From: a virus
Length of the DNA stretch: 36,767 nucleotides
IMG/VR virus record: IMGVR_UViG_3300042691_018389
Span: 1 to 36,767 of that record
Direction: 5' to 3' (one strand)
In this document: piece after piece, positions 1-36,767 of the stretch
How the letters are laid out: every line of letters begins with the position of its first letter
Numbering within the stretch: the stretch's first letter is position 1
Translations under genes and position numbers: made by a program
Notes under the pieces: generated by a model
Databases searched by the model: none
Told to the model about the DNA's origin: nothing
The model's input: only the letters and a program-made list of their open reading frames with translations

Positions 1-2
1 CT

Positions 3-239
3 TGGAGAGCTGTTGCTAAGTTACGCAATAGTGCTAGCACTAATCTACTTATTATGGACGAAGTCCTCGATGGTTCGTTGGATAGTAACGGCACTGATGA
101 GTTCTTGAAGATTATTAATAATTTGACTCAAGATACAAATACATTTATTATTAGTCACAAGGTAGATCAACTTGTTGATAAATTTTCAAATGTGCTTAAA
201 TTCGTTAAAGTTAAAAATTTTAGTCAGGTGGCATCATGA
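3..239 (+). CDS. 46: gp46-like recombination endonuclease subunit, C-terminal end (partial)
   Basis: The reading frame is open from the window edge, so only the last 78 residues are present. They contain a Walker B/D-loop segment (LLIMDEVLDGSLD) followed by a switch-histidine segment (FIISHK), the C-terminal half of an SbcC/Rad50-type ABC ATPase. In T4, gp46 pairs with the gp47 nuclease to resect DNA ends for recombination-dependent replication. I call it gp46 from these motifs and from the T4-like replication genes elsewhere in the window. The stop codon overlaps the start of the next gene, so the two are translationally coupled. Confidence 0.85.
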   Translation, partial: WRAVAKLRNSASTNLLIMDEVLDGSLDSNGTDEFLKIINNLTQDTNTFIISHKVDQLVDKFSNVLKFVKVKNFSQVAS

Positions 240-508
240 CAGAAGAAGAAAAATTGAAAATTTATAAAGAAGGTTTCAAGGATGGTTTTGCTGAAGGTTA
301 TAAACATGTAAACACTTATAGTGGACCAATTGGTGCAGCAGATGCTGTACATAATAAACCTATAAAACCAAATGAGCCTCTTATTAATCATTCATTGGAT
401 TATAGTGAATATGAAAGTGAAGTATATAGAAGAAAAGAAACTGGTGCTGTTGGCTCTGATTATTTTAATAAAACATCTGTAAGTAGTAATGGTGCAGCGG
501 GGTATTGA
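236..508 (+). CDS. hypothetical protein, 90 aa
   Basis: Starts at an ATG overlapping the gp46 stop (ATGA). The N-terminus is charged and contains a repeated K/A-E-G-F/Y pattern (KEGFKDGFAEGYKH), suggesting a short amphipathic helix. The rest is polar and low in hydrophobic residues, with no signal peptide or membrane segment. I do not recognise a family. Coupling to gp46 suggests co-expression with recombination functions, but no role can be assigned. Confidence 0.6.
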   Translation: MTEEEKLKIYKEGFKDGFAEGYKHVNTYSGPIGAADAVHNKPIKPNEPLINHSLDYSEYESEVYRRKETGAVGSDYFNKTSVSSNGAAGY

Positions 509-509
509 T

Positions 510-692
510 ATGAGTGACTTTGAAAACAACTACCGTATATGGCATACATATATGTCATATATTAAATCAGCAGTTCGTATTGCTGGATGCGCAACTGTAC
601 TTTGGATGGCACCATTTGCAGAATTGATTAGCTGTTTGGCATTTGCTTTCTTAGTAGCAGAGATTATTGGCATAGTTGAGGAATGGGTATGA
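510..692 (+). CDS. small membrane protein, 60 aa
   Basis: I start at the ATG one base after the upstream stop rather than at 489, which would overlap the previous gene. The product has a polar N-terminus (MSDFENNYRIWH) followed by a long hydrophobic stretch rich in A, I, L and F, so one or two transmembrane helices are likely. Its stop overlaps the ATG of the deformylase gene. Function unknown. Confidence 0.55.
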   Translation: MSDFENNYRIWHTYMSYIKSAVRIAGCATVLWMAPFAELISCLAFAFLVAEIIGIVEEWV

Positions 693-1186
693 GTGAAGAA
701 CATTTAGTAAAATATCCGGATCCAATTCTTACTACACCTTGTGATCCATTTGATTTTGATAATCCTTTAGGTGATCCAAGTGAACTATCTGTTGCTTTAA
801 TTAAATTGATGAATGATTATAAAGCTATTGGATTGGCAGCTAATCAAGTTGGTATACCTTATCGTGTATTTGTCATGAAGGGATATCCAGAAAATTTTGT
901 ATGTTTCAATCCTAAAATTATTAATCATAGTAATGAAACAGAACTTTTAGATGAAGCTTGTCTTTCGTTTCCAGGTGTCAATGTTAAAGTTAAAAGATCA
1001 AAAGAAATTAGAGTTAGATTTCAAACACCTTCAGGTGAAACAGCTACTATGAATTTTTCTGGATTGACAGCAAGAGTATTTCAACACGAACTTGATCATT
1101 TAGACGGTAAGTTATTTTTTAATAGAGCAAATAGATATCATAGAGATAAAGCGCTGAAAGGTTTTCATAATGTCAAAAGAAGTTAA
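689..1186 (+). CDS. def: peptide deformylase
   Basis: Removes the formyl group from the initiator methionine of new proteins. The 165 aa protein carries all three catalytic motifs: GLAANQ (residues 48-53, family G-GLAA-Q), EACLS (89-93, family EGCLS, with C91 as metal ligand) and HELDH (133-137, family HExxH). G-to-A in the second motif is conservative. I choose the ATG at 689 because it overlaps the upstream stop (ATGA) and has GAGGA six bases before it. Peptide deformylases are known auxiliary genes of marine T4-like phages, where they may help host-type protein turnover during infection. Likely active. Confidence 0.93.
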   Translation: MSEEHLVKYPDPILTTPCDPFDFDNPLGDPSELSVALIKLMNDYKAIGLAANQVGIPYRVFVMKGYPENFVCFNPKIINHSNETELLDEACLSFPGVNVKVKRSKEIRVRFQTPSGETATMNFSGLTARVFQHELDHLDGKLFFNRANRYHRDKALKGFHNVKRS

Positions 1187-1442
1187 AAAGGAAGACCTTA
1201 AAGAAGGTTTTAGAGTAGGTGAATATTTTGTTTCATTTCCTCCTGGTGAATTTGTTCATGAAGATAAAGAAGGTAATATGTTTGTAGATGTTGATATTTA
1301 CAAAATAGAAAATGAAAAAGCTTATAAGGTCAATGATCAAATCTCAAATGAAGTAGAACAACTTATCAGCGATGAATTAAATAGAGTTCTATTGACTGCT
1401 ATTAACGAATTTGAAAAGGAAAAAGATAATGTCCAAGATTAA
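1170..1442 (+). CDS. hypothetical acidic protein, 90 aa
   Basis: Overlaps the end of the deformylase gene by 17 bases and runs 14 bases into queE, so it lies in the same transcript. It is rich in E, D and K, with predicted beta structure in the first half (GEYFVSFPPGEFVHED) and a helical C-terminus ending EKEKDNVQD. No signal peptide, membrane segment or recognised domain. Function unknown. Confidence 0.6.
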   Translation: MSKEVKKEDLKEGFRVGEYFVSFPPGEFVHEDKEGNMFVDVDIYKIENEKAYKVNDQISNEVEQLISDELNRVLLTAINEFEKEKDNVQD

Positions 1443-2307
1443 AGTTGCAGAATTATTTTATTCACTTCAAGGTGAAGGACAGTATCTTGGAACACCAAGT
1501 ATATTCCTTCGTACATTTGGATGCAATTTTGAATGTGCTGGTTTTGGTATGCCTCGAGGTCATCTATCTCAAGAACGATTTGCTATCAATCCTGAAGAGC
1601 ATAAAGCATATGAAGATCTTCCTCTAGTTCACACTGGATGTGATTCTTATGCATCATGGGATCCTCGCTTTAAACATCTTTCACCTATGCTTACAGTAGA
1701 AGCTATTGTTGATAAGATGCAAGAACTTCTTCCAGGTGGTAAGTTTGGTCCAGATAAACATTTGATTATTACAGGTGGTGAACCTTTACTTGGATGGCAA
1801 CGTTCATATATTGCTTTGTTAGAAGAGATTGCAAAGCGTGATATGGGCTTAACTAATCTTACATTTGAAACAAATGGTACACAAGAACTTAAAGATGATC
1901 TTGCTGAATACATGAGAGAGAGTGAAGATTTTGAAAGAGTAGAAGTAATGTTTTCTATTTCATCAAAACTACCATCATCTGGTGAGAAATGGGAAGATGC
2001 AATTAGACCTGAAATTGTTCAAGGTTATTTTGATAAGTTAGAGGGTTCAGATCGTCCTTGGGCTAAAGGTTACTTTAAATGGGTTGTTTCTAATGAAGAC
2101 GATTATCATGATGTTGTGCGGGCTGTAGAAGAATATAATAAAGTATTAGATGGATATAATATTCCAGTATACTTGATGCCTGCAGGTGGTACAACAAAAG
2201 TATATGATACAAATGAGAAATGGGTTGCTGATCTTGCTATGAAGAATGGATGGCGCTATACACCTCGTCTTCAAGTTCAACTCTGGAAGAATGCTTGGGG
2301 AACTTGA
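1429..2307 (+). CDS. queE: 7-carboxy-7-deazaguanine synthase (radical SAM), phage type
   Basis: Radical SAM enzyme that contracts 6-carboxytetrahydropterin to 7-carboxy-7-deazaguanine in preQ0 synthesis. The N-terminal substrate motif (SLQGEGQYLGTPSIFLR) is typical of QueE, and GGEPLL is the glycine-rich SAM-binding motif. The cluster cysteines are spread out: C32 and C36 in FGCNFEC, then the likely third ligand C71 in HTGCDSY, giving CX3C-X34-C where ordinary radical SAM enzymes have CX3CX2C. The insertion starting AGFGMPRG resembles what I remember from marine T4-like phage QueE proteins. I start at the ATG at 1429; the longer TTG start at 1411 is less likely. queD and folE follow downstream. 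Confidence 0.88.
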   Translation: MSKIKVAELFYSLQGEGQYLGTPSIFLRTFGCNFECAGFGMPRGHLSQERFAINPEEHKAYEDLPLVHTGCDSYASWDPRFKHLSPMLTVEAIVDKMQELLPGGKFGPDKHLIITGGEPLLGWQRSYIALLEEIAKRDMGLTNLTFETNGTQELKDDLAEYMRESEDFERVEVMFSISSKLPSSGEKWEDAIRPEIVQGYFDKLEGSDRPWAKGYFKWVVSNEDDYHDVVRAVEEYNKVLDGYNIPVYLMPAGGTTKVYDTNEKWVADLAMKNGWRYTPRLQVQLWKNAWGT

Positions 2308-2351
2308 AATATATACTTTTATATTTTTTATCGTACCACAAATATACAAAA

Positions 2352-2371
2352 CCATATTTTCGAAAATATGG
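2352..2371. repeat. perfect 20-bp palindrome between queE and the next gene
   Basis: CCATATTTTCGAAAATATGG is fully self-complementary. As RNA it would form an 8-bp stem with a TCGA loop. It has no run of T after it, so it is a weak terminator candidate; an operator or mRNA-stability hairpin is also possible. It lies in a 119-base gap with no convincing gene, only ORFs of 15-20 codons. Confidence 0.5.
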
Positions 2372-2426
2372 GTAGGTATGATAGAAGTAATCCTAGCTTT
2401 AATATCAAAAATAAGAGAAAATTAAA

Positions 2427-2660
2427 GTGAGAAAAAGTTCAGAAATTATTGATGATGTCATTACGTCTTTAGAGTCTCTTATTGATGCTCTGGATGATGA
2501 GTGGCATCATAACGATGAAGGTGAATGGCGTAAAGCAGATAATATTCGCAAGCTTATTATCCCACCTGCAAAAGAAAAATTTAAAAAACATTTAGATGAA
2601 TATATTGACCGCAGAATAGAAACGTTTTTAACAAAGAGGAATAGCAATGACTGGAGCTAA
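2427..2660 (+). CDS. hypothetical protein, 77 aa
   Basis: GTG start, since no in-frame ATG is available near the N-terminus. The protein is charged and mostly helical in character (IIDDVITSLESLIDALDDEW), with a basic C-terminus. It overlaps queD by 14 bases, which supports it as a real gene in the queE-queD-folE transcript. No recognised domain. Confidence 0.5.
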   Translation: MRKSSEIIDDVITSLESLIDALDDEWHHNDEGEWRKADNIRKLIIPPAKEKFKKHLDEYIDRRIETFLTKRNSNDWS

Positions 2661-3156
2661 TCAACCAATAACATATAAGTATGTAAGTACAAAAGAATAT
2701 CATAATGCGTTTCCTGTTGCCTATCGTCAATGGAAGGCAGATAGTCATTGCAATCTAATCCATGGATATGCTTTTTCCATGAAATTTTATTTTGGAACAA
2801 ATGATCTTGATGTTCGTAATTGGGCAGCTGATTATGGTGGATTGAAAGAATTAAAGAGGGTTCTTGAAGATCAATTTGATCATACATTACTCGTAGCTCA
2901 AGATGATCCAGAAATGGAAACATACAAGCTTCTTGAATCAAAGAACTTAGCTAAGCTTACTATTCTTCCAAAATTAGGTTGCGAAAGTTTAGCGGATATG
3001 TTATATAAGTATGTTAATGGTGTTTACATACCAGACATGTGGGGACCAGGTGAAGCCGAACGTCTATGGTGTTTCAGGGTTGAAGTTCGCGAAACATTAG
3101 CAAACATGGCTTATCGTGAAGGTCATAGAGAATGGAATGAGGATTTGTTTGTATGA
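2647..3156 (+). CDS. queD: 6-carboxytetrahydropterin synthase-like (QueD)
   Basis: QueD turns dihydroneopterin triphosphate into 6-carboxytetrahydropterin, the second step to preQ0. The 169 aa protein has the catalytic C35 in CNLIHGY, the DHTLL motif and a late E-V-R-E-T motif, in the usual order. Two of the three zinc-binding histidines of the family appear replaced: the HGH motif reads HGY (Y41), and the N-terminal AAH position reads VAY (Y26). H39 remains. GAGGA lies upstream of the ATG, and the stop overlaps the folE start. The family is clear, but whether zinc binding is normal is open. Confidence 0.85.
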   Translation: MTGANQPITYKYVSTKEYHNAFPVAYRQWKADSHCNLIHGYAFSMKFYFGTNDLDVRNWAADYGGLKELKRVLEDQFDHTLLVAQDDPEMETYKLLESKNLAKLTILPKLGCESLADMLYKYVNGVYIPDMWGPGEAERLWCFRVEVRETLANMAYREGHREWNEDLFV

Positions 3157-3902
3157 GTAAGGTGAAAGATAGTATTACACAACCAACACAAATTGAAACA
3201 GCTGTTAGTTATCAGCCTGTCTCAATGAAAATCAAAAGAAAGATAAAAGATGCGAATGCTCGTTTTCATGCCAATGATAACATTAGCAAATTTATGGATG
3301 ATGGGGATCGTGAGTTACTCATTGACGAGGTAGCTGAAAAGTTTGATGGTGTGCTTCGTTCATTGATCATTGACGTTGAGACTGATCCTAATTCAAAGGG
3401 GACGGCTAAACGTTTAGCTAAAATGTATATTAATGAATTGATGTATGGTCGATACCATGATGAACCAGAAGTAACTTCTTTTCCAAATGATGGTTCACAT
3501 GGAACTAAACCATATGCAGGTATGCTAGTTGTTCGTGCTGAACTTAAATCAATGTGTTCTCACCACCATCAACCTGTTACCGGTACAGCTTATATCGGTG
3601 TTATACCTTCAACACATGTTATTGGTCTTAGCAAATATATTCGTATTACTCAACATTGTGCTCGTCGCGGAACTCTACAAGAAGAACTATGCAATGATAT
3701 TGCAACCTCAATCATGAAAGCTACTAAGTCAGAAAACGTAGCAGTTTATATTGAAGCAAAGCATGGCTGTTGTGAAAATCGTGGTGTTATGGCTTCTAAT
3801 TCTACGACACAAACAACAGTTGTTCATGGCTTATTTTATACACAATCTGCACGTGAAGAGTTCTTTAATAATATAAAGATGCAGAAATTTCAATGTAACT
3901 AA
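3153..3902 (+). CDS. folE: GTP cyclohydrolase I
   Basis: Makes dihydroneopterin triphosphate from GTP, feeding QueD. At 249 aa it is close to the usual size. Zinc and active-site motifs are present: CSHHHQP (Cys and His ligands), IGLSKYIRI, RGTLQEEL and CCENRGV (second Cys ligand, followed by the RGV loop). The start overlaps the queD stop as ATGA. With queE, queD and the distant queC, it completes a phage-encoded preQ0 route. The N-terminal 35 residues are a polar extension. Confidence 0.93.
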   Translation: MSKVKDSITQPTQIETAVSYQPVSMKIKRKIKDANARFHANDNISKFMDDGDRELLIDEVAEKFDGVLRSLIIDVETDPNSKGTAKRLAKMYINELMYGRYHDEPEVTSFPNDGSHGTKPYAGMLVVRAELKSMCSHHHQPVTGTAYIGVIPSTHVIGLSKYIRITQHCARRGTLQEELCNDIATSIMKATKSENVAVYIEAKHGCCENRGVMASNSTTQTTVVHGLFYTQSAREEFFNNIKMQKFQCN

Positions 3903-3914
3903 TTGAAATCATTG
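3903..3914 (+). repeat. copy of the TTGAAATCATT motif
   Basis: TTGAAATCATTG directly follows folE, just upstream of a sigma70-like promoter. The 11-mer TTGAAATCATT recurs three times at 13647-13716 and once inverted at 35021-35031, always outside genes and near early-type promoters. Confidence 0.6.
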
Positions 3915-3928
3915 CATAAATTTAATGG

Positions 3929-3957
3929 TTGCCATTTTTTTCAAAATATCCTATAAT
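3929..3957 (+). promoter_or_regulatory. sigma70-like promoter
   Basis: TTGCCA, 17-base spacer, TATAAT. The spacer contains TTTCAAAATATCC, which recurs in the promoters at 5475 and 35696. It would drive the genes starting at 3983. Part of a family of similar promoters in this window, probably early and read by the host polymerase. Confidence 0.75.
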
Positions 3958-3982
3958 AAAAGAATAGGAAATGGAGAGGAAA

Positions 3983-4198
3983 ATGGCATTAAATTTAGAT
4001 CAGTATGTAAAAGCTGTCTGGGAAGCTAAGGATGTCAATTCTAAACGTTCTGCTATGAAAGATTTAATCAACAACTCACATGCAAAAAGTGAGACCAAGA
4101 AATTAGCTCTCTTTAAGATTGAATCGTTAGGACTTTCTCAATTAGATAAATTTGCTACTAATTATTCTTTCTCTGGCGAAGGTATGAAGGTAAAGTAA
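3983..4198 (+). CDS. hypothetical protein, 71 aa
   Basis: I start at 3983 because GGAGAGG lies four bases upstream; an in-frame ATG at 3971 has poorer spacing. The protein is helical and mildly basic (MALNLDQYVKAVWEAKD at the N-terminus), with no signal peptide or membrane segment. First gene behind the promoter at 3929. Function unknown. Confidence 0.6.
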   Translation: MALNLDQYVKAVWEAKDVNSKRSAMKDLINNSHAKSETKKLALFKIESLGLSQLDKFATNYSFSGEGMKVK

Positions 4199-4199
4199 A

Positions 4200-4643
4200 A
4201 TGGTTATTGCGAATGATATGAGACCGTATAAAAATTATCTTGCCAAATTGAAACGCAAAGTTGCAGTGTCAGGGTTACCTAGAACTGTTTACAAGGTTGG
4301 TATTACTGCTTCTTCAGATGCAATGAAGCGTTTAATGTATACAGGACCAGATGAGGCTAACCCCATTAGTGAAACATTTGAAGATATTAAGATTATGCAT
4401 TCAGTCTGGTCAGCTAATCTTGAGGAAGCAGAAAAACTAGAAAAATTAATTATGGATACTATAGCCAAGGGTGGTAGATTTCATAATTGGTTTGAACCTA
4501 AACAACTTTCTGGTATCACCGAAATGCGTATTTGGAATTACGAAGAATTTTTATTATGTATTGATCTAATGAATAAGCACGGTAAAACTTTTGAAGAAGC
4601 AAATCGTCTTGCTAACATGGGTAATCTCTTGGAGACTTTTTAA
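4200..4643 (+). CDS. GIY-YIG superfamily protein (T5orf172/MUG113-like)
   Basis: The N-terminal half contains VYKVGITASSDAMKRL, which fits the VYKxGxT...R opening of the T5orf172/MUG113 branch of GIY-YIG nucleases, followed by a helix with EEAEKLEKLIMDT where the catalytic Glu would lie. At 147 aa there is little room for a separate DNA-binding domain. It could be a small nuclease or a homing-type remnant. One base separates it from the gene before, and it overlaps the next by one base. Confidence 0.55.
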   Translation: MVIANDMRPYKNYLAKLKRKVAVSGLPRTVYKVGITASSDAMKRLMYTGPDEANPISETFEDIKIMHSVWSANLEEAEKLEKLIMDTIAKGGRFHNWFEPKQLSGITEMRIWNYEEFLLCIDLMNKHGKTFEEANRLANMGNLLETF

Positions 4644-5068
4644 TGTTAGATAGTGTTCTAATTAATGGTCTTGTCTTCAAGAAAGCTTTTTCTTTTAATA
4701 AAGAATTTTTTCATTTAATCAACGAAGAGTTATTTAATTCCGTTGGTGGTGTATATGCTGTGTATGTGAATAATGAATTGGTTTACATCGGATCTTATAG
4801 CAATACACTTCAACAACGCTGGATTAATAAAAGACTAGATAAGTTTGTTCATTTTAAAGCTGATATTCTTAAAGAAATGGTTGACAGCAATTTGGTGTTT
4901 GTTTATGCTTTGACAAGAGATTCAATTAGTGAACAACTATTTGATAGTGAATATATCAACCATGAATCAGTAGAATCAAGATTAGTTGAGGTTTATAATC
5001 CACCGCTCAATATTGTAAAGAAGAATGACAAGAATAAATCTAGTAAATCCGGATCTTCTGACAAGTAG
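4643..5068 (+). CDS. GIY-YIG family nuclease-like protein
   Basis: The core motif is visible: GVYAVYVNNELVYIG (GIY-like GVY, then YIG ten residues on), followed by a helix with QQRWINKR that could supply the catalytic Arg, and later VESRLVEVYNPPLN, which fits the Glu/Asn end of the fold. 141 aa with a basic, Ser/Lys-rich tail. It overlaps denV by 44 bases. The role could be homing next to denV, or repair; I cannot tell which. Confidence 0.65.
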   Translation: MLDSVLINGLVFKKAFSFNKEFFHLINEELFNSVGGVYAVYVNNELVYIGSYSNTLQQRWINKRLDKFVHFKADILKEMVDSNLVFVYALTRDSISEQLFDSEYINHESVESRLVEVYNPPLNIVKKNDKNKSSKSGSSDK

Positions 5069-5483
5069 ACATCTTGTTGCTGAATATAAAGAGCTAACGC
5101 AAATTATATTTCCAATGCAAAGAACTGCCAATAAGGGATCCTTGCATACTGTAAAGATACCTGAAAAGTTTAGTCTTGATGGTGGTCATGTAAAGTTCTT
5201 TTATGATAAAGGTTATTATCTTGAAAAAAGATTTAGAGACCTTTATGACAATATGAACAGTAGAGGGATCAAAACAGATCCTGAAAATTTCAAAAAAAGA
5301 TTAGAAAAGATACAGACAGCTTTTCCTGGAATATGGTATAATGACTATATTCCTAACGATGAGGCTTATAAGACTGTCATAAAACGCATAAAAGAGCGTA
5401 TATTACAAAAGCCTAATCTATACCCTGACAAAAACCACTTCCTAACCTATTGTAATTGTTCAATTTATTACGAGTGGCATTAA
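5025..5483 (+). CDS. denV: endonuclease V, pyrimidine-dimer glycosylase/AP lyase
   Basis: T4 DenV removes UV-induced cyclobutane pyrimidine dimers and cuts the abasic site. The N-terminus begins MTRINL, identical to T4, with the nucleophile T2. HLVAEYKEL carries the positions of H16, E20 and catalytic E23 (R22 of T4 is K here). GGHVKFFYDKGYYLEKR matches the T4 GHVTFFYDK region. At 152 aa it is slightly longer than T4 DenV (138 aa). The start lies inside the 3-prime end of the upstream GIY-YIG gene. Function is near certain and fits a phage exposed to surface-water UV. Confidence 0.93.
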   Translation: MTRINLVNPDLLTSRHLVAEYKELTQIIFPMQRTANKGSLHTVKIPEKFSLDGGHVKFFYDKGYYLEKRFRDLYDNMNSRGIKTDPENFKKRLEKIQTAFPGIWYNDYIPNDEAYKTVIKRIKERILQKPNLYPDKNHFLTYCNCSIYYEWH

Positions 5484-5503
5484 TTTCAAAATATTGTTAT
5501 AAT
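5475..5503 (+). promoter_or_regulatory. sigma70-like promoter overlapped by an inverted repeat
   Basis: TGGCAT, 17-base spacer with TTTCAAAATATTGT, TATAAT. The spacer sequence matches others of the family. The minus-10 box lies inside the left arm of the inverted repeat at 5493-5518, so binding there could block transcription. Confidence 0.65.
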
Positions 5504-5518
5504 AAATATTATAACAAT
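5493..5518. repeat. inverted repeat over the minus-10 box, candidate operator
   Basis: ATTGTTATAAT and ATTATAACAAT form perfect 11-base arms around a 4-base centre (AAAT). It spans the minus-10 region and the expected transcription start of the promoter at 5475, immediately before the SD of the next gene. It could be a repressor site or a 5-prime mRNA hairpin. Confidence 0.55.
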
Positions 5519-5528
5519 GGAGATAAGT

Positions 5529-5888
5529 ATGCTTACTTTTGAACAACATCTTATGGAAGATGCTCGTAAAGTTAAGGGAATGGACATCAAGAAGGTTGTT
5601 GATGATCCTGAATGGCAGGGCATTCGTAAGTCTCTAATCGGCAATTGGATTCACAATCATAAAAAGAATGTCTCAACTCTTCGTTCTTATTTCAATAAGA
5701 ATAAGAAGAGTCCTTTGGCTGTTCGTCGTGTTCTTAATGTATTGACAGGATCAGTTCATAGAACGGGTAAGACATCAGGTCAAAAAGAGACAGATGAGCT
5801 TCGCAAGGATGTTCGCATTCATTGGCGTAATATGCTTGGTGAACCTTACGATAAAGAAGATTATCGTTATAAGACAGGAGCTATCTAA
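5529..5888 (+). CDS. hypothetical basic protein, 119 aa
   Basis: Start at 5529, with GGAG about six bases upstream. N-terminal MLTFEQHLMEDA, then a basic, tryptophan-containing body (GNWIHNHKKNVSTLR). First of three genes with one-base stop/start overlaps (5529-6978), so a single operon behind the promoter at 5475. The basic charge would suit nucleic-acid binding or a head-internal protein, but nothing proves either. Not recognised. Confidence 0.6.
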   Translation: MLTFEQHLMEDARKVKGMDIKKVVDDPEWQGIRKSLIGNWIHNHKKNVSTLRSYFNKNKKSPLAVRRVLNVLTGSVHRTGKTSGQKETDELRKDVRIHWRNMLGEPYDKEDYRYKTGAI

Positions 5889-6304
5889 TGGCTGTTAATA
5901 AGTTTAACATTCACTGGCAGATGACTAGAGTGCAGGCTAAGAAAATGAAAGAGCCTGATGAGAAGATCTCTCATGTTCTTGGTTTTCTTAAAAAGAATCC
6001 AACTAAAGAGAATCATGGTCGTGTTCTTAATTGGATGAGAATGACTGGTCTTGGATATAAAGGTCCTGTTCGTGATATGTTCAATAAGCATGCTGATCAT
6101 CTTGCTGATACTAAAGAAAAGTATACTGAGAAGGAAAAAGAAGGTTCTGGTGGACTTGAAGGAGTATCAACAAAGGATCTCGAAGCGGTTCATAAGGATC
6201 TCAAGAATCGTAAGTATGGCTTTCAATTTAAATCTACACCAAAGGCTCATACTGAATATGTAAAGAAGCTTGGATCTGAATTAGAAGGTAGAAAGAATAA
6301 GTAA
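5888..6304 (+). CDS. hypothetical basic protein, 138 aa
   Basis: Start overlaps the upstream stop by one base (TAATG) and the stop overlaps the next start in the same way. Very rich in lysine, with no hydrophobic segment. It contains HVLGFLKKNPTKENHGRV and a Lys/Glu-rich middle section that may be disordered. Not recognised; its operon partners suggest a shared role. Confidence 0.6.
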   Translation: MAVNKFNIHWQMTRVQAKKMKEPDEKISHVLGFLKKNPTKENHGRVLNWMRMTGLGYKGPVRDMFNKHADHLADTKEKYTEKEKEGSGGLEGVSTKDLEAVHKDLKNRKYGFQFKSTPKAHTEYVKKLGSELEGRKNK

Positions 6305-6978
6305 TGGTTTACGTTCCTCTTGTAAGCTCTGGTGGTCAGGTTCTTAAAGATATTAAACTTAAGGCCCCGGCTGGATCTTTTGTTTATGACGGTAATGATA
6401 AAATTGAACATGATAAGCCTACCTCTTATACAGTTACTGGTAATAAAAGAATAGGAATCAATAGGTATAAAATCAATCTGAAAAGACATTCGGACGGTAA
6501 AGAATTTCATACATATAATTATAATATCCGTAAGAAATGGGATATTGTTGGTGATTGGCATTCACCTGAAAAGATTGCTAAGATGTTTGGCAGAAGTAAG
6601 GTAGATCCGGATGCTAATAAACCTAGATCAGAAAGAGCATCTTTTTGGAATATGAAATCCAAACCAGGTACTCATAACTATGCACAAAAACAAAGACTTG
6701 GTTCATTAAAAAATGCAGTTGAGAAAAATAAAATGAAATCATTTAAAGAACATTTAGAAGAACAAATTTTGAATGAAGGTCCTAAGGACGCAGCCGGTAA
6801 AGATATCTTTGTAAAGAAGATTGCAAAGTCAGCTGGTGTAGATTATAAAGCAGCTGGTGCAATTGCCGCTGCAGCTGGTCGTAAACGTCTTGGCAATGCT
6901 GAATTTCAAAAGCGAGTAGAGGCTGGTCAGAAAGCTGCAGCTAAAGCTCGCGCAAAAGGTGAAAAATATAAGGGTTGA
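6304..6978 (+). CDS. hypothetical basic protein, 224 aa
   Basis: Third gene of the 5529-6978 operon. The N-terminal half looks beta-rich. The C-terminal half holds MKSFKEHLEEQILNE (from about 6732), similar in style to the N-terminus of the 5529 gene, followed by an Ala/Lys-rich helical tail ending RAKGEKYKG. An internal start at 6732 is conceivable but lacks a good SD. Function unknown. Confidence 0.6.
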   Translation: MVYVPLVSSGGQVLKDIKLKAPAGSFVYDGNDKIEHDKPTSYTVTGNKRIGINRYKINLKRHSDGKEFHTYNYNIRKKWDIVGDWHSPEKIAKMFGRSKVDPDANKPRSERASFWNMKSKPGTHNYAQKQRLGSLKNAVEKNKMKSFKEHLEEQILNEGPKDAAGKDIFVKKIAKSAGVDYKAAGAIAAAAGRKRLGNAEFQKRVEAGQKAAAKARAKGEKYKG

Positions 6979-7003
6979 TTTAATTAACCTTTTACTCTAT
7001 ATT
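6975..7003 (+). promoter_or_regulatory. sigma70-like promoter of the dpdA-queC operon
   Basis: TTGATT, 17-base spacer, TATATT. The minus-35 box overlaps the stop of the upstream gene. It would drive the operon starting at 7038. The same TTGATT-N17-TATATT arrangement occurs at 13730 and 36393. Confidence 0.65.
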
Positions 7004-7037
7004 TGATTATTGTATCTTTGTTATGGAATATATGTGA

Positions 7038-7883
7038 ATGAATAAAAAGCTTATTGCTCACGAAACACCTCTTGAACTTATGAAGTCAGAAGATCATTTT
7101 AAGATCAATGACTATACCTATGTGTTATTGCATAAACTCATAGAAGATCCAGAATATTATAATGCAGTAGCAGATATCATGAATACTGGTGCTTTTAATG
7201 GCACCTCACATGCTGTATATCTTGATAATAGTTGTTTTGAATTAGGAGCATCATTGAGTAATGAAATGCTCTATGCGTGGTGTCAAAAGATCACGCCTGC
7301 TGTTGTAATTCTTCCTGATACATTGGGTAATAAGAAAGCAACAATAGATCAAACATTTGAATTCTTAAAATCCTATCCTGAGACTGCTCATTATGGCATG
7401 GCAGTTATTCAAGGATCATCTCCAGAAGAGATGATTGAATGTTACCAGGAATTCAGAGACTTTAGAATCAAATCAGGTTTGTTTCCAAATACACCAGAAG
7501 GTGTTGATCAAATCTATATGATTGGTATCCCCTTTGTCTATTCATGGGCAGAGAAAGATCCTATTGTTCAAGCAAATGAAAGAATCAAATTACTTCGTCG
7601 ATTACACGAATCAAAAGTAATTGACAAAAATCGTAAGCATCATTTACTTGGAACATGGTGGGCTGGTGAATTTGCTTATTATAAAGAATATGATTGGGTC
7701 TATTCTATTGACACTTCTAATCCTGTAATGGCGGCAATTGATGGTAACAAATATTCAACAGCTGGTGTCATTGGTAAACCAATTGCAACATTTGATAAAG
7801 TTTATCACATGAAAAAGAGTGATATAGATATGGACTTGCTATATCATAATGTGAGTATGTTTAAGGAGATTGTAAATGGGTGA
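7038..7883 (+). CDS. dpdA: phage tRNA-guanine-transglycosylase-like protein, probable DpdA-type DNA 7-deazaguanine transferase
   Basis: TGT-family proteins exchange guanine for a 7-deazaguanine base in a nucleic acid; DpdA-type members act on DNA. The 281 aa protein reads as a TIM barrel: YLDNSCFELG near residue 60, then AVVILPDTLGN with a candidate catalytic Asp, GMAVIQGSSPEE, YMIGIPF, HLLGTWW and DWVYSIDTSNP with a second candidate Asp near the end. It is much shorter than bacterial TGT (about 370 aa) and I see no four-ligand zinc site. It heads the operon with queC and a glutamine amidotransferase, which is the main support for a DNA-modification role. The precise subtype is inferred. Confidence 0.68.
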   Translation: MNKKLIAHETPLELMKSEDHFKINDYTYVLLHKLIEDPEYYNAVADIMNTGAFNGTSHAVYLDNSCFELGASLSNEMLYAWCQKITPAVVILPDTLGNKKATIDQTFEFLKSYPETAHYGMAVIQGSSPEEMIECYQEFRDFRIKSGLFPNTPEGVDQIYMIGIPFVYSWAEKDPIVQANERIKLLRRLHESKVIDKNRKHHLLGTWWAGEFAYYKEYDWVYSIDTSNPVMAAIDGNKYSTAGVIGKPIATFDKVYHMKKSDIDMDLLYHNVSMFKEIVNG

Positions 7884-8124
7884 TAAGATTAATCCCGATC
7901 ATTATAAAGGAAATAAGACTGGTATTCAGGCTATTGATATTATTGAGATCTTTGAATTAAATTTCTCTCGTGGTAATGCTGTTAAGTATATCCTTAGAGC
8001 AGGTCGTAAGGGTGAACAAGGCTATGATGCATTGACAAAAGAGATTGAAGATCTCAAGAAAGCAGATTGGTATATCAATAGAGAGATTGAAAGATTGACA
8101 GGAGTTCGTGATGGATCTAAGTAA
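7876..8124 (+). CDS. DUF3310 family protein
   Basis: The 82 aa protein fits the DUF3310 pattern well: PDHYKGN, then IDIIEIFELNFSRGNAVKYI, RAGRKG, and EIEDLKKADWYINREI. The family is widespread in phages and is sometimes labelled a nucleotide kinase on little evidence. It overlaps both neighbours (dpdA by 8 bases, queC by 14), so it is tightly coupled to the deazaguanine genes. Confidence 0.85.
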   Translation: MGDKINPDHYKGNKTGIQAIDIIEIFELNFSRGNAVKYILRAGRKGEQGYDALTKEIEDLKKADWYINREIERLTGVRDGSK

Positions 8125-8857
8125 AGCTCTATCATCACTTCCTGATACTGAACATAATGTAGTATCTGTTCTTTCTGGCGGTCTTGATTCAACAATCATG
8201 ACCTATATACTTGTTGCTAAGTATGGTAAAGAACGCGTTTATGCTTTGTCTTATAACTATGGACAGAAGCAAGTAAAAGAACTTGAGATGGCTGCTAAGA
8301 CTTGTATGCATCTTGGCATTGCTCATAAAGTATTGGATCTTGGAATTCTTGGTGATATTGTAAAGGATGTTAGTGCAAATATCGGCGGCACTGACGTGGC
8401 TATGCCAACCATCAAAGACGTTCTTGGAGATCCACAACCTAAAACCTATGTTCCTTTTCGTAATATGATTTTAAATGCATTAGCATTTTCATTTGCGGAA
8501 TCTAATAAGGCTTCTCATGTCTTTACTGGATTACAAGTTCATGATGAGTATGGATATTGGGATACATCGCAACGTTTTGTAGATGCGATGAATGCTGTAG
8601 CAGATCAAAATCGCACACATAAAGTTAAGCTTGAAGCACCATTTAGCTTGCTTTCAAAGTATGATGAAATTAAGATTGCTGAAGAGTTAGGTAATGTTAG
8701 ATTTGATTATACACTTACATGTTATAATCCTGATAGTGAAGGTAACTCTTGTGGTAAGTGTCCATCATGTTCTGAACGGATTGCAAACTTTATTAAAGCA
8801 AAAGTAAAAGATCCAATTCCATATAATCCTCCTATTGATTGGGATAGATTTATTTAA
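8111..8857 (+). CDS. queC: 7-cyano-7-deazaguanine (preQ0) synthase
   Basis: ATP-dependent conversion of 7-carboxy-7-deazaguanine to preQ0. The PP-loop SGGLDST is at residues 22-28. The C-terminal zinc site is complete: CYNPDS...CGKCPSCSERIANF holds the four cysteines. 248 aa, normal size. I start at the ATG at 8111, six bases after GGAG; the GTG at 8108 is too close to the SD. Its stop overlaps the start of the amidotransferase gene, which is relevant because the two domains are fused in some archaea and phages. Confidence 0.94.
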   Translation: MDLSKALSSLPDTEHNVVSVLSGGLDSTIMTYILVAKYGKERVYALSYNYGQKQVKELEMAAKTCMHLGIAHKVLDLGILGDIVKDVSANIGGTDVAMPTIKDVLGDPQPKTYVPFRNMILNALAFSFAESNKASHVFTGLQVHDEYGYWDTSQRFVDAMNAVADQNRTHKVKLEAPFSLLSKYDEIKIAEELGNVRFDYTLTCYNPDSEGNSCGKCPSCSERIANFIKAKVKDPIPYNPPIDWDRFI

Positions 8858-9483
8858 TGTGTAGTATTTTTGGATCATTCTCAAAAGATAAAATTGTAGA
8901 GCTTGCTGAACTTAACAAGTATAGAGGTCAACACTCTTACTCTTATAGTTACTACTATACAGATACAAATGAAATAACAGTATATAAAGGTCTAGGTGAA
9001 TTGCCCTTAGATCAAATTAATATACCACCTAAAGCATATTGCATTGCGCATATGCAAGCTCCTACCACTGAAAATAAAAGCGAAGATTTTATACATCCTG
9101 CTTTTTATAAAAATACTTTTTTATGGCACAATGGTATTATAAAAGATCATTGGGTTAAAGATACAATGAAGAGCGCCGGTATAAGTGAGTCATGGGATAC
9201 ATATCAGATATTACATAAGTATGTCAATACTGGTAGTCTAAATGATATAGACGGTACTTTCTCATGTGTATATTATGGTCATGGGCAGCTGCAATTGTTT
9301 CGTAATGAAATCTCTCCTTTATTTTTAGATAGTGACTATAATATATCTTCAACAAGATTTGCAAATTCTATTCCTTTAGAACCTAATATTATCTGGCAAT
9401 TTAATCCAGGAAATAGTATTATACCTATAGGAACATTTAATACAGTTGAAAACCCTTATTTTTTTATGGATGAAGTTACATGA
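8857..9483 (+). CDS. stand-alone class II glutamine amidotransferase, probable partner of QueC
   Basis: Ntn-type glutaminase: after Met removal the N-terminal nucleophile would be C2 (MCSIFG). YRGQHSYS, IAHMQAPTT and LWHNGIIKDH fit the Arg, middle and NG motifs of the GATase fold. At 208 aa only the amidotransferase domain is present; there is no synthetase or sugar-isomerase domain. It overlaps queC by one base. Gat-QueC fusions in Crenarchaeota and in phage 9g are linked to amidation of preQ0 to the archaeosine base, so I infer this protein delivers ammonia for a similar step on phage DNA. Confidence 0.75.
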   Translation: MCSIFGSFSKDKIVELAELNKYRGQHSYSYSYYYTDTNEITVYKGLGELPLDQINIPPKAYCIAHMQAPTTENKSEDFIHPAFYKNTFLWHNGIIKDHWVKDTMKSAGISESWDTYQILHKYVNTGSLNDIDGTFSCVYYGHGQLQLFRNEISPLFLDSDYNISSTRFANSIPLEPNIIWQFNPGNSIIPIGTFNTVENPYFFMDEVT

Positions 9484-9986
9484 TGATTCATATTGCCGCT
9501 CAAGATACACAATCTAATCTTACTAATGTTGAATTGACCGATATTCAGCCTAATGCTGTTGATCTTCGTGTTGACAAGATATTTCATATCAATTTCATCA
9601 AACCTTTTGTTCTTGGTGAAAAAGATGGTAAAGAATTTAAAGAACACCGAGGCTCAACCGAGATGAAAGTAGATGATGAAGGCTACTGGTATCTTGTTCC
9701 CGGTGCATATGAAATTGTTATGGAAAATATAATTCAGGTGGGTGACGATGAAGCTGGATGGGTTATCACTAGATCTACTCTTAACCGTAACGGTCTTTTT
9801 ATCACTAGCGGTTTATATGACTCCGGTTATCATGGTGTTATGGCTGGTGCACTACACGTTACAGCGCCTGCAAGGATCAAAAAAGGATCCAGAGTAGGGC
9901 AATTTCTACTCTTTAAGTCACAGTCACTAAAGAAGTATGATGGTGATTATGGTATTGGTAAAACTCATGATCAAAAATATATTTAA
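9480..9986 (+). CDS. dcd: dCTP deaminase-like protein (Dcd/dUTPase superfamily)
   Basis: Dcd makes dUTP from dCTP, feeding dTMP synthesis. Superfamily motifs are visible: IQPNAVDLRVDKIF (family QP-S-DLR), VITRSTLNRNGLFI (family arginine/serine motif), SGLYDSGYHG (family G-DPG-G) and RVGQFLLFK. 168 aa, near the usual size. ATG at 9480 overlaps the upstream stop (ATGA), with an alternative ATG at 9483. A dUTPase or bifunctional activity is possible because these proteins share a fold. Confidence 0.8.
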   Translation: MMIHIAAQDTQSNLTNVELTDIQPNAVDLRVDKIFHINFIKPFVLGEKDGKEFKEHRGSTEMKVDDEGYWYLVPGAYEIVMENIIQVGDDEAGWVITRSTLNRNGLFITSGLYDSGYHGVMAGALHVTAPARIKKGSRVGQFLLFKSQSLKKYDGDYGIGKTHDQKYI

Positions 9987-10161
9987 GTATATTTTTAATT
10001 CTGATATTGTAATTAGTTTTGCATTGAATCCTCTTAGATGGTGGAGGTTTCAATGGGATATGACAACACAATCAGACATGGATCCTGGATTAATTGTTGA
10101 TGTTAAGTTAATAGTAGGACCATTAGGAATTATACTATTCATCGATGATGGTTCTTGGTAA
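9967..10161 (+). CDS. hypothetical protein, 64 aa
   Basis: I start at the ATG at 9967, inside the end of the Dcd gene, in preference to the longer ORF from 9937. It contains LNPLRWWRFQWD and ends GPLGIILFIDDGSW, which resembles small conserved proteins I recall from marine T4-like phages. No signal peptide. Function unknown. Confidence 0.5.
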   Translation: MIKNIFKYIFNSDIVISFALNPLRWWRFQWDMTTQSDMDPGLIVDVKLIVGPLGIILFIDDGSW

Positions 10162-10178
10162 TAAAAAGGAAATAAAAA

Positions 10179-11246
10179 ATGGAAATTAAAATTGATATTG
10201 AACAATTGAGATCACGAAAATTGTTCATTGCTACTCCAATGTATGGTGGAGTTTGTAATGGAATGTATACTCGTTCTCTTTGTGATTTGACTGCTATGTG
10301 TGTTCGTTACGGAATTGAAGTTCGTTCATACTTCCTTTTCAACGAATCACTTATTACACGAGCCCGTAACTATTGTGTAGATGAGTTCATGCGTTCAGAT
10401 GCTGAACATCTTTTGTTTATTGATTCTGATATTGGATTCAATCCTCAAGATGTTATTGCTATGATGGCATTGCAGACACCTGAATCAGAATATGATGTTA
10501 TTGCTGGTCCTTACCCTAAAAAATGTATTACTTGGGAAAAGATTCTTCAGGCAGTAAACAAAGGTGTTGCGGATAATAATCCAAACATTCTTGAAGACTT
10601 CGTTGGTGACTTTGTATTCAATCCTGCTATTGATGATACAGAAGAATCACGTACAATTCGTCTTGATCAACCTGCTCAAGTACTTGAGACAGGCACAGGG
10701 TTTATGATGATTCGTAAGAACACTTTTAAGAAATATCTTGAAGCTTATCCAGAAATTATGTATAAACCTGATCATGTGCGCACAGAAGCATTTGATGGAT
10801 CACGTAAGATTGGTATGTTCTTCCAAGCCGAAGTAGATCGTCACAATCCTACAAAGACATATGAAAATCTTCTTAAGAAGATTGCTGATGGTGATTCAGT
10901 TTCGGCTTTAGAAGCAAAAGAAACCCTCTCAGTTGCTAAGTCTAAGATGGATTCCTCAACAGATCGTTATCTTTCTGAAGATTATCTTTTCTGTCAGAAT
11001 GTTCGTAAAGCGGGTATGAAAGTATGGCTCTGTCCTTGGATGCATTTGCAACATGCTGGTACTTATGTATTTGGTGGAAAGCTTCCTGCATTAGCATCAA
11101 TTGGTGCTTCTGCAACCGCTGATGCTGATTTGATTAGAAAACAAAGACAGGGTATTCAACAACCCGTTAGAAATCCAATTCCAATTGCAGCCCCTATAAA
11201 CCACAATCCTGAAATTCTTAAGAAGTTTAAAAAAGTAACTTCGTAA
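10179..11246 (+). CDS. GT-A fold glycosyltransferase-like protein
   Basis: The N-terminal third fits a GT2-like nucleotide-sugar transferase: LFIATPMYGG (beta-1), NESLITRARNYCVDEFMRS, then EHLLFIDSDIGFNPQD with a DSD metal motif (DXD) near residue 85. The C-terminal region includes LSEDYLFCQNVRKAGMKVWL, the usual acceptor-side ED motif. 355 aa. Substrate unknown: DNA bases, virion protein or host surface sugars are all possible. It is preceded by AAGGA. Confidence 0.75.
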   Translation: MEIKIDIEQLRSRKLFIATPMYGGVCNGMYTRSLCDLTAMCVRYGIEVRSYFLFNESLITRARNYCVDEFMRSDAEHLLFIDSDIGFNPQDVIAMMALQTPESEYDVIAGPYPKKCITWEKILQAVNKGVADNNPNILEDFVGDFVFNPAIDDTEESRTIRLDQPAQVLETGTGFMMIRKNTFKKYLEAYPEIMYKPDHVRTEAFDGSRKIGMFFQAEVDRHNPTKTYENLLKKIADGDSVSALEAKETLSVAKSKMDSSTDRYLSEDYLFCQNVRKAGMKVWLCPWMHLQHAGTYVFGGKLPALASIGASATADADLIRKQRQGIQQPVRNPIPIAAPINHNPEILKKFKKVTS

Positions 11247-11261
11247 AAGGACTTTTATATT

Positions 11262-11927
11262 ATGAAATTAAGTGAAAACACAATTAACATTTTGAAGAAC
11301 TTTGCAACGATCAACCCTTCGTTGCTTGTTTATCCTGGTGATACTTTGACTACAATGTCTCCTTCAAAGAGCATTTATGCTAAAGTAACAGTAGAAGAAA
11401 ATTTTCCAACTCGGTTTGCAATTTATGAGTTGTCTAAATTTCTTGGTGTGACATCACTGTTTAAAGAACCAGAATTGGATTTTGGTGATAACCAAGTTAA
11501 GATTGTTTCTGGTAGACAATCAGTTAGTTACACATATACTGATCCTTCTATGGTTGTTGCACCAGATCCTAATAAAGATATTAATTTTCCGGTAGCTGAA
11601 GTTGAGTTCTCCATTTCTCAAGAAGAACTTCAACGCGTAGTACGCGCCTCTGGAGTTCTTCAGCTCCCGGATATTGCAGTGATTGGTAATGGTGAAACTA
11701 TTACCGTCACTGCTACCAATTCTAAAAATCCAACAGCAGATGTGTTTAGTATTGAAGTAGGAACTACAGACAAGGTCTTCAACATGATCTTTAAGGTAGA
11801 AAATATTATTAAGTTGATTTCTTCTAACTATGATGTTAAGATATCATCTCGTGGTTTATCAAAGTGGTCAGCCAATAATATTTTTTATTATGTAGCTATT
11901 GAAGCTGCTAGCTCATTTGGTGGTTAA
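11262..11927 (+). CDS. 45: sliding clamp, T4 gp45-like
   Basis: Trimeric DNA clamp that tethers gp43 polymerase and in T4 also activates late transcription. N-terminal MKLSENTINILKNFATINP is nearly the T4 sequence, and DPSMVVAPDPNKDINFPVAE matches the T4 mid-region. 221 aa compared with 228 in T4. It starts the 45-44-62-regA block, the same order as in T4. Its late-transcription role would fit the TATAAATA elements at 18325 and 20309. Confidence 0.93.
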   Translation: MKLSENTINILKNFATINPSLLVYPGDTLTTMSPSKSIYAKVTVEENFPTRFAIYELSKFLGVTSLFKEPELDFGDNQVKIVSGRQSVSYTYTDPSMVVAPDPNKDINFPVAEVEFSISQEELQRVVRASGVLQLPDIAVIGNGETITVTATNSKNPTADVFSIEVGTTDKVFNMIFKVENIIKLISSNYDVKISSRGLSKWSANNIFYYVAIEAASSFGG

Positions 11928-11929
11928 TT

Positions 11930-12865
11930 ATGGATGAATTTCTCTGGGTCGAAAAATATCGACCAAAGACAATTAATGATTGTATACTTCCTGAAGGTCT
12001 CAAGCAGACCTTCAATTCTTTTATAGAACAAAAAAATATTCCTAATCTATTGTTAACTGGTAATGCAGGTGTCGGTAAGACAACTGTTGCACGTGCTATG
12101 TTAGAACAGATTGGAGCTGATTATATTGTAATCAATGGATCTATGAATGGTAATATTGACACACTCCGGAACGACATCCAGCAATTTGCTTCCTCAGTAT
12201 CTTTTAGTGGGGGAAGAAAGTATGTCATCCTCGACGAAGCCGACTACCTTAACGCCAACTCTACACAGCCAGCTCTACGCAATTTCATGGAAGAGTTCTC
12301 AAGGAACTGCGGCTTCATACTCACGTGTAACTTCAAGCACCGCATCATTGAACCATTACACTCACGTTGCTCCGTGGTTGAATTCAAAATTTCCAAGGAC
12401 GATCTACCTAGACTTGCAGTTCAATTTTTTAAAAGAACAGTGGGAATATTATCTAACGAGAAGGTAGAATACGATAAAGCTGTTGTTGCTGAACTTATTA
12501 ATCGTCACGTTCCCGATTGGCGTCGTGTTCTTAATGAACTACAAAGATACTCTGTAAACGGTAAGATTGATTCTGGTATCTTTATTAATCTTTCTGATGA
12601 GAATCTAAAGACTCTTATTGGTTATATTAAAGCAAAGAACTTTGGTGAGATGCGTAAATGGGTTGGCGAGAACTCAGATACAGATTCTACACAATTGTTT
12701 AGGAAATTTTATGACCAAGCCTACGCCTATATCAAGCCCACCAGTATACCAGAGCTTGTTGTGTTGATTGCAAAATATCAATATCAAGCAGCGTTCGTAG
12801 CTGATCCTGAGATTAATACAGCCGCGTTTTTAACAGAAGTTATGGTATCCTTGGAGTTTCTATGA
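11930..12865 (+). CDS. 44: clamp loader large subunit, T4 gp44-like
   Basis: AAA+ ATPase that loads gp45 with gp62. Motifs: WVEKYRPKTINDCI at the N-terminus, Walker A GNAGVGKTT (about residue 44), Walker B YVILDEADYL (about 100), sensor 1 FILTCNF and the SRC motif (HSRCSV). 311 aa compared with 319 in T4. Two bases separate it from gp45, and gp62 overlaps its stop. A stretch around 12160-12400 uses noticeably more C and G than its surroundings. Confidence 0.95.
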   Translation: MDEFLWVEKYRPKTINDCILPEGLKQTFNSFIEQKNIPNLLLTGNAGVGKTTVARAMLEQIGADYIVINGSMNGNIDTLRNDIQQFASSVSFSGGRKYVILDEADYLNANSTQPALRNFMEEFSRNCGFILTCNFKHRIIEPLHSRCSVVEFKISKDDLPRLAVQFFKRTVGILSNEKVEYDKAVVAELINRHVPDWRRVLNELQRYSVNGKIDSGIFINLSDENLKTLIGYIKAKNFGEMRKWVGENSDTDSTQLFRKFYDQAYAYIKPTSIPELVVLIAKYQYQAAFVADPEINTAAFLTEVMVSLEFL

Positions 12866-13284
12866 ACCCTTTTGATTATGTAAATGCTATTAATACCAGT
12901 AAAAAAGATTTAATTAGAAATAGTGAAAATCCTACATTGGCCGAGAAGGATTACAGCCCGTTCCTTGTGAACCGGGCTCTTTCTTATTTTGTAGATACCA
13001 TCCTCTATGCCAATGAGATAAATCTAGCAAAACACATAGATTCTATTATGCAAAATGATTATTACCTAAATAATATACGAGTTTCTAAGAGATTTTCAAA
13101 ATGGGCTAAGCCTGTTGAAAGCTCTGATATAGAAAGTATAAAAGAGTATTATAAGGTAAATGACAATAGGGCTCTTGAAATCAGCAAAATACTGACGAAG
13201 GAGCAGATTGACCATATAAAAACAAGAATAATAAAAGGTGGTAATCATGTTCAACATAAACCAACTGGTGGAAGTGAGACTTAA
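12862..13284 (+). CDS. 62: clamp loader small subunit, T4 gp62-like
   Basis: Follows gp44 with an ATGA overlap. N-terminal FDYVNAINTSKKDLIRN and YSPFLVNRALSYF match the gp62 pattern, and the protein lacks ATPase motifs, as expected for gp62. 140 aa, shorter than T4 gp62 (187 aa). Identity rests on position plus these motifs. Confidence 0.88.
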   Translation: MNPFDYVNAINTSKKDLIRNSENPTLAEKDYSPFLVNRALSYFVDTILYANEINLAKHIDSIMQNDYYLNNIRVSKRFSKWAKPVESSDIESIKEYYKVNDNRALEISKILTKEQIDHIKTRIIKGGNHVQHKPTGGSET

Positions 13285-13642
13285 GAATGCAGAAGACTTC
13301 CTAAAAGTTAGAGAGACTTTATCTAGAATTGGCTTAGCTTCTAAAAAAGAAAATACATTATATCAGTCTTGTCACATTTTACACAAACAAGGTAAATACT
13401 ATATCGTACATTTTAAAGAATTATTCTTGTTAGATGGTAAAGAATCTTCATTGATTGATGGTGATATTGCTAGAAGAAATAGAATAATACATTTATTAGA
13501 TGAATGGGAATTAATTGAAATAGTAGACTATAATAAGGTTGAAGATCCAATTGCCCCATTAAATCAAATAAAGATCATTCCGTTTAAAGAAAAAGATAAG
13601 TGGAATTTAGTGACAAAATATACAATAGGTTCTAAGTACTAA
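13247..13642 (+). CDS. regA: RegA translational repressor
   Basis: RegA binds early mRNAs at their start sites and blocks translation. The match to T4 is strong: VRLKNAEDFLKVRETLSRIGLASKK, then LYQSCHILHKQGKYYIVHFKEL, LLDEWELIEIV and a C-terminal LVTKYTIG. 131 aa compared with 122 in T4. I start at the ATG at 13247, preceded by AAGGTGG; it overlaps the gp62 gene. Likely targets include the clamp and clamp-loader mRNAs, as in T4. Confidence 0.95.
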   Translation: MFNINQLVEVRLKNAEDFLKVRETLSRIGLASKKENTLYQSCHILHKQGKYYIVHFKELFLLDGKESSLIDGDIARRNRIIHLLDEWELIEIVDYNKVEDPIAPLNQIKIIPFKEKDKWNLVTKYTIGSKY

Positions 13643-13644
13643 CT

Positions 13645-13716
13645 CGTTGAAATCATTGGATTTTTAAAGCGTTGAAATCATTAGGTTTTTTTAAAAATAA
13701 CCCGTTGAAATCATTG
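13645..13716 (+). repeat. three spaced copies of a TTGAAATCATT repeat
   Basis: CGTTGAAATCATT occurs at 13645, 13670 and 13703, each copy followed by a run of 5-7 T. The copies are 25 and 33 bases apart, so this is neither a CRISPR nor a perfect tandem array. They sit between regA and the promoter at 13730. Related copies are at 3903, 35021-35031 (inverted) and 35057. Confidence 0.75.
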
Positions 13717-13729
13717 AGTTTTTTTCTGG

Positions 13730-13758
13730 TTGATTTATTTTTCAAAACATCGTATATT
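13730..13758 (+). promoter_or_regulatory. sigma70-like promoter
   Basis: TTGATT, 17-base spacer ending in CATCG, TATATT, then TAATATGAAAAG. The spacer carries TTTTTCAAAACATCG, similar to 35696 and 3929. The expected start site falls at or next to the ATG of the following ArfA-like gene, so that transcript may be nearly leaderless. Confidence 0.7.
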
Positions 13759-13764
13759 ATTAAT

Positions 13765-13896
13765 ATGAAAAGAATAGCAAACAAATCTGCCGCCGCTAAA
13801 TCACTGGCTGATCGTAAGTATCACCAGCGTATTGTTTTGGCTAAAAAAGGTCGCGGTTCATATGACCGTAAAAAGTTGGAGAAGAGATATGCGTAA
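13765..13896 (+). CDS. ArfA-like ribosome-rescue peptide, 43 aa
   Basis: A small basic peptide. SLADRKYHQRIVLAKKGRGSYDRKK lines up by eye with the ArfA core of E. coli ([25 protein letters not shown]), sharing the QR-V/I, KKG-GSY and RK positions. ArfA lets RF2 act on ribosomes stalled without a stop codon. I use the ATG at 13765, not the longer ORF from 13672 that runs through the repeats and promoter. No SD is seen, because the promoter lies directly upstream. The stop overlaps the next gene. Confidence 0.55.
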   Translation: MKRIANKSAAAKSLADRKYHQRIVLAKKGRGSYDRKKLEKRYA

Positions 13897-14194
13897 ATTA
13901 GCAATTGCTCTGGCTGCTACTGTTGCAATGACATCAGTTGCACATGCAGATTGGAATGGTCATCGCCGTCAACATTATCATCAACATCATGGTGGTGGAG
14001 ACGCTGGAGTAGCTCTCTTCGGAGGCTTAGTGGGTGGTATGATCATTGGTGGCATGATCAATCAAATGAATCAACCTCGTTATTATAATAATGGACCTGT
14101 TTATTACGATGAACCTTATTGTCAACAAGTGGTGACAAATAAGTTCTGGAACGGTTGGCGTTGGGTTTATCAGGTTCAAACAGTGTGTAACTAA
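13889..14194 (+). CDS. exported His/Gly-rich small protein, 101 aa
   Basis: Start at 13889, with GGAG upstream and an overlap with the previous stop. A clear signal peptide (MRKLAIALAATVAMTSVAHA) precedes a His-rich segment (QHYHQHHGGG), a Gly-rich hydrophobic stretch (GGLVGGMIIGGMI) and a C-terminal part with two Cys (PYCQQVV and VQTVC). It resembles small bacterial periplasmic proteins with a glycine zipper. Role unknown; export suggests action in the host envelope. Confidence 0.7.
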   Translation: MRKLAIALAATVAMTSVAHADWNGHRRQHYHQHHGGGDAGVALFGGLVGGMIIGGMINQMNQPRYYNNGPVYYDEPYCQQVVTNKFWNGWRWVYQVQTVCN

Positions 14195-14195
14195 T

Positions 14196-14732
14196 ATGAA
14201 TGAATTATATAATGAGTTTTTGGAAGCCTGTAAAAGACCCTCAGATATCAATCAACACCTCCCACTTTTACATGGCATAGCTAATCTTTGCAAAAGTGTA
14301 ACTGAATTTGGTGTAAGAGACGGCCAATCAACAAGAGCTTTGTTGACTTCAAAGGCACTCAAGGTAAGGAGTTATGATCTTTATCTTGATCCCAATGTCT
14401 TGAATCTTTTCACTATTGCCAAGACATATGTCGACAGAGATGCTTCATACATTCAAGGTAATTCACTCCTGGTTGATATAGACCAAACAGATCTGTTGTT
14501 TATTGACACAGATCATAGATACTCTCAGCTTAAGCTTGAGTTAGAAAAACATCACTCCAAGGTAAACAAATACATTGCCTTTCATGACACACATACTTAT
14601 GGAACAAAGTGTCATGATAATAAAGGATTACTTCCTGCTATACTAGAGTTCCTTAGAGACCACAGAGAATGGTCTGTTAATTATCATACGACAGAAAATA
14701 ATGGTTTTACTGTTTTGGAAAAAACAGGTTGA
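14196..14732 (+). CDS. class I SAM methyltransferase-like protein
   Basis: 178 aa. VTEFGVRDGQSTRALL fits motif I (E-G-R-G-S) of the methyltransferase-24/cephalosporin-hydroxylase-like group. DLLFIDTDHRYSQLKLELE and YIAFHDTHTYG fit the acidic motif and the metal-binding D-H segment seen in the same group. Such genes are common in phage sugar or surface-modification clusters. Substrate unknown. Confidence 0.65.
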   Translation: MNELYNEFLEACKRPSDINQHLPLLHGIANLCKSVTEFGVRDGQSTRALLTSKALKVRSYDLYLDPNVLNLFTIAKTYVDRDASYIQGNSLLVDIDQTDLLFIDTDHRYSQLKLELEKHHSKVNKYIAFHDTHTYGTKCHDNKGLLPAILEFLRDHREWSVNYHTTENNGFTVLEKTG

Positions 14733-14757
14733 TTTTTTTATAAAACCGTCCTATTAT
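14729..14757 (+). promoter_or_regulatory. sigma70-like promoter of the DUF932 gene
   Basis: TTGATT, 17-base spacer, TATTAT. The minus-35 box overlaps the stop codon of the methyltransferase-like gene. About 35 bases separate it from the DUF932 start. Confidence 0.65.
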
Positions 14758-14792
14758 AATTAAGTAAGTGCAATTCGAAATGGAGAAGTGAA

Positions 14793-15728
14793 ATGGCACA
14801 TGAAGTAGAGACGATGGCTTATGCCGGTGAAGTTCCATGGCATGGTCTTGGTGTAAAAGTAATTGATGATCTGACACCTGCACAGATGCTTGAAAAAGCA
14901 GGTCTAGATTGGACCGTTGAAAAGGTTCCTACCTATATTGATTTTAATAATCAAAAGATTCCAACAGAAGATTCAGCTCTTGTTCGTTCAACGGATGGTA
15001 AGATTCTTTCGGTAGTATCCGGCGAATGGAATCCAGTTCAGAATCATGAAGCATTTGATTTCTTCAATGACTTTGTCATGGAAGGTGATATGAAGATGCA
15101 TACAGCTGGTTCCCTTAAAGAAGGTAAAAATGTTTGGGCATTGGCTAAAGTTGATAATGATTTTGAAATATTGAATGGAGATAAAGTTGAGCCCTATCTT
15201 CTCTTTTCTAATCCTCACGAGTATGGTAAGTGTGTTGATATTAGGTTTACTGCGATTCGCGTGGTATGTAATAACACACTTACCTTGGCTCTTGGTGGGA
15301 CTAGTGATTTGGTTGTACGTCTTAATCATCGCCGTGCTTTTGATGCCGATATGGTCAAGCGCACATTAGGTATTGCTAAGACAAAGATGAATACCTATAA
15401 AGAGGCTGCTGAGTTCTTGTCAACAAAGCGTTACAACCCTGAAACACTTCATAATTATCTTAAAGAAATCTTCCCTGCCTTGTCTAAAGAAAATAAAGAT
15501 GTTATGTCTCGTCCTGCCGAGCAAGTGTTAGCGGTTATGGATACACAACCTGGCGCAGAGTTTGCTCCTGGATCTTGGTGGAATGCATTCAATGGTGTTA
15601 CCTTTACCACCGATCATCTTCTTGGTCATACCAATGAATCACGTTTACAATCTGCTTGGTATGGACAGAACCGTCTTCGCAAAGTCAAGGCTCTTGAGAA
15701 GGCAATTGAGTATGCTGAAGCTGCATAA
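14793..15728 (+). CDS. DUF932 (TIGR03299) phage/plasmid-like protein
   Basis: 311 aa. MAHEVETMAYAGEVPWHGLG is the typical opening of TIGR03299 proteins; FRFTA-like IRFTAIRVVCNNTLTLAL and the C-terminal NAFNGVTFTTDHLLG region also fit. The family is found in phages and plasmids, with no settled function. It has its own promoter (14729), GGAG before the ATG and a strong terminator after it, so it is a single-gene unit, perhaps highly expressed. Confidence 0.9.
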   Translation: MAHEVETMAYAGEVPWHGLGVKVIDDLTPAQMLEKAGLDWTVEKVPTYIDFNNQKIPTEDSALVRSTDGKILSVVSGEWNPVQNHEAFDFFNDFVMEGDMKMHTAGSLKEGKNVWALAKVDNDFEILNGDKVEPYLLFSNPHEYGKCVDIRFTAIRVVCNNTLTLALGGTSDLVVRLNHRRAFDADMVKRTLGIAKTKMNTYKEAAEFLSTKRYNPETLHNYLKEIFPALSKENKDVMSRPAEQVLAVMDTQPGAEFAPGSWWNAFNGVTFTTDHLLGHTNESRLQSAWYGQNRLRKVKALEKAIEYAEAA

Positions 15729-15748
15729 AATTACACTGCATTGGTTAG

Positions 15749-15776
15749 GTCTGAGGGGTTATCCCTCAGACTTTTT
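15749..15776 (+). terminator. rho-independent terminator after DUF932
   Basis: GTCTGAGGG and CCCTCAGAC form a 9-bp stem with a 5-base loop, followed by TTTTT. It lies 20 bases after the DUF932 stop. The 89 bases after it, up to the next gene, hold nothing I can support. Confidence 0.88.
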
Positions 15777-15865
15777 CTACTTAGGAATCAGTAGATTTAA
15801 TTCTGGAAATCCGTATACTAGTTATAGATTAGGTCCAATTCTTATTAAGAAATGGTGGAAATAAA

Positions 15866-16081
15866 ATGAATGAAGATAATTTTAAAGTTAAAGTAACATT
15901 GAAGGTTGAATCATCTGGTCATCATGATTCTAATTTTCCGGATAAAGTTGGAATTCTTGAATTTGATGCAACAGATGTTCATTATGAAGTTGTATTGGAT
16001 CAATTCAAAACATTTTTGACAATGATGGATTACGTAATTGATCCATTTGATAAACTTGCATTGGTCAAAGACAATGAGTAA
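15866..16081 (+). CDS. hypothetical protein, 71 aa
   Basis: GGTGGAAATAAA precedes the ATG. Beta-rich, acidic protein (FKVKVTLKVESSGHHD at the N-terminus), cytosolic. Start of a run of overlapping small genes to 17038. Function unknown. Confidence 0.6.
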   Translation: MNEDNFKVKVTLKVESSGHHDSNFPDKVGILEFDATDVHYEVVLDQFKTFLTMMDYVIDPFDKLALVKDNE

Positions 16082-16310
16082 AAAACAAGATGAAGATTTG
16101 AAATCTGCGTATACTGACACTCTTGCCTTCATTAATGGCATGTTGGATAATTATGATGCTGTTGTTGTAGGGGCAGTAATGTTATCATTAACACTATCAT
16201 TATATAAAACAGTTTTGCCTTCAGAAGACTTTGATTTGATGGTTGATGCTGTAGCAGAAACAAAAGATAGTATAAAACCTTTTACACCACCTAGGGAGAT
16301 GATGCAATGA
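16074..16310 (+). CDS. hypothetical protein, 78 aa
   Basis: I start at the ATG at 16074, overlapping the upstream stop by 8 bases. It has a hydrophobic central segment (VVVGAVMLSLTLSLYKTVL) that could be a membrane helix or a buried core helix. Its stop overlaps the GapR-like gene by four bases. Function unknown. Confidence 0.55.
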   Translation: MSKKQDEDLKSAYTDTLAFINGMLDNYDAVVVGAVMLSLTLSLYKTVLPSEDFDLMVDAVAETKDSIKPFTPPREMMQ

Positions 16311-16546
16311 GTAATGGACCCAATAAAGATGAAGTGATGCAATACATTAATCGTATTGAAAAACTCGAAGAAGAAAAGAAAGCTACCTCTGAGGATATTA
16401 AGAGTGTATATGCAGAAGTAAAAGCAACAGGTTATGATGCTAAAATTATTCGTAAGCTGGTTGCAATTCGTCGTAAGTCAAAAGAAGAACGCCAAGAAGA
16501 AGAAACCCTTCTTGAACTTTATATGACAGCTATCGGAATGGAATAA
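16307..16546 (+). CDS. GapR-like (DUF2312) DNA-binding protein
   Basis: 79 aa. INRIEKLEEEKKATSEDIKSVYAEVKATGYDAKIIRKLVAIRRK followed by ERQEEETLLELYM is close to Caulobacter GapR, which encircles overtwisted AT-rich DNA ahead of replication forks and stimulates topoisomerases. Nearly the full length of the family is present. GGGAG precedes the ATG, which overlaps the upstream stop. In a phage it could manage supercoils during replication or interfere with the host nucleoid. Confidence 0.9.
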   Translation: MSNGPNKDEVMQYINRIEKLEEEKKATSEDIKSVYAEVKATGYDAKIIRKLVAIRRKSKEERQEEETLLELYMTAIGME

Positions 16547-16836
16547 TGAATAAACGCAAACTCCTTACCGATCGTGATGGACCCGATGGATCCATGACTA
16601 AGTATCTTGTTGATATACTTGTTCGTATTAAACAAGAGTCATCAGATGAATTCGTACGCGCAATGGCTCATCAAGCCATTCAAAAAGTAAATGGAGGCAA
16701 TCCTCTAGAAGATGCAGTTTATACTATTGCATCAAAAGAATTATTTGTAGAATCTGAACTATATCTTATGTTAGCAAAACAAGCAATTGCAGACGCTGAA
16801 GGGATTTTAGGTAATGGGAACAGTTCTAGAGTTTAA
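16546..16836 (+). CDS. hypothetical protein, 96 aa
   Basis: Starts on the last base of the GapR-like stop codon, so the two are coupled. Helical and soluble (YLVDILVRIKQESSDEFVRA). Overlaps the next gene by 23 bases. No domain recognised. Confidence 0.6.
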   Translation: MNKRKLLTDRDGPDGSMTKYLVDILVRIKQESSDEFVRAMAHQAIQKVNGGNPLEDAVYTIASKELFVESELYLMLAKQAIADAEGILGNGNSSRV

Positions 16837-17038
16837 AAAGAATGTAACAGCAAAACCTGTTATTGATATTCCTGTTTCTTTTTGGGATAGATTTAAAGAC
16901 ATTCTTCGTATGTATTATTCAGAAAATGATGTACATCTTATTGTAGCTGCCATTATGGATAAAGATTGCTACGAACGAACTAACGATGATATTCGTAAAG
17001 CAGCTGACATATATTATAAGTTTGCGCCCGCAAAATAA
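16814..17038 (+). CDS. hypothetical protein, 74 aa
   Basis: Starts within the end of the previous gene. Soluble, with an aromatic-rich centre (PVSFWDRFKDILRMYYSEND). It ends just before a promoter, closing the 15866-17038 operon. Function unknown. Confidence 0.6.
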   Translation: MGTVLEFKKNVTAKPVIDIPVSFWDRFKDILRMYYSENDVHLIVAAIMDKDCYERTNDDIRKAADIYYKFAPAK

Positions 17039-17041
17039 GAG

Positions 17042-17070
17042 TTGATTTTTTTCTCATAATACTCTATTAT
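17042..17070 (+). promoter_or_regulatory. sigma70-like promoter
   Basis: TTGATT, 17-base spacer, TATTAT, followed by TATAATATGAAG, the same kind of initial sequence as at 13758 and 35724. It drives the genes from 17095. Confidence 0.7.
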
Positions 17071-17094
17071 TATAATATGAAGAAAGGAAATAAC

Positions 17095-17202
17095 ATGACT
17101 AAAGAAACAAAAATGGAAATTGCACTGTATTTGTTACAGTTTCTTACTGGTGTAATTGTTGGTATTTCGTTGGCTGAAATTCTTAGGGTAGTTCATGGAT
17201 AA
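17095..17202 (+). CDS. small single-pass membrane protein, 35 aa
   Basis: Short ORF with AGGAAA before the ATG. MTKETKMEIAL is followed by a hydrophobic helix (LLQFLTGVIVGISLAEIL). The stop overlaps the next start by 8 bases. The spacing and the promoter just upstream support it as a real gene. Function unknown. Confidence 0.5.
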   Translation: MTKETKMEIALYLLQFLTGVIVGISLAEILRVVHG

Positions 17203-17635
17203 GAAAGTATTTGTGTTTGATATAGATGGTACATTAAGCAACCCGGAACATAGAATTAGATATCTTCATAAATCACCAAAAGACTGGACGACATTTAAAG
17301 CATTAATTCCTTTTGATGAACCTCATCAAGATATGATATGGCTTACACAATGCTTTAAAAGTTATGGTCCAGTTGTTCTTTGTTCTGCAAGAGATGATAC
17401 AAATCGCAAAGAGACTATTGATTGGTTGCTCAAACATAATGTTTACTTTGATGATTTGTTTATGCGGAAAGCTAATGACTACCGTGATGACGGAATCATC
17501 AAGAAAGAACTTCTTGATTTTATTCGTAGAGAATGGGGTGAACCCTTTATGTGGTTTGATGATCGTAATCGGGTAGTAGATGCTATACGTGAAGAAGGTA
17601 TTCGTGTTCTTCAGGTCGCACCTGGTAATTTTTAA
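17195..17635 (+). CDS. HAD-family polynucleotide 3-prime phosphatase-like protein
   Basis: 146 aa. VFVFDIDGTLSNPEHR holds the DxDGT nucleophile motif, VLCSARDD motif II and FDDRNRVVDAIRE motif IV. This arrangement and KDWTTFKAL match the C-terminal phosphatase domain of T4 polynucleotide kinase (PseT). The N-terminal kinase domain is absent, so it would remove 3-prime phosphates only. It could act on RNA or DNA ends in repair. Confidence 0.8.
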   Translation: MDKKVFVFDIDGTLSNPEHRIRYLHKSPKDWTTFKALIPFDEPHQDMIWLTQCFKSYGPVVLCSARDDTNRKETIDWLLKHNVYFDDLFMRKANDYRDDGIIKKELLDFIRREWGEPFMWFDDRNRVVDAIREEGIRVLQVAPGNF

Positions 17636-17649
17636 TCGTGGAGATAAAT

Positions 17650-17916
17650 ATGTCTAAAGTAACACTTGAAATGGAAATGGATCAGGATCAAATTGATACT
17701 ATTATCCTTCAAGAACTTCAGGAAACACTTGAACGCAATCTTGATGATTATCATAGCAAAGTGAAAGTGTATGAGAAGCGCAAACATCATCGAGATTTAA
17801 TTGAAAGTCTACACCGTACCGTTGCATATTTTATGGAATATAATGCTTTTCAAGCTTATGCAGATACACTTGAGTGGCCCAAAAAGATGAAACGTAACAA
17901 ATACGATTGGGTTTAA
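17650..17916 (+). CDS. hypothetical protein, 88 aa
   Basis: GGAG about six bases before the ATG at 17650. Highly charged and helical (LERNLDDYHSKVKVYEKRKHH), likely coiled coil or DNA-binding. No recognised family, though small proteins of this style are common in T4-like phages. Confidence 0.6.
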   Translation: MSKVTLEMEMDQDQIDTIILQELQETLERNLDDYHSKVKVYEKRKHHRDLIESLHRTVAYFMEYNAFQAYADTLEWPKKMKRNKYDWV

Positions 17917-17918
17917 AA

Positions 17919-18122
17919 ATGCCTGGACTTTTCATTGCCCGTAGATATGTAAACCAAAACGGTGAAACAAAACCCGTTGATTACTATTTTGATACAAGGG
18001 AAAAAGCTGAGAAGTTTATTGAAGGTGTTAAATTATCAACACCTTCTGATCATGGTCATGAATTTGAAATATTAACCCATACAGCTAACGATGTATTAAA
18101 TAAATATTCTGCTAATACATAA
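17919..18122 (+). CDS. hypothetical protein, 67 aa
   Basis: ATG two bases after the previous stop. MPGLFIARRYVNQNGE and YYFDTREKAEKFIEGVK suggest a small alpha/beta fold. Similar in layout to the 18985 gene (beta strand, then a helix rich in K and E), but the sequences are not clearly related. Function unknown. Confidence 0.55.
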   Translation: MPGLFIARRYVNQNGETKPVDYYFDTREKAEKFIEGVKLSTPSDHGHEFEILTHTANDVLNKYSANT

Positions 18123-18130
18123 GGTATTAA

Positions 18131-18307
18131 ATGTTTGAAGAACCTTATCCTTTGATTACTGATACAATCAAAAGTCTCAGAATTAAATTAGCCGAATATG
18201 AATGGGAAAATAATCAAGATATTGAGGCCATTGATAAAATAAAATATGAAATTGATCAATGGATGGTTGCTATTAGATTAGGTGAAAAATATCACCTTCC
18301 ATTTTAG
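18131..18307 (+). CDS. hypothetical protein, 58 aa
   Basis: ATG eight bases after the previous stop, with GGTATT upstream as a weak SD. Helical and acidic (LAEYEWENNQDIEAIDKIK). Last gene before the late-type promoter at 18325. Function unknown. Confidence 0.5.
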   Translation: MFEEPYPLITDTIKSLRIKLAEYEWENNQDIEAIDKIKYEIDQWMVAIRLGEKYHLPF

Positions 18308-18324
18308 GTTAAAGCCGTCAATTT

Positions 18325-18332
18325 TATAAATA
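18325..18332 (+). promoter_or_regulatory. T4-late-type promoter element TATAAATA
   Basis: Exact TATAAATA, the minus-10 element read by the T4 late sigma gp55, about 18 bases before the endonuclease ATG. Only two exact copies were noticed on the plus strand in this window, here and at 20309. The gp45 clamp needed for late transcription is encoded here; gp55 is not in the window. Confidence 0.55.
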
Positions 18333-18349
18333 AGTATACGGAGGTAACA

Positions 18350-18841
18350 ATGTATACAGTTTATAAAATTACCAATAAATTAAATGAAAAATATTACATA
18401 GGGGTACACAAGACAGATAACCCCTATGATAATTATATGGGAAGTGGTAAAGCAATCAAAAACGCTATAGAAAAATATGGTGTTGAAAATTTTACCAAAG
18501 AAATACTTTTGGTTACTCAAACTAAAGAAGAAGCTTATTCGTTAGAAAAAGATCTTACCTCTAATTATTTTGAAGAATCAAATTATAATATGAAACAAGG
18601 CGGTGTAGGTGGATTCACTCCTGAAAATGCACATAAAGGTTTAGTTGCCTTATGTCGCATCGCTGGCAAAGCTTCATACGAACAAAAAAAAGGATATCAT
18701 GCTCAAACAAAAGAACAACTTTCTGAAAATGGTAGAAAAGGTGGTTTAGCACTTAAAGGTAAACCTAAAAGTGACAAACACAAAGAAGCTGTTAAGGCTG
18801 CTTGGGCAAGAAAAAGAATGGGCGTGTCGTATAATGGTTAG
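18350..18841 (+). CDS. GIY-YIG homing endonuclease
   Basis: 163 aa. VYKITNKLNEKYYIGVHKT gives the GIY-YIG core, followed by YMGSGKAIKNAIEKYGVENF and a helix with EEAYSLEKDL that would hold the catalytic Glu, as in the T4 Seg-type enzymes. The C-terminal half (ENGRKGGLALKGKPKSDKHKEAVKAAWARKR) is a NUMOD-like DNA-binding region. GGAGG precedes the ATG. The last 22 bases of the gene lie inside the tRNA at 18820, so its C-terminal residues are specified by tRNA sequence. Confidence 0.88.
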   Translation: MYTVYKITNKLNEKYYIGVHKTDNPYDNYMGSGKAIKNAIEKYGVENFTKEILLVTQTKEEAYSLEKDLTSNYFEESNYNMKQGGVGGFTPENAHKGLVALCRIAGKASYEQKKGYHAQTKEQLSENGRKGGLALKGKPKSDKHKEAVKAAWARKRMGVSYNG

Positions 18842-18895
18842 TACCAGCTCCTCATAAGAGCTCTAGTGTCCGTTCGAATCGGGCCGCGCCTACCA
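18820..18895 (+). tRNA. tRNA-Met(CAT), or Ile2(CAT) if modified; CCA encoded
   Basis: A full cloverleaf folds by hand: acceptor GGGCGTG/CGCGCCT, D stem GTAT/GTAC with GG in the loop, anticodon stem AGCTC/GAGCT with loop CTCATAA (anticodon CAT), 5-base variable loop, T stem GTCCG/CGGGC with loop TTCGAAT, discriminator A and encoded CCA; 76 bases in all. It lacks the three G-C pairs of the initiator anticodon stem, so it is not an initiator. Elongator Met and lysidine-modified Ile2 cannot be told apart here. It overlaps the end of the homing endonuclease gene. Confidence 0.92.
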
Positions 18896-18910
18896 CCATA
18901 AAATAAAATT

Positions 18911-18938
18911 AGCCATCGAGAAATCGGTGGCTTTTTTT
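18911..18938 (+). terminator. rho-independent terminator after the tRNA
   Basis: AGCCATCG and CGGTGGCT form an 8-bp stem (one T-G wobble) with a 6-base loop, followed by seven T. It lies 15 bases after the tRNA CCA end, so endonuclease mRNA and tRNA probably share one transcript. Confidence 0.85.
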
Positions 18939-18961
18939 ATTGATTCATGATAATATATAAT
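18933..18961 (+). promoter_or_regulatory. possible weak promoter (TATAAT only)
   Basis: TATAAT at 18956-18961 lies 24 bases before the next gene. The matching minus-35 position holds only TTTTTT from the terminator tail, so this is weaker than the other promoters. Confidence 0.35.
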
Positions 18962-18984
18962 ATACGCAACAAGAGGAGGCTTCA

Positions 18985-19179
18985 ATGTCAACATATCCAG
19001 GCCAATACAAATATATTGTTGAGTTTGATAAGACATTAACCAAAGGTGTTTGTAACGGTCTTACTGTTACAGATAAGTTACATTTTGTTTCTGAAAAAGA
19101 TGCAAAGTCTTGGATTGAAGCAGTCTCTAAATTAAACCGCGATGGTAAATTTCACAATTTTAAAGTGAGGGCCGCGTAA
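18985..19179 (+). CDS. hypothetical protein, 64 aa
   Basis: Strong SD (GAGGAGG) before the ATG. Soluble alpha/beta-type protein (YKYIVEFDKTLTKGVCNG, then EKDAKSWIEAVSKL). The stop overlaps the next ATG. Function unknown. Confidence 0.6.
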   Translation: MSTYPGQYKYIVEFDKTLTKGVCNGLTVTDKLHFVSEKDAKSWIEAVSKLNRDGKFHNFKVRAA

Positions 19180-19361
19180 TGAAAACATCACATTATTTTA
19201 CATTTGTAATTTTAATTTCTATTATTGCAACTGCAGTACTTAGTACATTAACACAAAACTGGGGTCAACTTGGTATGTGTATTACAGCATTTGCTGGTTG
19301 GATGGTAGTAGCAAAACACGAACAGTTAGAAAGAAAAGCAAATGAAACTCTTTCTGGTTGA
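19179..19361 (+). CDS. small membrane protein, 60 aa
   Basis: Two hydrophobic segments (YFTFVILISIIATAVLST and MCITAFAGWMVVA) with a short charged tail. Starts on the last base of the previous stop and overlaps the next gene by 20 bases. Could be an inner-membrane accessory or holin-like protein. Not recognised. Confidence 0.55.
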   Translation: MKTSHYFTFVILISIIATAVLSTLTQNWGQLGMCITAFAGWMVVAKHEQLERKANETLSG

Positions 19362-19662
19362 CGCTGTCTCTTCTTACCGTACTTCTTATGTTGTTCGTTG
19401 TGAAAACGAAGATGATGCTAAAGATACAGTAACAATGGAAGAAGCAAAAGAGTTTAGTCAAGAATGGCTTGGCGAAACAATCTCTCGTGTTTCTGAGATC
19501 ACAGAAGATGATTATCTAGTTCTTTTTGATAAAGAAAATGATTATCTTAAAGAATGGGATATTGAGAAAAAGAAATCCCTGATTTCCACCGTCAATTATA
19601 TTGTTACATCTGACGATAAGAAACCAGGGATTGATCCAATGTCTAGACCAGGTGATCTATAA
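19342..19662 (+). CDS. hypothetical acidic protein, 106 aa
   Basis: Starts inside the previous gene. N-terminal MKLFLVDAVSSYRTSYVVRC reads as a beta strand, not a signal peptide, because it is not hydrophobic enough. Acidic body with EENDDAK-type segments. It ends one base before the converging minus-strand gene. Function unknown. Confidence 0.6.
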   Translation: MKLFLVDAVSSYRTSYVVRCENEDDAKDTVTMEEAKEFSQEWLGETISRVSEITEDDYLVLFDKENDYLKEWDIEKKKSLISTVNYIVTSDDKKPGIDPMSRPGDL

Positions 19663-19980
19663 TCACTTGCTCATATAGGCATTAGCACCAAAAAATGTAG
19701 CTACAACACCTGCTTGTGCAATATAGAACATCTGTAATAGATTATCTAATGCAGCGAGCCTATCTATTCCGACAAGTGGTGTAAATAAAGCTAAAGTAAA
19801 GATGACCATGCTTCCCATAGCAACCCATGCCATGGAACGAAGCTGGTCTTCTTTTTTGTCTTTATTTTCAGCATCAATCATGGCTTGTGCTTTATTCATT
19901 TCATCATCAGTAACTGTACCATCACCATCAACGTCAAATTGGTTATACTTAGAACCTTTTTCTAAAGTCTTAGTTGCCAT
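19663..19980 (-). CDS. EF-hand membrane protein, 105 aa
   Basis: Residues 16-27 are a perfect 12-residue EF-hand loop (DVDGDGTVTDDE, with D16, D18, D20, G21 and E27), normally a calcium site. A charged helix follows, then two hydrophobic segments (MAWVAMGSMVIFTLALF and IAQAGVVATFFGANAY). The loop would lie on one side of the inner membrane. It is translated after the 20261 gene, with a two-base gap. I recall similar proteins in marine T4-like phages but not a function. A lysis role is a guess. Confidence 0.7.
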   Translation of the reverse strand: MATKTLEKGSKYNQFDVDGDGTVTDDEMNKAQAMIDAENKDKKEDQLRSMAWVAMGSMVIFTLALFTPLVGIDRLAALDNLLQMFYIAQAGVVATFFGANAYMSK

Positions 19981-19982
19981 TG

Positions 19983-20261
19983 TTAAGCTCCGTTATCGCT
20001 ATTGCCATAAAAGAAACCAATTATGGTAGCAACAGCTGTACCAAGTAAGAAACCTAGAATAATGTTAGCAAAATTCTGACCACCTTCAGGAAGTGGTACA
20101 AATGTTACACAAAAGAAATATACAGTAGAACTTAGAGCCCAAAACCACGAATACCAATAGATAAAATGGCGTGCTGTTGCATCGCCACTCTTTACTAATT
20201 CTGAATGAAGTGAACGAGCTTCAGCTACGTCTTTTGCCGAAATATCATCTAATTTAGCCAT
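19983..20261 (-). CDS. small two-helix membrane protein, possibly holin-like
   Basis: I start at the ATG at 20261 because GGAG lies upstream; an in-frame ATG at 20291 is less likely. 92 aa: a soluble N-terminal helix (ISAKDVAEARSLHSELVK), then two hydrophobic segments (YWYSWFWALSSTVYFFCV and IILGFLLGTAVATIIGFFYG) and a short charged tail. The layout would fit a holin, but I see no decisive motif. It forms a two-gene operon with the EF-hand protein. Confidence 0.6.
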   Translation of the reverse strand: MAKLDDISAKDVAEARSLHSELVKSGDATARHFIYWYSWFWALSSTVYFFCVTFVPLPEGGQNFANIILGFLLGTAVATIIGFFYGNSDNGA

Positions 20262-20308
20262 TATATTATCTCCATCAATTAAATTCATCAAATTTTCACA
20301 TTGAAAAT

Positions 20309-20316
20309 TATAAATA
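20309..20316 (+). promoter_or_regulatory. T4-late-type promoter TATAAATA of the curli-like operon
   Basis: Exact TATAAATA, followed by TTACGGAGG and the csgF ATG at 20331. The flanks resemble the element at 18325 (TATAAATAAGTATACGGAGG). If read by the phage late sigma, the whole 20331-25646 operon would be expressed late. The untranslated leader would be only about 10 bases. Confidence 0.6.
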
Positions 20317-20330
20317 TTACGGAGGTATTT

Positions 20331-20768
20331 ATGGTTAGATATGTTTTGGCTGGTTTTTTGATAATATCACCAGCAGCTGCATCCGAGATGGTATTCAAAT
20401 TTAATAATCCTTCATTCTCGGGTGAAGGATGGTCTTCACATGTTCTTACGATAGAGAACCAAGAGTATACTCGTAAGATGAAAATTATAGAGGATCAGAA
20501 AGCTGCTGCTGCTAAAGCTGCAGCAGATGCAAAGAATACTAATCTAGCCAAGTTTTTAAATAACCTTGAGAGCAGAATATACGCTACTATTTCTCAGAAG
20601 ATTGCAGAGCAATTATTTTCTGACCAGGGGTTGACAACAGGTAATTTTGATGTTGCTGGTTCTAATATTTTTTGGGAATCTACAGCAGATGGTATCCATT
20701 TAATTATAACAGATGCTGGTGGAATGACAACTGACATAACAGTTCCTTTGGGAAGTCTTGCAATATGA
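20331..20768 (+). CDS. csgF: CsgF-like curli assembly protein
   Basis: CsgF caps the CsgG pore and couples secretion to fibre nucleation. 145 aa with a signal peptide (MVRYVLAGFLIISPAAAS). The mature N-terminus EMVFKFNNPSFSG matches E. coli CsgF, where M-x-F-x-F-x-N-P-x-F inserts into the CsgG channel. An Ala/Lys-rich helix follows (about residues 50-70), then a beta-rich C-terminal domain ending DITVPLGSLAI, like the TIQVSGL end of E. coli CsgF. Start chosen by GGAGG five bases upstream. Overlaps csgG by four bases. Confidence 0.88.
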   Translation: MVRYVLAGFLIISPAAASEMVFKFNNPSFSGEGWSSHVLTIENQEYTRKMKIIEDQKAAAAKAAADAKNTNLAKFLNNLESRIYATISQKIAEQLFSDQGLTTGNFDVAGSNIFWESTADGIHLIITDAGGMTTDITVPLGSLAI

Positions 20769-21565
20769 AATATATTATTTTAGCACTTACATTGGTTTTG
20801 GCTGGGTGTAATTCGGTTCCTAAAGATTATAGGGATGAATTAAAAACAGAACAACCAACACCAATTTATAAAAAAAGACAAAATGATTTAGTTAATTTAA
20901 TACCACCCGATGGACCGCAAGTACCTGTTGCTGTTTACAAGTTTGGTGATCTAACTGGACAAAGAAAACCTAATGATCGCTTTGCTGATCTCAGCACTGC
21001 AGTATCACAAGGTTCAGAAGTATTCATGATCAAGGCATTGCAAGATGCTGGTGGTGGTACATGGTTTAAAGTTGTTGAGAGAGTTAACTTAGATAATCTA
21101 GTTAAAGAAAGACAACTTATTAAGAGTCAAAGAGAAGTATACGAAGGTAAAGAAGCAAAACCACTACAACCTCTAATCGTTGCAGGTATTATGATTGAAG
21201 GTGGTGTGGTAGGATATGATAGTAATGTTTCATCTGGAGGTGCTGGTGCACGTTTATTAGGAATAGGAGCATCACAACAATACCGTAAAGATGAAGTGAC
21301 CGTTGTATTGAGATTAGTTTCCATTAATACAGGTGAGATTTTATTATCGACAGGAGTATCTAAGACTATTCTTAGCACAGGTACTAATGGAAATTTGTTA
21401 AAGTTTGTAGACCAGAATACTACTACAGTAGAGTTTGAAGCGGGTAATAATATTAACGAACCAACAACATATGCAGTTCGTATTGCTATTGAAGAAGCTG
21501 TAGTACAAATGGTTCGTGAGGGAATTAGAAAAAATTTATGGAAGTATAAACCAGAAGAGAGGTAA
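20765..21565 (+). CDS. csgG: CsgG-like outer-membrane curli secretion pore (lipoprotein)
   Basis: CsgG forms a nonameric lipid-anchored pore that exports curli subunits. 266 aa compared with 277 in E. coli. The lipobox LAGC puts the lipidated Cys at residue 15. VAVYKFGDLTGQRKP, LSTAVSQGSEVFMIKALQDA, IEGGVVGYDSNVSSGGAGAR, LRLVSINTGEILLSTGVSKTIL and NEPTTYAVRIAIEEAV follow the E. coli sequence along its length. At the pore constriction, the E. coli segment Y-P-A-S-N-F reads D-R-F-A-D-L here by eye, so the channel lining differs. Likely a working pore in the host outer membrane. Confidence 0.95.
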   Translation: MKYIILALTLVLAGCNSVPKDYRDELKTEQPTPIYKKRQNDLVNLIPPDGPQVPVAVYKFGDLTGQRKPNDRFADLSTAVSQGSEVFMIKALQDAGGGTWFKVVERVNLDNLVKERQLIKSQREVYEGKEAKPLQPLIVAGIMIEGGVVGYDSNVSSGGAGARLLGIGASQQYRKDEVTVVLRLVSINTGEILLSTGVSKTILSTGTNGNLLKFVDQNTTTVEFEAGNNINEPTTYAVRIAIEEAVVQMVREGIRKNLWKYKPEER

Positions 21566-21567
21566 CA

Positions 21568-22242
21568 ATGAAACTACTAGCAAGATTGACAGCTGCTTTG
21601 TCATTCTTGGTTATGTTTCAATATGCAAATGCTGCAAGTAATTTAATTATTGTTGATCAAATTGGTAACAGTTCTACTATCAATTTTACACAAACCGGTT
21701 TGGGCAACAGCATTGGTGACGCAACTAATCACGCGATTTTAAATGGTAATTCAAACGCCGTCACAATAGATCAAATAGGTAATAATAACACAGCTGCTGT
21801 CTCTGTAGATGGAGACAATAACACATTGTCATTTTCTTTTACAGGTAACTATAATGATTTAAGTTTACTGTGTGTTACTTGTTCTGCAATTACAATGACA
21901 GATACAGTCTATGGTACTGGTAATATTATTAGTCGTAATTTTGATACACAGGCTAGCACATCTACAATTAATATACAATCAGATAATAATACAGTGACTA
22001 TCAATAACGATACTACAGCAATATCAGGTGCACAATCAGCAGTTGACATTTCTGGTGGTAACGGCAACACAGTACAAATTAGACAAACAGGTGCCGCAGG
22101 AACAAATGGTCACGATGCATCGTTGACTATACTTGGTGCAACTAATACAGTTAACATTGATCAAGGTGGTGGAGTTGATAGCAGCGTTACAGCGACTATT
22201 ACTGGCTCTGGTAACACTATGTCTATTAACAGCAACTACTAA
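21568..22242 (+). CDS. curlin-repeat protein (CsgA/CsgB-like), candidate secreted fibre subunit
   Basis: 224 aa, signal peptide MKLLARLTAALSFLVMFQYANA. The mature part is Asn/Thr/Ser/Gly-rich with curlin-type units: IIVDQIGNSSTINFTQTGLGN, VTIDQIGNNNTAAVSVDGDNN, VQIRQTG and VNIDQGG, matching the S-x5-Q-x-G-x-x-N-x-A pattern only in part. It lacks the strict regular repeats of E. coli CsgA and has a Cys pair (CVTC) in the middle. It follows csgG by two bases, so it is the likely cargo. Amyloid formation is inferred. Confidence 0.85.
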   Translation: MKLLARLTAALSFLVMFQYANAASNLIIVDQIGNSSTINFTQTGLGNSIGDATNHAILNGNSNAVTIDQIGNNNTAAVSVDGDNNTLSFSFTGNYNDLSLLCVTCSAITMTDTVYGTGNIISRNFDTQASTSTINIQSDNNTVTINNDTTAISGAQSAVDISGGNGNTVQIRQTGAAGTNGHDASLTILGATNTVNIDQGGGVDSSVTATITGSGNTMSINSNY

Positions 22243-23287
22243 TGCTGCAATAGGTACAGTTACGGAACAGACTGGTCCTACTGAAATAAAGAGAAATAAA
22301 GAAGTAATACCTTCCGAACTTAGCGCTAAAGTAGAGATGGATGATACTGTCACTACTGCTAATGCAAAGGCAGGTATTACTTTTGAAGATCAAACGCAAG
22401 TTCATATCACCGAGCAAAGCAAGCTCGTGATAGATAATTTCGTTTATGATCCAAACAAAGGTGCTGGTAAACTAGCTGTTAAGATTGCCTTGGGTACAGT
22501 AAAGTATACATCAGGACAGATTGCAAAGAATGACCCACAACAAGTTAAAGTTGAGACGCCGTCTGCTACGATTGGTGTTAGAGGTACCGATTTTACGTCA
22601 ACTGTTGATGAGCTTGGTCGTAGTACTATTATTCTTTTACCTTCTTGTCCCACCGGGTTTCAAGATGTTGAAAAAGATTGTATTACAGGGCAAATTGTAG
22701 TAATGACTGATGCAGGTGAGGTATGGTTAACTAAACCCTTTCAGGCAACATCAGTGGATACTAGAGGTAAATTACCAACTAAACCGGTATTATTGGAACT
22801 TAGTGAAAACCAAATTAACAATCTATTGATTGTGACACCACCAAGAGAATTAAAAAAGAAAGAAGAAGACACTACAATTACTAAAAATTTTCTTGATCAA
22901 GATTTTCTTAATGTTGATTTTCTTGCCTATGATGAACTTAATAAAGATTATCTTATTAATAATAGATTAGATATAAATTTTTTAGATAATGATTTTATGA
23001 TTAACGTATTAGATGCTCAAAGTTCACAATTTTTACAAAGTGAATTAGAAGAGTTTAATTCACTTCTTCCTAATTATAACAAATATAATAAAACTGCAGG
23101 CCTTAAGTTCTTCGTAGATGATATGAGTAATGTTGTTTTATATAGAGAAGATGTAAATCATTATGCTGAATTAAATGTTGCAGATACCCATACTGTGTCT
23201 TATAATTTAACTCAGGATGCAATTTCAATTAAACAGATAGTAAATAGCGCAGGTTCAACCTCAATAACAATTAAGCAATCACTATGA
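22175..23287 (+). CDS. FecR-domain exported protein with pentapeptide-like repeats
   Basis: No ATG exists at the 5-prime end of this frame; I choose the TTG at 22175, with AAGGTGG about five bases upstream, giving a good signal peptide (MIAALQRLLLALVTLCLLTATTNA) and 370 aa. The FecR domain is clear: VEMDDTVTTANAKAGITFEDQ, KIALGTVKYTSGQ and VETPSATIGVRGTDF. Residues 238-277 form eight consecutive five-residue units of [DN]-x-L/M-x-x type. The last 25 residues (ISIKQIVNSAGSTSITIKQS) look curlin-like. It begins inside the upstream curlin gene. In bacteria, FecR proteins often accompany CHASE2 cyclases, which follows two genes later here. Confidence 0.8.
   Translation: MIAALQRLLLALVTLCLLTATTNAAIGTVTEQTGPTEIKRNKEVIPSELSAKVEMDDTVTTANAKAGITFEDQTQVHITEQSKLVIDNFVYDPNKGAGKLAVKIALGTVKYTSGQIAKNDPQQVKVETPSATIGVRGTDFTSTVDELGRSTIILLPSCPTGFQDVEKDCITGQIVVMTDAGEVWLTKPFQATSVDTRGKLPTKPVLLELSENQINNLLIVTPPRELKKKEEDTTITKNFLDQDFLNVDFLAYDELNKDYLINNRLDINFLDNDFMINVLDAQSSQFLQSELEEFNSLLPNYNKYNKTAGLKFFVDDMSNVVLYREDVNHYAELNVADTHTVSYNLTQDAISIKQIVNSAGSTSITIKQSL
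22886..23005 (+). repeat. eight tandem pentapeptide-coding units in the FecR protein
   Basis: Fifteen-base units encode NFLDQ, DFLNV, DFLAY, DELNK, DYLIN, NRLDI, NFLDN and DFMIN in order. All eight begin with D or N and have L or M at position 3. The register is exact for 40 residues. It resembles, but does not fully match, the A(D/N)LxX pentapeptide-repeat family that folds as a right-handed beta helix. Confidence 0.75.
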
Positions 23288-23619
23288 AAAAAATACTATT
23301 ATTTCTTCTACTATCTACACCTTGCTATGCTGGAAGCAATATTATAAATCTCACCGGAAACAGTAATGCTATTACAGCTACACAGATTGGCGATCCTACT
23401 TCTACCTTTTTAGCAACTAACCTAAATAACAGTACTGTTTCTATAGATCAAGAAGGTGGTGGAAGTCATAGTTCTAATATAGAACTTTACGGTAATTTTA
23501 ATAACTATAATATATCAGTAACTCAAAATAGTTCCTCAAACCTTTCTTATTCTATACAACAGTATTGCGGTATATCATCTTGTAATCCATATCCATTGAT
23601 AGTGAACCAGACACAATGA
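23284..23619 (+). CDS. second curlin-like exported protein, 111 aa
   Basis: Signal peptide MKKILLFLLLSTPCYA. The mature part has curlin-type segments (LTGNSNAITATQIGD, STVSIDQEGGGSHSSN, YNISVTQNSSSN) and ends with VNQTQ; a Cys pair lies in CGISSC. It is short, like a nucleator (CsgB-like) or minor subunit. It overlaps the FecR gene and the cyclase gene by four bases each. The role as nucleator is inferred from size and position. Confidence 0.75.
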   Translation: MKKILLFLLLSTPCYAGSNIINLTGNSNAITATQIGDPTSTFLATNLNNSTVSIDQEGGGSHSSNIELYGNFNNYNISVTQNSSSNLSYSIQQYCGISSCNPYPLIVNQTQ

Positions 23620-25646
23620 AAAATTTTCTTATCTCTTTTATCGTATTATGTGCTTTAGCAGCACTTAAAGTGTGGAATCCATATCCAGTTCAAATACTGG
23701 AATTGAAGTCTATTGATTACACATTACGAAGTAAAGAGATAACAACAAACGAAGATATTGTAATTGTAGACGTATCAGATAAGACTCTTGAGAAGTTAGG
23801 ACAATGGCCTATTGATCGTAAAGAGTTTGCTGATATGATTGAACGTCTTCGTCATTATCAAGCAGGTGTTATTGTATTTCCAATTCTCTTTTCTGAACCC
23901 GATAGGAGCGGACACGATAATGAATTTGCAAAATCTGTGGGATCAGGCGGTATCGTACTTGCGCAAGTTCCTACCAACCAAACCCAACGACCTGATGCTG
24001 TTAGGAGAGGATTTTCTGCCATTGGTGCTGACCCTCTCCCCTATACTTTTAGCTGGCCTGGTGCTGTTGCTCCGTTAAAGCAATTTGCTGATAATGCTGC
24101 GGGTGTTGGCACTATTGCATCAACACCAGAGATAGATGGTGTTATTCGTCGTATGCCAATGGTAGTCAGAATTGGCGATCAATTATATCCTTCACTGCCA
24201 TTAGAAATTATTAGGACATTAACAGATGACCCATCCTTCCAAATTAAAACTGGAGAAGCAGGTATCGAGGCTGTACGCATTCCACAGTTTAAGACTATTA
24301 ATACTGATGCTAATGCTCGTATCTGGCTTGACCCTTCTAGCCGTTTTAAGCATGTAGATTTTTTAGATGTTAAACAAGAAGACGTTGAAGGTAAATTAGT
24401 AATATTAGGTGTGTCTGCTTCTGGTGTGTCAACCGTAGTTGCAACACCACACGGTGAACAATTTGTTCAAGATCTACAAGCACAAGCATTACTATCTGTG
24501 TTTGCAGGAACAACACCAGAACGTATTGTAATTGCACCTACTGTAGAGCTATTAACGTTTGCACTATTAGGTCTTCTTATTATATTGGTAGTAACAAGAC
24601 TACCAGTACTCTGGACAGTTCCTGTTTATGTAATTTTATTTCCTGCGGTGGCATACACACAAAGCTATCTGTTTACAACTTATAACCAGCTTTGGGATTC
24701 TTCTTATATACTATTAGCTGGTTCACTAATTTACTTTATGATTGTTGCTCAGAAAATGATATCTGAGTATCTACAGAAGCTACAAATCAAGAAACAATTT
24801 GGAACATATTTGTCTCCTGCCATGGTAGAAAAGCTTCAGAAGAATCCAGAACTACTTCAGCTAGGTGGTGAGACAAGAGAGTTGTCTATTATGTTTACCG
24901 ACGTTCGTGGTTTTACTTCTATCTCTGAACATTACGGCACTGACGTTCAGGGTCTCACTAAAATAATGAATCGTTATATGACTGCAATGACTCAATCTAT
25001 TCTTGAGTCTAATGGTACACTTGATAAGTATATTGGTGATGCACAAATGGCGTTTTGGAATGCACCACTAGATGATTCTAATCATGCTAAGCATGCTGTC
25101 GATGCTGCTGTGAAGATGTTAGATAAATTGAAGGAGTTTAATGATGAGATCGCCAAAGAAGGAGTACCGCCGTTCGGTATGGGATTGGGTATCAATACTG
25201 GTAATGTTGTTGTGGGAAACATGGGTAGTGTACAACGTTTTGATTATACTTGCCTTGGGGATAATGTTAATTTGGCCTCAAGACTTGAAGGACAATCAAA
25301 GAACTATGGAGTACAAATCATCCTCGGACCAGAAACAGCTCGTCAGGTAAAATCAACATATAATGTAGTTGAACTTGATTGTATTGCTGTCAAAGGTAAA
25401 AAAGAAGGTGTAAAGATCTTTACTTTGATAGATGATGCAGATTGGGCAAAGAGCCACGAAAAGAATCACATCAGATTCTTATCATTCTACTATGAAGGTG
25501 ATTGGAACAGAGCGAGAACATATGCTAAGGAATGTAAGAAATTATTTAATGGAAAGCTCGAGCACTACTATGATATGATGCTCGAGCGCATTGAAAAGAA
25601 CCCACCTAAAGGTTTTGATGGGGTTTACAGAGCAACTAGTAAGTAA
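23616..25646 (+). CDS. CHASE2-domain class III adenylate cyclase, membrane-bound
   Basis: 676 aa. TM1 near the N-terminus (FLISFIVLCALAALKVW), a periplasmic CHASE2 sensor at about residues 22-300 (DIVIVDVSDKTLEKLGQWP, then GAVAPLKQFADNAAGVGTI), three TM helices at about 305-380, then the cyclase domain. Metal-binding D429 (MFTDVRGFTS) and D475 (YIGDAQMAFW) are present. K471 and D543 (FDYTCLGDNVNLASRLEG) fit adenine recognition, and the N/R transition-state residues are in NLASRLE. The product should be cAMP in the host cytosol. Last gene of the curli-like operon. Confidence 0.93.
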   Translation: MKNFLISFIVLCALAALKVWNPYPVQILELKSIDYTLRSKEITTNEDIVIVDVSDKTLEKLGQWPIDRKEFADMIERLRHYQAGVIVFPILFSEPDRSGHDNEFAKSVGSGGIVLAQVPTNQTQRPDAVRRGFSAIGADPLPYTFSWPGAVAPLKQFADNAAGVGTIASTPEIDGVIRRMPMVVRIGDQLYPSLPLEIIRTLTDDPSFQIKTGEAGIEAVRIPQFKTINTDANARIWLDPSSRFKHVDFLDVKQEDVEGKLVILGVSASGVSTVVATPHGEQFVQDLQAQALLSVFAGTTPERIVIAPTVELLTFALLGLLIILVVTRLPVLWTVPVYVILFPAVAYTQSYLFTTYNQLWDSSYILLAGSLIYFMIVAQKMISEYLQKLQIKKQFGTYLSPAMVEKLQKNPELLQLGGETRELSIMFTDVRGFTSISEHYGTDVQGLTKIMNRYMTAMTQSILESNGTLDKYIGDAQMAFWNAPLDDSNHAKHAVDAAVKMLDKLKEFNDEIAKEGVPPFGMGLGINTGNVVVGNMGSVQRFDYTCLGDNVNLASRLEGQSKNYGVQIILGPETARQVKSTYNVVELDCIAVKGKKEGVKIFTLIDDADWAKSHEKNHIRFLSFYYEGDWNRARTYAKECKKLFNGKLEHYYDMMLERIEKNPPKGFDGVYRATSK

Positions 25647-26015
25647 TTACTCTGATGTATTGTTACAGTCAATACAGTAATAATAAGGTTGTGGAAATAA
25701 ACCTACTTCTGTAATATCATCAACACTTGAACCCTCTCCATCTCTCCCTTCAAGTTCACCGGTAAAAATAACTTCAGGTAGCGGACCTTCAAAGTAACCA
25801 TCTACCAATGGAAACTCATCTGATGATTCTAGTTTATTTGTAGGTTTACCTTTTTTAAGTTTCTCTACTTGGATAGGCTTCTTTTCTACTTGAATAACTT
25901 CAGTACCAAACATTACATTATTATTTGTAATACCAGGTCTTAAAGGAAGAATATTATTACCAGCAAATGCAGATGTTGTAAATAATAGAGTTCCTAAAAT
26001 AATAAAGTTTTTCAT
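25647..26015 (-). CDS. exported protein, 122 aa
   Basis: Signal peptide MKNFIILGTLLFTTSAFA. The mature part is acidic, with a Lys-rich stretch containing a repeated IQVEK, and ends near a Cys pair (YYYCIDCNN). AGGAG precedes the ATG, and the start shares one base with the upstream stop. It faces the adenylate cyclase gene tail to tail with no gap. The Cys pair echoes those in the curlin-like proteins, but no homology is evident. Function unknown. Confidence 0.65.
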   Translation of the reverse strand: MKNFIILGTLLFTTSAFAGNNILPLRPGITNNNVMFGTEVIQVEKKPIQVEKLKKGKPTNKLESSDEFPLVDGYFEGPLPEVIFTGELEGRDGEGSSVDDITEVGLFPQPYYYCIDCNNTSE

Positions 26016-26323
26016 TAGTCTCTCCTTTTAACAGATGATTTTTCCATATCAGCATCAAACTTCTTAACATCAGCTTTACTATAGTCAGCTTTTTGTTTTA
26101 ATATTACAGTCATTTTTAATTTTTGATTGAGTCTTATAAGATCATTATCTAATCTACGAACTCTGTCAATGAGACCAATAAGTGTTTTGTTTGCATCTGC
26201 AAGAACTGGACTTACTTCTGTTGTCGTCCACATCCAGATAAAGTAAATAAAGTATCCCATACCACCAGCTGCGATGATAGGAAACCCGTACTTATTGACT
26301 AGTTCTCCTATGTCCATATCCAT
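26015..26323 (-). CDS. N-terminal TM plus coiled-coil protein, paralogue of the 26434 gene
   Basis: 102 aa. N-terminal hydrophobic segment (YGFPIIAAGGMGYFIYFIWMW), then a helix with RVRRLDNDLIRLNQKL. The 26434 gene has GFPIAAAGAAGYFVFKM followed by ARVRVINNEIVKTDKLL, so the two share layout and motifs and are probably a tandem duplication. Such small TM plus coiled-coil proteins can be holins or lysis accessories, but I see no proof. Confidence 0.6.
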   Translation of the reverse strand: MDMDIGELVNKYGFPIIAAGGMGYFIYFIWMWTTTEVSPVLADANKTLIGLIDRVRRLDNDLIRLNQKLKMTVILKQKADYSKADVKKFDADMEKSSVKRRD

Positions 26324-26432
26324 TAGTAAACACTTCCACTTCTTTTAAATATTTTGTTTGTAACAATAATCTTCTTTTACTTGCATCATATATTGAATAA
26401 TATCGCTTATCATTTATTTTAGAAACTCTCAC
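26292..26432 (-). CDS. possible small gene, 46 aa, GTG start
   Basis: Fills the gap between the two paralogous membrane genes. The GTG lies one base after the upstream stop, and the ORF overlaps the downstream gene by 32 bases. The product (VRVSKINDKRYYSIYDASK, then RRLLLQTKYLKEVEVF) has a plausible amino-acid mix. No clear SD, so it depends on coupling. Uncertain. Confidence 0.35.
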   Translation of the reverse strand: MRVSKINDKRYYSIYDASKRRLLLQTKYLKEVEVFTNGYGHRRTSQ

Positions 26433-26433
26433 T

Positions 26434-26751
26434 TCAATTACGAAGTTCGTCTTCTGATTCTCCACCATCTTCCGTTCTTACTAATGTTCTCATATCGTTA
26501 GATCTTGAACTTATTTCTGGATCAGTTGGAACATCTATTATCTGAGACAGAAGTTTATCTGTTTTCACTATCTCATTATTAATAACTCTAACACGTGCAT
26601 CTAGACCAGAAATAATTGCTTCTAATCCTTTAATAGATTTAATAACAGTACCTAAGATAAATTGCATCATCTTAAATACAAAGTATCCTGCTGCACCCGC
26701 TGCTGCAATTGGAAAACCAACGTCAGCTAATAATTTAACAAAAAATTCCAT
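26434..26751 (-). CDS. N-terminal TM plus coiled-coil protein, paralogue of the 26015 gene
   Basis: 105 aa with one N-terminal hydrophobic segment (VGFPIAAAGAAGYFVFKMM), a helix likely to form a coiled coil and an acidic tail rich in E and D. One base separates it from the upstream stop, so it is coupled to the 26753 gene. The GFPIxAAG start resembles YvrJ/holin-like peptides. Function unproven. Confidence 0.6.
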   Translation of the reverse strand: MEFFVKLLADVGFPIAAAGAAGYFVFKMMQFILGTVIKSIKGLEAIISGLDARVRVINNEIVKTDKLLSQIIDVPTDPEISSRSNDMRTLVRTEDGGESEDELRN

Positions 26752-26752
26752 A

Positions 26753-27166
26753 TCAATGTCTCAAGTAAAATAAAATTCCCATACCGATTGCAAAAAGAAC
26801 AACTATGCCAATTAGAGATGCAAGTATTATTTGTTTAGTATTTTCTACATCAATTTGTCTATTACGTTCTTCTAATGCTGCTCTTTCTTTTGCTTTTCTA
26901 TAAGCCTCCTTTTGTGCAGGAGACATCATAGCCATTCTTTTTCTTTCTTGTTCATCAGCTAACTCTTTCATAGCCTGCTGACGAAGAAGGTTGTTATTAC
27001 GCGCTATCTCATTATTTATTTTGACTAATTCGTTGCGTGCTTTAATAACCTGATTCTTAGCTTTTACTTTTTTTATGTCATCAGAAAAACCAAATACTGA
27101 ATCTGTAATAGTCTCGCCCCAGGCCTTACCAATGTTCGCAGCTTCTTTTGGATCTGTAGGTATCAT
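26753..27166 (-). CDS. coiled-coil protein with C-terminal membrane anchor, 137 aa
   Basis: GAGGAAA precedes the ATG. A long charged helix (about residues 35-105, rich in K, E, R, N and Q) leads to a hydrophobic C-terminal segment (ILASLIGIVVLFAIGMGILFYL), so it is tail-anchored. It could span from the membrane like a spanin part or scaffold another protein. No match recognised. Second gene of the minus-strand cluster. Confidence 0.6.
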   Translation of the reverse strand: MIPTDPKEAANIGKAWGETITDSVFGFSDDIKKVKAKNQVIKARNELVKINNEIARNNNLLRQQAMKELADEQERKRMAMMSPAQKEAYRKAKERAALEERNRQIDVENTKQIILASLIGIVVLFAIGMGILFYLRH

Positions 27167-27175
27167 AATGTTTCC

Positions 27176-27505
27176 TCATATGCTAAATGACTTTCCACAA
27201 CCACATGACGAAGTTTCATTAGGATTTTTTATAACCAAAGAACTGCTTCCAAGTTTCTGCTCATAATCTATTTCAGTTCCAATCACATATATTAGACTTG
27301 TGTTGTCAATGACAAATTTATGAGATTCGTCAAGATTGACAATTACGTCTAAGGGCTCCGTTTTATCAGAAAAATCATATTTGTAACTGAACCCAGCACA
27401 CCCGCCACCTATTACTTCCAGTCTTATAGTGTCACGCTTTTCAAGGTCACAAGCATTAATTAGATATTGCTTAGCTTTTTCCGTGAGTGTAACAAAATTT
27501 TTCAT
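27176..27505 (-). CDS. A-type Fe-S cluster carrier (IscA/ErpA-like)
   Basis: 109 aa. VTLTEKAKQYLINACD, then RLEVIGGGCAGFSYKYDF and a C-terminal SCGCGKSF, giving the three conserved Cys (C-x-n-C-G-C) of A-type carriers. It would bind and transfer Fe-S clusters. QueE, a radical SAM enzyme in this phage, is one possible client, but this is inference. First gene of the minus-strand cluster; no strong SD seen. Confidence 0.9.
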   Translation of the reverse strand: MKNFVTLTEKAKQYLINACDLEKRDTIRLEVIGGGCAGFSYKYDFSDKTEPLDVIVNLDESHKFVIDNTSLIYVIGTEIDYEQKLGSSSLVIKNPNETSSCGCGKSFSI

Positions 27506-27614
27506 GTCAGGTATTCGTTTTCCGGTGCAATAATTACAAATAGGTATTATATATATTTATGTGAATGCCTTTTGGATTCACATTACATTCAACCTTGCTT
27601 AATAGGAGGTCTAT

Positions 27615-28127
27615 ATGACACGTTTAGATATTGCTAAGTATTTTGATATGCCAAATTTTGACAGATATTTCGTTGGTTTTGAACCAATGCTCAAGAGATT
27701 TGAAGAAGCAAACGAAAGTCTCTCAAAAGTAATCCCAAACTATCCACCATACAATATTGCCAAAGTTGACGAGAATAAGTACGTCATCGAAATGGCTGTT
27801 GCTGGTTTTGGTAAGCATCAACTTGATATGACTTTCCAGGATGGTTCATTAATTATTTCTGGTAACTCAGCAATTGGTAGTGAGGATAACGAAGTAGATT
27901 ATCTTCATAAAGGTATTGCTGATCGCGCATTCACTCGTAAGTTCTCACTTGCAGACACTGTGGAAATTAAGAATGCTGAACTTGTAAACGGCATGCTTAA
28001 GATTTGGCTTGAGAACATCATTCCTGATTCAAAGAAGCCTAAGAAGATTGATATTACTGATACTGCCACTGAGAGCAAAGTTGCTGATACAAAGCAACTC
28101 TTAACAGAAGATAAGAAAGCAAAGTAA
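27615..28127 (+). CDS. hsp20: small heat-shock protein, Hsp20 family
   Basis: ATP-independent holdase chaperone. 170 aa; the alpha-crystallin domain is at about residues 45-135: YPPYNIAKVDENKYVIEMAVAGF, then DGSLIISGN, DYLHKGIADRAFTRKFSLAD and AELVNGMLKIWLE (family G-L-x-[IV]). AGGAGGT precedes the ATG. A GTGAAT/ATTCAC hairpin with a 9-base loop lies in the leader at about 27561-27581. Hsp20 genes are a hallmark of marine T4-like phages. Confidence 0.95.
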   Translation: MTRLDIAKYFDMPNFDRYFVGFEPMLKRFEEANESLSKVIPNYPPYNIAKVDENKYVIEMAVAGFGKHQLDMTFQDGSLIISGNSAIGSEDNEVDYLHKGIADRAFTRKFSLADTVEIKNAELVNGMLKIWLENIIPDSKKPKKIDITDTATESKVADTKQLLTEDKKAK

Positions 28128-28128
28128 T

Positions 28129-28284
28129 ATGATATCTATAGGAAAAAAAGTATCTCGCTGGCTTAAACGTCAAGCGAAGCTGAGAAAAACTGTTCGTGAA
28201 CTTAGTGCTCTTTCAGATAGAGATCTTGCAGATATTGGTATCCATAGATCTAATATCTATGACGTAGTAAGATCACGCATATGA
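28129..28284 (+). CDS. DUF1127 (YjiS-like) small basic protein, 51 aa
   Basis: KTVRELSALSDRDLADIGIHRSNI is the DUF1127 core (R-EL-x-LSDR-L-DIG-x-R-x-I). The N-terminus is Lys/Arg-rich. The family is abundant in Alphaproteobacteria, where some members affect RNA turnover and phosphate or stress responses. It starts two bases after the hsp20 stop and has weak SD support, so it may be coupled. Good evidence for an alphaproteobacterial host. Confidence 0.85.
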   Translation: MISIGKKVSRWLKRQAKLRKTVRELSALSDRDLADIGIHRSNIYDVVRSRI

Positions 28285-28346
28285 TTGATGCTGTAACTCT
28301 TTTAGTAACAGCTGTCATAGGTCACATGTTTTTCAAACATACATAA
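28281..28346 (+). CDS. possible 21-aa membrane peptide
   Basis: ATG overlaps the DUF1127 stop (ATGA). MIDAVTLLVTAVIGHMFFKHT is mostly hydrophobic. There is no separate SD, so translation would depend on coupling. Tentative. Confidence 0.35.
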   Translation: MIDAVTLLVTAVIGHMFFKHT

Positions 28347-28356
28347 GGAGAAAAGT

Positions 28357-28410
28357 ATGTGGCCATATACAGTAGACGAATTAGTCTTCATCAATACAGG
28401 AGCAAAATGA
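28357..28410 (+). CDS. possible 17-aa peptide upstream of the phasin-like gene
   Basis: A strong SD (AAGGAG, seven bases before) precedes ATG. MWPYTVDELVFINTGAK then TGA, which overlaps the ATG of the next gene. The MWPYT-DE-F opening resembles micro-proteins I recall from alphaproteobacterial genomes. It may also act as a leader that couples translation of the phasin-like gene. Confidence 0.45.
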   Translation: MWPYTVDELVFINTGAK

Positions 28411-28718
28411 TGGAAGAGCTTAACACATTCATTGATACAGTACAAAGTACAAAGAAAGCTGTAGTAAAATCAGTAGTAACTAATCCAGTTATTGCTGAAA
28501 GTCTTAATGGGTTTGTTGATGCACAGACTGCATACACTAAGGAAGCTGTTAAGGCTACTGTGAGTGCAGTTGGTGTTATTACCAGCGAACTTGCAAAGAT
28601 TACAGAACAACTTTGGAATGGTAAGTCGTTTAAGGCAATGCAGACAAAGATGAGTGACGAACTCTATTCATCTTTCTGGAAGGAAGCCTTTAAACACTAC
28701 AACCCATCATACAAATAA
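28407..28718 (+). CDS. phasin-like protein, 103 aa
   Basis: Start at 28407 overlaps the micro-ORF stop (ATGA) and has GGAG upstream. FVDAQTAYTKEAVKATVSAVGVITSELAK fits the phasin-2 helical pattern (aromatic-xx-Q, then regular amphipathic helix). Phasins coat polyhydroxybutyrate granules in Alphaproteobacteria. A phage copy could bind host granules or act as a general amphipathic chaperone. Assignment rests on pattern only. Confidence 0.65.
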   Translation: MMEELNTFIDTVQSTKKAVVKSVVTNPVIAESLNGFVDAQTAYTKEAVKATVSAVGVITSELAKITEQLWNGKSFKAMQTKMSDELYSSFWKEAFKHYNPSYK

Positions 28719-28721
28719 TTT

Positions 28722-28744
28722 AAAGGGGCTACGGTCCCTTTTTT
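28722..28744 (+). terminator. rho-independent terminator after the phasin-like gene
   Basis: AAAGGG and CCCTTT form a stem with an 8-base loop, followed by a run of T. It begins four bases after the stop and lies just before the gp43 promoter. Confidence 0.8.
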
Positions 28745-28745
28745 C

Positions 28746-28774
28746 TTGCTTTTATTATGCAATCGTTCTATATT
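28746..28774 (+). promoter_or_regulatory. sigma70-like promoter of gene 43
   Basis: TTGCTT, 17-base spacer, TATATT. A sequence TGCAATCG...GATTGATTGCAA brackets the minus-10 box as an imperfect inverted repeat. The gp43 ATG lies 32 bases downstream, with no strong SD. Confidence 0.65.
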
Positions 28775-28805
28775 ATAGATTGATTGCAATTTTTTTATGT
28801 GAACC

Positions 28806-31355
28806 ATGTCAAAGTTTTATACAAATGTCTCCCTTATTCGTAATGATATTTTCCTGCGTGGCTATGAAAATGGTCAACGTATCCAACAAGTTATACCTTG
28901 CAAACCTTACCTTTTCGTTAACTCAAGAGGTGTAACAGCTACAGAATATCGAACGCTCAAGGGAACACCTGTTGATCGTGTTGATTTTGATTCTGTTTCA
29001 GAAGCTCGTGACTTTGTAAAACGCTATAGTGACACATCTGGATTTGAAATTCATGGCATGACTAACTATGTCTATCCATTCATCAATGACTATTATCCAG
29101 GTACAATTGATTATGACCCTAAATTGATTTCTGTAGTTAATATCGATATCGAAGTTGCAGCGGATCAAGGTTTCCCTGATATTGCAACTGCTAATAAACC
29201 TATTACTGCTATTACAATGAAGAAGAATGATGTCTTTGTTGTTCTTGGGTGTGGTGAATTTACAACTACAGATGAGAAGGTAAAGTATATTAAATGTAAA
29301 GATGAAGCTGAACTTCTTTTAAAGTTCTTGGATGTGTGGCGTTCTAAAGCATTTGCACCTGATGTTGTTACTGGGTGGAACGTTGAGTTCTTTGATATTC
29401 CTTACATTGTTAATCGCATCCGTCGAATCCTTGGTGAAGCAATGTCAAAAAAAATATCACCTTATGACATTCTTCAAGAACGCGAAGTAACTGTTGGAAC
29501 ACGTGATGCTCAGAAAACCTATATCCCAGCAGGTATTTCTATTCTAGACTATATGCAATTGTATAAGAAGTTTACTTTTACAATGCAAGAATCATATTCT
29601 TTGAATCATATTGCTAATGCTGAGCTTGGTGAAAAGAAAATGGATTACTCCGAATTTGATTCTTTATTTGATCTTTATCTAAAAGACTATCAGAAATTTA
29701 TTGAGTATAACATCCGAGACGTTGACCTCGTTGCTCGTCTTGATGATAAGTTGAAATTGATTGAGCAAGTATTTGCTCTTGCATATGACGGTAAGGTTAA
29801 CTATCAAGAAACCTTTACTACCGTGCGTATGTGGGATACAATTATTCACAATTATCTTATGAATAAGAAAATTGTTGTTCCTCAAATGAAAGTTGGCAAC
29901 AAAGAAGAAAGGATCATTGGAGGTTATGTTAAAGATCCTCAAACTGGTATGCATAAATGGGTAGTATCTTTTGACTTGAACTCCCTGTATCCTCATATTA
30001 TTATGCAATATAATATTTCACCTGAAACATATTCTGGTCGGGTTCCTTATCTTGATGGTGAAGATGGTGTTAAAAGAATCGTGGACGGTGCCTTCAACGA
30101 GCCTTCTATTCGCAATCAATTAGAATCACAAAATCTTACTATCACTGGTACAGGATGTATGTTTGATAAAGACCGCGAGGGGTTTCTTCCTGAATTGATG
30201 GATAGGTTTTATAAGGAACGTTCAACATATAAAAAGAAAATGATTGAAGCTGAGAAGGCTTATGAATTAGATAAGTCTGAAGAAAATAAAAAAGCTATTG
30301 CACAAAATCATAATATGCAGATTGCCAGAAAGTATCAGCTTAATTCTGTTTACGGTGCATTATCAAATGAATACTTTAGATGGTATGATGATAAGCTTGC
30401 TGAATCTATTACACTCTCAGGTCAATTGGCAACACGCTGGATTGAACGTGAGATGAATAAGTATCTGAATAAGCTATTGAAGACAGAGGGAGTTGATTAT
30501 GTCATTGCCTGCGATACGGATTCTATGTATATTACGCTTGACAAATTGGTCTCTCACATTGCTTCGGATAAATTGTCAACTAGAGACACAGTCGAGATCG
30601 TTGATAAATTCTGTCAGGATAAACTTGAACCTTATATTGATGGCTGCTTTGAACAACTTAGCAGATATGTTAATGCTTTCTCACAAAAAATGAAAATGAA
30701 ACGTGAAGCTATTGCAGATAAAGCAATCTGGACGGCTAAGAAACGTTACATCATGAATGTTTGGAACAATGAAGGTGTCTCTTATAGTGAACCTAAGTTG
30801 AAGATTAAAGGCATTGAAGCTGTCAGATCTTCTACACCTTCTTCTTGCCGTGATAATATTAAAAAATGCATTAAAATTATTATGAATAACACGGAAGAGG
30901 AAACAATCAATTTCATTCAGAAGTTTAGGAAAGATTTTGCAAATTTACCTTTTGAAGATATTGCTTTTCCTCGTGGTGTTAAGCTTAGTTATACTGTAAC
31001 AGAAAACCAATCCACTTATTCCAAAGAATATTATCTTGGTCAAAAAGGATTGCCCATTCACGTGAGATCAGCTCTTTTGTATAATGCTATGCTCAAGAGT
31101 AAAAAATTAGATCAGAGATTTCCTCTTGTTCAAGATGGTGATAAAATTAAATTTTGTTATATGAAACTACCTAATCCAACAAGAGAAAATGTTTTCGGGT
31201 GTCCTGGAACTTTACCAAGACAATTGGGAATGGAACAATACATAGATTACGATACTCAATTTGAAAAAGCCTTCGTAGAGCCTATTAAGACAATTTTAGA
31301 TGCAATTGGTTGGCAAGTGGAAAAGACTGCTTCATTAGAGGATTTTTTTGTATGA
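28806..31355 (+). CDS. 43: DNA polymerase, family B, T4 gp43-like
   Basis: 849 aa compared with 898 in T4. Exonuclease motifs: D114-I-E116 (NIDIEVAAD), VTGWNVEFFDIPY, and YNIRDVDL with D305. Polymerase motifs: A with D390 (FDLNSLYPHIIMQYNISPE), B in QLNSVYGALSN, C with D570-T-D572 (CDTDSMYI), and KKRYIM. All catalytic acids are present, so it should be active and proofreading. The C-terminus ends LEDFFV, a likely clamp-binding tail. First gene of the 43-uvsX-41 block. Confidence 0.97.
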   Translation: MSKFYTNVSLIRNDIFLRGYENGQRIQQVIPCKPYLFVNSRGVTATEYRTLKGTPVDRVDFDSVSEARDFVKRYSDTSGFEIHGMTNYVYPFINDYYPGTIDYDPKLISVVNIDIEVAADQGFPDIATANKPITAITMKKNDVFVVLGCGEFTTTDEKVKYIKCKDEAELLLKFLDVWRSKAFAPDVVTGWNVEFFDIPYIVNRIRRILGEAMSKKISPYDILQEREVTVGTRDAQKTYIPAGISILDYMQLYKKFTFTMQESYSLNHIANAELGEKKMDYSEFDSLFDLYLKDYQKFIEYNIRDVDLVARLDDKLKLIEQVFALAYDGKVNYQETFTTVRMWDTIIHNYLMNKKIVVPQMKVGNKEERIIGGYVKDPQTGMHKWVVSFDLNSLYPHIIMQYNISPETYSGRVPYLDGEDGVKRIVDGAFNEPSIRNQLESQNLTITGTGCMFDKDREGFLPELMDRFYKERSTYKKKMIEAEKAYELDKSEENKKAIAQNHNMQIARKYQLNSVYGALSNEYFRWYDDKLAESITLSGQLATRWIEREMNKYLNKLLKTEGVDYVIACDTDSMYITLDKLVSHIASDKLSTRDTVEIVDKFCQDKLEPYIDGCFEQLSRYVNAFSQKMKMKREAIADKAIWTAKKRYIMNVWNNEGVSYSEPKLKIKGIEAVRSSTPSSCRDNIKKCIKIIMNNTEEETINFIQKFRKDFANLPFEDIAFPRGVKLSYTVTENQSTYSKEYYLGQKGLPIHVRSALLYNAMLKSKKLDQRFPLVQDGDKIKFCYMKLPNPTRENVFGCPGTLPRQLGMEQYIDYDTQFEKAFVEPIKTILDAIGWQVEKTASLEDFFV

Positions 31356-31684
31356 CAGTAATTGTATACACTGGTATATCAGAAGTAAATTCATTCAGAG
31401 CTGCAAAAGAATATTACAGTAGAATTACATGCAGAACAGGATCTTTTTCTAAGGATATGAAATTACCATATAGTGAAACCACTTGGACTAAAACAGAAGG
31501 TTTTGTAACATATGCAGAATATGAGTGTTATAATTTTAAAAGAATTAAAATAGGTTATAAAAAATATAAAACAGTATATGATGTGAAAAAAATTAGATAT
31601 GACGATTCATATGACAATGGTCTTTATAAGTTTGATAAAGATGATTTAGATCGAACAAATCGTACATGGTACGAAAACGATTAA
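31352..31684 (+). CDS. hypothetical protein, 110 aa
   Basis: Start at 31352 overlaps the gp43 stop (ATGA). Rich in Y, K and D (IKIGYKKYKTVYDVKKIRYDD), mostly beta in character. Coupled to gp43, but no family recognised. Confidence 0.6.
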   Translation: MTVIVYTGISEVNSFRAAKEYYSRITCRTGSFSKDMKLPYSETTWTKTEGFVTYAEYECYNFKRIKIGYKKYKTVYDVKKIRYDDSYDNGLYKFDKDDLDRTNRTWYEND

Positions 31685-31693
31685 GGAAACAAA

Positions 31694-31951
31694 ATGGCAA
31701 AGAACCCTATAGAGTTTGACACAGATTTTGATTTTGGTTTTGATTTTAGTGACGACCTTACTGATGCTGTAAATGAAAAAGAGCAACAAGCAGCAGCAGC
31801 ACAAAATAAAGCTGAGACAATGTATAAAATGATTATGCCTTTACTTAACAATCTTAAAAGGAATCCGGATAAGCCAAATATTGTTTGGCCTGACCGAGAA
31901 AAAAAGATTGATGAATTTATTAAAAAGCTTGATAATATACTTAAATCGTAA
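31694..31951 (+). CDS. conserved-looking acidic protein next to uvsX, 85 aa
   Basis: AAGGAAAC precedes the ATG. N-terminal acidic/aromatic stretch (FDTDFDFGFDFSDDL), then an Ala/Gln helix and a C-terminal NPDKPNIVWPDREKKIDEF. I recall this layout beside uvsX in marine T4-like phages. The N-terminus could mimic DNA or bind a basic partner. Function unknown. Confidence 0.65.
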   Translation: MAKNPIEFDTDFDFGFDFSDDLTDAVNEKEQQAAAAQNKAETMYKMIMPLLNNLKRNPDKPNIVWPDREKKIDEFIKKLDNILKS

Positions 31952-31968
31952 TTACACAAGGAAACATT

Positions 31969-33030
31969 ATGTCTGCACTTGCTAATCGTCTTATTAAGAA
32001 TTCAACTATTCAAGAAACATCTCTTCTTACTGAATCAAAGATTTATGGTAAGAAAGATATGATTACTACTAACGTTCCAATGGTGAACGTTGCACTATCA
32101 GGTAGTGTAGATGGAGGCCTTACACCAGGACTTACAGTATTGGCTGGACCATCTAAGCATTTTAAGTCTGCCTTTTCTCTCCTTATGGCATCGGCTTATA
32201 TGAAACAGTATCCTGATAGTGTTCTTCTATTCTATGATTCAGAGTTTGGTACACCACAAGGATACTTTGAATCATTTGGTATTGATATGGATCGTGTCAT
32301 TCATACACCCATCACTGATATTGAACAACTTAAGTTTGATATCATGAAGCAATTGGCTGAGATTGGTCGTAACGATAAAGTTGTTATGGTCATTGACTCT
32401 GTTGGTAACCTTGCCTCTAAGAAAGAAGTAGAAGATACTATGAACGAGAAGTCTGTTGCAGACATGTCTCGTGCTAAGTCTCTCAAGTCATTGTTCCGAA
32501 TGGTAACTCCTCATCTTACTCTTAAAGACATTCCTCTTATTGTTGTTAATCATACCTATATGGAAATTGGAATGTTCCCTAAGGCTATTGTTGGTGGTGG
32601 TACTGGTATCTACTATTCAGCTGATACAATTTGGATTCTTGGTCGTCAACAAGATAAGGACTCAGATGGTATTGCTGGTTATCACTTCATCATCAATGTA
32701 GAGAAGTCACGATATGTTAAAGAAAAGTCAAAGATTCCTATCACGGTTAGCTATGAAGGTGGGATTAAAAAGTGGTCCGGATTACTTGATTTGGCTATTG
32801 AGGGCGGCTATGTTGTTAAGCCTTCTAATGGTTGGTATCAATTGGTTGACCGCGCTACGGGTGAAGTAGTTGGCAATAAGATGCGTGCTGCTGATATTGA
32901 AGATAATGGTGCAGTGTGGAAAGAAGTATTTTCCAAGACTGACTTCGCCAATTTCATTAAGAGTAAATACACTCTTGTTGGTGGTTCATTGATTCAACAA
33001 GATTCAGACGAAGTTGACGATGACGAATAA
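31969..33030 (+). CDS. uvsX: UvsX recombinase (RecA-like)
   Basis: T4 UvsX drives strand exchange in recombination-dependent replication. 353 aa. Walker A is AGPSKHFKS (about residues 58-66), the UvsX-type variant of the P-loop. Walker B is VVMVIDSVGNLA, and the loop regions include SKKEVEDTMNEKSVADMSRAKSLKSLFR. The acidic C-terminus (QQDSDEVDDDE) is typical. AGGAAAC precedes the ATG. Confidence 0.95.
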   Translation: MSALANRLIKNSTIQETSLLTESKIYGKKDMITTNVPMVNVALSGSVDGGLTPGLTVLAGPSKHFKSAFSLLMASAYMKQYPDSVLLFYDSEFGTPQGYFESFGIDMDRVIHTPITDIEQLKFDIMKQLAEIGRNDKVVMVIDSVGNLASKKEVEDTMNEKSVADMSRAKSLKSLFRMVTPHLTLKDIPLIVVNHTYMEIGMFPKAIVGGGTGIYYSADTIWILGRQQDKDSDGIAGYHFIINVEKSRYVKEKSKIPITVSYEGGIKKWSGLLDLAIEGGYVVKPSNGWYQLVDRATGEVVGNKMRAADIEDNGAVWKEVFSKTDFANFIKSKYTLVGGSLIQQDSDEVDDDE

Positions 33031-33214
33031 TGAGAAGATGGAGAGACGTATAGAACGTCTCATGCTTCCAATAGAAACACAGATCATGATGTGTGATGAT
33101 CAGAATGATCTGTTGTTACTTGCTGTTGGCATGCTACGCAAAACCATTCTTATATTTGATAATCAATATAACAGTGAAGGTAGAAAAGCTGTTATTGAAA
33201 GTTTTAATAAATGA
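33020..33214 (+). CDS. hypothetical protein, 64 aa
   Basis: I start at the ATG at 33020, inside the uvsX end; TTG at 33014 is also possible. Helical (ERRIERLMLPIETQIMMCDDQNDLLLLAVGMLRK). It overlaps the helicase gene by four bases. In T4, gene 40 sits between uvsX and 41, but similarity to gp40 cannot be claimed. Confidence 0.6.
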   Translation: MTNNEKMERRIERLMLPIETQIMMCDDQNDLLLLAVGMLRKTILIFDNQYNSEGRKAVIESFNK

Positions 33215-34593
33215 TTGAAAAGACGATACTATCACATTTAGTTTACAATGAAGCTTTTGCTCGTAAGACTCTTCCCTTTCTTAGAGATGAGTATTTTCAA
33301 AATCAACAGGATAAAGTTGTATATAGACTAATTTCCGATTATGTTCAAAAATATAACAATACACCCACAAAAGAAGTATTGTTTCTTGAATTGAACAATA
33401 AAGAAGGTTTATCAGAAACTACGTTCAAAGACTCTAAACGTCTTATTGAGGATTTACAAATTGAAAATACAGACATTAAATGGTTATTGGATAGCACTGA
33501 AAAGTTTTGTCAAGAAAAAGCTATCTACAATGCCATCATGGCATCAATTAAAATCCTTGACGACAAGTCCGGAAACTCCAGCACTGGCGCAATCCCCAAT
33601 CTTCTCAGCGATGCTTTGGGGGTCAGCTTTGATGTTAGTGTGGGTCATGACTATTTCCTTAATAGCGATAATCGATATGATTTCTATCATCGCAGGGAAG
33701 AACATATTCCCTTCGACTTGGACTTCTTTAATTCGATTACGAAAGGCGGCTTGGTCCGTAAGACTCTCAACATCGCTTTGGCCGGCACTGGTGTTGGTAA
33801 GTCTTTGTTTATGTGTCATTGTGCTTCTCACAATCTTGTAAGCGGTAAAAACGTTCTATATATCACAATGGAAATGTCAGAAGAGAAAATTGCTGAACGC
33901 ATTGATGCTAACCTACTCAACGTAACGGTAGATGAACTAGCAATACTTCCTAAAGATGTATACGATAAGAAGATTAATCGTATTAAGGAAAAAACTGTAG
34001 GTAAATTGATCGTTAAAGAATATCCAACCGCATCTGCTGGATCTTCACATTTTAGGCATTTGATTAATGAACTTAGAATTAAGCGCAATTTTACTCCCGA
34101 TGTCATATACATTGATTATCTTAACATATGTTGTAGTAGCAGAATACGTACTGGTTCTAATGTTAACTCGTACACATATGTCAAGGCTATTGCTGAGGAA
34201 CTACGTGGTCTTGCCGTTGAGTTTAATGTTCCTGTTATATCTGCTACACAAACTACCAGAAGTGGTTATGGCAATTCCGACGTTGAACTTACAGATACTT
34301 CTGAATCCTTTGGCCTACCTGCTACTGCGGATTTGATGTTTGCTTTGATTAGCACAGAGGAACTTGAAAACCTTAATCAGATTATGGTCAAGCAATTGAA
34401 GAATCGTTATAATGATCCTACTATTAATAAGAAATTTGTAGTAGGTATTGATAGAGCAAAGATGAGATTGTTTAATCTTGAACAATCAGCACAAAATAAT
34501 ATTATTGATGATACTCCTGTGTTTAATAGAACAAAGGCAGGGCAGACATTAGATAATGATAAGAAGTCACGATTTAGTGAGTTACTAGTATGA
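33211..34593 (+). CDS. 41: replicative DNA helicase, T4 gp41-like (DnaB family)
   Basis: 460 aa. Walker A GTGVGKS at about residues 193-199, LYITMEMSEEKIAERIDANLL, Walker B PDVIYIDYLNIC, and VPVISATQTTRSGYGN with the DnaB H4-type motif. Hexameric 5-to-3-prime helicase that works with the gp61 primase, which is not seen in this window. Start overlaps the previous stop (ATGA). As in gp44, an internal stretch (about 33560-33740) has higher G+C than its surroundings. Confidence 0.95.
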   Translation: MIEKTILSHLVYNEAFARKTLPFLRDEYFQNQQDKVVYRLISDYVQKYNNTPTKEVLFLELNNKEGLSETTFKDSKRLIEDLQIENTDIKWLLDSTEKFCQEKAIYNAIMASIKILDDKSGNSSTGAIPNLLSDALGVSFDVSVGHDYFLNSDNRYDFYHRREEHIPFDLDFFNSITKGGLVRKTLNIALAGTGVGKSLFMCHCASHNLVSGKNVLYITMEMSEEKIAERIDANLLNVTVDELAILPKDVYDKKINRIKEKTVGKLIVKEYPTASAGSSHFRHLINELRIKRNFTPDVIYIDYLNICCSSRIRTGSNVNSYTYVKAIAEELRGLAVEFNVPVISATQTTRSGYGNSDVELTDTSESFGLPATADLMFALISTEELENLNQIMVKQLKNRYNDPTINKKFVVGIDRAKMRLFNLEQSAQNNIIDDTPVFNRTKAGQTLDNDKKSRFSELLV

Positions 34594-34685
34594 TTATAAT
34601 TGTTTTAGGTGTTACATTATTTTTAATTATAGCCAGTGCATTCTTTATCAAATCAATAGAAGAAGATGAATTTGATGATCGATGA
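34590..34685 (+). CDS. small single-pass membrane protein, 31 aa
   Basis: ATG overlaps the gp41 stop (ATGA). MIIIVLGVTLFLIIASAFFI is a clear membrane helix, followed by an acidic tail SIEEDEFDDR. Overlaps the next gene. Short, but the coupling and composition support it. Confidence 0.5.
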   Translation: MIIIVLGVTLFLIIASAFFIKSIEEDEFDDR

Positions 34686-34923
34686 AGACGAGGAATATGC
34701 TGAATGGGTTGCTGATGTGATACTATCTTATTTTGCATCTCAATTGCAATCTGGAAGATCAGTAATTTATGAATCTGAGATCTGGCAACTACTTGGCCAA
34801 GAATTACCTGAAGGTCAAGAAAATAGAGTGTTTAGACTCAAAGAATATGCTGATGACCCTATATTAGAAGTTTCTAATGAAAATGTAATAGATTTTACCA
34901 AATATAAGAAATCCCTACATTAG
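34666..34923 (+). CDS. hypothetical acidic protein, 85 aa
   Basis: AGAAGAAG precedes the ATG; a second in-frame ATG lies at 34675. Acidic N-terminus (MIDEDEEYAEWVADVILSYF), then IYESEIWQLLGQELPEG. Helical, soluble. Last gene before a roughly 310-base non-coding stretch. Function unknown. Confidence 0.55.
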   Translation: MNLMIDEDEEYAEWVADVILSYFASQLQSGRSVIYESEIWQLLGQELPEGQENRVFRLKEYADDPILEVSNENVIDFTKYKKSLH

Positions 34924-34931
34924 AGATTGTT

Positions 34932-35082
34932 TATATTAGAAAATCCTAATATACAGCTATAATTCTATATTATATCATAAAATCTTAATAAAATCAACAG
35001 GTTTTATTAAAAAATTCTGTAATGATTTCAATAGGTTAGCCACCCCAGGCCTAACTCGTTGATTTCATTGCAGAATTTTTTT
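34932..35082 (+). terminator. three successive hairpins, the last a long terminator
   Basis: TATATTAG/CTAATATA at 34932-34953, TTAATAAAA/TTTTATTAA at about 34986-35011, and a long stem with AAAATTCTGTAATG (35011-35024) paired to CATTGCAGAATTTT (35066-35079) plus an inner GTTAG/CTAAC, ending in a run of T to 35082. The T and A runs on both sides would let the last one act on either strand. It closes the 43-uvsX-41 block. The lower stem also contains the TTGAAATCATT motif inverted (35021-35031). Confidence 0.7.
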
Positions 35083-35095
35083 ATGAAAAAACCGC

Positions 35096-35124
35096 GTGCC
35101 ATTATTTAAAATATAGGGTATATT
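35096..35124 (+). promoter_or_regulatory. sigma70-like promoter
   Basis: GTGCCA, 17-base spacer, TATATT, then ATTAATATAATGAAGAG. It reads into a short segment whose only ORF is 22 codons (35150-35218, MGSGSKITGCIY...), which I do not annotate because it lacks a good SD. A second promoter follows at once. Confidence 0.6.
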
Positions 35125-35175
35125 ATTAATATAATGAAGAGACAAACAAATGGGCTCGGGCAGTAAAATTACGGG

Positions 35176-35203
35176 TTGCATTTATTTAAATCTTCGTTAT
35201 AAT
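35176..35203 (+). promoter_or_regulatory. sigma70-like promoter of the 35241 gene
   Basis: TTGCAT, 16-base spacer, TATAAT. The start site would fall about 30 bases before the 35241 ATG. Two promoters in series imply strong expression of that gene. Confidence 0.65.
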
Positions 35204-35240
35204 AAGAAATGTCATTGAAACAAACAAAGGAGAAATGTTC

Positions 35241-35651
35241 ATGGCTGGTAAGATTGCAATGGTTGCTGAATTGATCAAGTCTAATCCTAACATGGTTAAG
35301 AAGGATTTGGTTGCTTTGGTTGTGAAAGAGCTTGGTGTTCCTAAGCAAAATGCTTATGTCTATATCTTTAATGCTAATAAGAAGCTTGCCAAGGGAGATG
35401 TTCCTAAGGCAGTAAAGGCTGCTAAGGTAAAGGCTAAGGAAGTATCTGCTACTAAGATGCTCAAGGATGTAGGTATCAAGGCCAAGAATCTTGAGACCAT
35501 GAAGCGTGTGTCTGAATCTCATCGTGAAGAAGCTCGTCTAGCTAAGCGCGCTGAATTGCAGCCTGTCATTGATCAACTCAATGATGATGCAGCTGAGTAT
35601 GTGAAGTCTCTTACGGCTCCTGTTCGTAAGTTCATCGGCGGCGCCGAATAA
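35241..35651 (+). CDS. basic, probably DNA-binding protein, 136 aa
   Basis: I start at 35241, eight bases after GGAG; the ATG at 35235 is too close to it. Lys/Ala-rich. The N-terminal half (IKSNPNMVKKDLVALVVKELGVPKQNAYVYIFNANKKL) reads like a winged-helix or HTH segment, followed by a basic Ala/Lys linker and a helical C-terminus. Two promoters before and a strong terminator after suggest high output. It could be a phage nucleoid or regulatory protein. Confidence 0.65.
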   Translation: MAGKIAMVAELIKSNPNMVKKDLVALVVKELGVPKQNAYVYIFNANKKLAKGDVPKAVKAAKVKAKEVSATKMLKDVGIKAKNLETMKRVSESHREEARLAKRAELQPVIDQLNDDAAEYVKSLTAPVRKFIGGAE

Positions 35652-35661
35652 TATCATATAA

Positions 35662-35691
35662 AGGGGAGGGTCACGGCTCTCCCCTATATTT
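35662..35691 (+). terminator. rho-independent terminator
   Basis: AGGGGAG and CTCCCCT, extended by G-T and G-C pairs to nine pairs, then ATATTT. It begins 10 bases after the 35241 gene. The T tail is short. Confidence 0.75.
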
Positions 35692-35695
35692 CCGG

Positions 35696-35724
35696 TTGAC
35701 ATTATTTTCAAAATACCGTATATT
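35696..35724 (+). promoter_or_regulatory. consensus-like sigma70 promoter
   Basis: TTGACA (perfect minus-35), 17-base spacer with TTTTCAAAATACCG, TATATT, then AATAATATGAGAG. The best member of the promoter family in this window. Confidence 0.85.
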
Positions 35725-35749
35725 AATAATATGAGAGATGGAGAAAGTG

Positions 35750-36136
35750 ATGTATACGTTTGATGTTAATCTTGTTTCAGATCTTCACAAAGATGCCTAT
35801 GGCTTTCGTCCTTCGAAAGACTATATGGACATGTGGGATTATGGTTTGACGGATGAAGGTCGTCAGATGGAATGGGATTATCTTATTGAGAAGATTGATA
35901 GTGAATTGAGCGCTGAAAAGATTCGCGAACAATTGGCTGTTGATTATTTCATTAAGCAACTTGGTCTTGTGATGCGTTGTGGTGTTGATGAGCTCACAGC
36001 TCTCCGCTGGATGACGCAAGAAGAGAATTTTACTCATGCTCAAGATATTGAACATTGGGTTTGGAAACAAGGTATCTTGTTTACAGAGTGTGGTAAAAAA
36101 ACTTTGTCGGATTTGGAAGAAATTTACAAATTCTGA
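35750..36136 (+). CDS. hypothetical protein, 128 aa
   Basis: Start at 35750 with GGAG upstream; the ATG at 35738 is itself part of that SD region. N-terminal SDLHKDAYGFRPSKDYMDMW resembles a conserved motif I recall in phage and rhizobial proteins of unknown function. Aromatic-rich, soluble. It has its own strong promoter (35696) and a weak hairpin afterwards. Confidence 0.65.
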   Translation: MYTFDVNLVSDLHKDAYGFRPSKDYMDMWDYGLTDEGRQMEWDYLIEKIDSELSAEKIREQLAVDYFIKQLGLVMRCGVDELTALRWMTQEENFTHAQDIEHWVWKQGILFTECGKKTLSDLEEIYKF

Positions 36137-36170
36137 CACTCTGTAAATGAAATTTTCATATATAAGTGTA

Positions 36171-36193
36171 GAGGGAGTCTATCTCTCTTTATT
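36171..36193 (+). terminator. weak terminator-like hairpin
   Basis: GAGGGAG pairs with CTCTCTT (one G-T pair and a G-T end) around a 5-base loop, followed by TATTA. The T run is poor, so readthrough is likely. Confidence 0.45.
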
Positions 36194-36376
36194 ACTACAA
36201 TTGGGATCATTAAATGCAAACTCTATCGTGTATGAAACACACATATCGCCTTCCTAGTAACGGACAGATTGCTCCGAACGCTGGCGTATGGTCAGAGGAT
36301 AGGGGGCGCTCAGTGTAAATTAGATAGGTATAATCTAATCTCGCTGGGCGGCCTAGGAAACTAGAGCCGCTTTTTT
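36194..36376 (+). ncRNA. structured non-coding region ending in a terminator
   Basis: Hairpins: GTGT/ACAC near 36228-36241, a CATA-CGCC/GGCG-TATG long-range stem with CGGA/TCCG inside, TTAGAT/ATCTAA, and finally GCGGCCTAG/CTAG-GCCGC with a GAAA loop and six T (36348-36376), a clear terminator. No good promoter directly upstream. A 34-codon ORF (36214-36318) exists but has only a weak SD. Either a phage RNA or a structured 3-prime UTR. Confidence 0.45.
36348..36376 (+). terminator. rho-independent terminator with GAAA loop
   Basis: GCGGC-CTAG, GAAA, CTAG-A-GCCGC, TTTTTT. Nine base pairs with one bulged A. It sits 16 bases before the promoter at 36393. Confidence 0.88.
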
Positions 36377-36392
36377 AATGGTCTTTTTTTAG

Positions 36393-36421
36393 TTGATTTA
36401 GTTTTGTAAATTTGGTATATT
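36393..36421 (+). promoter_or_regulatory. sigma70-like promoter of a structured RNA
   Basis: TTGATT, 17-base spacer, TATATT, then AATAATCGATG. The transcript would begin near 36428-36430, exactly where the first hairpin of the structured region starts. No gene follows within the window. Confidence 0.75.
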
Positions 36422-36517
36422 AATAATCGATGCTGTTCCGAGTGTATAAGAACAGCCCCTGACTAGTACTAAGGTCAAATGACCGATAGGTGGTTTCAGC
36501 AGGGTAGAAGGACAACG

Positions 36518-36536
36518 TAATAGTTGTCTCTTCATG
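36518..36536 (+). repeat. 19-base direct repeat, copy 1
   Basis: TAATAGTTGTCTCTTCATG, identical to 36648-36666, 130 bases apart. Here it forms a hairpin with the preceding GACAAC. Confidence 0.9.
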
Positions 36537-36647
36537 AACTCTATAGCCAGTTCTCGAGGCTGGTCTCTGGAAGATAGGGGTCCGTGTGACCTCGAAGACG
36601 GTTCGAATCCGTTACGGTCTGATCAACCGATAGAGTTCTTGTAGAGA

Positions 36648-36666
36648 TAATAGTTGTCTCTTCATG
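36648..36666 (+). repeat. 19-base direct repeat, copy 2
   Basis: Identical to copy 1. Here the upstream partner is different: GAGATAA (36644 onward) pairs with TTGTCTC, so the hairpin is kept by a compensating sequence, which supports a folded RNA. Confidence 0.9.
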
Positions 36667-36767
36667 GATACATCAGAGCCCGAAGCGTGCGCGCATCACT
36701 ATACGTAGAGGTAGGCTTCCCAGAATCGGTAATCAGCTGTAATAACGAGTGGTATTGGAAGTTAGAT

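Follow-up and report, generated by a model that had tools for sequence, protein, structure and literature searches.

The window analysed here, a 36,767-base virus record with T4-like replication genes whose DNA polymerase has cyanophage polymerases as its nearest relatives (about 49% identity), carries six closely packed genes on the + strand (20331-25646), which direct reading and HMM searches identify as csgF, csgG and genes for a curlin-repeat protein, a FecR-domain protein, a short curlin-like protein and a CHASE2 adenylate cyclase. Together they almost certainly constitute a phage operon for curli-type (type VIII) secretion; since the same six-gene set occurs in two described phage families, this is one more member of a kind already known. 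What is new here is the exclusive link of this module to a pair of small membrane proteins and the discovery of chromosomal counterparts in bacteria, the six-gene set having been known already. The gene identities and operon structure given in a first-pass annotation of this DNA were upheld by direct reading and by Pfam, in which CsgF, CsgG, Curlin_rpt (for gene 3), FecR, CHASE2 and Guanylate_cyc all matched. Widespread phages of free-living aquatic bacteria spend about 5 kb on these functions, curli secretion and what appears to be cAMP signalling.

The tight packing of the six genes claimed at first was found as described for most junctions, with ATGA overlaps at csgF/csgG, fecR/gene 5 and gene 5/cyclase and a 2-nt gap at csgG/gene 3. 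The exception is fecR, the most likely start of which is a TTG at 22175, within the preceding gene, so that the last 68 nt or so of gene 3 are shared with the signal-peptide region of fecR. The operon had been taken to begin at 20309, which is the coordinate of a promoter motif, and csgF itself begins at 20331. Comparison with the four closest loci gave dN/dS values of 0.00-0.19 across the operon and the small membrane pair (eight genes in all), and purifying selection acts on all of the operon genes.

The motif in question is a T4-late-type promoter element, TATAAATA (20309..20316, + strand), which ends 14 nt 5' of the csgF start codon in the window and thereby implies a very short leader. 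Only 2 copies are present in the window against 5.25 expected, so the element is rarer than expected, and its position is invariant in the nearest relatives. Of 58 dereplicated phages, 18 have it no more than 100 nt upstream of csgF, compared with 0.8% expected (binomial P about 1e-23, a value that is overstated because the phages are related). The original reading as a T4-late-type promoter is borne out by this fixed position and enrichment and, judged by sequence, the element that precedes csgF is a conserved signal of a late promoter and no chance occurrence. The second copy in the window, at 18325-18332, lies just 5' of a GIY-YIG-like ORF (18350-18841), which is adjoined by a tRNA-Met (CAT) gene (18820-18895, + strand).

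The components by which curli or type VIII secretion is recognised, namely a CsgG pore, CsgF with a pore-binding peptide and secreted curlin-repeat subunits, are all encoded. The csgF gene (20331..20768, + strand) specifies a protein of 145 aa with a signal peptide, which matches Pfam PF10614 (1.7e-17, spanning profile positions 7-132 of 132), PHROG 35372 (2e-45) and, by profile, the E. coli CsgF of solved structure 6l7a (1.8e-4). Alignment reveals an extra helix-like stretch before the C-terminal part and conservation of the N-terminal FxNPxFSG segment, which we take, following the CsgG-CsgF structures, to be the part that enters the CsgG barrel. The csgG gene (20765..21565, + strand) encodes an outer-membrane lipoprotein pore of 266 aa with a lipobox (LAGC) whose cysteine is invariant in the alignment, and matches both Pfam PF03783 (3.7e-50) and the E. 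coli CsgG of solved structure 3x2r (1.5e-46). The stated likeness of both proteins to those of E. coli, including the pore peptide of CsgF, is thus confirmed. The constriction residues of E. coli CsgG (Y51, N55 and F56) are replaced in the phage CsgG, and the properties of the pore may therefore differ. Compared with the E. coli csgBAC/csgDEFG system, whose CsgG, CsgF and curlin repeats are homologous to those of the window, the phage operon has a FecR protein and a CHASE2 cyclase added, together with the extra stretch in CsgF, and it lacks CsgC, as well as CsgE and CsgD, neither of which was matched among the six ORFs or the scanned flanking ORFs. The latter two are accessory, outside the Gammaproteobacteria not every system has them, and they are also missing from Alphaproteobacterial curli operons (PMC9599517), and so membership of the type VIII secretion systems stands.

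Two curlin-like proteins had been proposed, and the evidence for them differs. Gene 3 (21568..22242, + strand) encodes a predicted fibre subunit of 224 aa with a signal peptide and two stretches of curlin repeats above the Pfam cut-off (PF07012, 1e-6), its match to the NCBIfam CsgA model (2e-4) being under the cut-off of that model. The AF2 model of this protein (pLDDT 83) is all-beta and beta-helix-like, and a structure search with it matched general beta-helix proteins and no specific relative. Gene 5 (23284..23619, + strand) is identified by its position and homologues as encoding a short curlin-like secreted protein of 111 aa. Its own Curlin_rpt score is sub-threshold (0.48; 0.0065 in the close homologue of L006), and the longer homologues that occupy its place in other phages do score above the cut-off (5e-8, 6e-8 and 2e-4). 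The dN/dS of gene 5 is 0.08-0.14. In other phages the second curlin combines curlin repeats with PA14 or F5/8C domains (the F5/8C match is just under the Pfam cut-off), which favours a role in adhesion.

The FecR-domain protein (22175..23287, + strand; about 370 aa; Pfam PF04773, 5.7e-12; PHROG 37870, 9e-102) has a signal-peptide-like N-terminus with the FecR domain directly after it. Its structural model contains a fairly confident domain with a fold like the periplasmic part of FecR/PupR regulators, a disordered linker and a C-terminal small beta unit. A reading of this protein as an iron regulator was considered and is weak, because the protein is secreted, has the periplasmic-domain fold only and carries no anti-sigma part; no sigma gene is found in the operon either. 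The last gene (23616..25646, + strand) encodes a class III adenylate cyclase of 676 aa with CHASE2 (1.2e-38) and Guanylate_cyc (1.2e-21) domains in Pfam, in which all six catalytic residues are present: the two metal-binding aspartates (D429, D475), the Lys/Thr adenine pair (K471, T545) and the Asn/Arg pair (N552, R556). In Sinorhizobium, CHASE2 cyclases receive a signal from an outer-membrane barrel, NsrA (PMC13001267), a pathway that resembles the arrangement proposed for the phage in that such a barrel feeds these cyclases and differs from it in having no curli parts.

A search of 50,697 phage records for CsgG relatives returned HTVC008M (two records), four Melnitz isolates and a 1.5-kb 'Salmonella phage' record (L004), set aside as a low-coverage scrap, and a search with the full-length cyclase found the same phages. 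Pelagibacter phage HTVC008M and the Melnitz phages share the six genes and their order with the window, and all six are annotated in the deposited Melnitz record. Among the viral contigs found through CsgG, csgF-csgG-curlin-fecR occurs in nearly every locus that is long enough, and in most cases a second curlin and the cyclase come next; this order recurs in dozens of viral contigs, and in one small group (L017 and L018) the cyclase is inverted. An LpxH-like metallophosphoesterase gene lies between fecR and the next module gene in L005 (12520-13251), L007 (5305-6102), L015 (12470-13252) and L049 (8542-9300), with a glycosyltransferase gene also inserted there in L049.

The first-pass annotation is wrong in suggesting that a full set including cargo and signalling genes was without precedent. 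A curli operon was reported in pelagimyophages (PMC7029224), a version of it was described in Melnitz (PMC9004378), and in 2022 the arrangement CsgF-CsgG-CsgA/B-FecR-(CsgA/B)-(AC) was described in pelagi-podophages and re-found in pelagimyophages, with transcripts of the module in ocean metatranscriptomes (PMC9599517); on the last of these papers, together with the annotated Melnitz record, novelty of the six-gene set is rejected. The window shares with the pelagiphage T8SS/curli module (PMC9599517; HTVC008M; PMC7029224) the same six families in the same order; the CsgG, FecR and cyclase proteins are about 40-48% identical, and the gene 5 product of the window has 111 aa compared with 441 aa in HTVC008M. 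The operon of the methylophage Melnitz (PMC9004378) likewise has the six genes in this order; the paper discusses CsgG and CsgF and states that amyloid genes are lacking, whereas the record annotates curlin repeats.

The module has two further constant members, which were absent from the six-gene operon as first annotated. These are the small membrane proteins a (26015..26323, - strand) and b (26434..26751, - strand), both assigned to phrog_18771, which by flank comparison are paralogues of about 100 residues each (both 93 aa in HTVC008M). In each, a single hydrophobic segment, which is distinct in b (median KD 2.18) and borderline in a (1.56), precedes a conserved coiled-coil-like stretch. 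The pair adjoins the module in the order b-a in 49/49 phage loci in which the cyclase is present with at least 3 kb on each side, some of these loci being near-copies of each other. It is placed either immediately upstream of csgF in the same orientation, as in HTVC008M (Melnitz, too, has it upstream), or convergent after the cyclase, as in the window. A search with the pair alone as query never found it away from the module where the sequence extends 8 kb or more to either side (44 loci): csgF or csgG is present in 42 of these, and the other two have cyclase and fecR on a flank that ends before csgG. Among deposited phages only HTVC008M and Melnitz have the pair, and a search of 367 alphaproteobacterial genomes, run with a positive control, found no protein b. 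The pair is as constant as csgG itself and belongs to the curli module in phages, an exclusive association which provides a concrete new handle on function. No holin or kinase model was matched in HMM searches, and this route gave no identification of the pair as a holin. These proteins are likely to be the 'two hypothetical proteins of the same size' mentioned in PMC7029224 and may also be the 'histidine kinase, sometimes two' of PMC9599517. DNA_pol_A is absent from 28 long records, which indicates that podophages are absent from that set.

Ordinary alphaproteobacterial curli loci, as recovered by a CsgG scan and HMM annotation, have the order csgF-csgG-curlins, without FecR or cyclase of the phage-operon type. 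The order csgF-csgG-curlin(s)-fecR-CHASE2 cyclase was found in chromosomal sequence of two Caulobacteraceae MAGs (L063, 9444-15539; L064, 8307-14367) and on a 705-kb contig of Hyphomonas sp. TMED17 (L087, 9381-15476), in contrast to the published view that bacterial curli operons are without FecR and cyclase. The flanks of all three are ordinary chromosomal genes, for example those for TonB receptors, acyl-CoA dehydrogenase and glycosyltransferases (named by inspection), and in L063 a gene for an SpdA/CpdA-like cyclic-nucleotide phosphodiesterase lies 5' of csgF. The CsgG and cyclase domains were confirmed by Pfam, and the curlins are matched by a phage-built profile, with no or only a weak match in Pfam. 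These loci share with the window the gene order, the extra stretch of CsgF (common to phage and chromosomal CsgF and absent in classical Erythrobacter CsgF) and a FecR protein that aligns end to end at 29-32%, but the small membrane pair was not found at any of them. In a CsgG tree made by a quick method with SH-aLRT support only, the chromosomal copies group with phage contigs L029/L049 (96), apart from classical bacterial CsgG, and the GC content of the module is only slightly under that of most flanks. All three are metagenome bins, for which binning error is possible, though the gene linkage is within contigs. They are also rare, as full-length FecR of the phage-operon type occurs in 1/398 sampled genomes of the order and 1/385 of the class, each time in the genome of L087. 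Further bacterial-bin contigs with a phage-type module, most of them with the pair (L059-L062, L065, L066, L069, L110, L116 and L127), are probably misbinned phage DNA; L069, L127, L110 and L116 were rejected as bacterial carriers as all four have the phage-only pair, with T4-like replication genes flanking the module in L069, and L059-L062 carry the pair too. The chromosomal loci indicate that the association of FecR and cyclase with curli genes is not confined to phages, and they provide bacterial groups for functional tests.

The reading that we prefer, and consider reasonably probable, is that a late operon exports adhesive fibre subunits onto the infected cell, while the FecR and CHASE2 proteins report envelope or secretion state as cAMP. 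The operon would be transcribed late in infection, and CsgG oligomers with CsgF at their mouth would make a pore across the outer membrane of the host, through which the two secreted curlin-like proteins would exit to assemble as adhesive, amyloid-like fibres on the cell, the second possibly as an adhesive tip (the copies in related phages have predicted sugar-binding-type domains). The secreted periplasmic FecR protein would report the state of pore, fibre or envelope to the periplasmic CHASE2 domain, to which the cyclase would respond by making cAMP, and the membrane pair may work with the module in gating, timing or lysis coupling, as an inner-membrane element peculiar to phages. The net benefit would most likely be that host cells or progeny are kept close, or that the surface is altered against competing phages; surface change, cell cohesion, lysis and exclusion have all been proposed before (PMC7029224, PMC9004378, PMC9599517). 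Taken separately, an active secretion pore is highly plausible, fibres on the cell surface and cAMP signalling are each somewhat less assured though still favoured, and adhesion as the benefit to the phage is a tentative proposal. The domains of the second curlin, the FecR fold, the intact cyclase residues and the Sinorhizobium precedent make this the most economical account, and the phosphodiesterase-like gene beside one chromosomal counterpart, the ocean transcripts, the beta-helical model of gene 3, the family matches, the gene order shared with other phages, the conserved late promoter and the low dN/dS values also count for it. Counting against this reading are the missing CsgE, CsgC and CsgD, the short, sub-threshold gene 5, the replaced constriction residues of CsgG, and the fact that clumping was not seen by cytometry or TEM in Melnitz infections (PMC9004378).

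Three other explanations have been weighed against adhesive fibre export. Extending the pinholin idea of PMC9004378, CsgG might serve as an outer-membrane hole with the pair as its holin-like inner-membrane partners, the operon then controlling or aiding lysis and not making fibres. Two paralogous membrane proteins of ~100 aa that always adjoin the module, a late promoter, an Rz-spanin-like protein near the module in L029 (with a close homologue by eye in L049) and a lysozyme-like ORF downstream in L069 (by inspection) all speak for such a role, but we judge it improbable, as the pair matches no holin model and as it would leave unexplained the curlin, FecR and cyclase genes, which are conserved and under selection, and the second curlin with PA14 or F5/8C domains. 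An uptake pore was proposed in PMC7029224 and PMC9599517 and accords with the lack of an encoded CsgE plug; through CsgG the infected cell would take in larger nutrients or cofactors, and FecR and cAMP would serve to sense nutrients. Such a pore would have no need for CsgF or curlin genes, constant parts of the module on which selection acts, and the FecR protein, secreted and limited to the periplasmic-domain fold, has no anti-sigma part; of the three explanations this is the least probable. Superinfection exclusion, also proposed in PMC9599517, would have fibres or a surface change bar other phages from their receptors, and the envelope-type enzymes inserted in related modules (LpxH-like in L005, L007, L015 and L049; glycosyltransferase in L049) are in keeping with it; late expression, however, would leave it little time, and we regard it as unlikely.

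Adhesive fibre export could also be part of a larger, eight-gene machine, in which the phage-specific inner-membrane pair would couple the CsgG/CsgF pore and FecR-CHASE2 cAMP signalling to the phage programme, with fibre release timed with, or triggering, lysis. This would be signalling-controlled secretion unlike that of described bacterial curli and, taken jointly, it is a speculative proposal to which we give some, though limited, credence. A further gene for a small membrane protein, with an EF-hand-like segment, is located at 19663-19980 of the window (- strand) and is found near the module in 17/49 phage loci.

Follow-up and report, generated by a model that had tools for sequence, protein, structure and literature searches.

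A predicted membrane-anchored CHASE2 adenylate cyclase at the end of a curli and FecR gene cluster in a marine T4-like phage

The 36,767-base IMG/VR virus record IMGVR_UViG_3300042691_018389 was analysed over its whole length, hereafter called the window. Its replication genes are T4-like and encode a family B DNA polymerase, UvsX, a DnaB-like helicase, a sliding clamp and a clamp loader; among cultured phages, the nearest matches to the polymerase are those of cyanophages, at 49% identity. The record is that of a marine T4-like phage, and it carries an intact-looking gene for a predicted membrane-anchored enzyme that makes cyclic AMP. The gene is the last of a unit ordered csgF-csgG-curlin-FecR-curlin-cyclase (20331-25646), listed here with the octamer that precedes it.

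20309 to 20316, + strand: TATAAATA, a late promoter octamer of the T4 type, 15-22 nt upstream of the probable csgF ATG
20331 to 20768, + strand: csgF (Pfam CsgF, 2e-17); the likely ATG follows GGAGG, and the open reading frame list gives a TTG at 20301
20765 to 21565, + strand: csgG, the outer-membrane curli pore lipoprotein (Pfam CsgG, 3.7e-50)
21568 to 22242, + strand: curlin-repeat subunit, CsgA/B-like (Pfam Curlin_rpt, 1e-6), with a signal peptide and visible repeats
22133 to 23287, + strand: periplasmic FecR-domain protein (Pfam FecR, 6.1e-12), exact start uncertain (TTG or other non-ATG)
23284 to 23619, + strand: second small curlin-like subunit, from its sequence and a weak CsgB similarity (8.5e-4)
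23616 to 25646, + strand: CHASE2-class III cyclase, an ATG-to-stop open reading frame of 676 aa with no internal stops

The TGA of the second curlin gene overlaps the ATG of the cyclase gene (ATGA), which suggests translational coupling.

FecR and adenylate cyclase genes were described in the curli clusters of pelagiphages in 2022, in a study that also reported their affinity to Alphaproteobacteria, their presence across the oceans and their movement between phage families (PMC9599517). The curli genes of pelagimyophages and of phage Melnitz have also been described (PMC7029224, PMC9004378), and the corresponding genes of HTVC008M and Melnitz are already labelled as cyclases in GenBank. The window has the gene order of the published cluster (csgF, csgG, curlin, FecR, second curlin, cyclase), and on sequence grounds its cyclase gene belongs to these known phage clusters. 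To this we add the assignment to class IIIb, evidence for a late promoter, the altered active site of Melnitz and the FecR-adhesin-secretion context of the cellular relatives. The podophage version of the cluster has been reported with an upstream histidine kinase (PMC9599517); no such Pfam match was found in the upstream reading frames scanned in the window (18350-18841 and 19663-19980).

At least 596 relatives of the cyclase were confirmed in viral contigs. Eighty viral loci found through the cyclase carry identical genes in identical order wherever the contig extends far enough; a few have extra genes ahead of the cyclase, and in some FecR and the cyclase lie several kilobases apart. To avoid circularity, a second search was started from csgG instead of the cyclase, and it gave at least 592 confirmed relatives. 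Where these csgG-based loci had at least 6.8 kb downstream, FecR was present in 45/45 and the cyclase in 43/45; the csgG-downstream stretches fetched for L169 and L217 contained no cyclase. With relatives encoded at hundreds of viral loci the gene is common and its setting widespread among marine phages, and the impression of an earlier note on this DNA that a phage-made membrane cyclase is rare has to be given up. The same note's guess that the FecR and curli genes belong with the cyclase fared better: the genes form one conserved, probably late-transcribed unit, and the adjacency of FecR and CHASE2 is a theme in bacteria as well. The cluster also occurs in viral contigs of 337-364 kb (L172, L180, L181 and L185), larger than the T4-sized and podovirus genomes in which it had been described before.

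The sequence TATAAAT has been given as the late promoter of this phage group (PMC9004378). In 30/110 loci the octamer TATAAATA occurs no more than 60 bp from the csgF start, against 0.66 expected, a count inflated by near-copies among the 110 loci; in none of the relatives' loci compared was it found upstream of csgG, curlin 1 or FecR. This distribution fits a single late transcript from csgF. Because of the near-copies, and because the octamer is not enriched in the window as a whole (2 found versus 5.25 expected), we treat it as support and not as proof; its weight lies in its position and in the comparison across relatives. The cluster is probably transcribed late as one unit from csgF. A sigma-70 promoter scan of the cluster did no better than shuffled sequences. 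The other TATAAATA of the window, at 18325, precedes a reading frame for a GIY-YIG/SegE-like endonuclease that overlaps the start of a tRNA-Met gene (18820-18895), the two together spanning 18350-18895. Further along the window lie genes for an Fe-S cluster biosynthesis protein (27176-27505, - strand) and an IbpA-like Hsp20 (27615-28127, + strand).

From N- to C-terminus, the 676-aa protein comprises one transmembrane helix, a periplasmic CHASE2 domain, three transmembrane helices, a cytosolic class III cyclase domain and a C-terminal tail, the arrangement up to the catalytic domain being that of CHASE2 receptor cyclases.

23616 to 23684, + strand: transmembrane helix 1, about residues 1-23, from hydropathy
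23661 to 24578, + strand: CHASE2 sensor match, residues 16-321 (Pfam, 1.2e-38)
24522 to 24764, + strand: transmembrane helices 2-4, within residues 303-383, from hydropathy
24876 to 25427, + strand: class III cyclase domain, residues 421-604 (Pfam Guanylate_cyc, PF00211, 1.2e-21; PDB cyclases to 6.7e-36)
24900 to 24902, + strand: D429, first metal Asp, invariant in 83 sequences
25026 to 25028, + strand: K471, adenine-contacting Lys, invariant in 83 sequences
25038 to 25040, + strand: D475, second metal Asp, invariant in 83 sequences
25248 to 25250, + strand: T545, class IIIb-type Thr and adenine-recognition partner of K471, from alignment (T in 81/83)
25269 to 25271, + strand: N552, transition-state Asn (N in 82/83, Ser in Melnitz)
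25281 to 25283, + strand: R556, transition-state Arg, invariant in 83 sequences
25434 to 25643, + strand: C-terminal tail, residues 607-676, common to cellular homologues and missing in HTVC008M

Both Pfam matches are well above cut-off, and phrog_35576 covers the protein over its full length (1.3e-222). No NCBIfam model was matched by the cyclase, and an Rfam search of the window was likewise negative. The reading of the gene as a membrane cyclase with four transmembrane helices, a periplasmic CHASE2 sensor and a complete active site, made before any database search, agrees with these results.

D429, D475, K471 and the NLASRLE motif (552-558) were all found where the earlier note had seen them, and one of its assignments was corrected. 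D543, which it had taken to specify adenine, is likewise conserved (82/83 of the viral cyclase sequences that make up the conservation set), yet the adenine-specifying position is T545, seven residues before N552, on which the Thr of Pseudomonas aeruginosa CyaB (DYTIIG..VNLASR) and of Spirulina CyaC (DFTAIG..VNIAAR) falls in the alignment. This position, counted back from the transition-state Asn, corresponds to mammalian Asp1018. A Lys/Thr pair in place of Lys/Asp is the mark of class IIIb, and class IIIb enzymes use ATP. With K471 and T545 in the alignment columns of the Lys/Thr pair of CyaB and CyaC, the window cyclase is class IIIb-like and probably ATP-specific. One chain, predicted to be able to homodimerise, holds both metal aspartates, N552 and R556, as in class III cyclases, and catalysis on ATP appears highly likely.

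PMC9599517 refers to FecR as an iron-dependent regulator. The window FecR protein has a signal-peptide-like N-terminal stretch and no visible cytoplasmic anti-sigma part, so its anatomy does not indicate a role in iron regulation. In bacteria, CHASE2 cyclases of Campylobacterota cluster with FecR (PMC9239204), and FecR stands together with a CHASE2 kinase in a biofilm operon of Burkholderia (PMC5192318).

The closest cellular homologues among the matches listed are alphaproteobacterial, full-length and 33-38% identical to the window cyclase, and they have its C-terminal tail; the cellular sample was picked by motif, up to a maximum of 80. In a phylogeny built from 34 viral and 43 cellular sequences, a split with full SH-aLRT support divides viral from cellular, the viral sequences forming a single group; this agrees with the alphaproteobacterial origin that PMC9599517 reports. 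Two matches labelled as Acinetobacter phage cyclases (H7 and H8) were dropped, as their neighbours mfd, hscA and hscB belong to bacterial chromosomes. The genes immediately next to the cellular cyclases encode FecR-domain proteins in 11/38 cases and HlyD adaptors in 12/38, and cadherin, Ig or RTX adhesins are frequent there too. Across 30 alphaproteobacterial genomes, 30/61 CHASE2 genes have a FecR gene no further than 10 kb away, mostly on the same strand, compared with about 1.7% by chance, although the genomes are related and the effective number is smaller.

One locus from a marine single-cell alphaproteobacterial genome (L135:1063-8256) encodes, in this order, an ABC exporter, a fusion of a cNMP-binding domain with HlyD, a CHASE2 cyclase and two small cNMP-binding proteins, and its kin have cNMP-binding matches at similar spacing. 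This gene order links the cAMP product to secretion in a cellular relative, and the operon is possibly a cAMP-gated type I secretion system. Proteins with cNMP-binding domains are present in 28/31 relatives of one marine alphaproteobacterium, organisms that are not shown to be hosts of the phage.

The explanation that we favour, at a probability of about 0.5, is that the gene encodes a working class IIIb-like receptor cyclase within a captured FecR-CHASE2 module whose cAMP signal would report on the export of fibres late in infection. A module of alphaproteobacterial type, consisting of a FecR-domain protein and a CHASE2 cyclase, would have been captured by the phage or assembled on it and joined to its curli (type VIII) export cluster. 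The promoter before csgF would drive the unit late in infection, and the curlin subunits would be exported with CsgG and CsgF. The periplasmic FecR protein and CHASE2 would then sense some feature of the envelope or of curli export, the homodimeric cyclase in the cytosol would respond by converting ATP to cAMP, and cAMP would act on cyclic-nucleotide-binding proteins of the host and so adjust its physiology to fibre production. From gene neighbourhood, FecR is a plausible sensor partner of the cyclase, the odds being evenly balanced. That curli export is the sensed event is a guess, and a somewhat doubtful one. The relay taken whole, by which the phage would gauge the export of its own amyloid fibres as FecR reports curli secretion to the CHASE2 cyclase and host cAMP responds late in infection, is put forward tentatively; equally tentative is the analogy by which its logic would follow that of Alphaproteobacteria with FecR-linked giant adhesins and cNMP-gated type I secretion.

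A search of the window record and 15 related phage records, including the complete genomes of Melnitz and HTVC008M, gave no PF00027 cNMP-binding protein, so any effector of cAMP must be the host's. Dependence on host proteins would equally suit an active cyclase that serves general control of the host, in a catabolite or stress response via host Crp, and that adjoins the curli genes only through a shared late promoter. The gap of several kilobases between FecR and the cyclase in some loci points the same way, as does an ATAAATA-type site of its own before the cyclase in 13/116 loci. Against this stand the near-universal co-occurrence of the cyclase with csgG and FecR and the FecR and secretion company that such cyclases also keep in bacteria, and we regard general host control as unlikely.

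The cyclase genes of relatives are long open frames, and the window cyclase compared with four close relatives gives dN/dS of 0.08-0.16, falling to about 0.06 in the linker and cyclase region; the gene withstands the check for frameshifts in related phages that the earlier note had proposed. That purifying selection is strong, above all in the cyclase region, is hard to reconcile with a passenger inherited with the curli cluster, catalytically idle or a membrane scaffold only, and the catalytic residues are near-invariant outside two cultured phages. These are HTVC008M, with Ser at 545 and no C-terminal tail, and the OM43 phage Melnitz (L082, 9992-12043), with Asp at 545 and Ser at 552. The Melnitz enzyme may be weak or altered, and its loss of the transition-state Asn, which is the point in favour of a passenger, means that cyclase activity may not be essential in every phage. 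For the window gene we consider an idle passenger improbable.

Four viral loci encode, upstream of csgF, a small stand-alone protein of 109-137 aa with similarity to the C-terminal region of the cyclase (about positions 573-685 of the profile, E 1e-9 to 1e-12).

L201:5452-5787
L217:6661-6987
L176:6143-6553
L181:5347-5715

In these loci it had no PHROG match below 0.05, and the window lacks it. It may regulate the cyclase or act as its partner.

A lysis role has been argued for the phage CsgGF pore (PMC9004378), and in an extension of that proposal the curli pore and the cyclase would jointly time lysis, for which the late-promoter octamer before csgF would be well placed. However, the curlin subunits, FecR and the cyclase are kept under selection and a bare lysis pore would need none of them; we hold this to be very improbable. 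A Pycsar-like or counter-Pycsar cyclase making a pyrimidine cyclic nucleotide is scarcely credible, as the PADLOC PycC models that match the cyclase domain (best 2.9e-27) do so only over the generic catalytic domain, the architecture and nearest kin are those of CHASE2 receptor cyclases, and Pycsar membership was rejected in the absence of an adjacent cNMP-binding effector, none (PF00027) being encoded in the window or the 15 related records.

If active, the cyclase would be among the commonest second-messenger enzymes made by phages in the sea, a complete receptor accompanied by its own surface-fibre exporter, and the rewiring of host surface behaviour by phages through cAMP becomes testable. 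The cellular neighbourhoods offer an unstudied partner for the phage FecR and suggest that FecR-CHASE2 systems may generally monitor secreted adhesins.

Among known systems, the type VIII secretion (curli) clusters of Pelagibacter myo- and podophages (PMC9599517; HTVC008M, Melnitz) have the gene set and order of the window. The HTVC008M and Melnitz cyclases are 39.5-41% identical to the window cyclase, and the window phage is only distantly related to them; the window enzyme has the canonical Lys/Thr/Asn/Arg set, unlike Melnitz with Asp 545 and Ser 552, and has the tail that HTVC008M lacks. The class IIIb cyclases CyaB of P. aeruginosa and CyaC of Spirulina have the Lys/Thr catalytic domain in common with it, coupled to other regulatory domains. 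PycC of Pycsar belongs to the same catalytic superfamily but has a different architecture, and the window cyclase is without an effector partner. In Sinorhizobium meliloti, CyaD1, CyaD2 and CyaK are receptor-type cyclases under periplasmic CHASE2 control, shown for CyaD1, which without CHASE2 produces cAMP constitutively, and a FecR-domain protein is encoded nearby as in the window (PMC5498481). These S. meliloti systems differ in being chromosomal, in having a dedicated Crp-family receptor, Clr, next door and in lacking curli genes. The alphaproteobacterial CHASE2 cyclases (loci L085-L164) are homologous to the window cyclase over their full length at 35-38% identity, including the C-terminal tail, and have FecR and a secreted surface polymer nearby, as in the phage cluster. 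Their export is by type I secretion, whereas that of the phage cluster is by curli, and their marine lineages add cNMP-binding proteins, one of them fused to an HlyD adaptor.
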